NCBI RefSeq assembly: GCF_012844235.1 | Contig: NZ_JABAGR010000004.1 | Coordinates: 1 to 64,000, forward strand | Direction of reading: 5' to 3' | Origin: Parafannyhessea umbonata | GTDB lineage: Bacteria; Actinomycetota; Coriobacteriia; Coriobacteriales; Atopobiaceae | Length of the DNA stretch: 64,000 nucleotides | In this document: positions 1-64,000 of the stretch, in pieces | How the letters are laid out: every line of letters begins with the position of its first letter | Position numbering within the stretch: the stretch's first letter is position 1 | Program-made: the position numbers and the translations under genes | The notes under the pieces: model-generated | What the model was told of the DNA's origin: nothing | What the model saw: the letters and a program-made list of their open reading frames with translations, nothing else | Database searches by the model: none

Positions 1-75
1 GGCGTTACCTCAGCTGGATAGAGGGTCTGACTACGAATCAGAACGTCATAGGTTCGAATCCTATACGCCGCACCA
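1..75 (+). tRNA. tRNA-Arg(ACG), first copy, cut by window edge
   Basis: The D arm, the anticodon arm with loop CTACGAA (anticodon ACG), the T arm and the encoded CCA end are all visible. The first two bases of the 7-bp acceptor stem lie outside the window. The part present is identical to the complete second copy 36 bases downstream. ACG, with the first base read as inosine, decodes CGU/CGC/CGA. Confidence 0.96.
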
Positions 76-85
76 GATTATCCGG

Positions 86-103
86 GAGCCCCGGAAGGGG
101 CTC
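86..103 (+). terminator. hairpin between the two tRNA-Arg genes
   Basis: The arms GAGCCCC and GGGGCTC pair perfectly around a GGAA loop. No clear T-run follows, so this may be a processing hairpin rather than an efficient terminator. Confidence 0.5.
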
Positions 104-111
104 TTGCACAG

Positions 112-188
112 GCGGCGTTACCTCAGCTGGATAGAGGGTCTGACTACGAATCAGAACGTCATAGGTTCGAATCCTATACGCCGCACCA
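112..188 (+). tRNA. tRNA-Arg(ACG), second copy
   Basis: This is a complete cloverleaf: acceptor GCGGCGT/ACGCCGC, D stem CCTC/GAGG, anticodon loop CTACGAA, T stem ATAGG/CCTAT, discriminator A and encoded CCA. It repeats the preceding gene exactly over the shared length, so this is a recent tandem duplication. Confidence 0.98.
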
Positions 189-196
189 GAACTTGC

Positions 197-220
197 GAGG
201 CCCCGAAAGGGGCCTCTTTT
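197..220 (+). terminator. intrinsic terminator after tRNA-Arg
   Basis: The perfect stem GAGGCCCC/GGGGCCTC with loop GAAA is followed by TTTT. It also closes the convergent gene that ends at 222. Confidence 0.85.
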
Positions 221-221
221 C

Positions 222-581
222 TTATAAGAAGAACCCGTCGACGGATGACACGGCCTTGTAGGGAATGGCACTCCAGTCGAGCCAATCCATAAGGTCGAGC
301 GTGGTTCTCTCCCCCGTCTTGAAGAACTCGCCAAAAACCTCCGCCGGCTCGCCGTCGCGGTTTCCAAACAGCGACATCGCCTCGTTTGCTGCGGAAGCAT
401 CGAGCACGACCCTGTTTATGTGGCTGGGGACTCCATGAACAGACATGGTGGTGGGACCGAATGTCTCCTCCCACACCTCCACGCCGTTATCACTCATGAC
501 CACGTCCACGGTCCTGGACTCTCCGGCCGCGTGCACCGAAAGGACGTTGGTGCCGACAGATCCCACGAGAACATCCTTCAT
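222..581 (-). CDS. hypothetical protein, 119 aa
   Basis: I do not recognise this family. The protein is soluble, with no signal peptide or membrane segment. The N-terminal half looks like alternating beta strands, and the C-terminal half is richer in Trp, Phe and acidic residues. The ATG at 581 has GGGAGGGAGAAGAG directly upstream, which supports the start. A TATACT -10-like element lies on the same strand near 616-621. The gene is monocistronic between the tRNA-Arg pair and serS. Confidence 0.6.
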   Translation of the reverse strand: MKDVLVGSVGTNVLSVHAAGESRTVDVVMSDNGVEVWEETFGPTTMSVHGVPSHINRVVLDASAANEAMSLFGNRDGEPAEVFGEFFKTGERTTLDLMDWLDWSAIPYKAVSSVDGFFL

Positions 582-729
582 CTCTTCTCCCTCCCCGACG
601 ATTTCGTTGGAACGAGTATACTACGTCCGATTGAAAAATAGAACTGTTGTTCGTAACTATTTCAAGAAGAAAGGCGAACGCCCGGATGAGCGCCCGCCTG
701 GGAAAAGCAAGCCGTGCGTGTGGTCGCGG

Positions 730-2016
730 CTACGCGAGAGGCTTGATGACCTCCATGTCGCGCATGTAGGGGCGAAGAACCTCGGGGACCGTGATCGAGC
801 CGTCGGCGTTCTGGTAGTTCTCCATGATGGCGGCCATGGTGCGTCCGACGGCGAGGCCCGAGCCGTTCAGCGTGTGGACGTAGCGGGACCCCTTGAACTC
901 GGACGGGTCCTTGTACTTGATGTTCGCACGGCGCGCCTGGAAGTCCCAGCAGTTGGAGCAGGAGGAGATCTCCTTGTAGTTGTTGTAGCTCGGCAGCCAG
1001 ACCTCGAGGTCGTAGCACTTGGTGGCGCTGAAGCCGATGTCGCCGGTGCAGAGCGTCACGACGTGGTACGGGAGGCCAAGCAGCTGCAGGCACCTCTCCG
1101 CCTCGGCGACCATGGACTCGAGCTGGTTCATGGAGTCCTCGGGCTTCGCGAACTTGACCATCTCGACCTTGTCGAACTCGTGCACGCGGATGATGCCGCG
1201 CGTGTCGCGACCGGCGGAGCCGGCCTCCTCGCGGAAGCACGGGGTGAACGCCGTGTACCACAGTGGTAGCTGGGAGCCGTCGAGGACCTCGCCGCGATGG
1301 ATGTTGGTCAGCATGACCTCCGCGGTCGGGATGAGGTACATGCCGCCCGAGACGTGATAGAGGTCGTCGTCGAACTTGGGGAGCTGGCCGGTGCCAAACA
1401 GGCTGTCATAGTTGGTTATGACGGGGGGCCACCACTCCTTGAAGCCGGCCTTCACGTGTGTGTCGATAAAGAAGTTGATGAGCGCACGCTCCATGAGGGC
1501 TCCGGCGCCGCCAAGCAGGTAGAACCTGGTGCCCGCAAGCTTGATGCCGCGCTCGAAGTCGATCATGCCGGTGCTGGGGCCAAGGTCCCAGTGCGCCTTG
1601 GGCTCGAAGTCGAAGTGCGTCGGCTCGCCCCACTTGCGAACCTCCGGGTTGTCGGAATCGTCGACGCCGTAGGGAACGCTCTCGTGCGGGATGTTGGGGA
1701 TGGCCGCCACCAGGTCAAACAGCTGCTTCTCCACGTCGGTGCGCTTCTCGTTAAGATCGGCGATCCTTTGCTTGTTTGCGGTGACCTTCGCCTTCGCGGC
1801 CTCGGCCTCGTCCTTCTTGCCGTCGCGCATGAGCAGACCGATCTCCTTGGAGGCGGCGTTACGCTCTGCCTGGAGGCTCTCGACCTCTGCGATCACGGAG
1901 CGCCTCTCCTCGTCGAGCTCGAAGAACCTCTCCCTATCCCAGTGCGCGTTTTGCCTGGACGCACACGACTTGTCCACTGCGTCAGGATTTTCGCGTACGA
2001 ACTTGATGTCGAGCAT
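730..2016 (-). CDS. serS: seryl-tRNA synthetase
   Basis: This class II aminoacyl-tRNA synthetase charges tRNA-Ser, and probably also tRNA-Sec where present. The 428-aa length is normal for bacterial SerRS. Residues about 1-110 form the long antiparallel coiled-coil arm that binds tRNA-Ser. The catalytic core follows, with motif 2 around FREEAGSAGRDTRG and motif 3 around GSGLAVGRTMAAIMEN near the C-terminus. The start is set at the ATG giving MLDIKFVREN, because that is the conserved SerRS N-terminus and AAAGGGGAAACGAG precedes it; the reading frame stays open nine codons further upstream. It is divergent from the small membrane gene at 2149. Confidence 0.97.
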   Translation of the reverse strand: MLDIKFVRENPDAVDKSCASRQNAHWDRERFFELDEERRSVIAEVESLQAERNAASKEIGLLMRDGKKDEAEAAKAKVTANKQRIADLNEKRTDVEKQLFDLVAAIPNIPHESVPYGVDDSDNPEVRKWGEPTHFDFEPKAHWDLGPSTGMIDFERGIKLAGTRFYLLGGAGALMERALINFFIDTHVKAGFKEWWPPVITNYDSLFGTGQLPKFDDDLYHVSGGMYLIPTAEVMLTNIHRGEVLDGSQLPLWYTAFTPCFREEAGSAGRDTRGIIRVHEFDKVEMVKFAKPEDSMNQLESMVAEAERCLQLLGLPYHVVTLCTGDIGFSATKCYDLEVWLPSYNNYKEISSCSNCWDFQARRANIKYKDPSEFKGSRYVHTLNGSGLAVGRTMAAIMENYQNADGSITVPEVLRPYMRDMEVIKPLA

Positions 2017-2077
2017 CTCGTTTCCCCTTTGTATCGGTAACAAGCGACCTGTCGGGACAGGCCTACGTACAGCCGTT

Positions 2078-2091
2078 CAAGTATATACTTG
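2078..2091. promoter_or_regulatory. palindromic -10 region between serS and the 2149 gene
   Basis: The 14-bp perfect palindrome CAAGTATATACTTG contains a TATACT -10 hexamer on each strand (2084-2089 on plus, 2080-2085 on minus). It could serve both divergent genes or be an operator. No good -35 was found for either direction. Confidence 0.4.
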
Positions 2092-2148
2092 TTGTTCTGA
2101 ATCTCGCTTTTTAGCCTGAGTTGTTCACCAAGATAGAAAGGTCACCTC

Positions 2149-2373
2149 ATGGGTCAGATCGGCACCTTCTTCGACTGGCTGTTCAACAAGCCAGCGGGCG
2201 TGCTCTGCCTTATCGTCGGCGGAATCATCTTCTTCCTGATCGTCTCCGTCGTGCTGGAGCGCAAGACGCGGAAGATATACAAGAACCACGAGAAGTCCCC
2301 CGAGGACTGGGACCTCTTCGACGACGATGACGACGAGAGCGGCTGGAGCAGCTTCGAGGACGACAACAACTAG
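2149..2373 (+). CDS. small single-pass membrane protein, 74 aa
   Basis: One hydrophobic helix at about residues 15-36 (around VLCLIVGGIIFFLIV) is followed by a short basic stretch and a very acidic tail with runs of Asp. This layout suggests an N-out or N-in single-pass protein with a charged cytoplasmic tail. The ATG is preceded by AAAGGTCACCTC. It stands alone between serS (divergent) and tRNA-Leu (convergent). The function is unknown. Confidence 0.75.
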   Translation: MGQIGTFFDWLFNKPAGVLCLIVGGIIFFLIVSVVLERKTRKIYKNHEKSPEDWDLFDDDDDESGWSSFEDDNN

Positions 2374-2471
2374 CTCCATAAGACAGAACGACGAGAAGAG
2401 CCGCAGGTTAGGGGTCCCACAGCCACGTTGGCCGCGGGGCCCTCTTGTTGGCGAGCGACGTACGCATAAGC

Positions 2472-2505
2472 AAAAAGCCCCACCAGCCAATCCGACTGGT
2501 GGGGC
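2472..2505 (-). terminator. terminator of tRNA-Leu
   Basis: On the minus strand a 10-bp stem GCCCCACCAG/CTGGTGGGGC is followed by TTTTT. Confidence 0.9.
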
Positions 2506-2516
2506 CTCGCATGCAA

Positions 2517-2603
2517 TGGTGCGGGCGAAAGGACTTGAACCTTCATGAGATTGCTCTCATACGGACCTGAACCGTACGCGTCTGCCAATTCCGCCACGCC
2601 CGC
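2517..2603 (-). tRNA. tRNA-Leu(CAG)
   Basis: The minus strand shows acceptor GCGGGCG/CGCCCGC, the long variable arm of a class II tRNA, anticodon loop TTCAGGT (CAG) and an encoded CCA. Length is 87 nt. Confidence 0.97.
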
Positions 2604-2816
2604 GTGAGTCAGCATTCTAATACCATCCACCATCGTTTGGCAATGGGTAATTTTGAAGAGTTTCGCCGCGGCGGGAGTCGCCACATCACGTTCACACCTT
2701 TCATATGCTGAAATGGGTTGCGTCGTGGCAGACACGCCCTTCTCGACAGTACAATGTTCGTGCCGTGACACTTCATCGCGCCAGCACATGCAACTCAAAC
2801 GGACAAGGATGGCGTC

Positions 2817-4598
2817 GTGGGGGACCAGGACTTCTTGCAACATCAGACGGGCACCGCCCAGCCTCAGCCCAGGCAGGCGCTTCTGCTGGGCCGCTACCGG
2901 GTCATGAAGCCCGGCGAGGCGGGCGGCTTTGGCACCGTCCTCACCTGCTGGGACACGCGGCTGCAGCGCAGGGTCGCCATCAAGCGGATTCCCCTTATGG
3001 GCCAGCCGGGCGGCGCGGCGACCTCGACCATAAGCGAGGCTCTCGCGGAGGCCCGTACGGCAAGCATGCTGGCGCACCCCAACATCGTCACCATGTACGA
3101 CTTCGAGGTGGACCGCGCGTACGCGTACCTCGTGATGGAGTACGTGGACGGACTCACGCTCGCGGACTTCCTCGCGCGCGTCGAAGGCGGCACGCTCACA
3201 AACGACGAGTGCGCCTACCTGGTGCAATCCGTCGCGAGCGCCCTGTCCTTCGCGCACGAGAACCGCGTGCTGCACCTGGACATCAAGCCCACGAACATCA
3301 TGATCGAGCACTCGGGCGCCATAAAGCTCTGCGACTTTGGCATGGCGATGCTGGCCTCTGCGGCCGGCTACGGCGGCGCGCGCGGCGGCACCGTTGGCTA
3401 CATGCCGCCGGAGCAGATCGAGGGCGACCTGGTGGACGAGCGCGCGGACATCTTCTCGCTCGCCGTCGTGGTCTGGCAGGCACTGACCGGCCAGAACCCC
3501 TTTGCGGCGAAGACGGCCGAGGAGTCGCTGCGCAAGATCGAGCGTGGGCCCAAGGTGGCGCTGTCCAAGATGGACCCGACGCTTGCGGGCATGGCCGAGG
3601 AGGTCATCATGCAGGCGCTCGACCCCAATCCCACGCAGCGCACCCCCTCCGCGGAGGCCTTCGCGAACGAGCTTGTGTTTGGCCTGGGAGACCCCGACCT
3701 TGGCGCGGAGTCCATAAGGGAGCTCATGTCGCAGGACGAGAAGGACGTGGCGCTCAGGGCAGACGAGTTCAAGCCAGAGGCGCTGCCCGTTGCCTATCGC
3801 TACCCCTGGCTCGGCAGCGTAGCGGCGCGCGCCGGGGCCGCGGCTCTTTCCGCCTGGGCGGTGTACGTGGCGCTCACGGCGTCGTCGCTCGCGCGGAGCG
3901 CGGGCGCCGCGGCAGTGGCTGCGGCCGGCGTCGGGGCCGCGTGGCCGCCGGCGGGCTCGGCGCTCGCGCTGGCGGCGTTCGCGTTCTCGCTCTTCGGCGT
4001 CGGGGCCACCGCCGCGTCCATCCTGCTGCCGCTTGCCTGCGTCATGGCGTTCCTGGCGTGGTGGATTCCCGTCGGCACGAGCGAGCGCCTGTCCACGTGC
4101 GCCGTTCTTCTCCCCTGCGCCCTTGGCCAGCCGTTTGGCGGGGCGGCGCTCGCGGCGTTCTGCCTTGCGCCCGCGCGTGCCGCTGCGACCGCGGGGGTGG
4201 GCTTCGTATGGCAGCTTGCCTTTGGCGCGGCGCGGCAGGCCGGCTTTGGCGCGGACGCCGTGGGCGCGGCGCTCGTGGCCAGGCTCGCGCAACCTGGCAC
4301 CTGGCTGCTTTTGGCTGGCAGCTGTCTGGGGGCCCTTGTCGCCTCGCTCCTGTACCGCTCCGGCAGGCTCAGGAGCTCCGTTGTCAGCGGTGTCGCAGGT
4401 CAGGTCGTTGGTACCGCGATTCTTATAACGTCGCAGTTCATGGCGGCGCGAGTGGAGAATGGCGGTATATGGACCAGCCCTAAGTTTGCAGACGTCGCCG
4501 TTGCGATACTCTTATGTGTGTTTGTGTGCATTGCCACCAACCTAAGGGGCCCGCTCGACGCGGGCGGGGAGGTTGAGGAAATAGATGAACTTGCTTAA
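2817..4598 (+). CDS. Ser/Thr protein kinase with multi-pass C-terminal domain (non-RD)
   Basis: The 593-aa protein starts at GTG with AAGGA upstream. The kinase domain spans about residues 24-290: glycine loop GEAGGFGTV, catalytic Lys in VAIK (K56), catalytic loop HLDIKPTN (153-160), DFG at 173 and MPPEQ for the APE motif. The Arg of the usual HRD is Leu, so this is a non-RD kinase, a class often not regulated by activation-loop phosphorylation. Residues about 335-575 are Ala-rich and hydrophobic with roughly six to eight membrane segments, unlike PknA or PknB. It overlaps the FHA gene by 14 nt, so the two are translationally coupled. It is probably the PknA-like member of the cluster, but the polytopic tail is unusual. 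Confidence 0.92.
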   Translation: MGDQDFLQHQTGTAQPQPRQALLLGRYRVMKPGEAGGFGTVLTCWDTRLQRRVAIKRIPLMGQPGGAATSTISEALAEARTASMLAHPNIVTMYDFEVDRAYAYLVMEYVDGLTLADFLARVEGGTLTNDECAYLVQSVASALSFAHENRVLHLDIKPTNIMIEHSGAIKLCDFGMAMLASAAGYGGARGGTVGYMPPEQIEGDLVDERADIFSLAVVVWQALTGQNPFAAKTAEESLRKIERGPKVALSKMDPTLAGMAEEVIMQALDPNPTQRTPSAEAFANELVFGLGDPDLGAESIRELMSQDEKDVALRADEFKPEALPVAYRYPWLGSVAARAGAAALSAWAVYVALTASSLARSAGAAAVAAAGVGAAWPPAGSALALAAFAFSLFGVGATAASILLPLACVMAFLAWWIPVGTSERLSTCAVLLPCALGQPFGGAALAAFCLAPARAAATAGVGFVWQLAFGAARQAGFGADAVGAALVARLAQPGTWLLLAGSCLGALVASLLYRSGRLRSSVVSGVAGQVVGTAILITSQFMAARVENGGIWTSPKFADVAVAILLCVFVCIATNLRGPLDAGGEVEEIDELA

Positions 4599-5697
4599 GA
4601 CGTTCGAGACCCGCGTGGGCGACGCGTTTGGCGCCGCGCCCCAGGGTTACACCGCGCCGTTTTCTTTCAAGAAGCTCGCAAAGCGCGCCACGCGCGAGAT
4701 GGAGAACGAGACGTTCGAGATCGACGGCATAAACACTGCGCCCGCGCTGTATACCATCCTGGTCTCGGCCGCGGACGACGCTGCGATGCGCCCCCTGTAT
4801 GCGCAGCTCACCGCAGAGATCGTCGCGTTCGTGGAGGCTCAGGCCCAGAGCAAGGGGTACATCTTCGTGGGCAAGCCGCTCGCGCGCTTCATGATCGACC
4901 CGTCGCTTCGCAGCGGCAAGTTCGCCGTGTTCGCGGAAAACGTCGACGCCGGCACGCTCTCCAGGCTGCGCGCGGAGGAGGACGCCTTCCTCTCAAGCTC
5001 CGTCGGCCTTGGCGGCGCCGCGGGTCAGCTCCGTCCCGAGCCGCCCGCGGCGGAGCGCAAGCCGCGCCGCGCACGGTCCCCGCACCGCGCGCCCGCAGAG
5101 CCCGCCATCGAGGTCCTGCCGCCGGAGCCCGCGGCGGCGCCTTCCGTTCCGGAGCCCGCGCCCATCAACCGCGACATCGTGGACGGCCTCCTGCACGAGG
5201 AGTTTGCCCCCGTCGTCGAGCCCGTCGCGGACGCGTCCGCTGGCCTCAAGGTCATCCCCACGGACTTCGTCCAGCCGGACGACATCCCGGCCGCCGCGCA
5301 GCGGCAGGATGAGGCCATCCCCGTGCCGCAGACGCAGCGCCGCAACGTCCCCCTGGTCAGCCGCGACCGCAACCTTTCCAGCGCGCAGGAGGCCGCCGCG
5401 GACGTGCCCACCTGCCTGCTCGTCAACCACCAGACCGGCCGCACGTACACCGGCATCGCGCCCACCACGGTCATCGGCCGCGAGCGCACGCCGCACGGCA
5501 TCGTCCTGCACGACCCCAACGTGTCGCGCCACCACGCCGAGCTCTCGTTCGACGGCCGCACGTGGCACATAACGGACCTCAACTCCACCAACGGCACCAT
5601 GGTGAACGATGCCGAGGTCAGCTCGTGCGCCCTTGCGGACGGCGACCTCATCACGCTTGGTTTGGTGAACCTTGAGTTCAGGGAGAACCAGTCATGA
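4585..5697 (+). CDS. FhaA-like protein: DUF3662 plus C-terminal FHA domain
   Basis: The protein has 370 aa. Residues about 1-125 resemble the DUF3662 domain of actinobacterial FhaA. Residues 130-285 form a Pro/Ala/Glu-rich linker. Residues about 290-367 are an FHA phosphothreonine-binding domain with VIGRERTPHG, VSRHHAELS and LNSTNGTMVN. In mycobacteria FhaA binds phosphorylated cell-wall regulators and sits in the same kinase-phosphatase operon. The ATG at 4585 lies inside the end of the kinase gene and the stop overlaps the next ATG, so it is part of one coupled transcript. Confidence 0.9.
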   Translation: MNLLKTFETRVGDAFGAAPQGYTAPFSFKKLAKRATREMENETFEIDGINTAPALYTILVSAADDAAMRPLYAQLTAEIVAFVEAQAQSKGYIFVGKPLARFMIDPSLRSGKFAVFAENVDAGTLSRLRAEEDAFLSSSVGLGGAAGQLRPEPPAAERKPRRARSPHRAPAEPAIEVLPPEPAAAPSVPEPAPINRDIVDGLLHEEFAPVVEPVADASAGLKVIPTDFVQPDDIPAAAQRQDEAIPVPQTQRRNVPLVSRDRNLSSAQEAAADVPTCLLVNHQTGRTYTGIAPTTVIGRERTPHGIVLHDPNVSRHHAELSFDGRTWHITDLNSTNGTMVNDAEVSSCALADGDLITLGLVNLEFRENQS

Positions 5698-6113
5698 TGA
5701 TCGACCTCGTTCTGTTCATCGGCAGGATCGTCCTCGTCGTCCTGTTGTACGCGTTCCTCTTCGCGGTCATGAAGACGGGCATCGGCCTCGTGCGCGGCCA
5801 GCGTCGCGACGCGGCCATCTGGTCCGTCGACGTCGAGAAGGGCTCGCGTGCGCTCCGCGGCCTCCACGTGGACATTCTGGGCCCCGTGGTCATAGGCCGC
5901 TCCCCGTCCTCGGACATCGTCATCAACGAGCCGTTCGTCTCGGCCACGCACGCACGCTTCACGCTGCAGGGCCCGGCGCTCGTGCTCGAGGACCTTGGCT
6001 CCAAGAACGGCACGCTCGTGAACGGCCACCCCATCGGAGACACGCCCGTCACGCTTCGCGACGGCGACGAGGTCCAGGTGGGCGACGTCATCATGCATGT
6101 GAGCCGCCGATGA
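5694..6113 (+). CDS. FhaB/FipA-like membrane-anchored FHA protein
   Basis: The 139-aa protein begins with a single transmembrane helix (LFIGRIVLVVLLYAFLFAVM). An FHA domain follows with VIGRSPSSDIVI, SATHARF and LGSKNGTLVNG. In mycobacteria the matching small FHA protein (FipA/FhaB) links FtsZ, FtsQ and the PBP machinery. The start ATG overlaps the preceding stop in an ATGATGA arrangement and the stop overlaps the next ATG, so coupling is tight on both sides. Confidence 0.92.
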   Translation: MMIDLVLFIGRIVLVVLLYAFLFAVMKTGIGLVRGQRRDAAIWSVDVEKGSRALRGLHVDILGPVVIGRSPSSDIVINEPFVSATHARFTLQGPALVLEDLGSKNGTLVNGHPIGDTPVTLRDGDEVQVGDVIMHVSRR

Positions 6114-7414
6114 AGCTGAAGCCGTTGCCGCTCCCCCTCCACAGGGAGAGCCTATACACAAGGATCGCCGGGCACGGCGCCAAGAAGCCCGTCGCAAGCC
6201 CCGGCCACGACGTCATACCCGTCGAGAACCGCGAGGGCACGGACTCCAGAAAGGGTGCCAGCGGCATGCTGGCCTGGGGTGCGCGCACGGACATCGGCCT
6301 GGTGCGCAGCCACAACGAGGACTCGTTCCTCGTGCAGGCGCCCGTGTTCGCCGTGTGCGACGGCATGGGCGGGCATGCGGCCGGCGAGGTCGCCAGCTCC
6401 ATCGCCGTCGAGACCATCGCCGCTAACGCCCCGCTCCACGCGGACGACGTCCTTCTCGGCGCCGCCGTCGAGACAGCGAACGCCAAGGTGATCGAGGGCG
6501 CCAAGACCGGCAAGGGCAAGCCTGGCATGGGCTGCACCGCATCGTGCATACTCGTCGAGAAGAACAAGGTCGCCATCGCCCACGTTGGCGACTCGCGCAT
6601 CTACCTCCTCCACGCAGGAGCGCTCGTGCGCCTCACGCACGACCACTCGTACGTCGAGGAGCTGGTGGACGCCGGCGAAATCACCGCGGACGAGGCGAGG
6701 GTCCACCCCTCGCGCTCCATCATCACCAGGGCGCTCGGCAACGACCCCGACATGTACGCCGACCACTTCACGCTCGAGGTCGCGACGGGGGACCGCATCA
6801 TCATCTGTTCGGACGGGCTTTCCTCCATGGTAGAGGACTCCGAGATAGAGGACATCGCCGTCTCGTGCGTCGACCCCCAGACCGCAGCGGACAACCTTGT
6901 TTCCGCGGCCCTCGCGGGCGGCGGGCACGACAACGTCACCGTCATCGTGGTGGACGTCCTCGACGACGGCTCCTCTGAGGCCAGGCGCACGTATCGCAGG
7001 CGCTGGATGTTTGGTGGCCTGCTGGCCTTCGTAGTCCTTCTCGCCCTGGTCACCGGGGCGCTGGCGCTGTACGTGCGCAGCTCGTGGTACCTGGGCAACA
7101 ACAACGGCACCGTCGGCATCTACTCCGGCGTGAACCAAAGCGTGCTCGGCATCCGCCTGAGCCACCTGGTAGACACCTCGTCCGTGCAGGTGAGCGACCT
7201 GCCCGCGGCCATCCAGCAAAGCCTGAGGAAAGGCGTCGCCGTCGATTCTGAGCAGGCGGCGCTCGACACGGTCGAAAGCTACCGCGACCAGATCGACACG
7301 GACAAGACCGATGCGGCGATCACGGCAGACAAGGCAAAGGCAAAGTCGGATTCGGACCAGGACACCAGCGACTCGTCGCAGTCGGACGCCTCGTCCACGT
7401 CCGGAGGTGAGTAG
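6110..7414 (+). CDS. pstP: PP2C-family Ser/Thr phosphatase (PstP-like)
   Basis: The protein has 434 aa. The PPM/PP2C metal-binding and catalytic motifs are present in order: [46 protein letters not shown] and [13 protein letters not shown]. One transmembrane helix (around [19 protein letters not shown]) follows, then a short extracytoplasmic region ending in a Ser/Asp-rich tail. PstP-type enzymes reverse PknA/PknB phosphorylation. The ATG at 6110 overlaps the FHA stop; the reading frame stays open further upstream but that part is a shadow of the FHA gene. About 45 residues before the phosphatase motif are not typical and may be a localisation tail. Confidence 0.95.
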
Positions 7415-7419
7415 TCACG

Positions 7420-10272
7420 ATGCCAAGGGCAATCAACACCCGCAGGAACACTGAGCTTGGCCTGCTCATTGCGGCGGCCATCCCCGTCATCCTTCTGTAT
7501 GCAATGTATCTGCTCAACGCAAAGGTCGCGCTGAGCTTCTCGTCGCTCGCGGTGCCCATCGGGCTGTTCGCGGCGTTCGGCGTCGCGCACTTCGCAACGC
7601 GCCGCTTTGCTCCAGAGGCCGACCCGGCCATCCTTCCGCTTGTCTTCCTGCTCTCTGGCATCGGCATCGCGTTCGTGACGAGGCTCGCGCCCTCGCTCGC
7701 CATAGGACAGGTCACCTGGCTCTTCCTTTCCGTCGCGGCCATGATCGCCGTGCTGGTGCTCGTGCCCAGCATCGAGGCCCTGGCGCAGTACAAGTTCACC
7801 ATGGGCATCGTCGGCGTCGCGCTGCTGCTCCTGCCCATGCTCATCGGCACGTCGCGCGGCGGCTCCAAGCTCTGGATTGTCCTGGGGCCGCTCTCGTTCC
7901 AGCCCGGCGAGCTCGCGAAGATCCTCATCGTCCTGTTCCTCGCAGCCTACCTCGCAGAGAACCGCGAGATGCTCTCGGCGTCCGCCGTCAAGGTCGGCCC
8001 GCTCGACCTGCCGCGCCCGCGCATGCTCGCGCCCATGATGCTCATGTGGGGCATGTCCCTTCTGGTCGTTGTGTTCGAGCGCGACCTGGGCAGCGCACTT
8101 CTCTTCTTCACGTTCTTCGTGATCATGCTGTACGTCTGCACCGGGCGCGTGGGGTACGTCCTCGTGTCCATCCTGCTTTTGGCCATCGGCGGCGTGTTCT
8201 GCTACCACTTCTTCGGCCACGTGCAGACGCGCGTCCAGATCTGGATGAACCCGTTCAAGGACCCGTCCGGCAAGGGCCTGCAGATCGTGCAGTCGCTGTA
8301 CTCGCTCGCGGACGGCGGCCTCGTGGGCTCCGGCATCGGCAAGGGGCTTCCCAAGCTCATCCCCGTCGTCGAGTCAGACTTCATCTTCTCGGCCATCGGA
8401 GAAGAGATGGGCCTCCTCGGCGCGTCCGCCGTGCTCATCTGCTACATGCTGCTCGCCGTGCGCGGGCTGGCCACTGCCGCGCGCGCAAAGTCCGACATCT
8501 CCGCGTTCACCGCGGTTGGCCTCACCGCAGCCATCGCGGTGCAGGCGTTTCTCATCGTGGGCGGCGTGACCAAGCTGCTGCCGCTCACGGGCGTCACGCT
8601 CCCGTTCATGAGCCAGGGCGGCAGCTCGCTTCTGGCCAGCTTCATCATCGTCGGGCTTCTGCTGAAGGCCGGCGACGAGGGGACGGGCCGCGAGGCCCTG
8701 ATAGAGCAGGGCTCCGGAAGCGTGGGCTCTCAGACGCAGGTCGAGAAGGCCATGGCCTCCGTGGTGCACGGCGCCCATGCACGCGCCCGCCGTGGGCTTG
8801 ACACCCCGGAGTCCGGCGTCCTGGGCCGCGTGGCCCTCGGCAACAGGCTCGTGTCGCTCGTGACCGTGTTCACGATGATGTTTGCCCTGCTGGTGGCCAA
8901 CCTCACCTACATCCAGGTCTTCAAGGCCGACTACTACCAGACGCTTCCCAACAACAACCACACCATCGCCAAGAGCGCGAAGGTCCAGCGCGGCGCGATC
9001 ATCGCGGCGGACGGCGCGACGCTCGCAGAGTCCGTCAAGCAGCCCGACGGCACGTATGTGCGCACGTACCCGCAGGGAAACGTCGCCACGCACACCGTGG
9101 GCTACCTCTCGTCACAGTACGGGGCAAGCGGCGTCGAGGCCACCATGAACCAGACGCTCACGGGCCACTCGGACTACTCAACCTGGTCAAGCGCCATCAA
9201 CGCGATGGCCGGCATCGAGACTCCGGGGTCGTCCGTGGTGCTCACCATCAACTCGCAGATGCAGAAGGCCGCCGAGCAGGCGCTCCACGGTCACCGCGGC
9301 GCCATCGTGGTGCTGAACCCCACCACCGGCGCGGTGCTCGCGAAGGCCTCCAACCCGTCGTTCGACTACAACGACATCGGCTCGGCCATGTCCGGCAACA
9401 ACGCCAGCCTGGTGGACCGCGCGACGCAGACGCTGTACACGCCGGGCTCCACGTTCAAGATCGTGAGCCTTTCTGCGGCGCTCGACTCTGGCGTGGCGAC
9501 GCTCGACAGCACCTACCGCGCTCCCGCGTCGATAGAGATCGGCGGTGCAAAGGTCACGAACATCGATGGCGAGGCGTGGAGCTCGCTCTCCCTCAAGGAG
9601 GCTCTCACCTATTCCGTCAACACGGTGTTTGGCCAGCTGGGCCAGCAGGTGGGCGCAAGCAAGCTCGTGAGCTACTCCGACGCGTTCGGGTATGGCCAGA
9701 AGCTTGGCCAGGACTTCTCCACCGTGGCCTCGCTCATGCCGGACCCCTCGCAGATGACCGAGTGGGAGACCGCGTGGTCGGCCGTCGGCCAGCCCGTGGG
9801 CCAGCACTCCAGCCCCGCGGGACCGCAGACCACGGTCATGCAGAACGCCGTCGTCGCGGCCGCGATCGCGAACAAGGGCGTCGTCATGAACCCCTACGTG
9901 GTCGACCACATCCTCACCCCCGAGGGCGCGACCAGCTCTACCACGAAGCCCAAGTCGCTGGGACAGGCGGTGTCCGCCCAGACGGCGCAGCAGATCGGGG
10001 AGGCGATGCTGGACGTCGTGAACGACGGCACCGGCATGGGCGCCCAGGTCCCCGGCGTGAAGGTCGCGGGCAAGACCGGCACCGCAGAGGTGAGCTCCAA
10101 CACGGCAAACTCCCTGTTCGTGGGATTCGCCCCCTACGACCAGCCCACGGTGGCGATTTCGGTCTGCATCGAGGGATCCGAGGGCGAGAGGATGGTAGGC
10201 GTCGCCGCGGGAGTTGCAGGTAAGGTGCTTGCCACGTGCCTGCGCGTACAGGCGATGGGAGCCGGCGTATAG
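7420..10272 (+). CDS. SEDS glycosyltransferase (FtsW/RodA) fused to class B penicillin-binding protein
   Basis: One uninterrupted 950-aa reading frame holds two proteins that are normally separate. Residues about 10-425 are a polytopic SEDS polymerase, with the catalytic-type Asp in ERDLGSA (D222) and the conserved [10 protein letters not shown] near the end. Residues about 430-490 form a cytoplasmic linker and a further membrane helix. Residues about 490-950 are a PBP transpeptidase with STFK (S677), SVN (732-734) and KTG (885-887). SEDS enzymes polymerise lipid II and the class B PBP crosslinks the product; here they are joined in cis at 1:1. The gene occupies the rodA-pbpA slot of the actinobacterial pknB cluster. 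GGAGG precedes the ATG. No internal stop, frameshift or second good start was seen at the joint. Confidence 0.93.
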
Positions 10273-10327
10273 TATCGAGTTCCCACACAACGACGCGATG
10301 GCGAGCGGGTAGATTAGTATGTTGAAT

Positions 10328-10349
10328 GCCGCACGAGCGCGCGGCTTTT
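10328..10349 (+). terminator. weak hairpin between SEDS-PBP and pknB
   Basis: The arms GCCGC and GCGGC are followed by TTTT just before the pknB ribosome-binding site. The stem is short, so it may only attenuate read-through. Confidence 0.3.
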
Positions 10350-10369
10350 GAGGATGAGACGGAGTGACG

Positions 10370-12358
10370 ATGGCAGAAAGAGTTCTTGGGGGGCGCTATA
10401 CCGTACAGGACAGAATCGGCACCGGCGGCATGGCGATTGTCTACCGCGGTCTGGACGAGGTGCTGGGACGAACCGTAGCCATCAAGACGATGCTACCCCA
10501 GTACGCCGCCGACCCCTCCTTCGCGGCACGCTTCAAGCAGGAGGCCCAGGCGGCCGCCGCACTGCAGAGCCCCTACATCGTGTCCGTGTACGACTGGGGC
10601 AAGGACGGCGACACCTACTACATCGTCATGGAGTACCTGCGCGGCACCGATCTCAAGAGCGGCATCCGCAAGCACGGCGCGCTTGACAGCAAGAAGGTCG
10701 CCCAGATCGGCAGCCAGATTGCGCAGGCGCTCTCCGTCGCGCACCGCCACGACATCATCCACCGCGACATCAAGCCGCAGAACATCATGGTGCAGCCGGA
10801 CGGCAACATCAAGGTGATGGACTTCGGCATCGCCCGCGCCAAGAACAGCCACCTGACCACGGACAACTCCGTCCTGGGCACCGCCCACTACGTATCGCCC
10901 GAGCAGACGCAGGGCAAGGAGCTTGGCCCCACGACCGACATCTACTCGCTCGGCATCGTCATGTACGAGGCCGCGACCGGTCGCGTCCCCTTCGACGGCG
11001 ACGACGCCATCTCCGTCGCGCTCAAGCAGGTGAACGAGCAGCCGGTGCCGCCGACGGCCGTGAACCCCGCCGTGGACTCCGCGCTCGAGAGCATCATCCT
11101 CAAGTGCATGCAGAAGGACCCGAAGGACCGCTTCCAGACCGCGGACGAGCTGTACCACGTCCTGCGCGACTACCTTGCGGGACGCCTCGCGGCCGTCAAC
11201 AACGCTACCGAGGTGCTGCCGGCAAACCCCGTGGTGCCCGCGATCGCGCCCATCGCCGCGTCCAGCACCCAGAGCCTGCCGCGCATCGACACCGCCGAGC
11301 ACATCAAGCCGCAGACCGCAACGCAGAAGGCCCAGCAAGAGGCCGACGCCGCCATGAAGAAGCACAAGCGGCGCGTCGTGCTCTTCTCGATACTCGGCGT
11401 CATCGCCCTCATCGCGGCGATCGTAGGCATCTACACGCTCGTGAACCCCAGCAACCAGAAGCGCGAGGTGCCAAACTACCTCAGCATGACGGAGGCGGAC
11501 GCCCTGAAGGCGATCGACGAGTCCGAGTTCTTCAAGAAGGGCTCCGTCAAGGAGCAGTACTCCAGCACGGTCGAGAAGGGCGTGGTCATGGACCAGGACC
11601 CCGATTCCGGCCGTATGGTGGCAAAGGGCACGAAGATCAACCTGGTAATCTCCAAGGGCAAGGAGCCCGCCGCCACGGTGAAGGTCCCCGACCTCACGGG
11701 CATGAGCCCCTCGCAGGCCGACAAGGCGCTCGCGAAGGTTGGCCTTGTGGGGCAGGCCGGCGACTCCGTGTACGACGAGAACGTCTCGGTTGGCATGGTC
11801 GCAAAGCAGTCTCCGGTGGGCGGCTCCGAGGCCAAGGCCGGAGACACCATCACCTACCAGCTGTCCAAGGGCAAGGAGTCCGTGGACGTGCCCAGCGTTG
11901 TGGGCCAGGACGCGGACTCCGCGACGTCCGCGCTCAAGGGTGCCGGTTTCGAGGTCAACGTCAGCTACGGCAACAGCGACACCGTCCAGAAGGGCTACGT
12001 GTACGACCAGTCCCCCACCGGCAGCGCCGACAAGGGCACCACGGTCACGATCTACGTCTCCAACGGCCCGAAGACGGTCTCAGTGCCCAACGTCGTGGGG
12101 TCCACGGCAGACGACGCCAAGGGCGCGTTGGAGGCCGAGGGCTTCAAGTACAACCTCACTTACCAATACAGCTCCAGCGTCGCACAGGGTACCGTCGTCT
12201 CGCAGTCGGCAACGAGCGCCAAGAGCGGAGCCACGATCACCCTCGTGATCTCCAACGGTCCCGACCCCACAACCAGCGGCGCCAACACCAACACGGACAG
12301 CACGACGACCAACAATGGCGCCACCGGCACGACGACCAAACCAACCGGAGGCCAATAG
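10370..12358 (+). CDS. pknB: PknB-type Ser/Thr kinase with four PASTA domains
   Basis: The 662-aa protein starts at the ATG six bases after GGAG. An in-frame GTG two codons earlier lacks that spacing. The kinase domain covers about 8-270: glycine loop GTGGMAIVY, K39, HRDIKPQN with D133, DFG at 151 and SPEQ. One transmembrane helix spans about 337-358. Four PASTA repeats follow at about 366-430, 435-502, 505-566 and 570-630, then a Thr/Asn-rich tail. PASTA domains bind muropeptides or lipid II, so the kinase reports wall status to the SEDS-PBP upstream. The HRD motif is intact, unlike the first kinase of the cluster. Confidence 0.97.
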   Translation: MAERVLGGRYTVQDRIGTGGMAIVYRGLDEVLGRTVAIKTMLPQYAADPSFAARFKQEAQAAAALQSPYIVSVYDWGKDGDTYYIVMEYLRGTDLKSGIRKHGALDSKKVAQIGSQIAQALSVAHRHDIIHRDIKPQNIMVQPDGNIKVMDFGIARAKNSHLTTDNSVLGTAHYVSPEQTQGKELGPTTDIYSLGIVMYEAATGRVPFDGDDAISVALKQVNEQPVPPTAVNPAVDSALESIILKCMQKDPKDRFQTADELYHVLRDYLAGRLAAVNNATEVLPANPVVPAIAPIAASSTQSLPRIDTAEHIKPQTATQKAQQEADAAMKKHKRRVVLFSILGVIALIAAIVGIYTLVNPSNQKREVPNYLSMTEADALKAIDESEFFKKGSVKEQYSSTVEKGVVMDQDPDSGRMVAKGTKINLVISKGKEPAATVKVPDLTGMSPSQADKALAKVGLVGQAGDSVYDENVSVGMVAKQSPVGGSEAKAGDTITYQLSKGKESVDVPSVVGQDADSATSALKGAGFEVNVSYGNSDTVQKGYVYDQSPTGSADKGTTVTIYVSNGPKTVSVPNVVGSTADDAKGALEAEGFKYNLTYQYSSSVAQGTVVSQSATSAKSGATITLVISNGPDPTTSGANTNTDSTTTNNGATGTTTKPTGGQ

Positions 12359-12386
12359 AGGCCTAGCGCACCAAACATAGGAAGAC

Positions 12387-12429
12387 GCCCGCGGGCGAGA
12401 AGAGCCGTTCTTCTCGCCCGCGGGCTTTT
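12387..12429 (+). terminator. pknB terminator built from two inverted GGGCGAGAAG copies
   Basis: A long GC-rich stem has a left arm containing GGGCGAGAAG (12393-12402) and a right arm containing its reverse complement CTTCTCGCCC (12410-12419). TTTT follows. This is one of the places where the dispersed repeat makes up the terminator arms. Confidence 0.9.
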
Positions 12430-12554
12430 CTGTGGGCACATGTGGAGGCGTCGGGCAGCGACCCACCAGAGCCTCGCGCGGCAACGGCCGGTCAAAAGGC
12501 GCATGCCACCGAGACGCGCAGCCATCGCACCTGGCCGGCATTGCCGCGCTAACG

Positions 12555-12583
12555 AAAAAGGCCAGCGACCTAAGCCGCTGACC
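12555..12583 (-). terminator. terminator of tRNA-Arg(CCT)
   Basis: On the minus strand GGTCAGCG pairs with CGCTGGCC and TTTTT follows. Confidence 0.85.
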
Positions 12584-12593
12584 TCACATTTCA

Positions 12594-12669
12594 TGGTGAC
12601 CCCGGTCGGATTCGAACCAACGACACCAGGTTTAGGAAACCTGTGCTCTATCCCCTGAGCTACGGGGCC
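12594..12669 (-). tRNA. tRNA-Arg(CCT)
   Basis: The minus strand shows acceptor GGCCCCG/CGGGGTC, anticodon loop TTCCTAA (CCT) and an encoded CCA. It decodes AGG. Confidence 0.97.
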
Positions 12670-12716
12670 GTGCTCGACCATTCTATCATCTTCTGGACGA
12701 TGTGGGGCCGAGAGTT

Positions 12717-13415
12717 TTACTTGTGCTGCTCGTGCCTTCCAGAGCGCTTAGCACGGCGCGCGGCCTTGGCCTCGTCGCGGGCGGCCTGCTCGCGGGCGAT
12801 CTCGTTCGCCTCGCCGCGGAGCACCTTCGTGACCTTCTTGTTGGTCATGGCACCCGTGGTGGACTCGGCTTTCTTCCTCATGGGGCGCACGACGCGCCAG
12901 TCGTACACGAACGCCGAGATGATGAGGGCGTACGCCGCGACCAGCATGATGAACACCGCAACGCCCATGGGGGTCGTTCCCTCGTTCACCTGCTGGGGGA
13001 AGAGGTTCGGCAGCAGCCACGAGATGATTGTGCACACGAAGCCCGTGCCAAGCAGCCCCCACCAGACGCGCTGGGACCTCTTGTACCCCGGGATCTGCTT
13101 CAGCACGATCTGCGAGGCGGACGCGCGGCGGTCGGCCTCGTCGCGGCGCTCGCGGCGCGCGCGCTTCTTCTCGTCCTTCGTCATCTGGACCGGGGCCTTG
13201 CCCGAGGCAGCGGACTTTCCCGCACCGCCGGAAGCGCCTACGACGCGCACGCCCGATGCGGCCTCGCGCGCGGGCTTTGCACGAGAGACGGAGCGCTTCG
13301 AGAAGCCCGAGCGCTCCTCCTCGTCGGCTGCGGCCTTCTCTTCCTTCTTGGCGAGGGGCGCGTTTGCCTCCTGCGCCTCCCTCTTGGCCGCGTTAATGGT
13401 TTCACGCAGAGACAT
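12717..13415 (-). CDS. hypothetical two-helix membrane protein, 232 aa
   Basis: Residues 1-115 are charged and Lys/Arg/Glu-rich. Two hydrophobic segments follow (around WGLLGTGFVCTIISWLLP and GVAVFIMLVAAYALIISAFVY), then a basic tail. Both ends are therefore probably cytoplasmic. The start ATG has AAGGAG upstream and lies 14 nt inside the end of purC, so translation may be coupled. I do not recognise the family; this is not a purine enzyme. Confidence 0.75.
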   Translation of the reverse strand: MSLRETINAAKREAQEANAPLAKKEEKAAADEEERSGFSKRSVSRAKPAREAASGVRVVGASGGAGKSAASGKAPVQMTKDEKKRARRERRDEADRRASASQIVLKQIPGYKRSQRVWWGLLGTGFVCTIISWLLPNLFPQQVNEGTTPMGVAVFIMLVAAYALIISAFVYDWRVVRPMRKKAESTTGAMTNKKVTKVLRGEANEIAREQAARDEAKAARRAKRSGRHEQHK

Positions 13416-14298
13416 TTGACTCCTTCATGGGGGTGAACTTCTCGCCAGTGATGATCTCGAAGGCCTCCTGATAGCGCTCCGAGGTACCCTTGACGACCTC
13501 TTCGGGCAGGTGGGGCGGCTCGCCGGTCATGTCCCAGTTCGCCTTCAGCCAGTCGCGCACGTACTGCTTGTCATAGCTGGGCTGCACCTTTCCGGGCTCG
13601 TAGCCGTCCGCGGGCCAGAAGCGGCTCGAGTCGGGCGTGAGTGCCTCGTCAATCAGCGTCAGCTTGCCGTCGATGAAGCCGAACTCGAACTTGGTGTCCG
13701 CGATGATGATGCCGCGCGTCAGGGCATACTCCGCCGCCGCGGTATACAGCTTCAGGGACTCGTCGCGCAGCTGGGTCGCGACGTCCTCGCCCACGAGCTC
13801 GGCGCAACGCTCGAAGCTGATGTTCTCGTCGTGGTCGCCAAGCGCGGCCTTGGTGGACGGGGTGAAGATCGGCTCGGGAATCTTGGACGCCTCGGTCAGG
13901 CCGGCGGGCAGCTTGATGCCGCAGACGGTGCCGTCCTGGTCGTACGTCTTCTTTCCAGAGCCGGTGAGGTAGCCGCGGACGATGCACTCGATGGGAACGG
14001 TCTTGGCCTTCTTCACGAGCATGGAGCGACCCGTGAGGTACTCGCCGTACTTCTGGTACTCCTCCGGATACTCGCTCACGTCCATCGTGATCAGGTGGTT
14101 GGGCATCAGGTCCTTGAACCTGTTGAACCAGAAGGCCGAGATGCGGGAGAGAATCTCTCCCTTGTACGGAATCTCGTCGGGCAGGATGTAGTCGAACGCG
14201 CTGATGCGGTCGCTCGCGACCATGAGCAGGCTGTCGCCGCAGTCGTAAATGTCGCGAACCTTGCCGTGAGAATCCGGACGAAGCTCCATGGCTCCCAT
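13402..14298 (-). CDS. purC: phosphoribosylaminoimidazole-succinocarboxamide synthase
   Basis: This SAICAR synthetase condenses CAIR with aspartate using ATP in de novo purine synthesis. The 298-aa protein shows GKVRDIYDCGD, SDRISAFDYILPDEIPYKG, ECIVRGYLTGSG, DTKFEFGF and DEALTPDSSRFWP, typical of the long bacterial PurC form. GGGGAG precedes the ATG. It is monocistronic apart from the coupled membrane gene; purB lies about 4 kb away on the same strand. Confidence 0.96.
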   Translation of the reverse strand: MGAMELRPDSHGKVRDIYDCGDSLLMVASDRISAFDYILPDEIPYKGEILSRISAFWFNRFKDLMPNHLITMDVSEYPEEYQKYGEYLTGRSMLVKKAKTVPIECIVRGYLTGSGKKTYDQDGTVCGIKLPAGLTEASKIPEPIFTPSTKAALGDHDENISFERCAELVGEDVATQLRDESLKLYTAAAEYALTRGIIIADTKFEFGFIDGKLTLIDEALTPDSSRFWPADGYEPGKVQPSYDKQYVRDWLKANWDMTGEPPHLPEEVVKGTSERYQEAFEIITGEKFTPMKESNVSA

Positions 14299-14402
14299 TA
14301 GGTGTCTCCCCTCATCGAGGTCCAGTTAACACACGTGCATAGCGCATCCATTGTAATGGATTAGCCATTTCAGGCTCAGGCGCGCCGCGATGCGTCACGC
14401 AA

Positions 14403-14438
14403 TTTAAACCGGCCCGTGCGTCATTCGCAGCGGGCCGG
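14403..14438 (-). terminator. terminator after the sensor kinase
   Basis: On the minus strand CCGGCCCG pairs with CGGGCCGG and TTTAAATT follows. Confidence 0.7.
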
Positions 14439-14469
14439 CGAGCGCGGCGCTGGGACTATTCCGCTGGGG

Positions 14470-16008
14470 CTACTCCTCGCGAGAAGGGCTTCCCGCCTTG
14501 TGCTCGAGCGGGATGTGCAGCGTGAACGTCGTGCCCTTCCCAAGCTCGGACTCCACGGAGATGCTGCCATTGTGCTTGTCGACAATCTCCTTCGTGAGCG
14601 CGAGGCCCACGCCCAGCCCGCCAGAGACCCGCTCGCGGCTTGCGTCTGAGCGCCAGAAGCGCGAGAACACCCTCGGAATGTCCTCCTTCGCGATGCCGAT
14701 GCCCGTGTCCCTAACGGATATCTGCATGTAGCTGCGACCCTCGTAGCCAATGCTCACCACGACCCAGCCGCCCGCGGGCGTGTAGCGCATCGCGTTTGAC
14801 ATGAGGTTCGTGATTGCCTCGCGAATGAGGTCGGGGTTCACGTCCGCAAAGAGCTCGTGGTTCGGCGTCTTGTCGTCAAAGCGCAGCCGCAGGTCGCAGT
14901 CGGCAAACAGCTGCTGCTGCATCGTCACCAGGCTCTTCAGCACGAAGACCATGTCGGTCTTCTCGGTCTTGAACTTCTCGTTGTTCTCAACGCGGGAAAG
15001 GTGCAGCATCGCGTCGACCAGGCGAGAAAGGCGTCTCACCTCGCTCGCGACCGTCTCGAAGTGCTCGTCGTCCGCCGGCAGCACCCCGTCCTGCATGGCC
15101 TCGACCGTAGCCTGCATTGCCATGAGCGGCGTGCGCAGCTCATGCGCGACGTCGCTCGTCAGGCGATGCTCGAACTTGATGTCGCGCTCGAGCTCCGTCG
15201 CCATGCCGTCAAACGTCTCGCCCAGCTGGCCTATCTCGTCCGTGCCCTTCAGCCCTGTGCGGGCCGTCAGGTCGCCGTTCCTGATCTGCGTCGCGGTCGC
15301 GGTTATCTTCTTGATCGGTCGCGTCAGGGCGCGCGACGTGTAGTAGCCAATGATGCTTGCCAGGAATATGGCGACAGCCGCGGCCATCAGGATCGCGGTG
15401 TACGAGTTCTGCCTGAAGGCCGCATCTGACTTCGTGATGAGGGCCTCGGACCCAAACGCCCAAAGCCGAACGGTGCCGACCTTCTTGCCCGTGCTGTCGG
15501 TCACCTCGGCCGATACGATGTCGTTTGCCGAGGACGGCACGGGGTTCTGCTTCGAGTCGTGCGACATCTTGCCAGAGGCGGCGCGGTTTGCCGCGGTCTC
15601 GTCGTACACCAGGGCGTCGTTGGCGTCCAGTATCTGCATGCTTATGTCCGGGTACGCGGACACGCTCGTCTTCGCGTACTCGATGACGCTCGAGGTCCAG
15701 CGGTCCCCGCCCTTGTCGTACTGCGTTCCAAGGGTGTCGGCGGTCTGCTGGGCAAGGCGCTGCATGTTCTGCCTGGTGTAGCCCTGGAACTGCTGCTCCC
15801 ACACCACCGCCAGCACGATGGAGAGTATGGCCGCCGTCATCACGGCGGTCAGCGCCGAGAAGAAGGCCATGCGACCCGTGAAGGACGTCGTCGGGTTGGC
15901 AACGCGCGGCGCGCGCCTCAAGGTCGAGTACTCGGCCTTCGCGCTCTCGCTCTTCTCGCCTGCGTCCTCACGCTCGTCGTATGACCTGGTTGCGTCTATG
16001 TCTGCCAC
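14470..16008 (-). CDS. sensor histidine kinase with HAMP domain
   Basis: The 512-aa protein starts at GTG. It has a cytoplasmic N-terminal tail, transmembrane helix 1 at about 50-70, an extracytoplasmic sensor region of about 130 residues and helix 2 at about 203-223. HAMP runs about 224-278, the DHp domain has DVAHELRTPL with phospho-acceptor H289, and HATPase follows with NLMSNAMRYTP, RDTGIGI and GGLGVGLAL. It lies 25 nt after the response regulator, so the two form one operon. The SD is weak (AGG). The signal is unknown; the arrangement resembles MtrAB- or BaeSR-like systems of Gram-positives. Confidence 0.95.
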   Translation of the reverse strand: MADIDATRSYDEREDAGEKSESAKAEYSTLRRAPRVANPTTSFTGRMAFFSALTAVMTAAILSIVLAVVWEQQFQGYTRQNMQRLAQQTADTLGTQYDKGGDRWTSSVIEYAKTSVSAYPDISMQILDANDALVYDETAANRAASGKMSHDSKQNPVPSSANDIVSAEVTDSTGKKVGTVRLWAFGSEALITKSDAAFRQNSYTAILMAAAVAIFLASIIGYYTSRALTRPIKKITATATQIRNGDLTARTGLKGTDEIGQLGETFDGMATELERDIKFEHRLTSDVAHELRTPLMAMQATVEAMQDGVLPADDEHFETVASEVRRLSRLVDAMLHLSRVENNEKFKTEKTDMVFVLKSLVTMQQQLFADCDLRLRFDDKTPNHELFADVNPDLIREAITNLMSNAMRYTPAGGWVVVSIGYEGRSYMQISVRDTGIGIAKEDIPRVFSRFWRSDASRERVSGGLGVGLALTKEIVDKHNGSISVESELGKGTTFTLHIPLEHKAGSPSREE

Positions 16009-16033
16009 GTCTGTCGCTTACCTGTCTGCGGCG

Positions 16034-16756
16034 CTATTCCGCACTCTTCTTCTCCGGCTTCTGCGGTGCCTCGAAGCGGTAGCCAACGCCGTGCACCGTA
16101 TAGAGCCAGCGCGGGTTGCGGGGGTCGTCGCCCAGCTTCGCGCGAAGGTTCTTCACGTGGGAGTCTATCGTGCGCTCGTATCCCTCGAAGTCGTAGCCCA
16201 GGACCTTCTCGACCAGCTCCATGCGCGTATAGACGCGGCCCGGGTAGCGTGCGAGGGTCGTGAGCAGCTTGAACTCTGACGCGGTGAGGTCGACCTCCTT
16301 GCCCTCGACCATGACCTTGTGGCCAGAGATGTCGATGACGAGGTCACCAAAGTCCAGCACCTCAAGCTGGGGCTCGCTCTCCGCATGCGCGCGGCGTAGC
16401 AGCGCGCGAACGCGGGCCACGAGCTCGCGGGGCGAGAAGGGCTTGATCAGGTAGTCGTCGGCGCCAAGCTCCAGGCCGATGATGCGGTCCTCGACCTCGC
16501 CCTTCGCGGTCAGCATGATGATGGGGACGTTAGAGGTCTCCCTGATGGCGCGGCAGACGCGCTCGCCAGAGAGCTTCGGGAGCATGAGGTCCAGAATGAT
16601 GAGGTCGAAGGAGTGCTTCTCGAACTCCTCCAGGGCGCTTTGGCCGTCGCCTACGCCACGTACGATGTAGTTCTCGCGCTCAAGGTATGCCGCGACGGCG
16701 TCGCGAATGGTCTTCTCGTCCTCGACCAATAGGATGCGTTTCTCGTCCGAAGCCAT
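16034..16756 (-). CDS. OmpR-family response regulator
   Basis: The 240-aa protein has a receiver domain with acidic pocket VEDE, phospho-acceptor D56 in IILDLMLP and conserved K105 in LIKPF. A winged-helix DNA-binding domain covers about 130-230 (DLTASEFKLLTTLA, ERTIDSHVKNLRAKLG). The start ATG has GGAGGAGG upstream. It is co-transcribed with the downstream histidine kinase, its cognate partner. Confidence 0.97.
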   Translation of the reverse strand: MASDEKRILLVEDEKTIRDAVAAYLERENYIVRGVGDGQSALEEFEKHSFDLIILDLMLPKLSGERVCRAIRETSNVPIIMLTAKGEVEDRIIGLELGADDYLIKPFSPRELVARVRALLRRAHAESEPQLEVLDFGDLVIDISGHKVMVEGKEVDLTASEFKLLTTLARYPGRVYTRMELVEKVLGYDFEGYERTIDSHVKNLRAKLGDDPRNPRWLYTVHGVGYRFEAPQKPEKKSAE

Positions 16757-16861
16757 GGATGGCCTCCTCCATTTACTGCTCAGGGGCTGTTATGTGCATT
16801 GTGCGCCTTTTTTGTGATTCAGAGTAATGATACCCCAGAACGAAGCCCCTAAAAGCGGGAA

Positions 16862-18097
16862 CTAGAGAGAAAATATTCGGATAGACACTGATTCGGGGTA
16901 GCCGGTGTCCTGGTTCTTGATGGTCGAGAAGGTCACGAACCGCGACGTGTAGCCCACGCAGGCCGGATACTCCCCGTAGTCCACGCAGCGGTTCTGCGCC
17001 GCAAGCACGGAGTACTTCCTCTTGTCCGTGTCGATCACGAAGTACGACGCGCGGCTCTTCACGATGTAGGTGCCGTCCTTGCCGCAGATCGGGGCGAACG
17101 GCTCGCGGGACAGCGCCACGAACGGCCCCTCCGGCTTGCCGATGTAGGAGCCCATCGTCCCCAGCAGGCCGCCGGAGTCGTAGCTCGCCTCGATGGAGAA
17201 CGCGAAGCGGTCGTCTATGCTCACCGCGTTGAGCGGCTTCACGCCCGCCGGCAGCACGAGCTGGTCCACCTGCTCGGAGAGGTCGTCGCTCAGCTTGTAC
17301 GATGTTATGCCGTAGTACGTGCCCTTGTCCGCGCGCACGCGGGGGGTGAGCGTTACGGTGCCGTCGGAAACCGCCGGCTCCGTCGCAAAGCGGCCCGGGG
17401 ACTCTATGGCCCGCCGCGCCTTGGAATCCCCCAGGGACCACACGTAGCAAGACGAGCTCTTCGCGGCCTTCGCGCCCGTTGCCGATGGCATGACCTGCCA
17501 GATCACGCGCTTGCCCGCAACGGCAAACAGCGGCGGGTCATAGTCCTTGCTCGCGTGCCAGAGCGTGGACACGTCCCCCGCAAGGGCGCCTCCAGAGAAC
17601 GCCGCGGCGTACAGGTACCACTTGTGCGTGAGCAGGTCCAGCTCGCTCCACGCATAGACGCTGTCCGAGCACCTCACGTCGTATATCACCATGTTGGTGT
17701 TGTGCGACGTGTGGGTCTTGCTCACGACCTCGGAAAGCGTGCCGCTCGTGATGTCGAGCGCGGACCCCTTCACCATGGGCGTCGCGGAGCTCCCCGCGGA
17801 CGTGACGGGAATCCACGTGTCGCCGCCGGGATGCAGCACGTTGCCCACGGGAATGGTCCACGTCGCGACGGGCTCCTTCTTGAAGTCGACGGACTTGTAC
17901 TTGCTCTCGTTCGTCTTCGGGTCGATCACGTAGTCCGCGGACTTGTCGTTCACCACGGTCGGGGCGGTCTCGTCGTCCTTCGTGTTGCGCCCGCAGCCCG
18001 CCATGACGCCAATGGCGGCCGCCGCCACGCCCGTGGCCGCGCCCGCCCTGAACAGCCCGCGCCTGGTAAGCGCGTGCCTCGCGCCGCCCTTCTCCAT
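16862..18097 (-). CDS. Tat-type lipoprotein, possibly a beta-propeller
   Basis: The 411-aa protein has an N-terminus carrying a twin-arginine-like motif (TRRGLFRAG), a hydrophobic stretch and a lipobox VMAGC, so it is predicted to be exported folded and lipid-anchored. The mature part has repeated beta-strand blocks with Trp and Tyr (VTLTPRV, FVALSREPF, YFVIDTDKRKY), which suggests a propeller; that is inference. The start is placed at the ATG 8 nt after the upstream stop. A TTG nine codons earlier would overlap that gene and has no SD. The function is unknown; it neighbours the two-component genes, and its mature domain could be the sensed partner. Confidence 0.75.
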   Translation of the reverse strand: MEKGGARHALTRRGLFRAGAATGVAAAAIGVMAGCGRNTKDDETAPTVVNDKSADYVIDPKTNESKYKSVDFKKEPVATWTIPVGNVLHPGGDTWIPVTSAGSSATPMVKGSALDITSGTLSEVVSKTHTSHNTNMVIYDVRCSDSVYAWSELDLLTHKWYLYAAAFSGGALAGDVSTLWHASKDYDPPLFAVAGKRVIWQVMPSATGAKAAKSSSCYVWSLGDSKARRAIESPGRFATEPAVSDGTVTLTPRVRADKGTYYGITSYKLSDDLSEQVDQLVLPAGVKPLNAVSIDDRFAFSIEASYDSGGLLGTMGSYIGKPEGPFVALSREPFAPICGKDGTYIVKSRASYFVIDTDKRKYSVLAAQNRCVDYGEYPACVGYTSRFVTFSTIKNQDTGYPESVSIRIFSL

Positions 18098-18104
18098 GAC
18101 CGGA

Positions 18105-18380
18105 CTAGTCCCGCGCCCGCGCAAGCTCGCGCTGGGCCTCGCACAGGGCGATGGTCATCTGGTCCGCGCACGAGGTGCCGCGCATGCCGCAGGTGTTGCC
18201 CGCAAGAAGCTCCACCACGTCCGCCACGGGCCTGCCCTCCACCAGCTTGCCGACGGCCTTCAGGTTGCCCTCGCAGCCGCCCTCGAAGCTCACGCCCTCG
18301 ATGGTTTGCCCATCGTCGCTCAGGTCCAGGTGGATGACGCGCGAGCACACGCCGCGCGGCACAAAGTCGTAGTGAAACAT
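18105..18380 (-). CDS. TSCPD-domain protein (TIGR03905-like)
   Basis: The 91-aa protein matches the small TSCPD family: Cys-rich, with VPRGVCSRVI, FEGGCEGNLKA, GNTCGMRGTSCADQ. The domain also occurs at the C-terminus of some ribonucleotide reductases, where the cysteines bind metal or shuttle electrons. The start is placed at the ATG with GAGAGGACGGGA upstream, giving the family N-terminus MFHYDFVP; an upstream extension of the frame lacks an SD. It sits 8 nt before the lipoprotein gene. Confidence 0.8.
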   Translation of the reverse strand: MFHYDFVPRGVCSRVIHLDLSDDGQTIEGVSFEGGCEGNLKAVGKLVEGRPVADVVELLAGNTCGMRGTSCADQMTIALCEAQRELARARD

Positions 18381-18444
18381 TCCCGTCCTCTCTGTCGGAA
18401 ACAAGTATACCCAGCGCACGCTGCACGCGGCCGCCATACACAGG

Positions 18445-18478
18445 AAGACCCGCGGCTGGCGTCGCGGGTCTTCTCGCC
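18445..18478 (-). terminator. hairpin downstream of purB with a GGCGAGAAG repeat
   Basis: AAGACCCGCG (18445-18454) pairs with CGCGGGTCTT (18463-18472). The outer flank carries the dispersed repeat as CTTCTCGCC. There is no clear U-run, so termination strength is uncertain. Confidence 0.45.
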
Positions 18479-18511
18479 TAGACGTTCCCTTGCATTTGCC
18501 TGCAGCAGGCG

Positions 18512-19864
18512 CTAGTCGAAGCTCAGCTGCTCCAGCCTGTCAAACACCACGTCGATGCGGCCGAGGAAGCTCCACGGGTCGAAGATCTTGTCCAGCTCCT
18601 CCTTCGTCAGGTGGCTGCAGCGCGGGTCGGCCTCGAGCTTCGCGCGGAACGTGGTGCCGTTGGGGTCGCACTGCTGGATCTCGTGCCACGTGGCCATGGC
18701 GTTCTCCTGCACGATCTTGTAGGCGTCCTCGCGCGTGATGCCGGTGTCCACCAGGTGCAGAAGGACCTTGGACGAGAAGATCAGCCCCTTGGTCTTGTTG
18801 AGGTTGGCCATCATCTGCGCGGGGTACAGCTGCAGGCCGTCCACGATGCGGATGAGGCACTGGAACATGTGGTCCAGCGCGATGAAGCTGTCCGCCTGCG
18901 CCACGCGCTCCGCGGACGAGTGGCTGATGTCGCGCTCGTGCCACAGCGCCACGTTGTCGAAGGCCACCTGCGCGTTTGCCTTCACCACGCGAGAAAGGCC
19001 GCATACCTTCTCGACGGTGATGGGGTTGCGCTTGTGCGGCATGGCGCTGGAGCCCTTCTGCCCCTTGCGGAACGGCTCCTCGGCCTCGAGGGTGTCCGTG
19101 CGCTGGAGGTTCCTGATCTCGGTCGCGATGCGCTCGCACGTGGCGGCCGTCGTCGCAAGCACGCCGGCGAGATACGCGTGGTGGTCGCGGCTGATGACCT
19201 GCGTCGACAGCGGGTCGTGCACCAGGCCCAGGTGCTTGCAGACGTATTCCTCCACGCGCGGGTCGATGGAGCTGTACGTTCCCACCGCGCCGGAGATGGC
19301 ACCAAACGACACGTTCTTGCGGGCGTCCCTCAGCCTGTCGAGGTCGCGCTTGAGCTCCCACGCCCAGCTGCCAAACTTCATGCCAAACGTCATGGGCTCG
19401 GCGTGGATGCCGTGGGTGCGGCCCACGCAGAGCGTGTTCCTCTCCTCGAACGCGCGGCGGCGGCAGATCTCTCCCAGCTTGCGGCAGTCATCTATCAGGA
19501 TGTCCGTCGCCTCGCACAGCTGGTAGCACAGGGCGGTGTCACCCAGGTCAGAGCTGGTCATGCCGTAGTGCACCCAACGGCTGGGCTTCGGCTCGCCCTC
19601 GGGCACGTCCGCGTCGATGTAGGAGCCCATGTTCGTCAGGAACGCGATCACGTCGTGGTTGGTCACGGCCTCGATCTCGTCCACCTCGGCCTTGTTGAAC
19701 TTCGCGTGGTCGCGAATCCACTTGGCCTCCTCCTTGGTGATGCCGCTCTCGCCCAGCTCCGCGTGGGCCTCGCAGGCCAGGACCTCGATCTCCTGCCAGA
19801 CCTCGTACTTGTGCTCGAGCTCGAAGATGTTTCCCATCTCGGGACGAGTGTAGCGATCAATCAT
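18512..19864 (-). CDS. purB: adenylosuccinate lyase
   Basis: This enzyme cleaves SAICAR and adenylosuccinate in purine synthesis. The 450-aa protein carries the fumarase/aspartase superfamily signature GSSAMPHKRNP, the HYGMTSSDLGDT substrate loop and the RTHGIHAEP segment. GGAGGGAAGC precedes the ATG. It is monocistronic, downstream of the argGH terminator and in the same orientation as purC. Confidence 0.97.
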   Translation of the reverse strand: MIDRYTRPEMGNIFELEHKYEVWQEIEVLACEAHAELGESGITKEEAKWIRDHAKFNKAEVDEIEAVTNHDVIAFLTNMGSYIDADVPEGEPKPSRWVHYGMTSSDLGDTALCYQLCEATDILIDDCRKLGEICRRRAFEERNTLCVGRTHGIHAEPMTFGMKFGSWAWELKRDLDRLRDARKNVSFGAISGAVGTYSSIDPRVEEYVCKHLGLVHDPLSTQVISRDHHAYLAGVLATTAATCERIATEIRNLQRTDTLEAEEPFRKGQKGSSAMPHKRNPITVEKVCGLSRVVKANAQVAFDNVALWHERDISHSSAERVAQADSFIALDHMFQCLIRIVDGLQLYPAQMMANLNKTKGLIFSSKVLLHLVDTGITREDAYKIVQENAMATWHEIQQCDPNGTTFRAKLEADPRCSHLTKEELDKIFDPWSFLGRIDVVFDRLEQLSFD

Positions 19865-19925
19865 GCGGCTTCCCTCCGTATGGCAACAGGTTGGTTACGC
19901 TCCTACACGCAAGATTCTACCGCGC

Positions 19926-19959
19926 AAAAAAGAGCCTGGGCCGGCTGTGGCCCAAGCTC
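19926..19959 (-). terminator. argGH terminator
   Basis: On the minus strand GAGCTTGGGCC pairs with GGCCCAGGCTC and TTTTTT follows. Confidence 0.9.
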
Positions 19960-20007
19960 AGAAGACCGTCATGCAAGAAACGTGCGAGTTTACCCATGCG
20001 AGAAGAG

Positions 20008-21405
20008 CTACATGCCCTCCACCATGGCCTCGTCGGACTGAAGGCGCGCCTTGGCCTCGCCCAGCTGCACGCGGACGGCGTCGTGCCCGGTGCCGCCGTA
20101 GGTGTTGCGCGCGCGAGCGATGCCCGCGGGGTCCAGGTCCGCCACCACGTCCTCCTCAAACAGGTCGCTCGCTGCCTGGAACTCCTCCAGCGTCAGATCC
20201 TCCAGGCCCTTGCCGTGCTTCTCGCAGTACAGCACCAGCTCGCCCACCACCTCGTGGGCGCGGCGGAACGGCATGCCCTTCTTCGCAAGGTAGTCGGCCA
20301 CGTCCGTCGCGGCCGTAAAGCCCGCCTTCGCCTCCTCTAGCATCCTGTCCGCATGCACGGTCCAGGTGTCGATCATGCCCTCCATGCAGGTCATGCAGTC
20401 ACGCAGGGCCTTCGCTGAGTCGATGGCGCCCTGCTTGCACTCCTGCAGGTCCTTGTTGTACGCAAGCGGCAGCCCCTTCATCGTCACCAGGAGCGCCACC
20501 AGGTTGCCAACCACGCGCCCGGACTTGCCGCGCGTGAGCTCGGCAAAGTCGGGGTTCTTCTTCTGCGGCATGATGGAGGACCCCGTGGAGTACTCGTCGC
20601 TCAGCGTGACGAACCCAAACTCCGTGGTGGACCACGTGATAATCTCCTCGCACAGGCGCGAGAGGTGCATCATGCTCACGCTGCAGGCAAACAGCAGGTC
20701 AAGCAGGTAGTCGCGATCAGATACCGCATCCATCGAGTTTGGGATGGGGTGGTCGAAGCCCAAAAGCTCCGTGGTATAGAAGCGGTCCAGCGGGTACGTC
20801 GTGCCCGCGAGCGCGGCCGAGCCCAACGGGTTCGCATCGGCGTCCTCAAAGGCAGACTCGATCCTCTTCAGGTCACGCGTGAACATCCAGAAGTACGCCA
20901 GAAGATGATGCGAGAAGAGCACGGGCTGGGCATGCTGCATGTGCGTATAGCCCGGCATCACCACGTCGAAGTTCTTCTCGGCCGCCGAAAGCAGGGTCTT
21001 CCGCAGCTTGCAGTTCTCTTTCGCGAGCTCGCGCAGCATGTCCTTTGCCAGGAGCCTGATGTCCGTCGCCACCTGGTCGTTGCGGGAACGCCCGGTGTGC
21101 AGGCGCGCTCCGGGCGCGCCGATGTCGCGAATGAGCGCGCCCTCCACGGCCATGTGGATGTCCTCGTCGTTCACGTCCCACGCAAACGTGCCGGCGTCGA
21201 TCTGGCCCCTTATCCTCAGCAGGCCGGCCTCGATCTTCTCTGCGTCCTCCTGGGGGATGACACCTTGGCGGGCAAGCATCCTTGCGTGCGCGATGGAGCC
21301 CGCGATGTCTTGCGCGTACATGCTCTTGTCATCCTCGAGCGACGCGCCAAACTCCTGCGTGAACTCGCTCACTCCCTGCTCAAAGCGGCCTGACCAAAGT
21401 GCCAT
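20008..21405 (-). CDS. argH: argininosuccinate lyase
   Basis: This enzyme catalyses the last step of arginine synthesis, argininosuccinate to arginine plus fumarate. The 465-aa protein has GSSIMPQKKNPD, HTGRSRNDQVATD and PGYTHMQHAQP. It lies 36 nt after argG, so the two form one operon. The SD is poor (AGGG directly before ATG), so translation may depend on argG. It is read from the leader described at 22870-22968. Confidence 0.97.
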   Translation of the reverse strand: MALWSGRFEQGVSEFTQEFGASLEDDKSMYAQDIAGSIAHARMLARQGVIPQEDAEKIEAGLLRIRGQIDAGTFAWDVNDEDIHMAVEGALIRDIGAPGARLHTGRSRNDQVATDIRLLAKDMLRELAKENCKLRKTLLSAAEKNFDVVMPGYTHMQHAQPVLFSHHLLAYFWMFTRDLKRIESAFEDADANPLGSAALAGTTYPLDRFYTTELLGFDHPIPNSMDAVSDRDYLLDLLFACSVSMMHLSRLCEEIITWSTTEFGFVTLSDEYSTGSSIMPQKKNPDFAELTRGKSGRVVGNLVALLVTMKGLPLAYNKDLQECKQGAIDSAKALRDCMTCMEGMIDTWTVHADRMLEEAKAGFTAATDVADYLAKKGMPFRRAHEVVGELVLYCEKHGKGLEDLTLEEFQAASDLFEEDVVADLDPAGIARARNTYGGTGHDAVRVQLGEAKARLQSDEAMVEGM

Positions 21406-21441
21406 CCCTGTCCAATCTCTCGTTTTTCTGCCCTGGCGACC

Positions 21442-22704
<1,263 letters not shown>

Positions 22705-22812
22705 CTTAAACACCCCTGCTTCCTATGTGCGATTTTCCGTGTGATGTGCCAAATTTTCGATAGCTATGACCACGGGGCCATGCCCCGGTTGTTTGCACCG
22801 TTGCGTAGGTAC

Positions 22813-22841
22813 AAAAAAGGCGCCCGGCTCTGCCAGGCGTC
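22813..22841 (-). terminator. attenuator-type terminator in the argG leader
   Basis: Minus strand: GACGCCTGGC pairs with GCCGGGCGCC around AGA (one mismatch, one G-U) and TTTTTT follows. It starts 29 nt after the stop of the Arg-rich leader ORF and ends about 110 nt before argG, so argG can only be transcribed by read-through. Confidence 0.8.
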
Positions 22842-22869
22842 TACACTGTCCAGTTTTAGGCTTGTTGAA

Positions 22870-22968
22870 CTATGCCTCGAGGACCGAAGTGAGCGCGCGC
22901 TGGCGTCGCAGCGTGGAACGTCGATCCTGGCGTCGGAGGGAGTTGATCATGTTGAGCGTGAATGCCAT
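22870..22968 (-). CDS. putative arginine-rich leader peptide of argGH, 32 aa
   Basis: A 32-codon ORF starts at an ATG preceded by an exact AAGGAGG with eight-base spacing (AAGGAGGGGTTTTAT). Residues 12-24 read RRQDRRSTLRRQR: seven Arg in thirteen codons, three of them CGA, which I expect to be uncommon in a GC-rich genome. The position before a terminator and the arginine operon matches the design of amino-acid attenuators (his, trp, leu leaders), in which a ribosome stalled at the regulated codons prevents terminator folding. Six bases, GCCAGG, at codons 13-15 can pair with CCTGGC of the terminator 5' arm. Whether it is translated is inference. Confidence 0.6.
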   Translation of the reverse strand: MAFTLNMINSLRRQDRRSTLRRQRALTSVLEA

Positions 22969-23340
22969 ATAAAACCCCTCCTTCATGCGTTGTGCTGCAT
23001 CCATTGCAGCGCTTCCTGCGTTGGTGAAAGACTTTAGCGGCAAAATCGGGCCACACAACCCAGAATCTTGGTTCGAGACACGTTCGTAACAATGTCAACA
23101 CAACTCCATAACGATTGTCACGCACGTGGCCACGGTGCAAGATACGTGCAAAAACGTGCCCGCGGCGCTGCCAATGACCCCTGTGGGCGCCCGATGCCGC
23201 ATCTCACAAGCTGTCATGACATCGCTATTCAAACCATTGCATCAAGAAGTTCACGCCATGACGCCGTAGAGAAACAGGGGCCCGCCTAGGCGAGAAGTGC
23301 CTGATAGGCGGCTGTAAGGCCGCTGCCGTATGCTAGGCAC
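22969..23340 (-). other. upstream region of the arg leader, no gene seen
   Basis: No convincing protein or RNA gene was found. The minus strand has a TTGACA (23093-23098) but no -10 at the right distance, and a small hairpin GCTGCA..TGCAGC just before the leader SD. The right part holds a GCGAGAAG repeat (23290) and short GC hairpins. No clear ArgR-type operator was recognised. Confidence 0.4.
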
Positions 23341-23379
23341 AAAAAGAGCCCCACACCGCGTTTTCGCAGGTGTGGGGCT
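23341..23379 (-). terminator. terminator of tRNA-Lys
   Basis: An 11-bp perfect stem AGCCCCACACC/GGTGTGGGGCT is followed on the minus strand by CTTTTTG. Confidence 0.92.
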
Positions 23380-23388
23380 TGTTTTTAG

Positions 23389-23464
23389 TGGTGGGTCGTG
23401 TGGGTCTCGAACCCACGACCTTGGGATTAAAAGTCCCCTGCTCTACCAACTGAGCTAACGACCC
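23389..23464 (-). tRNA. tRNA-Lys(TTT)
   Basis: The minus strand shows acceptor GGGTCGT/ACGACCC, anticodon loop CTTTTAA (TTT) and an encoded CCA. A TATCAT -10-like element lies just upstream at 23484-23489. Confidence 0.98.
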
Positions 23465-23502
23465 TCATGTGTGCGTACGGAAAATGATATCACGTCGGGC
23501 AG

Positions 23503-24786
23503 CTATTCGCTCTCCCAGGCCCACGCACCGTTGCGAAACACGGGGACCTCCTCGCCGGACGCCTTCACACCCGTGACGTTGAGGTCGTCGGAGCCAATCA
23601 TGAAGTCCACGTGCGTGGCGGACTGGTTCACGCCGCTCGCGAGCAGGGCGTCCTTGTCCATGTCCAGGCCGCCCTCCAGGCACTCCGGGAAGCCCGTTCC
23701 CAGCGCAAGGTGACAGCTGGCGTTCTCGTCGTACAGGGTGTCAAAAAACAGCAGGCCGGACTGCCTTATCGGCGTGCGCTTCGATATGAGCGCGCACTCG
23801 CCAAGGTACGCGGCGTTCTCGTCGGTCTCTATAATGTGGCGCAGCACTTCTCCCCCGCGCGCGGCGTCGTACTCCACGACCTTGCCGCCCTCGAATCTCA
23901 GCCAGAAGTCGTCCACGATCTGTCCGGCGTGCACCAGGGGCATCGCGGAGTACACGATGCCGTCCACGCGCGTGCGTGCCGGCGTGGTGAAGACCTCCTC
24001 CGTCGGGATGTTCGGGAAGAACACGGTGCCGTCCACGGTGCGGCCGGCGCCACCCTCCCAGATGCCTTTCGCGTTCAGGCCAACCGTGAGGTCGGTGCCG
24101 TTCTTCGAGGTGTAGTGCAGGCGATCGAAGGCCATGTCGTTCAGGAAGCCCTTGTTCTTCTCGAACGCGGCGTTGTGGGTCTCCCAGTCAAGCTGCGGGT
24201 CAAGGCCGTCGGCGCGCGCGACCTTCAGGATCGCAAGCCACAGGCGATAGACCGCCTCGTAGGGGGCGCAGTCGGGAAAGACCTTCCGCGCCCACGCCTC
24301 CACGGGCGCGCCGGCGATGCACCAGACGTTCTTGCCAAAGTCCATACCGTTTCTGAACGAGAGGCACTCCGTGTTGCGCGCGTGCGCCGCCGCGGCGGGC
24401 TTCGCGGGGTCGATGCCGTCCAGCGCGGATGGGTCGCTGCCCTCTATGAACAGGAAGCACGCGCCCGCCTCGGCAAGCGAGTTCAGCTGCTCCACCTTCC
24501 ACGTGGGCGTGTGGCGAAAGTGCTCCAGCGGCACGTTCTCATACTCCAGCCGCGCCATCGCGTCGTCGCCCCAGATCACGGTCACGTGACCGGCGCCCTC
24601 GCGATAGGCCAGGCGCACCACGCGCCTGGCAAAGTCAGCGCACTCCACGGGGGCCTGGACCACGACCTCCTGTCCTTCTCGCACGCAAAGGCCCTTGCGC
24701 ACAAGCAGCTCCGCGTACTTGTCAATCTGGCCGCTCAGGCCCTCTATGGCCAGCGTGCACTCCTCGCGGGTCATTCCCTTGCTCAC
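23503..24786 (-). CDS. M29-family aminopeptidase (aminopeptidase T/AmpS type)
   Basis: This cytoplasmic metallo-aminopeptidase has 427 aa, typical of the family. Metal-binding regions are visible near the C-terminus: YLGECAL (Glu), FFDTLYDENASCHLALG (Glu and His) and THVDFMIGS (His and Asp). The start is GTG at 24786 (VSKGMTREEC) with AGAGG upstream. The reading frame stays open far upstream through two tRNA genes, which is only a shadow. It is monocistronic between tRNA-Gly and tRNA-Lys on the same strand. Confidence 0.92.
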   Translation of the reverse strand: MSKGMTREECTLAIEGLSGQIDKYAELLVRKGLCVREGQEVVVQAPVECADFARRVVRLAYREGAGHVTVIWGDDAMARLEYENVPLEHFRHTPTWKVEQLNSLAEAGACFLFIEGSDPSALDGIDPAKPAAAAHARNTECLSFRNGMDFGKNVWCIAGAPVEAWARKVFPDCAPYEAVYRLWLAILKVARADGLDPQLDWETHNAAFEKNKGFLNDMAFDRLHYTSKNGTDLTVGLNAKGIWEGGAGRTVDGTVFFPNIPTEEVFTTPARTRVDGIVYSAMPLVHAGQIVDDFWLRFEGGKVVEYDAARGGEVLRHIIETDENAAYLGECALISKRTPIRQSGLLFFDTLYDENASCHLALGTGFPECLEGGLDMDKDALLASGVNQSATHVDFMIGSDDLNVTGVKASGEEVPVFRNGAWAWESE

Positions 24787-24867
24787 GTTCGCACCTCTTC
24801 TCTTGTGGCTTTGCGGCGTCAACGGAAGACGCCCGTAAGGTCCCGGCCAACCGGCCGCCGGACCGCA

Positions 24868-24894
24868 AACAAATACGGGCCCCGAAGGGCCCGT
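24868..24894 (-). terminator. terminator of tRNA-Gly
   Basis: A perfect 8-bp stem ACGGGCCC/GGGCCCGT is followed on the minus strand by ATTTGTTTG. Another strong hairpin lies between this and the aminopeptidase (GGTCC..GGACC). Confidence 0.75.
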
Positions 24895-24904
24895 CTGACA
24901 TCCA

Positions 24905-24979
24905 TGGAGCGGGCAACGGGATTCGAACCCGCGGATGATGGCTTGGGAAGCCATTGCCTTACCACTTGGCGATGCCCGC
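24905..24979 (-). tRNA. tRNA-Gly(CCC)
   Basis: The minus strand shows acceptor GCGGGCA/TGCCCGC, anticodon loop TTCCCAA (CCC) and an encoded CCA. Length is 75 nt. Confidence 0.97.
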
Positions 24980-25248
24980 ATCTGTTTGAGCATTCTAACA
25001 CAGCTTGCCCAACGCGGGGAGTGCGGGCACAATTCCTTCCGCACAAGCCGCAAAGCAACGCGCATGGCCGCGGGCGAGAAGGACATGGGGCCAAGACTAG
25101 CAGGCATCTCCTTACCATGTACGCAATTCCAGCCCGTCGCGGTACCCCTGACCTGCAAGAAGGTAACTGCAAGACGCGTGCGAGCCATCTGCAGGTGCCG
25201 TTTGCTACGCTTTCCGTCCACGAAGGCCCCCATAGGAAGGTGAACCAC

Positions 25249-25428
25249 ATGGTCGAACGCGAACCGCGTCAGAACGCCGAGGTCACAAAGGCCAAGGAGC
25301 CAACACGTCATGGTCTGGCCAACAGGCCGGGCCGCTGTCAGCTTCGCGGCGGGGACCCCATAAGGGGCGGCGTCCCGCTTGCCGCCGGGCATGCCGGCCT
25401 CTTGGGAGGTGATCGTCGCGCGCTGTAG
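25249..25428 (+). CDS. possible small protein, 59 aa
   Basis: An ATG with GGAAGG nine bases upstream opens a 59-codon frame ending in TAG, in an otherwise empty 500-bp gap between tRNA genes. An extended -10-like TGCTACGCT lies about 45 bases upstream. The product is basic and Gly/Arg-rich with no domain I recognise. It may be chance in GC-rich DNA. Confidence 0.3.
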   Translation: MVEREPRQNAEVTKAKEPTRHGLANRPGRCQLRGGDPIRGGVPLAAGHAGLLGGDRRAL

Positions 25429-25492
25429 AAGAGCCGTCACATCGCAACAAAAAGGAAGTCCACCAATGTAGGAATGTCGTTGCGCGTCTAAT

Positions 25493-25518
25493 AAAAAACC
25501 GCGGGAGCGTACCCGCGG
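25493..25518 (-). terminator. terminator of tRNA-Ala
   Basis: On the minus strand CCGCGGGTACGCTCCCGCGG is followed by TTTTTT. Confidence 0.92.
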
Positions 25519-25529
25519 CATCATAAACA

Positions 25530-25605
25530 TGGTGGAGACGATGGGGATCGAACCCACGACCTCAGGCTTGCAAAGCCCGCGCTCTCCCAGCTGAGCTACG
25601 TCCCC
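25530..25605 (-). tRNA. tRNA-Ala(TGC)
   Basis: The minus strand shows the acceptor starting GGGGACG, anticodon loop TTTGCAA (TGC) and an encoded CCA. It is paired with tRNA-Ile as in many rRNA spacers, but no rRNA is present here. Confidence 0.98.
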
Positions 25606-25608
25606 GAT

Positions 25609-25653
25609 AATAATCGCCCCAGCGGCGACTCGGCTAGCGCTGGGGCGATTATT
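25609..25653 (-). terminator. 16-bp perfect hairpin between tRNA-Ile and tRNA-Ala
   Basis: AATAATCGCCCCAGCG pairs without mismatch with CGCTGGGGCGATTATT. The AT-rich base would act as the U-tract on either strand. It could terminate the tRNA-Ile transcript or guide processing. Confidence 0.75.
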
Positions 25654-25665
25654 CTCAAGAAAAAA

Positions 25666-25742
25666 TGGTGGGCCCGACAAGGTTCGAACTTGTGACCTCC
25701 CGGTTATCAGCCGGACGCTCTGACCAACTGAGCTACGGGCCC
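25666..25742 (-). tRNA. tRNA-Ile(GAT)
   Basis: The minus strand shows acceptor GGGCCCG/CGGGCCC, anticodon loop CTGATAA (GAT) and an encoded CCA. A GCGAGAAG repeat lies four bases upstream of the gene. Confidence 0.98.
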
Positions 25743-25963
25743 AACGCGAGAAGTAATATTACTCAGCATCGGTACCTAGGTCAACCGCAATCCCAAATTT
25801 CTTTCCCTTCTCTTTTCCTCCACATTTCGTTCGTTCTGTCCGGAAGCGCGGCCGTGCAGCGGGGCAATGCAACGCGGCAGTGTATATCTGGTGTTTGCCA
25901 AATAGTGCTTGCGCCCCTTCCTATTGTGGGTAAGATATCCACGCTAAAGAGAGGTGGATTCAC

Positions 25964-26476
25964 TTGGTAAGAATGGACATCCAGACAGTGGTGGTCGGCG
26001 GAGGTCCCGTCGCGTCCCTCATCGTCCTCAGGACCAGGAAGCCCAACGCGGACGGCAGCTTCACGCAGCTACCCATCCGCATCGGCGCGGTCGAGGCAAC
26101 CGCGATCTCCATGGGGGTCGATGGCGCGCACGGCAGCCGCCCCATGACGCACGACCTTTTGGCGTCGACCATCAAGGCGCTGGGCGCACAGGTCTCTCGC
26201 GTCGTCATTTCCGACGTCGAGGGAACCACGTTCTTTGCCCAGGTGGCGCTCCGGACCGATTCTGGCCGCATCGTTCAGGTGGACGCGCGCCCGTCGGATG
26301 CCATCGCCCTTGCGGTCCGCGTCGACGCGCCGCTGTTTGCGGAGGAGTCCGTGCTCGAAGCCGCGACCCTGCCCGATTTCGCGTCGGTCGAGAAGGACGA
26401 GGAGAAGCAGGAGCTCGAGAAGTTCCATGCCTTCGTCGAGGGCCTCTCCCCAGACGATTTCAACGCCACCCACTAG
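25964..26476 (+). CDS. bifunctional nuclease family protein (DUF151)
   Basis: The 170-aa protein has the DUF151/BFN hallmark DARPSDAIALAVR at about residues 106-118 and the supporting segments ISDVEGTTFFAQV and RPMTHDLL. Family members have been reported with DNase/RNase activity, but the bacterial role is poorly defined. The start is TTG at 25964, with GAGAGGTGG six to seven bases upstream; an ATG three codons later is the alternative. It is monocistronic and convergent with gyrA. Confidence 0.88.
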   Translation: MVRMDIQTVVVGGGPVASLIVLRTRKPNADGSFTQLPIRIGAVEATAISMGVDGAHGSRPMTHDLLASTIKALGAQVSRVVISDVEGTTFFAQVALRTDSGRIVQVDARPSDAIALAVRVDAPLFAEESVLEAATLPDFASVEKDEEKQELEKFHAFVEGLSPDDFNATH

Positions 26477-26557
26477 CTCCGGCCTCGTACCTGCCCCCGG
26501 CGCACCAGGGCGTCGCAGGGGCTTCAACACGCACATGCCTGCCGCTATGGCAAACGC

Positions 26558-26588
26558 CCGGGCGAGAAGATCAGCTCTTCTCGCCCGG
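26558..26588. terminator. bidirectional terminator of two inverted repeats between DUF151 gene and gyrA
   Basis: CCGGGCGAGAAGA (26558-26570) pairs perfectly with TCTTCTCGCCCGG (26576-26588) around a 5-base loop. Both arms are copies of the dispersed GGGCGAGAAG element. It lies between two convergent genes and has only weak T content outside the stem. Confidence 0.8.
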
Positions 26589-26630
26589 ACGCCTTTCTAG
26601 CGTCAGCCTTTCCCAGGGGTCGCGGACCCG

Positions 26631-29447
26631 CTACTCGTCGTCCTCGATGAGCGTGTCGTCCAGCTCCTCCTCGCCGCCGATGTCGACGGGATCCTCGTCG
26701 TCGGCCTCCTTGGCACCGGCAGCCGCAAGGTCAAGCGATCCCTGCATCGGGTTCGCCTTCGCGGCCTTCTTCTTGTGCGCGACCATCCTGGCGACGGCGC
26801 TGATCTTGTCGCTCTCGCCCAGGTTCATGATCTTCACGCCCTGCGTCGCGCGGCCGAGCCTCGATATGTCGCTCGACTTCACGCGAATAACGACGCCCTC
26901 CTCGGACACGATCATCAGCTCGTGCTGAGGCCCAACGACGCGGCACGCCACAAGGTTGCCCTTCTTCGTGGTCATCGCGATGGTGGCCACGCCCTGGCCG
27001 CCGCGCTTGTGCTCGGGGTACTCGGACACGGGCGTGCGCTTGCCATAGCCGCGGTCCGTGATCACCAGCAGGTCACCGTTGCCGTTCGTGATCTCCATGC
27101 CCAGCATCTTCGCGCCGTCCTTCAGCGTGATGCCGCGGACGCCGGAGGTGTCGCGACCGGTCGGGCGGATCTCGGCCTCGTCAAACAGGATGGCCTTGCC
27201 CAGGTCGGAGCACAGGATGACCTTCTCGCCGGACTTGACCCTCCTCACGTTGACAAGCTCGTCGCCCTTCTTCAGGTTGATTGCGATGATGCCGTCGCGG
27301 CGGCTCTTGTCGTAGTCGCTCATGGCGGTCTTCTTGATCATGCCGTCGCGCGTGGCAAACAGCAGGTACTCGTCCGCGGGGAACTCCCTCGTGGTGATGA
27401 CGGCCGTCGGGTGCTCGCCATCCTCAAGCGGCAGCACGTTCACGAGCGCGGAGCCCCTTGCGTGGCGGCTGCCCAGCGGCAGCTCGTGCACCTTCAGGCG
27501 GTACACCTTGCCCCTGTTCGTGAAGAACAGCACGTAGTCGTGGGTAGACGCCACAAACAGGTCCTCGACGAAGTCGTTGTCCTTCAGCGAGAGGCCCTGG
27601 ACGCCCTTGCCGCCGCGCTTCTGGGAGCGGTACGTCGCCACGGGCAGGCGCTTGACGTAGCCGGCGTGCGTGAAGGTGACGACCATGTCCTCCTCGGCGA
27701 TGAGGTCCTCGACGTCGAGGTCCACGGGTGCGTCAGATATCTGCGTGCGACGCTTGTCGCCAAACTTCTGGGCAATTTCCTGCATCTCGGTCTTGATGAC
27801 CTCGAGGATCTTCCTCTGGTCCGCAAGGAGTCCCTCGTAGTACTCGATGGCCTTGCGCAGGCCGTCGAGCTCGTCCTGGATCTTGTCGCGCTCCAGGCCG
27901 GTCAGGCGGCGCAGGCGCATCTCGAGAATCGCCGTCGTCTGGATCTTGGTGAACCCAAACCTGTTGATGAGCCTCTCGGACGCCTCCGTGTCCGTGCGGC
28001 TGGAACGGATGATGGTGATGACCTCGTCGATGTGGTCGAGCGCAAGCAGCAGGCCCTCGAGGATGTGCGCGCGGGCACGCGCCTTCGCAAGGTCGAACTT
28101 CGTGCGGCGGGTAACTACGTCGACCTGGTGGTCGATGTAGTACTGAAGCATCTCGCGCAGCGTGAGCGTCCTCGGCACGCCGTCGACGAGCGCGAGGTCG
28201 ATGATGCCGAAGGAGCTCTGCAGCGCGGAGTACTTGTAAAGGTTGTTCAGGACGACCTCGGGCACCGTGCCCTGCTTCAGCATGAGCACAAGGCGCAGGC
28301 CCTTGCGATTCGACTCGTCGCGCATGTCGGTGATGCCGTCGATGCGCTTCTCGTTTACCAGGGCCGCGATCTTCTCTTGCAGGGTGCCCTTGTTCACGCC
28401 ATACGGGAACTCGGTGAACACCAGCTTGTTGCGGCCGCCCTTCGTGGACTCCACGTGCGCCTTCGCGCGGATGGTGATGATGCCGCGACCGGTCTCGTAC
28501 GCCTGCTTGATGCCCTCGGAGCCCATGATGAGGCCGCCGGTCGGGAAGTCAGGTCCCGGCATGACGGTCATGAGCTCGTCCACCGTCGCATCCGGGTTGT
28601 CGATCAGCATGCAGACGGCGTTGATCGCCTCGCGCAGGTTGTGCGGCGGAATGTTCGTCGCCATGCCGACTGCGATGCCCTGAGAGCCGTTGACCAGCAG
28701 GTTCGGGAAGCGCGCGGGCAGGACCACGGGCTCCTGCAGCGACTCGTCGTAGTTCGGCTGCCAGTCGACCGTGTCCTTGTTCAGGTCGCGCAGGAGCTCC
28801 ATCGCCGGCCGGGCAAGGCGTGCCTCGGTGTAACGCATTGCCGCCGCGCCGTCGCCGTCGATGTTGCCAAAGTTGCCGTGGCCGTCCACCAGGGGCACGC
28901 GCATGCTGAACCACTGGGCCAGGCGGACCATGGCGTCGTACACGGCAGAGTCACCGTGCGGGTGGTACTTGCCGATGACTTCGCCAACGGTCCATGCCGA
29001 CTTCTTGTGCGGCTTGTTCGGGAAGATGCCCGCCTCGTTCATGGCGTACAGGATGCGCCTGTGAACGGGCTTCAGGCCGTCGCGCACGTCCGGGAGCGCA
29101 CGGGCCGTGATGACCGACATGGAGTACTCGATGAACGACTGCTCCATCTCGTGACCGAACTCGTGAAACTGCAGACGGCCGCCATGCACGTCCACGCCGT
29201 CGCCGGCGCCACGGTTGTCGTCGCCCATCTGGAGCTGCTCGTCGGCGTCGTCGTCCTCGGCGTCGTCCTCGTCGTCGGAGCCACCGTCGTCCATGCCGGC
29301 CTCGTCCTCCGCGTCCGGGTCGTACACCGGCGCGTCAGAGTCGTCCGACTCTGCCCTGTCCAGCAGGCGCTGCAGGTCCTCGGGCAGGGTGACGTCGTTG
29401 TCGCCGCCCTGTCCCAGACCGTCGTTGCTGTTGCTGTTATCTGCCAC
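26631..29447 (-). CDS. gyrA: DNA gyrase subunit A with acidic N-terminal extension
   Basis: The 938-aa protein starts at GTG with AAAGG eight bases upstream. Gyrase introduces negative supercoils. The usual start region ([14 protein letters not shown]) begins only at about residue 100; the first ~95 residues are an added Asp/Glu/Gly/Asn-rich tail. The quinolone region is [14 protein letters not shown] with Ser167 and Asp171, matching the E. coli S83/D87 positions of the sensitive form. The catalytic Tyr is about 206 in MRYTEAR. The GyrA box QKRGGKG and six beta-pinwheel repeats follow, then an acidic C-terminal tail. It lies 39 nt after gyrB in one operon. Confidence 0.97.
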
Positions 29448-29486
29448 TTATCGTGCCTTTCGTCTGTCGCTTGCCTGTCTGCGCCG

Positions 29487-31496
<2,010 letters not shown>

Positions 31497-31520
31497 TCAG
31501 TTTCCCCTCTATATTGAAAT

Positions 31521-31561
31521 AAAAAGAGACTCCTCGATTTTAGTCCAAGGGGTCTCTTTTA
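31521..31561. terminator. terminator between the DciA-like gene and gyrB
   Basis: AAAAGAGAC (31522-31530) pairs with GTCTCTTTT (31552-31560). A- and T-runs on both sides make it usable in both directions; on the minus strand it ends in TTTTT. Confidence 0.75.
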
Positions 31562-31625
31562 GTTTGAGCCAAACATAAAATGGAATGCTGCGCCATCTTA
31601 AAATCACGTCAGCGGGCTTGTAAGC

Positions 31626-32228
31626 CTATTTCTGATGATTTGTCCGATTCTTCGTGTTCTCTAGCAGTTCTCTTCTGAACGAGAGCTCAATGGCTCTCTC
31701 CGCCTTCGCGCGAATCCCGTCGGGAAGGTCGCGCGTCATGTCCTCGATGCGGCCGCGCTCCTCCTGCGAAAGGCCGGGCAGCGCCACCGAGGCATGCTTC
31801 TTGCCGATGCCCTCGTACTTCTCGCCCGTGGCCTTGCGCATGTGCCGCGCGTCGGAAAGCCTGAACTTGACGCCAGACACTTGCAAGCCAACGCCATGGA
31901 GCCGCGCAAGGTAGATCTCCTTGTTCGCGTTGAAGTCCGACATCCTCACGTGCGAGTCCACGTACACGCACAGGACGGGGTCCCTCCCCTTCTTCGTGGG
32001 TGTCTTGTCGAGAAAAACGCCCGTAGTGTGCTTTCGCTCTATGTCTCCGTTCGCGCCGTACCAGGCCGCGCGGGCGCGTTGGTTCTCGGTCATGTGCGCG
32101 CGCATGTCCGTGCTCACCGTACCGCTCAGTATGGACGAGAGGGGCGTGTCGTTCCTGAAGCGCTCCTCGTCGAAGACGTAGCCCCTCCCGTAGTTCTTGG
32201 ACGTGCCTTTTTCCCTGGGGTTACCCAT
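31626..32228 (-). CDS. DciA-like (DUF721) helicase-loader candidate
   Basis: The 200-aa protein has its central part (VLCVYVDSHVRMSDFNANKE to GVKFRLSD) in the pattern of the DUF721/DciA fold. The position directly after recF and before gyrB is where actinobacteria keep this gene. DciA is the ancestral loader of the replicative helicase DnaB. The ends are charged and likely disordered. Its ATG overlaps the recF stop by 8 nt, so translation is coupled. The assignment rests mostly on synteny plus a weak motif match. Confidence 0.65.
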   Translation of the reverse strand: MGNPREKGTSKNYGRGYVFDEERFRNDTPLSSILSGTVSTDMRAHMTENQRARAAWYGANGDIERKHTTGVFLDKTPTKKGRDPVLCVYVDSHVRMSDFNANKEIYLARLHGVGLQVSGVKFRLSDARHMRKATGEKYEGIGKKHASVALPGLSQEERGRIEDMTRDLPDGIRAKAERAIELSFRRELLENTKNRTNHQK

Positions 32229-33309
32229 CTATCCTCACGACTCTCGCGTCCAACAGAAGCTCCTCCGGGAAGTATCCAAGGTTTGTCGTCGTCACGACCG
32301 TCTGTATGCCGGACTGCACGAACCTCGTCATCGCGTCGCGACGCCCTTCGTCCAGCTCGCTCATGACGTCGTCCAGAAGCAGCAGCGGCTGCTCGCCCAC
32401 AACCTCCTGCGACAGCCTCACCTCGGCCATCTTCCACGCCAGCACGATCGAGCGCTGTTGCCCCTGCGAGCCGTACGCGCGGGCGTCGCGGCCGTCGATG
32501 GTGAAGGCGATGTCATCGCGCTGGGGTCCCACAAGCGTCTGCTGGCGCCTGAGGTCGTCCTGCCTGCCCTCCTCCAGCTTCCTCGCAAAGAGGTCGCAGA
32601 GCTCGTCGCGGGTGCGCCCGCTCAGGTCCTCGCCAAGAGACGAGACGTACTGGCAGTCCAGCTTCTCGCCGGAGGCGATCTCGCTATAGATGTCGCGAAG
32701 ATAGTGCCCGAGCCTCTCGAAGAGCCTCAGCCGCGCGGCGAGCAGCGTCGCCCCGCCAAGGGATACCGATGCGTCCCATGCGTCCAGGAGCGCGAGGTCG
32801 GGGTAGTCCTCCTTCAGGAGCCGGTTCCTCTGCTCCACGGAGCGCAGGTAGGCGGAGAGCACCTTCGCATAGCCACGATTCGCCTGCCGGCCAAAGCCGT
32901 CGAGCTCGTCGCGGCGGTACGAGGCGCCCCGCTTCACAAACGAAAGGTCGTCGGGGTTGAAGAGAACCGACATGAGCGTTTCAGGAAGGTCCTGAGAAGA
33001 GCACTTCTTGCCGTTCCTGAAGAATCGGCGGCGCCTGTCCTCCACCTCGCACGATACGTCTATCACGCGTCCGTCGCCCTCGAGTCTTGCGGATATCTTC
33101 GCGGCGGCACAGTCCTCGCGAACCTGCTGAGACGGCTTCGCCTTCCTGAACGAGGTTCCGGCGGTAAGCATCTGCAAGGCCTCGACGGTATTCGTCTTAC
33201 CGACGGCGTTCCTTCCCGCAAGGATGGTCATGCCGTCGGCAAAGTCGATGCTCTTCTCGCCAAAGTTGCGCCAGTCGCGCATGCCAAGGGTCTTGACGCG
33301 CAGTCCCAC
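32221..33309 (-). CDS. recF: DNA replication and repair protein RecF
   Basis: This SMC-like ATPase helps load RecA at gaps. The 362-aa protein has Walker A GRNAVGKTN, a signature region near YGSQGQQRSIVLAWK and Walker B LLLLDDVMSELD. The start is GTG (VGLRVKTLGM), two bases after the dnaN stop, so coupling is direct. The open frame upstream is a dnaN shadow. It overlaps the DciA-like gene by 8 nt. Confidence 0.96.
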   Translation of the reverse strand: MGLRVKTLGMRDWRNFGEKSIDFADGMTILAGRNAVGKTNTVEALQMLTAGTSFRKAKPSQQVREDCAAAKISARLEGDGRVIDVSCEVEDRRRRFFRNGKKCSSQDLPETLMSVLFNPDDLSFVKRGASYRRDELDGFGRQANRGYAKVLSAYLRSVEQRNRLLKEDYPDLALLDAWDASVSLGGATLLAARLRLFERLGHYLRDIYSEIASGEKLDCQYVSSLGEDLSGRTRDELCDLFARKLEEGRQDDLRRQQTLVGPQRDDIAFTIDGRDARAYGSQGQQRSIVLAWKMAEVRLSQEVVGEQPLLLLDDVMSELDEGRRDAMTRFVQSGIQTVVTTTNLGYFPEELLLDARVVRIDG

Positions 33310-33311
33310 GG

Positions 33312-34415
33312 CTACATCCTGACGGGCATCAGCAGATAGAGGTAGTTGATCTTGGAGTATGACTTGAAGATGCCCGGCTGCATGGTGCTCTGGAGCTCGA
33401 GCGTGATCTCCTTCTGGTCGTTCGCGGCGTTCACGCAATCGAACACGTAGTGGTAGTTCAGCGCGATGGACATGGCGTTGCCCTCGACTTCCACCGGCAG
33501 CAGCTCCGTGGACTCGCCCTGGTCGGGCGAGCTTGCAGAAAGCTTCATGACCTTGCCGTCCGGGTCGATGTCAAAGCGTACGGAGGGGTTCGTCAGCGCG
33601 ATGACCGAGACGCGCTTGAGCGCGGCGGAGAACTGCGCCACGTCGATCCTGACAGACGTGTTGCAGCTGGGCGGCAAAAGCTGCTTGTAGTTGGGGAAGG
33701 TTCCGTCGATCTTGCGCGACACGTAGGTCGTGTCGCCAAACGCAAACACGACCTGGCTGTTCGTCGTGCCAATCGTGATCCTCTCCGTCATGGACGGGAG
33801 CGACAGGACGTCGTGGAAGGTGTTGCCCGGGACGATGGTCTCGAACGCCTCCTGTATGGAGCTCGTCTCCACGTTCGAGTCGCACACGGCCAGGCGGTAC
33901 GAGTCGGTCGCCACGAGTCTGATCGTGTTGTCCTCGACGGTCAGGAGCACGCCGGAAAGGATGGGGCGCGACGTGTCCTTCGAGGTCACCTTGTAGACCT
34001 TCCCCACCATCTCGGAAAGAAGGTCGCTCGGCAGCTCGACGGTGCGGTCGAGGTCATACTCCGGGAACTCGGGGAAGTCGGCGGGGTCGAGGGTGTTCAG
34101 ACGGAACGACGACTTGTCGCACTGGATCGTCAGGACCCTCTCGCCGCCCTCGAACATCACGGCCGCGTCGGGAAGCGTCTTCACGATGCTCGTCAGGATC
34201 TTGCCGGACGCCACCGTCGCGCCCGGCTCCTCGACGTCAGCTGCGATCCTGTGCCTGATCGATATGTCCAGGTTCGTCGTCTGGAACTCGAGGACGCCTT
34301 CCTCCGCCTTTATATATATGCCCGAGAGCACGGGGAGGGTCGAATTCGAAGCCATTCCCTTTGCTACCACAGAGAGGGCTTGCATGAGTGCAGACTGGCT
34401 TACTGTGAATTTCAT
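33312..34415 (-). CDS. dnaN: DNA polymerase III beta sliding clamp
   Basis: The 367-aa protein is the normal length for three clamp subdomains. The N-terminal MKFTVSQSALMQAL and the C-terminal YLLMPVRM are diagnostic; the latter end forms part of the peptide-binding cleft. GGAGGG precedes the ATG. The 238-bp gap to dnaA carries possible DnaA boxes and a promoter. Confidence 0.98.
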   Translation of the reverse strand: MKFTVSQSALMQALSVVAKGMASNSTLPVLSGIYIKAEEGVLEFQTTNLDISIRHRIAADVEEPGATVASGKILTSIVKTLPDAAVMFEGGERVLTIQCDKSSFRLNTLDPADFPEFPEYDLDRTVELPSDLLSEMVGKVYKVTSKDTSRPILSGVLLTVEDNTIRLVATDSYRLAVCDSNVETSSIQEAFETIVPGNTFHDVLSLPSMTERITIGTTNSQVVFAFGDTTYVSRKIDGTFPNYKQLLPPSCNTSVRIDVAQFSAALKRVSVIALTNPSVRFDIDPDGKVMKLSASSPDQGESTELLPVEVEGNAMSIALNYHYVFDCVNAANDQKEITLELQSTMQPGIFKSYSKINYLYLLMPVRM

Positions 34416-34653
34416 TCGGTACCCTCCATTGTTATTGGTACTTATATATAGAAAAGAAGTAGTGGTAATAATAAGGCTTGTAGAAAAGTTGAAAAGTCAG
34501 AATCTCCGCAGGTAAATGGAATGTAAGCGCGACTTGGGCTACTTCATTTCTCCTTACGTCAGTTAACACTCACAATATGTCGAAAACCTCCGTCTACAAC
34601 GATGCCGCACTTTTCGACTCTTCTCTACAGGATTTCTTCCAGCTTTTCGAACC
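34416..34653. other. dnaA-dnaN intergenic region with candidate DnaA boxes
   Basis: This 238-bp AT-richer gap holds AGTTGAAAA (34497-34505) and TGTCGAAAA (34578-34586), each one base from the TGTTGAAAA form seen upstream of dnaA. Further TTTTCGA elements occur near 34610 and 34634. A dnaN promoter is probable (TATTAC-like -10), but no strong one is visible. No gene was found. Confidence 0.5.
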
Positions 34654-36213
34654 CTATCTGTTGTCGGTTATCCCGTCTTGCAGAGTCTGGATCCTATCTT
34701 GGAAGATCCTGTCCTCCTTGCGGGTCTTGTCGACCCAATAGATGCTGTGCTTGACGGTCGCGTGGCTCCGTCCGCCGAACTTCTTTCCTATGTCTGCCAA
34801 CGTGTTGTCGGTAAGCTCCCTCGTGAGCCAGACTGCCACGTGCCTTGGCTCCATCAGTTCCTTGTTGCGCTTCGAGCCAACCAGGTCCATATGCGAGACG
34901 TCGTAGTAGGTCTCGACCGCCTTCTGTATCTGCTCGACCGTGATGGTCTTCTGACCGGTCGGCCACTTGGCGTTCGCAATCTTTATGATGTCTTCCCGGT
35001 CCAGTCGCTCGCCCAGCTTTTCCTTGCGCGACGCGGTTATCAGGCAGGTGTGCACGAATCCCTCGATGATGCGGATGTTCGTGCCCGATTTCTCGGCCAT
35101 GAGCTTCCGGTCCGTCTCGGATATCGTTCCCGTCATGCCGGGGATGTGCTCCCTCACGGCGTCCTGCTTCATGGTGTCGTAAAAGCTGTTGATGAGCTTC
35201 AACTTCAGCTCGTAGTCTGGCACCTGTATGCTCACGGTCACGCCGGAATCCATGCGACTGGTCTCGCGCTCGTCGAACTTGCTGTCACCCATGCCAAGCT
35301 GCGAGGGGGATCGGTCGGCCGCAAGAACTATCTGCTTCCCGTGCGACATGAGCGTGTTGTACGTCTCGAAGAAGAAGCTGATCGTGCCCGCCGCGCGGCG
35401 CATGTTCTGAATGTCGTCGATAATCAGCACGTCGACGTTCTGGTAGTTGCGAGACAGCGCCGCCTTTGCCGGGGTGTCGCCCACGTTCATCGCGTTCACG
35501 TAGTCGTCCACAAACTCCGTGCCCGTGCGGTACACGCACAGCCGCGACGGGTCGTTCTGCGCAATGTAGTTCTGGATCGCGCGCAGCAGGTGGGTCTTTC
35601 CCAGCCCGCTCTTCCCATATATAAACAGTGGGTTGTAGCTCTTGTTCCCGCCGTTTGCCACCTGCTTCGCCGCGTCGAACGCAAACTCGTTCTCCTCGCC
35701 GGACACAAAGCGGTCAAACGTGAGCTTCGAGTCGGACGGGTCGATGACCTCGTTCTGGAAGTCGCTCACCGGTCGCTCCGCGGCCTCCGGGCGAGAAGGG
35801 CCGCCCGCCGTCGCCGTTGGCACCGTCCTGGGCGCCACGCTCGCCGGCGCCGACGCAGGCTCCATCGCCGTGGCCGTCGTGTTGATGCGCCCGACCTCCT
35901 CGCGCGACATCTCCGCGCCCGTCTGTACCGGGCGACGTACGGAGTCGTGCGTCAGCATGACCTCGAAGCCCACGGGCTGGAAGGCCGCCTGCTCCAGGCA
36001 CTCCTCGATCATGGGAGTCTGCTGGGATATCTTGCGCTGCGCAAATCCCATGTTCGTGGACACCGTCAGCTTCTCGCCGTCAAACGAGACCGCCTGGCAG
36101 CTCCTGAGCATTGCCAGCGTCGCGGGCGCGACGTTCCTTTCGGCAAGAAGCGTCAGTGCGTCTTCCCAGAGCGCTATCGCATCCGATTCCTGAGATGAAG
36201 TCATACCTACCAT
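34654..36213 (-). CDS. dnaA: chromosomal replication initiator DnaA with altered recognition helix
   Basis: The 519-aa protein has domain I at about 1-90, a Pro/Ala/Thr linker at about 100-160 and an AAA+ core with Walker A YGKSGLGKTH, Walker B VLIIDDIQ and the LAADRSPSQL sensor region. Domain IV has the signature DIGKKFGGRSHATVKHS. The usual signature is GGRDHTTV; here Asp and Thr are Ser483 and Ala485. In E. coli the matching Asp433, His434 and Thr435 contact DnaA-box bases. The ATG at 36213 has AGAGG close upstream; an ATG three codons later is possible. Confidence 0.97.
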   Translation of the reverse strand: MVGMTSSQESDAIALWEDALTLLAERNVAPATLAMLRSCQAVSFDGEKLTVSTNMGFAQRKISQQTPMIEECLEQAAFQPVGFEVMLTHDSVRRPVQTGAEMSREEVGRINTTATAMEPASAPASVAPRTVPTATAGGPSRPEAAERPVSDFQNEVIDPSDSKLTFDRFVSGEENEFAFDAAKQVANGGNKSYNPLFIYGKSGLGKTHLLRAIQNYIAQNDPSRLCVYRTGTEFVDDYVNAMNVGDTPAKAALSRNYQNVDVLIIDDIQNMRRAAGTISFFFETYNTLMSHGKQIVLAADRSPSQLGMGDSKFDERETSRMDSGVTVSIQVPDYELKLKLINSFYDTMKQDAVREHIPGMTGTISETDRKLMAEKSGTNIRIIEGFVHTCLITASRKEKLGERLDREDIIKIANAKWPTGQKTITVEQIQKAVETYYDVSHMDLVGSKRNKELMEPRHVAVWLTRELTDNTLADIGKKFGGRSHATVKHSIYWVDKTRKEDRIFQDRIQTLQDGITDNR

Positions 36214-36225
36214 TTACCTCTGCAA

Positions 36226-36234
36226 TGTTGAAAA
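36226..36234 (+). promoter_or_regulatory. TGTTGAAAA box in the dnaA 5' leader
   Basis: This is an exact copy of the putative DnaA box, between the dnaA -10 and its ribosome-binding site. Binding here would fit autoregulation, known for dnaA in several bacteria. Confidence 0.5.
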
Positions 36235-36242
36235 GTGCACCC

Positions 36243-36248
36243 ATTATA
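36243..36248 (-). promoter_or_regulatory. dnaA promoter -10
   Basis: The minus strand reads TATAAT, a perfect -10, about 30 bases before the dnaA start. The -35 position is poor (GTGTGC). A GGGCGAGAAG repeat lies about 45 bases further upstream at 36291. Confidence 0.55.
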
Positions 36249-36427
36249 TGATGAAAACCGTCCGAGCACACCCTCGGCGCCGGTCGAGTACTTCTCGCCC
36301 GGAGTTTTTATTGCCGTATGTCGCCCGCCGCGTCCGCGCCCGCACGCCCCCGCTCCGCCAAGGCCGCACACCGCCTTCCCGTCGTCGCACTGGGCTGGGG
36401 CTTTATGGCTTGCGCTATTTGGCTGCG

Positions 36428-37534
36428 CTATATCTGCTGCGCGTACGTCCTGCCAAGGTCGGTCAGGGCATACTTCTGGGCACCCTTGTTCTTCCTGATG
36501 AAGCCCGCCTTCTCAAGCTTCTGCAGCTCGCGCGTCCACGTGGGCTGCGAGCTGCCAAACGCGCGCGTCAGCTCCGTCGGGCCCACGGTCGGGTTCGCCT
36601 TGAGGTACGAAAGCACGCTTACGTCCCTTTCGCTTAGCGAGAAGGGCGCGGGCTGCGGAGCCGCCATGGGCTGTTGGGGCTGCATGTATGGCTGGTATTG
36701 GCCCTGCTGCTGGTATGGCATGCCCTGCTGCATGGGCATCTGCTGGAACTGCGGCCACCCCGGCGCGAAGCCCCCCTGCGGATAGGCCGGCTGCCCATAG
36801 GGCATCGCCCCGTACTGCTGCATCCCGACGCCCTGTGGCATCTGCGGCATCGCCGCCGTCCCGGGCATTGCCGCCGGCATCCCGCCTCCCGCCGGGCTCT
36901 GCATGCCCGTGGGGCTCTGACCCTGCATGCCGCCCATGGCAAAGTCCTGGGTGTCCATGGGCTGGTCCGTCATCTGCTCGTCGTCCTGAACCACATTGGA
37001 TATCGTGACTATGGTTCCACCGGAAATGTTGTCCTCGATGGTGAGCGACCCGCCGCGGTCCGTCATGTACTGCTGCACGTACGGCAGACCGCTCCCCACC
37101 CCGCGGATGTACTGCTTCATGGGCTCCGTCGCGGACGTCGTCCCGTACTCGAGCGCGAGTTCCTTGGACTTGATGCCCGGCCCCTGGTCCGAGAACTTGA
37201 TCGTCTCGCCGCCGTCCAGGATGCTAATGGTCGGCTCGAGGAAGTATGCGTGAATGAAGTTCTCGACAATCTCCCTTATCACCATAAAGGGAATGGTGCC
37301 GCCCTGCTCCTTGGAAAGTCTCGTCACCGTCGCGGTGATCTCCTCAAGATAGGAGCGCACGTCCTTCGGCTCCACAAGCACGACGCGCGGCGCCGCCGCC
37401 GCGTCGTCGTACACGGCGATGCGCGCGGGGTATTTCACCTTCAATTCATCGCCATCTGTGGAGGTTTTGGGGGTCCCCTGCGCCTCATTCTCGCCGTCTG
37501 CGTTCTCTACAAACGGGTAGAAGTCACGCGGCAT
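36428..37534 (-). CDS. GHKL ATPase with winged-helix domain next to oriC
   Basis: The 368-aa protein has a Bergerat-fold ATP site at about residues 80-180: N box REIVENFIHAYF, G1 SDQGPGI, G2 GVGSGLPYVQQY and GGTIVTIS. There is no phospho-acceptor His domain, so it is not a normal sensor kinase; MutL-, SpoIIAB- or MinD-unrelated anti-sigma types are alternatives. Residues 185-297 form a Met/Gln/Pro/Gly-rich disordered linker. Residues 298-368 are a winged helix (FSLSERDVSVLSYLK, ELTRAFGSSQPTWTRELQKLE) like MarR-type readers. The start is the ATG of MPRDFY with AAGGGA upstream. It lies between dnaA and the divergence point; the function is unknown. Confidence 0.85.
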   Translation of the reverse strand: MPRDFYPFVENADGENEAQGTPKTSTDGDELKVKYPARIAVYDDAAAAPRVVLVEPKDVRSYLEEITATVTRLSKEQGGTIPFMVIREIVENFIHAYFLEPTISILDGGETIKFSDQGPGIKSKELALEYGTTSATEPMKQYIRGVGSGLPYVQQYMTDRGGSLTIEDNISGGTIVTISNVVQDDEQMTDQPMDTQDFAMGGMQGQSPTGMQSPAGGGMPAAMPGTAAMPQMPQGVGMQQYGAMPYGQPAYPQGGFAPGWPQFQQMPMQQGMPYQQQGQYQPYMQPQQPMAAPQPAPFSLSERDVSVLSYLKANPTVGPTELTRAFGSSQPTWTRELQKLEKAGFIRKNKGAQKYALTDLGRTYAQQI

Positions 37535-37832
37535 GTTCGTCCCTTTCTCCTTAGTTTTAAACAATTCATCTACGCATGTTGAAAACTATTCAATCTGAAT
37601 AACATCCGAATGAAAGATTTCAACACGGGATGAAACGTTGTTCAAAACTTGGGCGGATGTTGTTCGTATCGGGTGAAAAATCATAGCATCATTCATCAAC
37701 AAAACCGCAGATGAGACTCAAGTATCGCCGAAATCATGCTCAATGAATTTCATTCAACATAGCCTGAATGACCTGTGTGTGCCCACCTAGCGTCGCCTCA
37801 AGGGTCAAATTGTGGTCTCTAGCAGAGGGAAA
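37535..37832. other. candidate oriC core
   Basis: Genes diverge from this AT-rich gap, so replication from here would be co-directional with both replication blocks. It contains TGTTGAAAA (37577-37585), its reverse form with one change ATTTCAACA (37617-37625) and TGTTCAAAA (37639-37647), plus weaker copies near 37695, 37751 and 37890. No canonical TTATCCACA or TGTGGATAA was found. AT-rich stretches follow at 37675-37760. The assignment is by context, not by experiment. Confidence 0.65.
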
Positions 37833-37862
37833 TTGACATTTCGCCTGACAGTTCACTACAAT
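37833..37862 (+). promoter_or_regulatory. rpmH promoter
   Basis: TTGACA (37833-37838) and TACAAT (37857-37862) are separated by 18 bases, about 50 bases before rpmH. This is one of the best sigma-70-type promoters in the window. Confidence 0.8.
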
Positions 37863-37915
37863 CTTGTGGCTTGACGCTATTGGTCCTATATGTTGATCCT
37901 CGGGAGGATTTAAAA

Positions 37916-38050
37916 ATGAAGCGTACTTATCAGCCTAACAAGAGGAAGCGCGCAAAGACCCACGGCTTCCGCGCCCGCATGGCAACCAAGGGCGGCCGCG
38001 CCGTCCTCGCCCGCCGTCGCGCCAAGGGCCGCAAGAGGCTTACCGTCTAG
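37916..38050 (+). CDS. rpmH: 50S ribosomal protein L34
   Basis: This 44-aa protein starts [18 protein letters not shown] and ends KGRKRLTV, matching L34 over its full length. GGGAGGATT precedes the ATG. It is the first gene of the rightward origin block; rnpA follows after 7 nt. Confidence 0.97.
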
Positions 38051-38057
38051 GCACGCC

Positions 38058-38384
38058 ATGGAGACCATCAAATCCAAGCGAGATTTTGAAGCGGTCTTTT
38101 CTGGCGGGAAGAGAGTCAGCCATAGACTCGTCCGAGCTACAGTTTTAAAGTGCAACGAAGGCGACTTGGGAAAGGTCGCCTTCGTCGCACCTAAGCGACT
38201 GGGCAACGCGGTCTATAGGAACAGGTGCAAGAGGGTGCTTCGAGAGGCCGCCCGCTCGTGTGGCTTTCCCGTCCAGGGCACAAGAATCATCCTGTTCGCA
38301 ACGAAGGCAACGCACGAAAGCTCCCCGGACGAAGTGTCCGAGGCGCTGCGAAGCCTTCTCAAGCGTTGCGGCATCAACGGCTAA
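38058..38384 (+). CDS. rnpA: ribonuclease P protein component
   Basis: This basic protein, 108 aa, assists the RNase P RNA in maturing tRNA 5' ends. The signature is visible as RNRCKRVLREAAR, with KRDFEAVFSGGKR at the N-terminus. It is co-transcribed with rpmH. No RNase P RNA gene was recognised in the window. Confidence 0.95.
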   Translation: METIKSKRDFEAVFSGGKRVSHRLVRATVLKCNEGDLGKVAFVAPKRLGNAVYRNRCKRVLREAARSCGFPVQGTRIILFATKATHESSPDEVSEALRSLLKRCGING

Positions 38385-38414
38385 GAACGGCGCTGGGCGA
38401 GAAGGGCTTGCCAT

Positions 38415-38627
38415 ATGGTTAAGAGAGTTCTTCTCGTCTTGATAAGGGGTTACCAGAAGTACCTTTCCCCGCTGTTCCCGCCATCTTGCATCTACGAGCC
38501 GTCTTGCTCCCAATATGCCCTCGAGGCCATTGGCAAGTACGGCGCCCTGAGAGGTTCGTGGCTCGCCTTTAAAAGAATCCTGCGGTGCAACCCATTTCAC
38601 AAAGGCGGCTATGACCCTGTCCCCTAG
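38415..38627 (+). CDS. yidD: membrane protein insertion efficiency factor YidD
   Basis: The 70-aa protein carries the YidD pattern: a hydrophobic N-terminus, [23 protein letters not shown], and [13 protein letters not shown] at the end. The SD for the ATG is the GAAGGG supplied by a GGGCGAGAAGGGC repeat lying just after rnpA (38395-38407). Confidence 0.95.
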
Positions 38628-38648
38628 CTTTGATAACCGGAGGAATCC

Positions 38649-39404
38649 ATGTGGGACTGGTTTATTGATTTCCTGATGCAGATACTGCAGTGGCTCGCCA
38701 ACTTCAGCGGCGACTGGGGTATTGCCGTCATCATCCTCACCATCATCATCCGACTCCTGGTCATGCCGCTCATGACGAAGTCGACTGCCTCGAGCGCAAG
38801 AATGCAAGCGCTGCAGCCAAAGATGATGGAGATCCAGAACAAGTACGCGGACGATCCCGAGCGCCAGGCAGAGGAGCTTCGCAAGTTTACTGCAGAGAAC
38901 AAGTTCAACCCCCTTGGGGGCTGCCTTCCCATCCTCCTGCAGATGCCCGTCTTCTTCGCACTCTTCACCGTCGCCAAGCAGGTCCCCTCGTCCGCTCACT
39001 TCCTCAACATCATGCCGTCCCTTGGCATGTCTGCCGCGCAGGCAATGGATAAGGGCATAAGCGTCGCGGCGGTTTATATCGTCTTTGACGTGCTGTTTGG
39101 CATCCTCACCTTCATCCCTATGATTATGAATCTCCAGAACACCCCCGAGGAGCAGCGCCAGCAGACTCTCGTCATGGGTGTTGTCATGGCCGCGATGATG
39201 CTCTGGTTTGGCTGGACCGTTCCTGGTGCCGTCCTTCTCTATTACGATGCGTCTGCCGTTTGGCAGGTTGCACAGCAGAAGATCGTCACCCAGAGGGTCA
39301 TGGACAAGGTCAAGGCCGAGACCGAAGCCAAGCTTGCGAACCAGGGTGTACAGGTCGACGTTGTACGCAAGGAGCGCAAGCCGCGCCCGCACAAGAAGAA
39401 CTAG
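38649..39404 (+). CDS. yidC: membrane protein insertase YidC/Oxa1
   Basis: The 251-aa protein is the short Gram-positive type. Five membrane segments are visible, with the first region GDWGIAVIILTIIIRLLVMPL supplying the conserved Arg in the groove and the cytoplasmic helical hairpin following. The FNPLGGCLPILLQMPVFFALF segment is diagnostic. The C-terminal tail is strongly basic, as in ribosome-binding YidC forms. It lacks an obvious lipobox. GGAGG precedes the ATG. Confidence 0.96.
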   Translation: MWDWFIDFLMQILQWLANFSGDWGIAVIILTIIIRLLVMPLMTKSTASSARMQALQPKMMEIQNKYADDPERQAEELRKFTAENKFNPLGGCLPILLQMPVFFALFTVAKQVPSSAHFLNIMPSLGMSAAQAMDKGISVAAVYIVFDVLFGILTFIPMIMNLQNTPEEQRQQTLVMGVVMAAMMLWFGWTVPGAVLLYYDASAVWQVAQQKIVTQRVMDKVKAETEAKLANQGVQVDVVRKERKPRPHKKN

Positions 39405-39468
39405 AATTAGTGGATTCAGCTGCGCGGCCCCTTAGGATGGGTCGCGCTATCGTTTGTGGAGGTAACAC

Positions 39469-40053
39469 GTGGAGGACGTTCAGAGTGCCTCTTCTGAAGA
39501 GAGCGAGCAGATGCAGGCTCCTGTGATTGAAGATGAGTTCTCGAGCATTCGCGAACACTTCGAGAGCGACGTCGACCTCACCGATGAGGAAGTCGACAAG
39601 ATCGCTGACGTCGCCGTGACGTACATCAGAGAGCTGCTTGGCTTCTTCGGTGAGGAGCACATCTCTATTGATGAGTATGACGGCGACGACGGCGAGCTCA
39701 TCCTAGACATCAGTGGCGGAGACCTCGCAGTTCTCATCGGTAGGCACGGCAAGACGTTGGATGCCCTTCAGATGGTCGTATCTTCCTACCTAAGTAACAG
39801 GCTTAAGTTCCACTATCCCATCGTTGTCGATATAGAGGGCTACAAGAGCCGTCGCCGCGAGAAGCTTGCAGAGCTGGCACGCTCAGCGGCGGCACGAGCG
39901 AAGAAGCAACATGGACGCGTTGCGATGGCCCCCATGAATGCCTATGACCGTCGAATAGTTCATCTTGCGCTCGTCGACGATGAAGAGGTAACCACCCATT
40001 CCGAGGGTAGCGAACCTGAGCGAAGGGTAATTGTTACCTATGTGAAGGCATAA
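39469..40053 (+). CDS. jag: Jag/KhpB RNA-binding protein (KH plus R3H)
   Basis: The 194-aa protein starts at GTG with GGAGG six bases upstream. An acidic N-terminus (about 1-50) is followed by a KH domain with LAVLIGRHGKTLDALQ and an R3H domain around PMNAYDRRIVHLAL. Jag/KhpB binds RNA and in streptococci is linked to cell-division control through PASTA kinases, a possible link to the kinase cluster here. The Jag-N domain appears to be missing. Confidence 0.94.
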   Translation: MEDVQSASSEESEQMQAPVIEDEFSSIREHFESDVDLTDEEVDKIADVAVTYIRELLGFFGEEHISIDEYDGDDGELILDISGGDLAVLIGRHGKTLDALQMVVSSYLSNRLKFHYPIVVDIEGYKSRRREKLAELARSAAARAKKQHGRVAMAPMNAYDRRIVHLALVDDEEVTTHSEGSEPERRVIVTYVKA

Positions 40054-40080
40054 TTCAGTCCATATTGTTGAAGTCAGCAG

Positions 40081-40112
40081 GGAGACTGCCTTTAAGGCAG
40101 CCTCCTTTTTTA
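40081..40112 (+). terminator. terminator of the rpmH-jag operon
   Basis: GGAGACTGCC pairs with GGCAGCCTCC and TTTTTT follows, 28 bases after the jag stop. Confidence 0.92.
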
Positions 40113-41613
40113 TTTGGCTAAGTTCGCTGCCGCGCAATGCGAAACAGGGGAAGATACCTGAGTCTAAAGACGTCTCTGATGATATGCGATGAAGTCGACT
40201 TCCTGGAGCTGTGATCGATTGTCCTGTCGGCCGAGAGAGCAATGAGAGCGTAATGACACAAGAGGGGTCTCGCATGCAAAGTGACGGTGTGAGCGAAATG
40301 TCGTAGGACTCCAGGCGAAAAGATAGGGCCTACATTGTCTTTACGGGACTATCGTAATGATGCACGCTAGTCGCCTATTTGGTGGATGCAAGTCATCTAA
40401 GTGGCGGGTAAAGCAAGATTACGTAGGTGTGTTGATGGTCGACTGTCAATATGTGCTCTTATAGCTTTACGGATTGCTTGGGAGTTTAGACTAATGGCCT
40501 AAAGTACGTTATGGGACACCACTTTCGAACGAGTTTCGGACCAGTAGACGCTTCAAATGCAGGCCTATCAACGTCCATCACGGGAATGGTCGCGTCTGAG
40601 AGCAACGACTACAGAAGTACGACTTAATGTATTTATCGATAGTGTGCGTACGATTGTGTATAGAAGTGTTTGGGGTAACCTGGCGAAGATGGTCTGTCAG
40701 AATTCGTCCGAGAGGTTGCTGCAAAGCTCCTGCCATTAGGTTTGATTTACGGCCTGTAAAGACAAAAGTGGCTGATCGTGACGCTGAAGGTGAGCTGGCA
40801 GAAACAAACCATATGGAGAACCTAACGGTCTCAACAATTTGAATTAAGTGAATACTGTCGCGCCCAGCAACTCGAATACTTTGATCGACTAAAGCACAAG
40901 TGAGATGATCATGTCGAAATTTAAGGCACATTGCTCATAAGACGCGCACCTACTATTGAAGATTGCATTTTGCCATAGGCAGAATACCTTGGTGTATGTG
41001 TTGTCACAGATGTTGGTCAATGTCAGTTTGGGCTCGAGGATGGACTCGAAGATTCGAGCTTGATTGATCATATCAATCAAGAAGGATGCATTGTTCGCAT
41101 CGATGAACAATGCGGATCCTCAGTTCATCACGGGAGATCTTAGCAAGATTTGGGATTTCAGAAGTCCAACGTAACGCATATGGACATTCATAGCCAAACG
41201 TATGGGTCGAAACGAACCGCCTTGGCATACCGATTTGATGATAGTGGACGAAGCGAATCATTGCTGATTAGAACAACATCGTTGCTTATGGACTATGGTA
41301 GGCGCAGCGCCTTAGTGAATGCAGATCATCGTCTATCTGGGTATCAATCTACGCCGGTTAGTTTTGTTTCCATTGACTATGTTCAAGGATACTTTCGCTC
41401 GTGAGCCACAGGTCGCATGTACACTCAAATGGCTGCTAAGTCATGAACTACAGTCTTTCGTCTAAAATCTTTGCCATGTTGAAGGATGCCTTACTAATAA
41501 CACTAGGACGCTATGAGCTAGGCGTTAGAATCTATACTCTCGAACCCTGCGAACAAATTTTATGACAATAAATCCCGATACAAGAGATTCTGTCATGGTG
41601 AAGGAATTTTATT
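40113..41613. other. gene-free 1.5 kb spacer of lower GC between jag and rsmG
   Basis: No open frame here has both an SD and recognisable protein character; the longest are under 120 codons and overlap on opposite strands. Base composition is clearly less GC-rich than the flanking metabolic genes. It holds the inverted-repeat cloverleaf at 41036-41121, several shorter hairpins, and no perfect parS or TGTTGAAAA. It may be decayed DNA, a structured RNA locus or an origin-linked element. Confidence 0.6.
41036..41121. repeat. cloverleaf of four perfect inverted repeats
   Basis: The outer stem GAGGAT (41036-41041) pairs with ATCCTC (41116-41121). Inside it three hairpins follow in a row: CTCGAA/TTCGAG (41045-41058), CTTGATTGAT/ATCAATCAAG (41059-41081) and GCATTGTTC/GAACAATGC (41088-41113). 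All arms are perfect. It is not a tRNA. It could be a small RNA, a folded single-stranded DNA site or a recombination site. Confidence 0.55.
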
Positions 41614-42360
41614 ATGTTGGATAACGAAATAGAATACGAAAATATACTTAAGCAAAGAGCACTGCAGTATGGAATAGCAATAAATGATGCTGAAGCCTGT
41701 AAACTATTGCAGCATCTAAAATTGGTGATTGAAGCTAATAAGTCAATCAACCTAACGAGAATTACTTCTATATGCGAAGGCATCAACCTTCATATACTTG
41801 ATTCTCTACTCTATATCGCTGCTAATGAGAGTATCAGGGAGTCTAGTGGGAAATTGCTTGATATTGGTACCGGAGCAGGATTCCCTGGTATCCCAATAGA
41901 TATATGTTCCCCAATGCATGTAACAATGATTGATTCTGTTGGTAAGAAAGTAAGGGTACTTCAAAGCTTTGTAGATGAACTCAAGCTTGGAAACAAGACC
42001 GAATGTATCCAAAGCAGAGCAGAAGAATTTGCAAATGATAGAAGTGAGTCATTTGAACTTGTGACTGCCAGAGCTGTTGCCAAGCTATCTACTCTTATAG
42101 AGTATGCAACCCCTTTTCTAAAATTAAATGGCAAGGCTGTATTCTCTAAAGGCAGACTCTCGTCTGATGAATTTGAACACGCGAAATTGACAGCTCAGAT
42201 TTGCGGCATGAAACTTGTTTCACGTGAAACATTTGAGCTTCCTGATGAATCTGGCCATAGGGAACTTCTTACATATGTTCGTGAAAAGGATCCGAAGGTA
42301 AGACTCCCAAGAAGGAATGGATTAGCAAAGTCAGAACCTTTATACATGAAGTTGAAGTAG
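41614..42360 (+). CDS. rsmG: 16S rRNA (guanine527-N7)-methyltransferase RsmG
   Basis: This Rossmann-fold methyltransferase, 248 aa, has SAM motif LLDIGTGAGFPGIPI and the RAVAKLSTLIEYATPFLK region of GidB/RsmG. AAGGA eight bases upstream supports the ATG. The gene is clearly AT-richer than the rest of the window, with many ATA, AGA and AAT codons. Its C-terminal coding part contains a perfect parS site, which encodes part of VSRET, and a second parS starts immediately after its stop. Confidence 0.95.
   Translation: MLDNEIEYENILKQRALQYGIAINDAEACKLLQHLKLVIEANKSINLTRITSICEGINLHILDSLLYIAANESIRESSGKLLDIGTGAGFPGIPIDICSPMHVTMIDSVGKKVRVLQSFVDELKLGNKTECIQSRAEEFANDRSESFELVTARAVAKLSTLIEYATPFLKLNGKAVFSKGRLSSDEFEHAKLTAQICGMKLVSRETFELPDESGHRELLTYVREKDPKVRLPRRNGLAKSEPLYMKLK
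42216..42231. promoter_or_regulatory. parS site 1, inside rsmG
   Basis: The exact 16-bp palindrome TGTTTCACGTGAAACA is the ParB binding and CTP-clamp loading site. It is read in frame as part of LVSRETF of RsmG. Confidence 0.95.
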
Positions 42361-42376
42361 TGTTTCACGTGAAACA
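42361..42376. promoter_or_regulatory. parS site 2, after rsmG stop
   Basis: The exact 16-bp palindrome TGTTTCACGTGAAACA begins at the base after the rsmG stop codon. Confidence 0.96.
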
Positions 42377-42446
42377 TTGTCGAGCACAGTGAATGAGACA
42401 GTTCCTTCAAACGATGCGTAGCTATGTTGGTGTGAACTAGATACAA

Positions 42447-42462
42447 TGTTTCACGTGAAACA
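42447..42462. promoter_or_regulatory. parS site 3, before parA
   Basis: The exact 16-bp palindrome TGTTTCACGTGAAACA lies directly upstream of the parA ribosome-binding site, so ParB binding could also repress parAB. Confidence 0.96.
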
Positions 42463-42482
42463 GATTTGTGGATGGAGGAGCC

Positions 42483-43283
42483 TTGGGATTTGAAGAAGTA
42501 AAGAGAGCATTTCCGGACAGAGATGCAAAAGTATTGGCGATTATCAACCAAAAAGGCGGTGTTGGAAAGTCAACGACTGCCGTAAATCTTTCTGCAGCAC
42601 TCGGAGAAAACAAGAAGAAGTGTCTTGTTATAGATTTGGATCCTCAGGGAAACACGACAAGTGGCTATGGAATAGAAAAAGAAGAGCTCGAATACGATGT
42701 TTATGATGCACTGCTACAGGACTATCCAATCGAGAAGCTGATTGAAGACACTGTAGAGCCAAATGTCTTCGTTATACCGGCAACAATACAGCTTGCTGGT
42801 GCAGAAATCGAATTGGTTTCTGCAATGGCTCGTGAGAGCATCTTGAAGAGCATACTTGATCCAGTCAAAAACAAGTTTGATTACGTGTTTATCGACTGCC
42901 CCCCATCCCTTGGATTGCTGACGATAAATGCACTTGTTGCTGCAGACTCACTCCTAATTCCGATTCAATGTGAGTTTTACGCGCTCGAGGGCGTGACCAA
43001 GCTGCTCGAATCAATGAAAATGGTTAAGGCTAGACTAAACCCAGACTTGGATGTGTTTGGTGTGGTTATGACCATGTATGATGCACGTACTACTTTGTCG
43101 AAACAGGTAGTCGAAGAAGTAACGAAATACTTTGGTAGGAAAGTCTTTAAGACAATAATTCCCAGGAATGTAAAACTCTCTGAGGCACCCTCGCATGGTC
43201 TTCCGATTACTATGTATGCACATGTAAGCAAGGGTTCTCTTGCATACATGAAGCTCGCAAAAGAGGTGACAAGGCGTGGCTAG
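42483..43283 (+). CDS. parA: chromosome-partitioning ATPase ParA (Soj)
   Basis: This Walker-type ATPase, 266 aa from the TTG start, binds DNA non-specifically and moves ParB-parS complexes. It has the deviant Walker A INQKGGVGKSTTAVNL, DLDPQGNTTSG, and Walker B FIDCPPSLGLLTINAL. The TTG has GGAGG four to five bases upstream; an in-frame GTG at 42468 is longer but lacks an SD because parS occupies that place. The parB GTG overlaps its stop by 8 nt. Confidence 0.96.
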   Translation: MGFEEVKRAFPDRDAKVLAIINQKGGVGKSTTAVNLSAALGENKKKCLVIDLDPQGNTTSGYGIEKEELEYDVYDALLQDYPIEKLIEDTVEPNVFVIPATIQLAGAEIELVSAMARESILKSILDPVKNKFDYVFIDCPPSLGLLTINALVAADSLLIPIQCEFYALEGVTKLLESMKMVKARLNPDLDVFGVVMTMYDARTTLSKQVVEEVTKYFGRKVFKTIIPRNVKLSEAPSHGLPITMYAHVSKGSLAYMKLAKEVTRRG

Positions 43284-44151
43284 AAAAGGCGGTCTTGGCA
43301 AGGGGTTAGAATCATTGATGGGCAGCGCTGATGCAGAAATTAGTGCTATCTCTCCAGAAGCGAGCTTACCGATTTCAAAAATCAAGGTTAACAAGGACCA
43401 GCCCAGAAAACAATTTGACAAAGAGGCTTTAGAGGAGCTGGCAGACTCTATCAAGCAAAATGGAGTGCTGCAACCTATACTTGTAAGAAAAGTTGGACAG
43501 AATTATGAAATCGTTGCTGGCGAAAGAAGATATCAGGCTGCGAAACTAGCAGGACTCAAAGAAATCCCTGTCAATATCAAAGATATCTCAGACAAAGAAG
43601 TATTCAAGCTTGCTCTTATAGAGAATCTTCAGCGCTCAGACCTGAATCCTATAGAAGAGGCACAAGGATATAGGAAGCTACTTGAGCAAGATGGACTAAC
43701 TCAAGAGCAACTCGGTCAGGCTTTGTCGAAATCAAGATCTGCGATTGCAAATACTTTAAGGCTGTTAGATTTGCCAGATGAAGTGCAGCAAATGATGCTC
43801 GAAGGTAAACTGACGGCAGGGCATGCAAGAGCAATTCTTGCGGTTGCTGGTGTTGAAGGCAAAATAAGGCTGGCAGAGAAAGTTGTTCAGGAGAACTTGA
43901 CTGTCAGACAGACAGAAAATATGGCTCCATTGTTTTCTGACAAAGACACCCAAAAGACAACGACAACAAGAGAACCTACGCCAACTTCATATAAACGAGC
44001 TGCTAGACAACTCAGAACGGTATTGAATACAAACGTTAAGGTCAAGAAGCTAAGAAATAGAAATAAGATTGAGATCGAATTCACCACTGAAGATGATCTT
44101 GCGAGAATCGTTGATATGTTGTCTTCAGTCCAAGAAGGTGAAGGTGACTAG
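43276..44151 (+). CDS. parB: chromosome-partitioning protein ParB (Spo0J)
   Basis: The 291-aa protein starts at GTG overlapping parA. The CTPase domain shows ENLQRSDLNPIEEAQGYRKLL after VAGERRYQAAKLAGL, and the central helix-turn-helix has LTQEQLGQALSKSRSAIANTLRLLDLP, which reads parS. The C-terminal part is the dimer domain. Three perfect parS sites lie within 1.1 kb upstream. Coding is AT-rich like rsmG and parA. Confidence 0.96.
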   Translation: MARKGGLGKGLESLMGSADAEISAISPEASLPISKIKVNKDQPRKQFDKEALEELADSIKQNGVLQPILVRKVGQNYEIVAGERRYQAAKLAGLKEIPVNIKDISDKEVFKLALIENLQRSDLNPIEEAQGYRKLLEQDGLTQEQLGQALSKSRSAIANTLRLLDLPDEVQQMMLEGKLTAGHARAILAVAGVEGKIRLAEKVVQENLTVRQTENMAPLFSDKDTQKTTTTREPTPTSYKRAARQLRTVLNTNVKVKKLRNRNKIEIEFTTEDDLARIVDMLSSVQEGEGD

Positions 44152-44391
44152 TTGAGACGTTTGAATGCTATTCTCCTATCGGCGGCAACAGTTGCAACCG
44201 GTGCATATATAGGTTGGCACGTGTTGCTAAATGATGATGCCCGCACATCTGTCGTAGAGACATTGAACCAAATTGTTCATGCGGCAAAGAATATGCGAGA
44301 GACGATAAATAGACAAAATGGCAATAGCCGTAAGACTGAAGATGTCTTCAAAGATGACGTGATAGAGCAGTGGGGCTCTATCGGATACTAA
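44152..44391 (+). CDS. small membrane-anchored protein after parB, 79 aa
   Basis: A TTG directly after the parB stop, with AAGGTGA upstream, opens a 79-codon frame. The N-terminus has a hydrophobic helix (LLSAATVATGAYIGWHVLL) and the rest is polar with an acidic end. It is coupled to parAB and precedes their terminator. It resembles short YtxH-like anchors in layout only; the function is unknown. Confidence 0.6.
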   Translation: MRRLNAILLSAATVATGAYIGWHVLLNDDARTSVVETLNQIVHAAKNMRETINRQNGNSRKTEDVFKDDVIEQWGSIGY

Positions 44392-44393
44392 GT

Positions 44394-44433
44394 AAAAAAA
44401 GGGGGGGCTGAAGCCAATAGGTTTCAGCCCCCC
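44394..44433. terminator. bidirectional terminator between parB operon and rlmN
   Basis: GGGGGGCTGAA pairs with TTCAGCCCCCC. On the minus strand it is followed by TTTTTTT, so it is strong for rlmN; the plus side has a T/C-rich tail. Confidence 0.88.
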
Positions 44434-44453
44434 ACTCTTCTATTCTTCGTTCC

Positions 44454-45533
44454 TTATCGTCTTAAGGCACGCTCGACATTTTGTCTAAGCTGTCCACATG
44501 CCGCATCGATATCGGAACCTCTGGAGTTACGTATTGTTGCCTCAACGCCTACACTTGCAAGACGTCTAACAAACTCCTGGGCGCGAGCCTCAGAAGTAGG
44601 CTGGAACTTCGATCCCCTTACATTGTTAAGCTGAATCAGGTTAACGTGGGCAAGGTTGCTGCGACAAAAGTCGCATAGCGAAGCTAGCTCCTCTTCAGTA
44701 TCATTGACCCCCTTGATGAGGGCATATTCGTATGTCGGTCGTCTTCCCGTCTTATCTACATACTCTCCCATTACGTCGTAGAGATGAAGTAGGGAGTACT
44801 TCTTAACTCCCGGCATCAGCATGTCGCGAGTTCTCTGCACGGCCGAATGGAGCGAAACAGCCAGTGTAAACTGCTCGGGTTCGTTGGCGAACCTCTTGAT
44901 CATGGGAATCACGCCACAGGTCGACACGGTTAGATGCCTTGCACCTATTCCTGCACCTTCGGGAGAATTGAGCTTGCGCAGCGCACCAAGTACCGCATCG
45001 TAGTTCATGAAGGGCTCACCCTGGCCCATCATCACGACGCTGGTAACACGTGTATCAAAGTCATCTCGAACGTGCATAACCTGTTCGTAAATCTCGCCAG
45101 CGGTGAGGCTTCTCGTAAGACCAGCTGCTCCGGTAGCGCAGAAAGCGCAACCCATAGCGCAACCAGCTTGTGACGAGGCACATACGGCAAGCTTTCCACG
45201 ACTGGGCATTCCAACACATTCGACCGATACACCATCATCGTAGCGAAGAAGATATTTCCTGCTTCCGTCCTGCGATGCCTGCTTTACAACCTCTTCGACC
45301 CCGCCCATAGAGCAGCGTTCGGAGAGCGCCGCGCGAAGGGATTTGGGCAGGTTTGTCATGTCGTCAAAGGATGATGCGTTCTTCTCCCAAACCCATTCCT
45401 CAACTTGTTTTGCACGGAACTTGGGCTGACCCATCTCCTCGAATAGCGCCAAGAGATCCTTGTGGGAAAGTGTGTGAATGTCTGGGCGGTTCGACGTCTT
45501 CGAACCTGGCTGCCTAGTGTTGTCATCTTGCAT
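44454..45533 (-). CDS. rlmN: 23S rRNA A2503 / tRNA A37 C2-methyltransferase RlmN
   Basis: This radical SAM enzyme has 359 aa. The cluster motif CAMGCAFCATG is clear, with the catalytic cysteine in VSTCGVIP and the C-terminal cysteine in DIDAACGQLR. It modifies A2503 in the peptidyl-transferase centre. Base composition is intermediate between the par block and the GC-rich genes to the right. It is divergent from ddl. Confidence 0.97.
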   Translation of the reverse strand: MQDDNTRQPGSKTSNRPDIHTLSHKDLLALFEEMGQPKFRAKQVEEWVWEKNASSFDDMTNLPKSLRAALSERCSMGGVEEVVKQASQDGSRKYLLRYDDGVSVECVGMPSRGKLAVCASSQAGCAMGCAFCATGAAGLTRSLTAGEIYEQVMHVRDDFDTRVTSVVMMGQGEPFMNYDAVLGALRKLNSPEGAGIGARHLTVSTCGVIPMIKRFANEPEQFTLAVSLHSAVQRTRDMLMPGVKKYSLLHLYDVMGEYVDKTGRRPTYEYALIKGVNDTEEELASLCDFCRSNLAHVNLIQLNNVRGSKFQPTSEARAQEFVRRLASVGVEATIRNSRGSDIDAACGQLRQNVERALRR

Positions 45534-45643
45534 GATTTGGGACCTCGCCTGAGTCTGGTTGTACTTGTGGAGTATCCTCTTCTGAGTTATCTCGCCTATC
45601 GAGTTGATACTACCGCACGATGCGGCATGTTAAGGAGTCTAAG

Positions 45644-46615
45644 ATGGAGAAGACCGACGTTACACAATATAAAGTTGCCGTTCTTGCAGGTGGCTGGTCT
45701 GACGAAAGGGAAATCTCCCTGCAGTCGGGAAAGGCTTGCGAGAAGGCATTGCGCGACGCTGGTTTTGAGGACGTCGACTTTTTGGACGTGGCGGCCGACG
45801 ACTTCGTGACGTCGCTCGCAAACGGTGGGTACGACGTGGCGTTTGTTGCCATGCACGGCCGTTACGGCGAGGATGGATGTATACAGGGTATGCTTGAGAT
45901 TATGCATATTCCATATACGTTCTCCGGGGTGCTTGCCTCGGCAACCGGAACCGAGAAGGAAGTTGCAAAATCTATATATCGCTCAGCGGGAATTCCAGTT
46001 CCCGAAGGCGTCGATGTCGCATGCGATGCGGAAATCGACGAGGCGGAGGCTGCCAAGATGGTAGAGCGTCTGGGCCTCCCCATCTTCGTGAAGCCCGCGG
46101 CAAACGGCTCCAGCTATGGTGTGACACGTGTGACCAGTGCGGACGAGATTGCGGCTGCCGTGAAGAAGGCCGGTGCCGAGGGAGACAGGGTGCTGGTGGA
46201 ATCTTGTATCGAGGGCACGGAGATCTCCGTCCCGGTCATAGGCAACGAGGACGCTCGCGCACTTCCGATCATCGAGATTGTGACTGGTGCGGACTTCTAT
46301 GACAGCAAGGTGAAGTACGAGCCTTCCGCTCTTCACCACATCATTCCGGCACGTTTGCCGGAGGGTCCCTACAAGAAGGCTCAGGAGCTTGCCGTCCGAG
46401 CCCACCGGGCGCTTGGATGCCTGGGCGCTTCTAGGAGCGACTTTATCGTCAAGGCCGACGGGACGCCGGTCATCCTCGAGACCAACACCATTCCCGGCAT
46501 GACCGAGTCGAGCTTGCTTCCCGACTCCGCCAGGCATGACGGCATCGAGTTTCCCCAGCTATGCCGCATGTTCGTGGAGTTTGCCCTCCAGGCTCACGCG
46601 AAGGACAAGGAGTAG
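45644..46615 (+). CDS. ddl: D-alanine-D-alanine ligase
   Basis: This ATP-grasp enzyme, 323 aa, makes the D-Ala-D-Ala end of the peptidoglycan stem. The N-terminus VAVLAGGWSDEREISLQSG and the ATP-grasp segments LPIFVKPAANGSSYGVTRV and FIVKADGTPVILETNTIPGMT are typical. The start is the ATG with AAGGAG six bases upstream; the frame extends eight codons earlier without an SD. It is followed after 9 nt by the exonuclease-helicase gene. Confidence 0.96.
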   Translation: MEKTDVTQYKVAVLAGGWSDEREISLQSGKACEKALRDAGFEDVDFLDVAADDFVTSLANGGYDVAFVAMHGRYGEDGCIQGMLEIMHIPYTFSGVLASATGTEKEVAKSIYRSAGIPVPEGVDVACDAEIDEAEAAKMVERLGLPIFVKPAANGSSYGVTRVTSADEIAAAVKKAGAEGDRVLVESCIEGTEISVPVIGNEDARALPIIEIVTGADFYDSKVKYEPSALHHIIPARLPEGPYKKAQELAVRAHRALGCLGASRSDFIVKADGTPVILETNTIPGMTESSLLPDSARHDGIEFPQLCRMFVEFALQAHAKDKE

Positions 46616-46624
46616 GTGTACTGA

Positions 46625-49579
46625 ATGGCGAAGGCAGAAGCGACCAAGGCTCCCTCGACGACCGTAGAGTCACTCCTCATGCCAGGGACACCCTCCTCCG
46701 TCAGGGAAAGGTATCTGTCACTGGAGGAGCGTGCTCTCACGACAGACTTCGGCCCGCTCGAGGAGGACATCGTCGTTATTGACACCGAGACGACGGGGCT
46801 CTCGTTCAAGAACTGCGACCTCATAGAGATTGCCGCGGCGCGCCTGAGCGGACGGGAAATCGTGGACCGCTTCCAGACCTTCGTGCACCCCCATGGTCCC
46901 ATACCGAAGGAGATAACTGCCCTTACGCACATATCTGACGTAGACGTAGCGGATGCCCCCTCTGCCGAGGACGCAGTCCACTCCCTGTCCGAGTTCGTTG
47001 CCGGCTCGCCGGTCCTTGCGCACAACGCGACGTTCGATAGGACGTTTATCGAGGGTGTGTCGGGCGGCCGCGACGTGACAGACAACTGGATCGACACCCT
47101 GTCTCTTTCCAGGATCGCCCTGCCCCGCCTGCGGTCTCACAGGCTTTCGGACATGGCCCAGGCCTTCGGGTGCGATTCTGTCACGCACAGGGCGATGGCA
47201 GACGTGGACGCCCTCTGCGGCATGTGGCGCATTCTGCTTCTTGGCCTAAGCGATCTGCCGGTTGGCATGCTCGCCCTTCTCGCCCAGATGCACGAGGACG
47301 TCGAATGGTCGTTCAGGCCGATTATCAGGCACGTCATGCTCCAGAAGGACAACGTGGACGCTCCGTTCTCTTTGAAGGAGTTGCGCCACGGGCTTCTGGC
47401 GGAGGATTCCGTGGAGCCGCGCGGCGATGCGGCCGAGAAGAGCGGTCACCTCAGGGTGATGAGCCAGGACGAGGTGAGGTCTGCGTTTGGGCCGGACGGG
47501 GTGGTGCCGAGGCTGTACGAGCACTATGAGCCGCGTCCCGAGCAGGTAGAGATGGCCTTGCAGGTAAGGGCCGCGCTCGCCACGTCGACGCACCGCGCCA
47601 TCGAGGCTGGTACGGGCGTTGGCAAGTCCATGGCATACCTGCTCCCCGAGGTGGACTTTGCCCGCCGAAACGGTGTGACCGTTGGCGTGGCCACAAAAAG
47701 CAACGCGCTTACCGACCAGCTTGTGACCCACGAGCTTCCCGCGCTTTCCGACGCGTTGGGAGGGGTCTCCTTCACGAGCCTCAAGGGCTACGACCACTAC
47801 CCCTGCCTGCACAGGATGGACCAGGCGGTGCAAAACGCGCTGCCGGAGGAGCTTCTGGGGCAGTCTGGCAGGTCTCTTGCGGCCGTGGAGGAGGACGTCC
47901 TGACGGCGCTCGCGGTGACGTATGCGTTTAGCTGCCAATCCCCCGATGGTGATCTGGACGCCCTTGGCATCAGGTGGCGCTATGTCCCTCGGCCGCTTCT
48001 GACCACGACGCCCGCGGAGTGCCTGCGCGGAAAGTGCCCGTACTTCCCGAACGAGTGCCTGGTGCATGGGGCCCGCCGCCGCGCGGCGTCGAGCGACGTC
48101 GTCGTGACGAACCACTCGCTGCTGCTGCGCGACATCGACATGGACGGGAAGATACTGCCGCCCGTGAGGAACTGGGTGGTGGACGAGGCGCACGGCTTCG
48201 AGGCCGAGGCCCGCCGGCAGTGGGCCGTGGAGGTCTCGGGCGAGCGCGCCCGCACGGGGTTCGAGCTGCTTGGGGGCTCGAAGACAGGCGCGATCCACAA
48301 CGTGATGACGAAGGCCACGGGGTTGGAGGGGTCTACGCTTCTTATAAGGCTCCTCACCAAATGTGCCGCATCAAGTGCGCGGGCGCAGGTTGCCATGTCG
48401 GACGCACTTGTTGCGCTTCACGACCTTGCGAAGGTGGCCGGCCCCGGCGGCGGGTACGACAGCCTCACGGTGTGGCTTGACGAAGAGGTGCGCGCCACGC
48501 CGGAGTGGGCGTCGCTTTCCGAGGCGGGGCATGCTGCGGCTGACAAGCTCGAAGAGGCCGAGAAGGACGTGCGCTCCGCGGTTGAGGAGCTTGGCAAGGT
48601 GGCGCCCCAGCTTGGCGCCGATCTTAACGAGGCCGGCCGCTTCCTGGGCGATCTGAAGGACGGCCTTCGGCTGATAGTGGAGGGCACGGACGAGACGTAC
48701 GTGTACTCCGCTCAGGTGGCGCGCCGCAAGAAGGACATGTCTTCCGAAAAGCTGCTGGCAGAGAAGCTCGACATTGGTGCCGACCTGGGCGAGCGGTGGC
48801 TACCCGAGATGCAGAGCGTCGTGTTTACCTCTGCAACCATCGCGGTGGGCAAGAGCTTCGACCACTTTGACCATGCCGTCGGACTCGACAGGCTTGGCAA
48901 GGACATGCACAAGGACGTGCGCCTGGATTCGAGCTTCGACTATGACTCGCACATGTCTGTGGTGGTTGCGAAGGACATGCCCCAGCCCAACGACCCGCGC
49001 TATCTGGACAGCCTGTGCGACCTGCTGTTTGACGTGCACAGGTCCATGGAGGGGTCCGTGCTCACCCTGTTCACGAACAGGAGGGACATGGAGCTTGCCT
49101 ACGGGGTGCTGAAGCCAAGGCTCGCCGGCGTTGGGCTTGAGGTCCTGTGCCAGGAAAGGGGCTCTTCTCCCCGACGCCTTCGCGAGAGCTTTCTGGCGGA
49201 CAAGAGCCGCTCTCTGATGGCGCTCAAATCGTTCTGGGAGGGGTTTGACGCCTCTGGGGACACGCTGCGCTGCGTGGTGATTCCCAAGCTCCCGTTTGCC
49301 AGCCCGCGCGACCCGCTTGTGCGCGAGCGAGAGCGTCGCGAGGACCGCGCGTGGTGGAAGTACTCGCTGCCCGAGGCAGTCATCGAGGTGAAGCAGGCAG
49401 CTGGAAGACTGATACGCAGCGCTTCTGACAGCGGCGTTTTGGTGCTTGCGGACTCCAGGCTGGTCACGAAGCGTTACGGTCGGCAGTTTCTGACGTCCCT
49501 GCCCAAGACTTCCGGCACCATGCTGGAGTGCGAGAACGTGGGCAGATACATAGAGATGTGGCGAAAGTCGCACGAGTAG
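46625..49579 (+). CDS. dinG: DinG-type protein: DEDDh exonuclease plus XPD-like helicase
   Basis: The 984-aa protein starts with a DnaQ-like 3'-5' exonuclease (VIDTETTGLS with D53/E55, LAHNATFDRTF and HRAMADVDAL). The helicase follows: Walker A EAGTGVGKSMAYLLP (about 327-341), DEAH at 520-523, and QAAGRLIRSASDSG near the end. Cysteines in YPC, ECLRGKC and NEC between Walker A and DEAH fit an iron-sulfur cluster, as in E. coli DinG/XPD. The same exonuclease-helicase joint occurs in Gram-positive DinG. It is likely used in repair of replication-associated structures. Confidence 0.93.
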   Translation: MAKAEATKAPSTTVESLLMPGTPSSVRERYLSLEERALTTDFGPLEEDIVVIDTETTGLSFKNCDLIEIAAARLSGREIVDRFQTFVHPHGPIPKEITALTHISDVDVADAPSAEDAVHSLSEFVAGSPVLAHNATFDRTFIEGVSGGRDVTDNWIDTLSLSRIALPRLRSHRLSDMAQAFGCDSVTHRAMADVDALCGMWRILLLGLSDLPVGMLALLAQMHEDVEWSFRPIIRHVMLQKDNVDAPFSLKELRHGLLAEDSVEPRGDAAEKSGHLRVMSQDEVRSAFGPDGVVPRLYEHYEPRPEQVEMALQVRAALATSTHRAIEAGTGVGKSMAYLLPEVDFARRNGVTVGVATKSNALTDQLVTHELPALSDALGGVSFTSLKGYDHYPCLHRMDQAVQNALPEELLGQSGRSLAAVEEDVLTALAVTYAFSCQSPDGDLDALGIRWRYVPRPLLTTTPAECLRGKCPYFPNECLVHGARRRAASSDVVVTNHSLLLRDIDMDGKILPPVRNWVVDEAHGFEAEARRQWAVEVSGERARTGFELLGGSKTGAIHNVMTKATGLEGSTLLIRLLTKCAASSARAQVAMSDALVALHDLAKVAGPGGGYDSLTVWLDEEVRATPEWASLSEAGHAAADKLEEAEKDVRSAVEELGKVAPQLGADLNEAGRFLGDLKDGLRLIVEGTDETYVYSAQVARRKKDMSSEKLLAEKLDIGADLGERWLPEMQSVVFTSATIAVGKSFDHFDHAVGLDRLGKDMHKDVRLDSSFDYDSHMSVVVAKDMPQPNDPRYLDSLCDLLFDVHRSMEGSVLTLFTNRRDMELAYGVLKPRLAGVGLEVLCQERGSSPRRLRESFLADKSRSLMALKSFWEGFDASGDTLRCVVIPKLPFASPRDPLVRERERREDRAWWKYSLPEAVIEVKQAAGRLIRSASDSGVLVLADSRLVTKRYGRQFLTSLPKTSGTMLECENVGRYIEMWRKSHE

Positions 49580-49663
49580 GCATGCTGCGAGTGTCTGCGC
49601 TGGGTGCGCGGGCGCCCGCAAGCTATGTACAAGCGTGTGCGGCAAGGGCAATGACCGGCGACA

Positions 49664-51655
49664 CTACGCCTGCAGCGCGGACCTTGCGTACTGGCGCACA
49701 AGCTTGCACATGTCTGCGTCCTCGATAACGACGGAGCCGCCGCAGGCAGCGAGCCTTCGGGGAAGCCACGTGCCGCCAAAGTAGGGGCAGCTCACGAGCG
49801 TTGCGCCGGAAGCCAGCGGCGTAAAGCTCGTCTGGTTCCACAGAAGCGCGTCCACAAGCGTCTGGTCGAGAAGAACGAAGCGAATCGTGCGCTGGGGCGC
49901 GCCGTCGGGTGCGACCTTCGGCACGTTGAAGTGGCCTTCTGCAACGGCGACGCCAGTCATGCGGTCTATCCTGAAGTTGCGCATGGAAGAGCGGGAGAGG
50001 TCGTAGCCCTCGAGGTACCACTGCCCGTTCCGGTGCGAGATGGCGCCGGGCTTCACAAGGCGGCTGCTGTGCTGTCCGGTGGTGGACGTGTACGCAAACG
50101 AGATGATGTTTCGGCTGGTTATGGCATCCGCACAGGTGGGAAGGGCCTTTGGACAGGAAGGTTCTTGCATGGCAGCCGCAAGGCCCGCGACGGCGGGTGC
50201 GTCACCGATCGCTGCGGACAGACTTTGCGAGAGCTTCTGGAAGAGAGGGTCCTGGGGCTCTACTCCCGCAAGCAACAGGGCCGCAATCAGCGACACGGAC
50301 TCTGTCAGCGTAAGGCGAATGGGCCTTCCGGCGGTGGTGCCGAACAGGAGGACCGCCTCGCTCATGTCGTCGTCCGTGGCGAGGGGAAGCCTGTTGAGGC
50401 TCTCCTCGTCCGAAGCGTCGATGAGCAGGCTGAGCAGGTGCTTTGCATGAGCGATGGTGCAACCCAGGCGCTGTGCCACCACGTTTGCGCTGATGGTGGC
50501 GCCCTCCGAGTCGAGCGAGCCGATGAGGGCGGAAAGCTGCCGAGCCTCGAGCACTCCTCCCTTGCGACCGCGCCGTCGTGGGTGGGACTGACTTGCATGT
50601 GACTTTCCTGCCGCCAGCCAGGGGTCGAGGGCCCGTGGCTGGCAGTCGCTTGCCGCCAGCAGAATGTTGCGATATGCCTGCACCAGGGACTCTGGCTCCA
50701 CGGGCGCGACGACGGCGTCAATGGACCAGGCGGCCGCGACCTGCGCGTTCGATACAGGCACGCCCTGCACGAGGCCATCTTCCATCGTGTAGCCCCGTGC
50801 GGCAAGCTCGGATACGCCCGGGGCACAAGGGTCGCCCGTGTGACCTGCCGCGCCAAGGGGCGAGAAGGACGCGCGCAGCGTGACCTCGCCCATCTGGAAC
50901 GGGAGCCTGACGAAGTCGCCTATGCAGAAGTCTTGCGGTACCTCGTACGTTCGCGAGGCGATTGCCCTTACCTTGCGGAAGCGGTCGAGACGGAACGTCC
51001 GCGGGGATGAGGCTACGGCGCGGGAGTCCCTGTCATACTCGCACGCGACGAAGTACGTCTGCTCCCTGAAGCCGAAGGAGCCGTAAAGGGCAAGGCAGTA
51101 GTCCTTCTCGGCAGCGTCTTTTGGCTGGTAGCGCACGTCTATGGGGTGGCGAGCCTGCAGCGCGTCCAGAAGCTCGGCAAGGGTCGAGTCCCACGGTTTG
51201 CCGCCGGTGGCGTCGCGGCGCGTCACCACTGCGTTGTACCTGCGGTTTATCTTTGCGAGTGCGAGTGTGAGCTCGTCTCGGTACGGAAACGCCGGGTCGT
51301 TTGCAAGCGGCATGCACGCAACGTCGATGAACGCGGCGTCCTGCCTCGTGAGCTCCTGCGGATGGGCGAACGTCGCCTGCGCGTCGATGGCCCACAGTGC
51401 CCCGCTGGCGTTGCGACCGGACTCGACCACGGCTACGCCGCAGGTAGAAAGCATCTTTCTGTCGCGCTGGAACTTCTTGAAGAACGCCTGCTCGTCGAGG
51501 TCCGGATAGTAGAGGGAGCGGATTGTGGCCGTTGGCATGGGCACCCTGCTGGCCGCGAGGCCGATCATGAGGGAAGAAAGCCGCAAGGCCTGGATGTCGT
51601 CGCTGTTGCGATCGTCAAACTCGTCTTCCACGGTGTTCTTGCTTTGCCTTGCCAT
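49664..51655 (-). CDS. PafBC-like regulator: two WYL units fused
   Basis: The 663-aa protein has two tandem units, each with a winged helix and a WYL ligand-binding domain. The C-terminal unit keeps the clear motif GQWYLEGYD with FRIDRM; the N-terminal unit has the weaker TYFVACEYD and FRLDRF. In mycobacteria PafB and PafC are separate proteins that together activate the RecA-independent DNA-damage response; fused forms are known in other actinobacteria. Location beside a DinG-type gene (convergent) agrees with a repair role. The start is the ATG of MARQSKN with GGGAAAG upstream. Confidence 0.85.
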   Translation of the reverse strand: MARQSKNTVEDEFDDRNSDDIQALRLSSLMIGLAASRVPMPTATIRSLYYPDLDEQAFFKKFQRDRKMLSTCGVAVVESGRNASGALWAIDAQATFAHPQELTRQDAAFIDVACMPLANDPAFPYRDELTLALAKINRRYNAVVTRRDATGGKPWDSTLAELLDALQARHPIDVRYQPKDAAEKDYCLALYGSFGFREQTYFVACEYDRDSRAVASSPRTFRLDRFRKVRAIASRTYEVPQDFCIGDFVRLPFQMGEVTLRASFSPLGAAGHTGDPCAPGVSELAARGYTMEDGLVQGVPVSNAQVAAAWSIDAVVAPVEPESLVQAYRNILLAASDCQPRALDPWLAAGKSHASQSHPRRRGRKGGVLEARQLSALIGSLDSEGATISANVVAQRLGCTIAHAKHLLSLLIDASDEESLNRLPLATDDDMSEAVLLFGTTAGRPIRLTLTESVSLIAALLLAGVEPQDPLFQKLSQSLSAAIGDAPAVAGLAAAMQEPSCPKALPTCADAITSRNIISFAYTSTTGQHSSRLVKPGAISHRNGQWYLEGYDLSRSSMRNFRIDRMTGVAVAEGHFNVPKVAPDGAPQRTIRFVLLDQTLVDALLWNQTSFTPLASGATLVSCPYFGGTWLPRRLAACGGSVVIEDADMCKLVRQYARSALQA

Positions 51656-51850
51656 GCTCTCACTTTCCCTGGCAGATATCTGCACCTGCTCGCGCGCCTG
51701 GACCGTGTGCCTCCGGGTGGCCTTTGGCCGCTTGATTACCCTCCAATATAGGGTAGGTTATGCGCGTTTGGGAAACGCGGGAAGAGAAGACGTATACTCA
51801 GACGATGGAGTACTAGCGGAAAATCGTTGCCTGGGGCAAAGGACAATAGC

Positions 51851-54800
51851 ATGGCGACAACTCGCACCTATCTTGATTACCTAGACGAGAAGATCGACAT
51901 CTCGCCCGCCAACAGCCAGGAGGAGCTTGACGCTGCCGAGCTGATGGGCTCCCTTATGGAGGAGCACGGCCTCGACGTGCAGATGCAAGAGTTTGATGCG
52001 CCGTCGCAGGGGAAGCTTGCGCACTACGTGCTTTATATAATTATGTTTGTGGGTATGCTGCTGGCAGGGTTTTTGGGAACCATCGCCGGTGCGGTGGGCC
52101 TCATTCTTGTGGCGGCTTCCTTCGTGCTGCTTGCCATGGAGTTTGCCGGCCGTGACGTGCTGGGCAACATTGGCCCTAGGGGTCGCAGCCAGAACGTGAT
52201 CGGTGTGCACCGCGCCACCGGTCCGCTTGTGATGAAAGGCAACCGCCCCATCGTGATTGTGGCTCACTACGACAGCCCGAACGAGGACCTGCTGAGCCGC
52301 CCCCAGATCGCAAGGTACCAGCCCACGTTGAAGCGTGCGACGTTCTATTGCGCGGTGGTCGTCCCGATCTGCGCGCTGGTACAGCTGTTGGGCTTTCTTC
52401 CGGAAGGCTTTAGGCACATATTCTGGATCGTGGGCATTCTGGCGTCGCTTCCGCTGCTGGCGGTGGGAGTCTCTGCTATCTATCAGAAGTTTGCACCCTG
52501 CACGACGGGCGCGAATGACAACAAGGCCTCTCTTGCGGCAATGCTGGGCGTGATGGACATGGTGCGTCCCGCCGACGATGCCGCGAAGCGCTATGTTGCG
52601 CTGCACCCGCGTCAGCCGATGGAGGAGCTCCCGCAGGAGGAGCCGGCCCAGCAGGGCGAGGAGTATGCGGAGCCGCTTGCCGGCGAGGGGCAGTACGCTG
52701 GCGAGGACGGCTACTACCCTGCCGAGGCGGTTGCCGGGGAGAACGCTCCCGAAGAGGCTGCTCAGGCGCAGCCCGTGCCGGAGGCCCAGGCGGAGCCCGA
52801 GGCGCCGGCAGATGCGGCAGGCTCGCCATCCGCTGTGGAGCCGTCCGACGCGGAGGGCGCGGACGCGTACTACCCCGAGGCATACGACGCCGTCGCGCCG
52901 GAGGCCGCTGCCAACGCCGCACCGGCCGCGAAGCCCGAGGTGCCGACGAACCCCGTTGCCGCCTTCTTCAAGAAGGCCTCTGCAAGCATCGCCGGTGGCG
53001 TGCGCACCATTCGCGACGAGGTAGAGGCGCGTCGCGCCGGCGACGCCGCGCACGCGGCCGAGCAGCCCGCAGAGGGCGAGGACTTTGCCGAGGCGACCGC
53101 CGGCTATCCGGAGGACTTTGCCACGGAGGAGGAGCCGCAGGGCGAGAAGAGCGAGGCACCCGCGCCGCGCGCCGACGTGTCTGGTGCGCATGACGTGCAC
53201 GTGCGTCGCGCGACCCCTCTGCCCGCGCAGGTTCCGGAGGTCGACCCGTTTGAGGACAACGTCCGCCGCGGTCCGGACTTCATGGGGAGCCTGAACATTC
53301 TTCCGGCTGACTGCGAGATCGTGTACGACAATCCGCCGCGCCCGCGCCCGGACCTCTCTAACCTTCCGGAGGTCCCCGAGATCCCGGACTTCACGGCGGA
53401 GTTTGAGGAGAAGTACGCCGCGTCCTTCTCGCCCAAGGCGCCCGAGGCACAGCCCGCGCCCGACTCGACTGCCGATGCCGTTGCGCCGCGCGACGTCGAA
53501 CCGCTTGCCACCGTGCAGCCGCATGTGGCAGGGAATCTGGACGAGACGAGGTATTCTCCCGTCGCGGCCGGCAACCCCTATATAGAGAGCGCGCCCGCCG
53601 AAGTCGACTACATACATTATGTGACGTACGACGAGCAGTACCCCATTGTTGAGGAGTACGAGGTAATAGAAGAGCCGAAGCACGACGAACCGGGCGACTC
53701 GGGCGAGGCGCCGGGAGCCGCTGCGGCTGACGCGACCGACGCGCCGCGTGGAGACGGGGCCACGCCGGTTGCGGGTGGACCCGCTTCGGACGCATCGGAC
53801 TATGCGACGGATGCCGTTGCGGCACCGGCTGGCGAACCCGCGCATACAACTGATAGGCACGACGCCACGTCGCGCGAGGACACCGCGCACATGGACGCGG
53901 CCTCCGCTGTCGACGACGGCCAGCCCCACCTGATTGACCTTCCGGAGATCGAGCCTCACTACACGGCGATCGACCATGCGGTTCCCGAGGTCATATATGA
54001 GGACGAGCCTGAGCCCGAGCCCGAGCCCGACGCTGAACCTGCCGCGCAGCCGGAAGCCGCGCAGGATGAGCAGGCCGTGGCAGAGGCGCCCGCGTCTGAT
54101 GCGGACCTTGCGCCGGAACAGGAGTGGGAGTCCGACGAGTCCGATACGGTCGTGGACGAGGATTACGAGGTCGAGGATTCCACGGGCGACGAGGCCGCGG
54201 GTGCCGAGCAGACAACTGCAGAGGACGACGAGTTTCTCATCCCCGTGAGCAATGACGCGGCGGAGCCCTACTACTATGATGCGCCCGCCCTCGAAGGCGA
54301 TGACGCCGAGAAGGACGAGACCACTGCGGCCGAGGGCGTTGACGATGGTGCGGGCGTCGTGCCGACCGAGGATGATGCCGCCGGCGAGACTTCGTGGGAA
54401 GAGCTGGTTACCGTTGGACCCGCGCGGTCGGAAGAAAAGCAGAAGGCGTCTGGCTTCCTGGCGAAGCTGAAGTCGCTGTTTGCCGGACATGGTGCTCGCC
54501 AGAAACCCGCAAGGTATGCGGCACCGGGCGAGGAACCCTTGCCGGTTGACTCGACGGCGGACATGCCGGTGCTCCACCTGGAAAACGACGACAAGAGTGA
54601 GCCAGGCGAGCACGCTGCAGCCAACGTTGACCCGACGCAGAGATACGACCCCGTCTCCCAGGAATCTGCAAGCGATTGGGACGCGCAGCCGTACGCCGAG
54701 TATGCCGAGGAAGACTCGGCGGACTACGACGATGATTACCGTGTCGACGCGACGGACGACGATGGCGCGTACGACGACCATGAATACGATGTAGCGCCGG

Positions 54801-57043
54801 CCGGCGAACCGCATGATGCATCGTTTGGGCCGGAGCCCGCGCCCGAAGCCGAGGTTGCGCCCGAAGCTGAGCCCGCGTCGGAATACGAGGCTGCGCCCGA
54901 GTACGAGCCAGAGGCCGAAGCGGCGCCGGAGGAGGAGCACGGCTTTGCCGCAACCTTTGGCGTTGACTCCATTGGGGACGACGCCCCGATAATAGAGGAC
55001 TACGAGGTCATCGACGACACTAGGGCGGACGACCCGAAGGTGCCCGGCTCGCAGCTTCCTGATGCGGACGCGATCCCTTATCAACAGTCGGCGCCGGAGG
55101 AGGAGTTCTCGGACGAGGCTGCGGACGACACCGCGCGGCTTGACGCCCTTGAGGCGACGGCTCACCTTAAGCCGCTTCGCCCCGCCACGCTGAGGGACGA
55201 GTACGGCGATGGCGTGGAGCCCATGCCGACGTACGACGAGCCGGAGGACGCGGCCTCGCAGGAGGAGCCCGCCGCAGCGGACGACACGACGGAGCAGGAC
55301 ACCGTGCCCGCCGAGCCGCTTGAGGCTCCGGTTGCGACGCAGGCTGACGAGACGGTGCCGGAGGTCGCTGCGCAAGTGGCCGAGGTAGAGGCGCTACCGG
55401 TGGCCGGCACCGCCGAGAACGTGACGGAGCCTGCAGACGACGCGGGCGCGCCGCTGGGCGGTGATGGCGAGGCGCGCGCCGAGGCGGATCGCGACGTTGA
55501 CGAGACGGCGGATGCAACGGAGGAGACAGAGTCGCAGTTGCCTTCCGAGGCGGAGGCGACTGGGGCCATGTCTGGCTACAGCTTTGTTCCAAACGAGGAG
55601 GTTCCCGAGGAGGAGCTTGCCGCAAAGGACGCATCCGGCCTGGACGCGCCCATCGAGGACGACACCCCTGCGGAGAAGATCCCGGCGCCGCGGCCGATTG
55701 ACGACCCAAGCTGGGGCCGGAGCGAGTTCAGGCCGGCCCACAACAGCATGGCCCGCCGCGCCGTGCTGTTTGACCTGCCGGATCCCAGCGAGGCTACGAC
55801 CGACCCGTTTGGCACGGGCAACATTGGCAACTCCGGCGCGCTTCGCACTGGGCGCACCCCCATTGCGGCCGGCGCCGAGAAGGTGGACTCCGCGCCGCTT
55901 GGCACGCGTGAGCCCATCGGCCTGGTCAACGGCACCCATGCCATGCAAGACGAGGCCAGCCGCCTGAGCGGAAGCGCGGAGCGAACCAGAAAGGCGCAAG
56001 CTGCCGCGGCACGCAAGCGCTTCTCGTCCCTTTTTGGTAACAGGGAGAAGCGCCGCGACCCAGAGCCGGAGCAGCAGTCCATGGGAGAGTGGCTTGGCGT
56101 GGGAGACGACTTCGACGCGAAGACGGACGGTCGCAAGATTGGCGACTGGCAGCACTTTGGCGAGGACGAGAAGAACGGCGACTCCGGTCGCCGCGGAGAC
56201 TGGAAGGGCGGTGCCACCACGCGCTCTGGCTTTAGGGTCGTGGAGGGCGACGGTGACGATTCCGCCGGCGTCTATGGCGGGCAGCCGTACGATGGGCAGC
56301 CGTACGACGACCAGCCGGCCTACGACGACCAGCAGCCAACCTATGACGACCAGCCTCAGGCCGACGACGCCGCCCCGCAGGCGGAGGGCTACGACCTGTA
56401 CCCGGCGGACGATTCTGCCTACCAGCAGGGCGCGAACGATTCCGGCACAGACGCGGCGGCAGGCGCTGAGGGCTATGCCGTCGACGGCTACGCGCAGGGC
56501 GCGGCGCCCGCGGACGCGTATGCGGGCGCGGAGGTCGCCGGGCAGGAGCCCACGCAGGAGGACCTGCGCCAGGCCATACTTGGCATGAGCAACGACGAAC
56601 TGCTGGCGCACGACATCTACTTCGTGGCGCTGGGCGCGTCGAACGTGGACCATGCGGGCATGAAGCACTTCCTGGCGGAGCACCGCGGCGACATCCGCGG
56701 CGCCTTCCTGCTGAACCTGGATTCCGTTGGCGCGGGGGACCTGGTGTTCCTGACGCACGAGGGCCGCACGAACACGCGCCGCTCTGACAGGAGGATGGGC
56801 AGGATGCTGATGGGCATAGCAAAGGACCTGCACATTCCGCTGGGCAGGGCGAAGCTCGACTGGGGAGAGACCGACGCGACCCTGGCCATGCAGAACTCCG
56901 TGCGCGCGACGACACTCATGGGCATGAGCCCGGACGGCGTGCCGGCGCTTTCCGCAACATCGGACGACGTGCCAGAGAACGTGAACCCGTCGCAGGTAGT
57001 GGCGGTTAGCGACCTGATCGCAGAGCTGATCCGTCGCTCGTAG
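51851..57043 (+). CDS. M28-like peptidase membrane protein with ~1,330-residue acidic insert
   Basis: The 1,730-aa protein begins with an M28 fold: HYD at 139-141 and GANDN (D223) match the first two zinc-ligand sites. Four membrane helices (about 57-98 and 163-211) are threaded into this part. Residues about 245-1575 are a very acidic Ala/Pro/Glu/Asp-rich low-complexity insert with repeated blocks such as IVEEYEVIEE, IIEDYEVIDD and YDDQP. The fold resumes at about 1585 (DIYFVALGASNVDHAGM, LNLDSVG). The usual GEExGL Glu pair is absent and the last zinc His is replaced in SATSDDVPENVNP, so activity is doubtful. AAAGGA precedes the ATG. Confidence 0.8.
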   Translation: MATTRTYLDYLDEKIDISPANSQEELDAAELMGSLMEEHGLDVQMQEFDAPSQGKLAHYVLYIIMFVGMLLAGFLGTIAGAVGLILVAASFVLLAMEFAGRDVLGNIGPRGRSQNVIGVHRATGPLVMKGNRPIVIVAHYDSPNEDLLSRPQIARYQPTLKRATFYCAVVVPICALVQLLGFLPEGFRHIFWIVGILASLPLLAVGVSAIYQKFAPCTTGANDNKASLAAMLGVMDMVRPADDAAKRYVALHPRQPMEELPQEEPAQQGEEYAEPLAGEGQYAGEDGYYPAEAVAGENAPEEAAQAQPVPEAQAEPEAPADAAGSPSAVEPSDAEGADAYYPEAYDAVAPEAAANAAPAAKPEVPTNPVAAFFKKASASIAGGVRTIRDEVEARRAGDAAHAAEQPAEGEDFAEATAGYPEDFATEEEPQGEKSEAPAPRADVSGAHDVHVRRATPLPAQVPEVDPFEDNVRRGPDFMGSLNILPADCEIVYDNPPRPRPDLSNLPEVPEIPDFTAEFEEKYAASFSPKAPEAQPAPDSTADAVAPRDVEPLATVQPHVAGNLDETRYSPVAAGNPYIESAPAEVDYIHYVTYDEQYPIVEEYEVIEEPKHDEPGDSGEAPGAAAADATDAPRGDGATPVAGGPASDASDYATDAVAAPAGEPAHTTDRHDATSREDTAHMDAASAVDDGQPHLIDLPEIEPHYTAIDHAVPEVIYEDEPEPEPEPDAEPAAQPEAAQDEQAVAEAPASDADLAPEQEWESDESDTVVDEDYEVEDSTGDEAAGAEQTTAEDDEFLIPVSNDAAEPYYYDAPALEGDDAEKDETTAAEGVDDGAGVVPTEDDAAGETSWEELVTVGPARSEEKQKASGFLAKLKSLFAGHGARQKPARYAAPGEEPLPVDSTADMPVLHLENDDKSEPGEHAAANVDPTQRYDPVSQESASDWDAQPYAEYAEEDSADYDDDYRVDATDDDGAYDDHEYDVAPAGEPHDASFGPEPAPEAEVAPEAEPASEYEAAPEYEPEAEAAPEEEHGFAATFGVDSIGDDAPIIEDYEVIDDTRADDPKVPGSQLPDADAIPYQQSAPEEEFSDEAADDTARLDALEATAHLKPLRPATLRDEYGDGVEPMPTYDEPEDAASQEEPAAADDTTEQDTVPAEPLEAPVATQADETVPEVAAQVAEVEALPVAGTAENVTEPADDAGAPLGGDGEARAEADRDVDETADATEETESQLPSEAEATGAMSGYSFVPNEEVPEEELAAKDASGLDAPIEDDTPAEKIPAPRPIDDPSWGRSEFRPAHNSMARRAVLFDLPDPSEATTDPFGTGNIGNSGALRTGRTPIAAGAEKVDSAPLGTREPIGLVNGTHAMQDEASRLSGSAERTRKAQAAAARKRFSSLFGNREKRRDPEPEQQSMGEWLGVGDDFDAKTDGRKIGDWQHFGEDEKNGDSGRRGDWKGGATTRSGFRVVEGDGDDSAGVYGGQPYDGQPYDDQPAYDDQQPTYDDQPQADDAAPQAEGYDLYPADDSAYQQGANDSGTDAAAGAEGYAVDGYAQGAAPADAYAGAEVAGQEPTQEDLRQAILGMSNDELLAHDIYFVALGASNVDHAGMKHFLAEHRGDIRGAFLLNLDSVGAGDLVFLTHEGRTNTRRSDRRMGRMLMGIAKDLHIPLGRAKLDWGETDATLAMQNSVRATTLMGMSPDGVPALSATSDDVPENVNPSQVVAVSDLIAELIRRS

Positions 57044-57075
57044 GGGCAGGCGACGGGATTTCGAAAGGCGGACGC

Positions 57076-57540
57076 ATGTCTAGCAAACGCGAAGACGAAA
57101 CGAGGGCCGATGGCATCTCGCCGGAGCTCGACCGGCTCTCGGCCGCGCTCATGGGGGATGCCCTGGACCTGCTGGCCGCCGGCGAGGACGTGAACGTGCT
57201 GCTGGTGGCATCGGACGCCAAGGGAAACGTCGCGTCCTTCTCGTTTTCTGACGACGGGATCGAGGAGTGCCTCGAGGGCGCGCGCGATAAGGTGCGCGCG
57301 CTTGCGAAGGCCAAGGGCGACGCGGAATCCGGCGTGGGGGAGCCCGTGCGCTATGCCATCACGTACGTGGGCGCCGTGGCGGACGAATCCGGCACGTACC
57401 AGGACGCCCTGTTGCTGGAGTTTGGCGAGAAGGGCTACAGGTCGTACTCGGCATACTCATACTTCAAGGGCAAAGGCATGGGCGAGGGATTTGCCTGGAC
57501 CGATCCCGCGCCCGCAGGGGAGCTAGAGCCCCTGCTGTGA
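57076..57540 (+). CDS. hypothetical protein downstream of the M28-like gene, 154 aa
   Basis: This soluble protein has no signal peptide. It shows helical N-terminal (LDRLSAALMGDALDLLA) and beta-rich segments (VNVLLVASDAKGNVASFSF, YRSYSAYSY). AAAGG precedes the ATG, and only 32 bases separate it from the M28-like stop, so the two are probably co-transcribed. The family is not recognised. A GCGAGAAG repeat falls inside the coding region (57425), read as GEKG, and another just after the stop. Confidence 0.75.
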   Translation: MSSKREDETRADGISPELDRLSAALMGDALDLLAAGEDVNVLLVASDAKGNVASFSFSDDGIEECLEGARDKVRALAKAKGDAESGVGEPVRYAITYVGAVADESGTYQDALLLEFGEKGYRSYSAYSYFKGKGMGEGFAWTDPAPAGELEPLL

Positions 57541-57573
57541 GGGCACGTCCTTCTCGCCCGAGAAAACCAGACG

Positions 57574-57611
57574 CGCGGCAGGCCGGCCTTGTCTTGAGGC
57601 TGCCTGCCGCG
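57574..57611 (+). terminator. hairpin after the 57076 gene
   Basis: CGCGGCAGGC pairs perfectly with GCCTGCCGCG. A T-run is lacking (AGCAGTTTAG follows). The repeat CTTCTCGCCC at 57550 lies between this hairpin and the stop codon. Confidence 0.55.
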
Positions 57612-57709
57612 AGCAGTTTAGATGGAAAGCGGCAGGTGGCGCTCTTGCACGTGTCTGCGTGCTATAAAGTTTTGCAGGTTACACCGCTGAATTGACAGAA
57701 GAGGTAAAC

Positions 57710-59548
57710 ATGCTCCAGGAGCACATCAGGAACATCGCAATCATCGCGCACGTCGACCACGGCAAGACGACGCTGGTTGACCAGATGCTGAAGGCGACGC
57801 ATGCCTTCCGCGAGAACCAGCAGGTTCAGGAGCGCGTGCTTGACTCCAACGACCAGGAGCGTGAGCGCGGCATCACGATTCTTGCGAAGAACATCTCCAT
57901 CGAGTACAAGGGCGTGAAGATCAACGTGATCGACACGCCGGGCCACGCGGACTTTGGCGGCGAGGTGGAGCGCGTGCTGAAGATGGCCGACGGCGCCGTT
58001 CTGCTGGTGGACGCGGCCGAGGGCCCCATGCCGCAGACGCGCTTTGTGCTTTCGCACGCCATCGCGGCGAACCTGCGCATCATGGTGTGCATCAACAAGA
58101 TCGACCGCGAGGGCGCGAACCCCGAGAAGGCGCTGAACGACTGCCTCGACCTGATGATGGACCTGGGCGCCGACGACGACCAGCTTGAGTTTGCCATGGA
58201 ACACGTGGTGTACGCGTCTGCCGTGAACGGCTACGCGCGCCTGGATCCCGATGACGGCAACATGGACATGTACCCGCTGCTTGACATGATCGTGGACGCG
58301 CTGCCCGCGCCGGACGTGGACGTGGACGGCCCGCTGGCCATGCAGTGCGTGACCGTGGATCACTCCGACTATGTGGGCCGCATCGGCATCGGGCGCATCT
58401 ACTCTGGCACCATCCACGCGGGCGACAAGATCCTGGTTGTGAAGAACGACGGCTCGCGCGCCATGAGCCAGGTGAAGCAGCTGTTCACGTTTGACTACCT
58501 GGGCCGCAAGGAGTGCACGCAGGCGGAGGCCGGCGACATCGCGGCCGTGGTGGGCCTTGACTCCACCGACATCGGCGACGTGTACACCGACCCCGAGAAC
58601 CCCGTCGAGCTCGACCCGATCGAGATCGACCCGCCCACGCTCTCCATCATCTTCGAGCCCAGCACGAGCCCGCTTGTTGGCCGCGAGGGCGACATCGTTG
58701 GCGGCCGCCAGCTTAAGGAGCGCCTGGAGCAGGAGCGCGAGAACAACGTTACCATGCGCATCGAGGAGACCCCGGACAAGACCGGCGTCGAGGTTGCGGG
58801 CCGCGGCATCCTGCACCTGTCCGTCCTGATGGAGCAGATGCGCCGGGAGGGCTTCGAGTTCCAGGTTGGCCGCCCGAAGGTCCTGTTCAAGAAGGACGAG
58901 AACGGCAACAAGCTCGAGCCGATCGAGGAGGCCGTCGTCGAGTGCCCGAACGAGTGCTCCGGCAAGGTCATCGAGGTGTTTGGCAACGCCGGCGGCACGA
59001 TGAGCAACATGAGTGCAGGCATCCAGCAGACTCATCTTGAGTTCCACATTCCCACGCGCGGCATCATGGGCCTGAAGACCCGCATCATGAACGTGACGCA
59101 CGGCGAGGCCGTGTTCTATCACAACTTCCTGGAGTACGGCCCGTTTGCCGGCGAGATCGGCGGCCGCCAGAACGGCGCCATGATCTCCATGTCGACCGAG
59201 AAGGCCGTCGCGTACGCCCTGGGCACCCTGCAGGAGCGCGGCCAGCTGTTTGTGTCGCCCGGCGACGACTGCTACGAGGGCATGCTCGTGGGCGAGCGCT
59301 CCAAGCCCGGCGACATGGTCGTGAACGTTGCCCGCACCAAGCAGCTGGGCAACCAGCGCTCCTCCACCGCGGACATCGCGGTGCAGCTGACGCCGCCTAG
59401 GACGTTCACGCTCGAGGAGGCCCTGGAGTACATCATGGACGACGAGCTGGTCGAGGTAACTCCGAAGAGCGTCCGCATGCGCAAGCGCATCCTCTCCGAG
59501 ACGGAGCGCCGCAAGTGGCGCGTCAGGAATGGCCTGGTGAACAAGTAA
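57710..59548 (+). CDS. typA: GTP-binding protein TypA/BipA
   Basis: This translational GTPase, 612 aa, binds the 70S ribosome and acts in 50S assembly and stress. It has G1 AHVDHGKTT, switch I ERERGITI, DTPGHADFGGE, and NKID for G4. The C-terminal BipA-specific region is intact (TPRTFTLEEALEYIMDDELVEVT pattern). The start is the ATG of MLQEHIRN with AGAGG five bases upstream; six codons of open frame precede it. Confidence 0.97.
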   Translation: MLQEHIRNIAIIAHVDHGKTTLVDQMLKATHAFRENQQVQERVLDSNDQERERGITILAKNISIEYKGVKINVIDTPGHADFGGEVERVLKMADGAVLLVDAAEGPMPQTRFVLSHAIAANLRIMVCINKIDREGANPEKALNDCLDLMMDLGADDDQLEFAMEHVVYASAVNGYARLDPDDGNMDMYPLLDMIVDALPAPDVDVDGPLAMQCVTVDHSDYVGRIGIGRIYSGTIHAGDKILVVKNDGSRAMSQVKQLFTFDYLGRKECTQAEAGDIAAVVGLDSTDIGDVYTDPENPVELDPIEIDPPTLSIIFEPSTSPLVGREGDIVGGRQLKERLEQERENNVTMRIEETPDKTGVEVAGRGILHLSVLMEQMRREGFEFQVGRPKVLFKKDENGNKLEPIEEAVVECPNECSGKVIEVFGNAGGTMSNMSAGIQQTHLEFHIPTRGIMGLKTRIMNVTHGEAVFYHNFLEYGPFAGEIGGRQNGAMISMSTEKAVAYALGTLQERGQLFVSPGDDCYEGMLVGERSKPGDMVVNVARTKQLGNQRSSTADIAVQLTPPRTFTLEEALEYIMDDELVEVTPKSVRMRKRILSETERRKWRVRNGLVNK

Positions 59549-59614
59549 GGCCTGCGATAGACAGGACGCTGCGCGCGCAGGGCTGCGACAACGCGAGAGA
59601 CAGGTGCAAGACTT

Positions 59615-59651
59615 CGCCGCCGAGAAGGGCATGGGGCTCTTCTCGGCGGCG
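59615..59651 (+). terminator. typA terminator with variant repeat arms
   Basis: CGCCGCCGAGAAG pairs with CTTCTCGGCGGCG. The arms carry CCGAGAAG, a one-base variant of the dispersed GCGAGAAG repeat, again in inverted orientation. Confidence 0.75.
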
Positions 59652-59696
59652 TCTTCGTGAGTGCGACGATGTTCGGGCGGCACTGATGGGGCCGCG

Positions 59697-60638
59697 CTAG
59701 GAGCGCTGCCGCTTGTTGCCGACGCTCTGCGGCGAGGGGGCGTACGGGGCCGCATCCTCGGAGACGTCGTCCTCGATCTCTATCCTGTCGATCACGCGCG
59801 TGCGGGGGGCGTGCGCCTGGCCGGGTTTGGGGCGCGCGTCGTCCGGGGAGGGCTGCTGCACGTAGGTTATCTGGTAGCCGTCGCGCCCCTCGAACTTGCG
59901 AAGGATGCGCCTGGAGTTCTCTCTTCCATCTTCCTGCGCGAGGTGGTAGATGACGCGAACCTTCTTCTTGACCACGGGCGCGAGGTCCACGTTTGCCGGG
60001 GAGAGTATGTTGAAGTGCAGCGACAGCCGGCGCATGAGGATGACGACGGAGACGCTGATGGCCGTGGCCCACTCGCCGGTGACGTTGGCGTGGATGACGA
60101 GCATGTAGAACGCGATGGAGCCCGCGACGGCGCAGATGGCATAGAAGTTGCTGCGCTGGAAGATGCGTGGCGTGTTGCCGAGGAAGATGTCGCGGAGCAT
60201 GCCGCCGCCGACGCCGGTGACGGTGCCCATGAGCACGACGGCCCACGGGTTCATGTGGTACACGATCGCCTTGTCGGAGCCGGCGGCCACGAACAGGCCG
60301 ACGGAGATGATGTCGACCCACTCGATGAGGTGCGGGAACCGCGTGAGCAGGCTGGGAAACAGGAAGCCGCCGCACCCGACGAGGACCGTCATGGGGATGG
60401 CATACGGCGAGTTGACCATGTAGACGTCGTTGTGCTGGATGATGAGGTCGCGGATGAGGCCGCCGCCCAGGCCGCCGAGCATGGCGAGCACGATGAAGCC
60501 CACGAGGTCGAGCTTGCGCTCCGTTGCGACGAGGACTCCGGAGACGGAGCCTACCGCCACGGCGGACGCGTCGAGCCATGCGGGGATGGCAACGGCGGTG
60601 ACGTCTGGCCCAGAGGAGGATATGAGCTCGGGAATCAC
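59697..60638 (-). CDS. TRIC/UPF0126-family membrane protein
   Basis: The 313-aa protein starts at GTG with AGGGAG upstream. Two UPF0126 repeats are visible, each with a Gly-rich turn before Arg-Asp: GGLGGGLIRDLI and GVGGGMLRDIF. Each repeat has three membrane helices. Bacterial TRIC homologues form cation channels. The C-terminal ~110 residues are a charged cytoplasmic extension that is not part of the family core. It is divergent from the tRNA-Ser promoter region. Confidence 0.9.
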   Translation of the reverse strand: MIPELISSSGPDVTAVAIPAWLDASAVAVGSVSGVLVATERKLDLVGFIVLAMLGGLGGGLIRDLIIQHNDVYMVNSPYAIPMTVLVGCGGFLFPSLLTRFPHLIEWVDIISVGLFVAAGSDKAIVYHMNPWAVVLMGTVTGVGGGMLRDIFLGNTPRIFQRSNFYAICAVAGSIAFYMLVIHANVTGEWATAISVSVVILMRRLSLHFNILSPANVDLAPVVKKKVRVIYHLAQEDGRENSRRILRKFEGRDGYQITYVQQPSPDDARPKPGQAHAPRTRVIDRIEIEDDVSEDAAPYAPSPQSVGNKRQRS

Positions 60639-60791
60639 GTTCTTCTCCCTGCGTTGTTGGGTGCGTATCGATGCGAACTACGAATATAGCCGTTCTTGTG
60701 CGAGGGGGGTGCCGGCGCACCTTGCCGGGCGCTCGGGCGGCGCGGTCTGCCGCGCCTGGGTTCGTGGGCAAAAATTGTAGAAATAATGGGC

Positions 60792-60821
60792 TTCACACAA
60801 GGGGGCAAAGTAATGTATACT
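60792..60821 (+). promoter_or_regulatory. promoter of tRNA-Ser(GGA)
   Basis: TTCACA (60792-60797) and TATACT (60816-60821) are 18 bases apart, 17 bases before the mature tRNA. Confidence 0.6.
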
Positions 60822-60838
60822 TGCTTCCGCGGTTTTGA

Positions 60839-60929
60839 GGAGAGTTGTCCGAGTGGCCGAAGGAGCACGATTGGAAATCGTGTATACGCCTAAAGCGTAT
60901 CCTGGGTTCAAATCCCAGACTCTCCGCCA
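60839..60929 (+). tRNA. tRNA-Ser(GGA)
   Basis: Acceptor GGAGAGT/ACTCTCC, anticodon loop TTGGAAA (GGA), a long variable arm and an encoded GCCA end are present; 91 nt. Confidence 0.98.
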
Positions 60930-60939
60930 GAATAGTCCT

Positions 60940-60963
60940 GTGGCGCCTTCGGGCGCCACTTTT
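60940..60963 (+). terminator. terminator after tRNA-Ser(GGA)
   Basis: GTGGCGCC-TTCG-GGCGCCAC is followed by TTTT. Confidence 0.9.
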
Positions 60964-60981
60964 AGATAGCCAATACCCCAC

Positions 60982-61072
60982 GGAGGGGTGGCAGAGTGGT
61001 TGAATGCGGCGGTCTCGAAAACCGTTTACCCGCTTCGCGGGTACGAGGGTTCGAATCCCTCCTCCTCCGCCA
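60982..61072 (+). tRNA. tRNA-Ser(CGA)
   Basis: Acceptor GGAGGGG/CTCCTCC (one G-U), anticodon loop CTCGAAA (CGA), a long variable arm with a TTCG loop, and an encoded GCCA end; 91 nt. Confidence 0.97.
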
Positions 61073-61083
61073 TTAGATGCTTT

Positions 61084-61114
61084 ACGGGTGGAACCTTGGT
61101 TCCGCCCGTTTTTT
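61084..61114 (+). terminator. terminator after tRNA-Ser(CGA)
   Basis: ACGGGTGGAACC pairs with GGTTCCGCCCGT and TTTTTT follows. Confidence 0.9.
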
Positions 61115-61266
61115 ATTGAGCGCAAGAGTACCGCACGCTCTAGATCACATCTGCCTTGCGCGCATCTTGACAGTCGAGCGCGCCGTGCAAAGATGTAACG
61201 AGTCGTATGCGACAATCATTTGCAAGCGAGCCTCGCTGCCGGCCAGCAGGCCGAAAGGAGACCGAT

Positions 61267-62289
61267 ATGAGTGCTCAGAGGGAAGCGTACTACTCCAGGT
61301 CGTGGGCGCTGCTCACGCGCGACAAGGGCTGGTGGAAGGTGCTGCTGGTCGCGGGCATAGCGAACTTCGTGCCCATCGTTGGGCCCCTGGGCGTGTTTGG
61401 CTACGCGCTGGAGTGGGCGAGGCTCACGGCGTGGGGCGTGGACGCATCGCCCAAGCAGAAGGGCGTCCGCGTGGGCGAGTGCATCAAGAGCGGCTGGCGC
61501 GGCTTTGTGGCGTGCCTGGGCTGGCTCGCCGTGTGGGAGGCGATCTCGCTTATCCTTATGCGGCTGACTCATAACGACGACGTGATGAACCTGCTCGTGT
61601 CCATCGCCTCGCTCTTCGTGAACGTCATCCTGTGCGTCGTTGCGCTCCGTGCGGCCGTGTACCAGAGCTTCAAGGCGGGCTACCAGGCAAATCGCCTGTG
61701 GGACATGCTGAAGGCGGACTTTGGCGGCATCGCGAAGATCACGGGGATCACGACGCTGGCATCGCTTGTCATAGGCTTCGTGCTGAGCGTCGTTGGCCTC
61801 GTGGCGATGATGCCCTCCGTCGCCCACGTGATCGGCTTTGCGGTTTCGGCCGGCTCCTCCGCGGACTACCGCGCGTTCGTGAACGTGCTTGCGGACGCGA
61901 TTGCCGGCATCTTCCCCCTGGTCATGTTCATGGCGTACCTCGCGAGCGTAGGTCAGGCCTTCGTCACGTTCATCCAGGTCACGGCCGTTGGGCTGTGGAT
62001 GAGGAACTTCAACGTTCCTGCGTGGGGAGCGAGCGCAGACCCGCTCCCGGCCTCCGTCGCCACCCTTCCGCAGCCGCAGAACCCCGCAGACCCCGCGGAA
62101 GGCGACGCCTTCGTGCGGCAAGGCGCCTCCACTCCGGCTACCTCGCAGCAGCCTGCGCCCGCGGCGGGCGAGAAGAACGAGCCCGCGGGGCAGGAGGGCT
62201 CAGCCCAGAATACGGAAGGCGCAGGTGACGACGGCGTGAAAAGCCTGCCCGCCTCCGGCGACACGTACGATTCGCCCCGATTCTTGTAG
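61267..62289 (+). CDS. DUF4013-like multi-pass membrane protein, 340 aa
   Basis: The start is the ATG of MSAQREAYY with AAAGGAGACC upstream; the longer frame has no SD. The protein has about five to six membrane segments (around WWKVLLVAGIANFVPIVG, LLVSIASLFVNVILCVVAL, IGFVLSVVGLVAMM, FPLVMFMAYLASVG). It ends in a Pro/Ala/Glu-rich cytoplasmic tail of about 75 residues. The pattern resembles DUF4013 proteins. The role is unknown. Confidence 0.75.
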   Translation: MSAQREAYYSRSWALLTRDKGWWKVLLVAGIANFVPIVGPLGVFGYALEWARLTAWGVDASPKQKGVRVGECIKSGWRGFVACLGWLAVWEAISLILMRLTHNDDVMNLLVSIASLFVNVILCVVALRAAVYQSFKAGYQANRLWDMLKADFGGIAKITGITTLASLVIGFVLSVVGLVAMMPSVAHVIGFAVSAGSSADYRAFVNVLADAIAGIFPLVMFMAYLASVGQAFVTFIQVTAVGLWMRNFNVPAWGASADPLPASVATLPQPQNPADPAEGDAFVRQGASTPATSQQPAPAAGEKNEPAGQEGSAQNTEGAGDDGVKSLPASGDTYDSPRFL

Positions 62290-62358
62290 AGTCCGTGTCG
62301 AGGCCTGGGTGAAGTGGCCTCGCGTTTCTCGTCTTCAGGCGTTTTACGTGCACATACG

Positions 62359-62396
62359 TATCCCCGGGCAGGTATCTGCAGCCCGGGGATATTTTT
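62359..62396 (+). terminator. terminator after the DUF4013-like gene
   Basis: An 11-bp perfect stem TATCCCCGGGC/GCCCGGGGATA is followed by TTTTT. Confidence 0.92.
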
Positions 62397-62512
62397 CTGC
62401 AAGCACCGCCTGCTACGCTTCTTGTGTGGGGAACGTATGGGGAGTCGCGTTTGAGGCGTGATGACGAAGAGTTTGGACGCATCTGTGTTACGATACCAAA
62501 TCGACCTTTCCT

Positions 62513-62541
62513 GCTCCGGATGCACCTTCACTAACCGGAGC
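62513..62541 (+). promoter_or_regulatory. hairpin in the rpsF leader, possible S6:S18 site
   Basis: GCTCCGG pairs with CCGGAGC just before the rpsF SD. Several phyla carry an S6:S18-binding leader with a CCG feature near this place. The match here is only by position and CCG content. Confidence 0.35.
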
Positions 62542-62565
62542 CGTTAGCCCAGAGGAGGTGACCAC

Positions 62566-62859
62566 ATGAAGGCTTATGAACTGCTGTATTTTGTCGATCC
62601 CGCGGCCACTGAGGAGGCTCGCGCCGGCGCCTCCAAGCGTATTGACGTCGCTGTCACCGAGAACGGCGGCAAGATCGACAACGTCGAGGACTGGGGCAAG
62701 CGCAAGCTCGCCTTTGAGATCGACAAGCTCACCGAGGGCGACTACACCCTCGTCGACTTCCACGCAGACCCCGCTCAGATCGCCGAGCTCGATCGCGTTC
62801 TCCGCATCAACGATGCGGTGAAGCGCCACATGATCGTGCGTCGCAACGACAGGGACTAG
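62566..62859 (+). CDS. rpsF: 30S ribosomal protein S6
   Basis: The 97-aa protein has MKAYELLYFVDP at the N-terminus, DWGKRKLAFEID in the middle and MIVRR near the end, all typical of S6. AGAGGAGG precedes the ATG. It is the first gene of the conserved rpsF-ssb-rpsR operon. Confidence 0.97.
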   Translation: MKAYELLYFVDPAATEEARAGASKRIDVAVTENGGKIDNVEDWGKRKLAFEIDKLTEGDYTLVDFHADPAQIAELDRVLRINDAVKRHMIVRRNDRD

Positions 62860-62908
62860 TTTTGGAAGTGTGGACGTGCGCGTCCACGGACGAGAGGCGT
62901 AAGCAAGC

Positions 62909-63391
62909 ATGAGTATCAACAGGGTGAACATTTCCGGTAACCTCACTCGTGACCCGGAGCTGCGTTCGACCGCCGGCGGAACCCAGGTTCTTACCTTTGG
63001 CGTTGCCGTCAACGACCGTCGTCGCAACCCGCAGAGCGGCGAGTGGGAGGACGTTCCCAACTACATCGACTGCGTCGTGTTTGGCAACCGTGCCGAACCG
63101 CTCTCCCGTTTCCTCTCAAAGGGCATGAAGGTTGCCATCGAGGGCAAGCTTCGCTGGAGCTCCTGGGAGCGCGATGGGCAGAAGCGTAGCAAGATCGAGG
63201 TAATCGTTGATGAGGTCGAGTTCCTCTCGCCGAGGAACGGCGGCCAGCAGGGCGGTGGCTACCAGCAGAACAACGGCGGTAACTACCAGAACTACTCTGC
63301 TCCCGCACCCGCTCGTGCTCCCGAGCCCTCCCGTCCCCCCGTCCAGACCCCGCCCAGCGCGGACATCTACGACGAGGACATCCCGTTCTAG
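62909..63391 (+). CDS. ssb: single-stranded DNA-binding protein
   Basis: The 160-aa protein has an OB fold at about 1-110 (NISGNLTRDPELRSTAGG, VFGNRAEPLSRFLSKGM). A Gln/Asn/Gly-rich linker and the acidic tip DEDIPF, which recruits repair partners, follow. It is co-transcribed with rpsF and rpsR. Confidence 0.97.
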   Translation: MSINRVNISGNLTRDPELRSTAGGTQVLTFGVAVNDRRRNPQSGEWEDVPNYIDCVVFGNRAEPLSRFLSKGMKVAIEGKLRWSSWERDGQKRSKIEVIVDEVEFLSPRNGGQQGGGYQQNNGGNYQNYSAPAPARAPEPSRPPVQTPPSADIYDEDIPF

Positions 63392-63445
63392 GATTCAAGA
63401 AGGCGGCCAGCGAAAGCACGGTCGTCGTAAGAAAGGCAAAAAGAC

Positions 63446-63718
63446 ATGGCTAAGCAAAGGCAAGTTGAACAGCGCCAGCCGCGTCGCAAGTATTGCCAGT
63501 TCTGCAAGGAGGACGTCGAGTTCATCGACTACAAGGACACGCAGCTCCTCCGCAAGTACATGACCGACCGTGGCAAGATCAAGCCCCGTCGCGTCACTGG
63601 CGCCTGCACGCAGCATCAGCACGACATCGCGGTCGCTATCAAGCGCGCCCGCGAGATGGCACTCCTGCCGTACACCGTCACCGTGGTTTCCAGCCGTGGT
63701 GGCCGCAACCGCGGCTAG
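63446..63718 (+). CDS. rpsR: 30S ribosomal protein S18
   Basis: The 90-aa protein has a zinc-type motif CQFC at the N-terminus, so it is the Cys-containing form, and the [12 protein letters not shown] segment of S18. AAAGG upstream supports the ATG. It partners S6 on the 30S platform. Confidence 0.97.
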
Positions 63719-63746
63719 GTAGCCTCTAGAGAAGGACGCAGCTCTT

Positions 63747-64000
63747 TTGAACGACACTTCCGAAAACGGTCGTCCGGTGGCTCCCGAGGGGTTTGACGGC
63801 TCCAAAGGCGCGCACGACGCCCGAGAAGTGGCGGAAGGACCGAGTTCCACCCAAGGTGGTCTCGCCTGGATTCTGGTCGGCGCGGCATGCATGCTCGTGG
63901 GAATCGATTTCGCGTGTGTGCTCGTTGCGTACGGAATCGGCCTTTCGGAATCGAACGGGAAAGGGGCCAGGCGGACGGCGTTTGTCGTTGCCTGCCTCGC
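63747..64000 (+). CDS. membrane protein, partial at window edge
   Basis: A TTG with AGAAGGA about ten bases upstream opens a frame running off the right edge. The first 40 residues are polar, then a membrane helix (AWILVGAACMLVGIDFACVLV). The position after rpsR suggests a DUF2232-like membrane protein, but this cannot be confirmed from the part seen. Confidence 0.55.
   Translation, partial: MNDTSENGRPVAPEGFDGSKGAHDAREVAEGPSSTQGGLAWILVGAACMLVGIDFACVLVAYGIGLSESNGKGARRTAFVVACL

Follow-up and report, generated by a model that had tools for sequence, protein, structure and literature searches.

The argGH genes of Parafannyhessea umbonata are preceded by a leader that very probably acts as a ribosome-mediated transcription attenuator reading the supply of arginyl-tRNA. 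Throughout, the window is the whole 64,000-nt stretch of DNA that was analysed, and the features described here lie on its minus strand. Among relatives the leader ORF, its reading frame, its codons and the terminator behind it are conserved, as are mutually exclusive RNA pairings whose strands coevolve. A first-pass annotation, made from the letters alone, had proposed an arginine attenuator at this place, and the comparison with relatives supports that proposal, since the ORF, the Arg codons, the terminator and the coevolving antiterminator are kept at argG across 15 genera.

The leader ORF (22870..22968) has 32 codons (MAFTLNMINSLRRQDRRSTLRRQRALTSVLEA) and lies 8 nt behind a perfect Shine-Dalgarno (SD) sequence, AAGGAGG (22977..22983), for which same-frame counterparts are found in relatives. 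Arg is encoded at codons 12, 13, 16, 17, 21, 22 and 24, that is 7 in 13, with CGA at codons 12, 16 and 21. The conserved Arg codons of predicted regulatory role form the sensor core, CGA CGC CAG GAT CGA CGT (RRQDRR; 22918..22935), which was recovered by both a peptide search and a core regex. In the 64-kb window no other short SD-preceded ORF has at least 7 Arg per 13 codons, and first-order Markov random windows give a mean of 0.125 such ORFs per window. The terminator (22839-22813, CGCCTGGCAGAGCCGGGCG + CCTTTTTT) begins 30 nt beyond the leader stop and consists of an 8-pair stem-loop (CGCCTGGCAGAGCCGGGCG, 22821..22839) and a U-tract, TTTTTT (22813..22818). The first-pass annotation had described the 32-codon ORF with its perfect SD, seven Arg codons and three CGA, and a terminator about 30 nt past the stop followed by argG, and each of these is borne out by the minus-strand sequence.

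The predicted regulated gene is argG, argininosuccinate synthase (21442..22704, ATG at 22704), identified by translation and a homologue search. It is followed after 36 nt by an ORF (20008..21405) that we take, from knowledge of such sequences, to be argH, argininosuccinate lyase, and then by purB. Four tRNA genes (Lys, Gly, Ala, Ile; 23389-25742, minus strand) lie between gyrA and the argG leader, and no link between them and the leader was seen. The genome has argGH and argR yet no argC above the family cut-off; argGH may therefore work in synthesis from citrulline, which may be the organism's only route to arginine. A second copy of the leader before argC was not found: strong matches to the covariance model described below number one per genome, and argC itself has no match above cut-off in the window genome.

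The family of the window genome has named relatives that include Olsenella phocaeensis and O. porci, and argG was found in 122 of its 140 genomes. Of 90 argG upstream regions read from the family, about 50 contain a short ORF whose core reads (L/x)RRQxRR, and nearly all nearer relatives (genera g1, g5, g18-g27 and g32-g35) carry a core-bearing leader. Matches to the core pattern CGACGYCAGNNNCGACGW were obtained in 78 of the 140 family genomes, mostly at argG, and a reversed control gave few matches. Core codons 1 and 5 are CGA in 57 of 57 tabulated loci, a count to be read with the fact that the core regex partly selects for CGA; the peptide-based search recovered the same loci. In the window's long ORFs, by comparison, CGA accounts for 3.5% of Arg codons. 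Translation of the leader is predicted: 46 of the 57 relatives have an SD (at least 5 matches) and a start codon that share the frame of the core, against 0 and 2 for the other two frames.

The tRNA-Arg anticodons typed in the window genome are ACG, CCG, CCT and TCT; tRNA-Arg(UCG), anticodon TCG, is not among the tRNAs typed there, eight long tRNA genes of 80-90 bases having been left untyped. The rare CGA is likely to be decoded only by the ICG tRNA. As a putatively slow codon, CGA could allow the leader to sense slow translation generally instead of arginine, which would make it a translation-stress attenuator, and both the rarity of CGA and its likely dependence on a single tRNA fit such a role. 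However, the element sits only before argG, once per genome, and every sensor codon is an Arg codon, CGC and CGT included, so that a general sensor of this kind is highly improbable.

Two competing RNA folds are predicted in front of argGH. The 5′ strand of the antiterminator (region 2, 22881..22904) includes the second cluster of Arg codons (codons 22-24), and its 3′ strand (region 3, GGACAGUG ... CUGGC, 22832..22851) contains the 5′ arm of the terminator, both strands being assigned by folding, swap tests and pair counts. When the RNA was folded up to the terminator loop, a long hairpin between the ORF's 3′ half and the 5′ arm of the terminator appeared in nearly all loci shown. Across 12 genera the antiterminator strands pair with their own partners at -26.5 kcal/mol, compared with -20.6 kcal/mol for between-genus swaps, and none of 20000 permutations was as good. 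Pairing reaches 72%, against 30-52% in controls with a slid partner, and both sides have changed in 10 of the 20 antiterminator pairs (alignment A1). The held-out genus g95, which belongs to another family and was unused in defining the structure, behaves in the same way (own -33.9, swapped -28.5; 2/20000), and within it CGAUGC faces GCAUCG in some species while CGACGC faces GCGUCG in another. Additionally, alignment columns 44, 112 and 132 vary jointly as U-A-U or C-G-C, indicating that the same base is tied to both of its alternative partners, in the antiterminator and in the terminator. A terminator was recognised at 44 of the 49 loci, usually 80-105 nt beyond the core; none could be recognised at the other five, and at a few further loci it is poor. 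RNAalifold on the all-clade MAFFT alignment gave a poor consensus, because clades g18, g32, g33 and g34 are offset in the alignment, and it was set aside for the alignment-free swap tests and for pair counts with a named structure.

A further, putative helix, the protector, would join AGGAUCGA (22921..22928) to UCGGUCCU (22880..22887), which overlaps the antiterminator 5′ strand. It appears to covary and is weaker than the antiterminator: 210 of 20000 permutations were as good in the same swap test, 79% of cells are paired with both-side changes in 3 of 5 pairs (alignment A1), and some members lack it. The first-pass annotation had suggested that six bases at codons 13-15 can pair with the terminator 5′ arm. 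The pairing, GCCAGG/CCTGGC, is there; the main conserved antiterminator pairing is a different one, which uses mainly the second Arg cluster and whose strand is predicted to start there, from codon 21 onward. The second cluster is interrupted by a stop or replaced in g27, g32, g33, g34 and part of g18 and g35, which points to it being antiterminator sequence more than sensor and places GCCAGG in the putative sensor/protector region.

Conservation of the peptide is confined to LRRQxRR, and its N-terminus varies freely. The core Gln is almost invariant (CAG in 55 of 57 loci), as might be expected if the nascent RRQxRR peptide arrested the ribosome itself, perhaps with arginine or a related ligand, so that the same RNA switch would respond to a small molecule and not to uncharged tRNA. 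Poly-Arg slows ribosomes in general, and SpeFL/ORF34 with ornithine and the fungal AAP offer parallels. Arrest by the peptide is nevertheless very unlikely, because no residues upstream of the core are conserved, unlike in known arrest peptides, the inner core residue can be D, N, G, A, S or M, the stop lies at no fixed distance from the core (24-69 nt), and the conserved CAG is accounted for by its part in the putative protector pairing.

Judged on sequence, the argG leader is a ribosome-mediated attenuator as that class is defined: it has a predicted short translated ORF (46/57 in frame, against 0 and 2), a cluster of codons for the amino acid of the downstream genes (RRQxRR before argG), an intrinsic terminator between ORF and gene, and an antiterminator that excludes the terminator, as indicated by swap tests and pair counts. 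From these features we infer ribosome stalling, read-through and a response to arginine. When charged tRNA-Arg is short, the ribosome would stop on the CGA/CGC codons of the RRQxRR core, and the 3′ half of the ORF, with the second Arg cluster and the next codons, would remain available for pairing with the region that contains the terminator 5′ arm; with this antiterminator formed, RNA polymerase would continue into argG. When arginine is plentiful, the ribosome would reach the stop codon and cover the antiterminator strand, the terminator would form and transcription would end before argG. If the leader is not translated, CAGxxxCGA of the core could pair with the antiterminator strand as the protector helix, favouring termination.

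The geometry of the leader is consistent with this attenuation scheme. Given the usual size of a ribosome footprint, a ribosome with any core Arg codon in its A site is expected to cover the RNA to about nt 12-27 of the core, so that the antiterminator strand (nt 27 onward) would stay accessible. With the same assumed footprint, a ribosome that has reached the stop codon would cover all or part of that strand, early-stop clades included. Modelled engagement of the terminator 5′ arm, as genus means, is 0.85 with the ribosome on the core, 0.47 with it at the stop and 0.65 in shuffles. When the terminator 3′ arm is included, equilibrium folding still favours the terminator in the stalled state, in the window (0.96) and in several other sequences. 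The model therefore needs the antiterminator to form first, and the order of folding matters.

We ran a covariance model of the leader element (R1) on 397 genomes of the order and obtained strong matches in 84, one per genome, with 74 in the window's family and 10 in g95, a genus belonging to a second family. At each of the 31 loci tested by tblastn argG lies directly downstream of the leader, and argG is present in 356 of the 397 genomes. An even sample of the phylum yielded no further argG-linked R1 matches outside the order. Six order-level matches at E 0.002-0.008 were taken as chance, as were weak matches in distant members of the phylum (L186-L188), which have no argG nearby. Overall, comparative genomics places the predicted element far beyond chance.

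There are also lineages in which argG is kept without the leader, namely genera g30 and g31 and some members of g33. At L079-L095 (g30 and g31) this argG is of the window's type, and no Rfam leaders were found at the argG loci tested in these two genera. Several of the lineages without the leader have argR immediately before argG. The first-pass annotation had proposed to align argG leaders of relatives and had held that a leader missing while argG is kept would speak against attenuation. The Arg codons and the coevolving alternative pairing turn out to be conserved at argG in 15 genera, and argG without the leader does occur, although only in other clades (g30, g31 and the lineages with argR beside argG).

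The ArgR repressor is the textbook control of bacterial arginine biosynthesis. Since ArgR is also encoded in the window genome, dual control of argGH by attenuator and ArgR is possible. ArgR might even control argGH alone, with the leader and terminator being incidental or setting only a basal level, and its presence in 38 of 40 genomes searched, the window's own included, would allow this. But such a reading leaves a coevolving switch conserved at argG, and no ARG-box-like match (≤1 mismatch) was seen near the leader, a weak test given the degenerate pattern; ArgR is almost certainly not the sole control.

Arg codons before argG were also observed in other families of the order. In f2, a sister family, 30 genomes from 14 genera each contain the pattern CTGCGACGACGNTAGTCGTC exactly once, and a reversed control gave no match. 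In most of the f2 loci read, the pattern forms the end of argR (..LRRR, CGA CGA CGN TAG), followed by GTCGTC, and it lies about 175-345 nt upstream of argG, just past the end of the ArgR domain match. Loci with the LRRR ending of argR are L250, L251, L254-L257 and L259-L270. An ArgR domain was not found in f2 genomes G260, G261, G278 and G279, two of which are 84-86% complete, and in these four the same LRRR ending closes a short stand-alone ORF upstream of argG. In family f10, short GTG-start ORFs upstream of argG at L243, L244, L246 and L247 end in RRQRAISRRR or ICALPRRR; they have CGA CGA CGA before the stop and are unmatched by R1. Together, f2 and f10 point to a wider use of Arg codons before argG than R1 detects, and the last codons of the f2 argR may act as leader codons for argG. 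A tentative extension, which we lean slightly against, is that Arg-codon control of argG is general across the order and may reside in the end of another gene: the f2 argR tail would double as attenuator sensor and would persist as a leader peptide of its own in genomes in which no argR was detected.

Arginine genes are known to be preceded by charging sensors of another kind in Firmicutes, where arginine-specific T-box leaders bind tRNA directly without translation (cited in PMC1262725). The T-box consensus was not found at the argG leader, the region has no Rfam match of any kind at E up to 5, and at 20 other argG loci no Rfam match reached the gathering score. The ORF34/SpeFL leader of speF in Salmonella and E. 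coli has consecutive Arg codons and responds to arginine, and it controls polyamine synthesis via Rho, masking of the ribosome-binding site and mRNA decay, without an intrinsic terminator (PMC6386406); the argG leader differs in having an intrinsic terminator and argG, not speF, downstream, and falls outside that class. In Staphylococcus aureus the rbfL leader uses rare Arg codons to sense arginine and blocks initiation of rbf translation (PMC13009471). The argG leader would share this Arg-codon sensing, but rbfL is not a transcription attenuator and rbf is not an arginine-biosynthesis gene.

A survey of Actinobacteria from 2005 found arginine operons to lack conserved RNA regulatory structures in their upstream regions (PMC1262725). 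The first-pass annotation knew of no described bacterial arginine attenuator of this kind, and we likewise found none for argG among open-access papers. The argG leader appears to be an arginine version of the classical trp/his attenuator not found described before in that literature. If so, it would add arginine to the amino acids under classical attenuation, provide Coriobacteria that have ArgR as well with a ready means of sensing Arg-tRNA charging, and offer a natural test of why rare CGA codons persist at sensing positions. Like the trp, his, leu and ilv attenuators, including those of trp and ilvB in Actinobacteria (PMC1262725, PMC11857589), it has, just before biosynthetic genes, a short SD-preceded ORF rich in end-product codons and an antiterminator and intrinsic terminator that exclude each other, as well as a putative protector. 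It differs from them in that its codons and genes are those of arginine, and in that its antiterminator strand lies largely within the 3′ half of the ORF, itself encoding Arg codons in most members.
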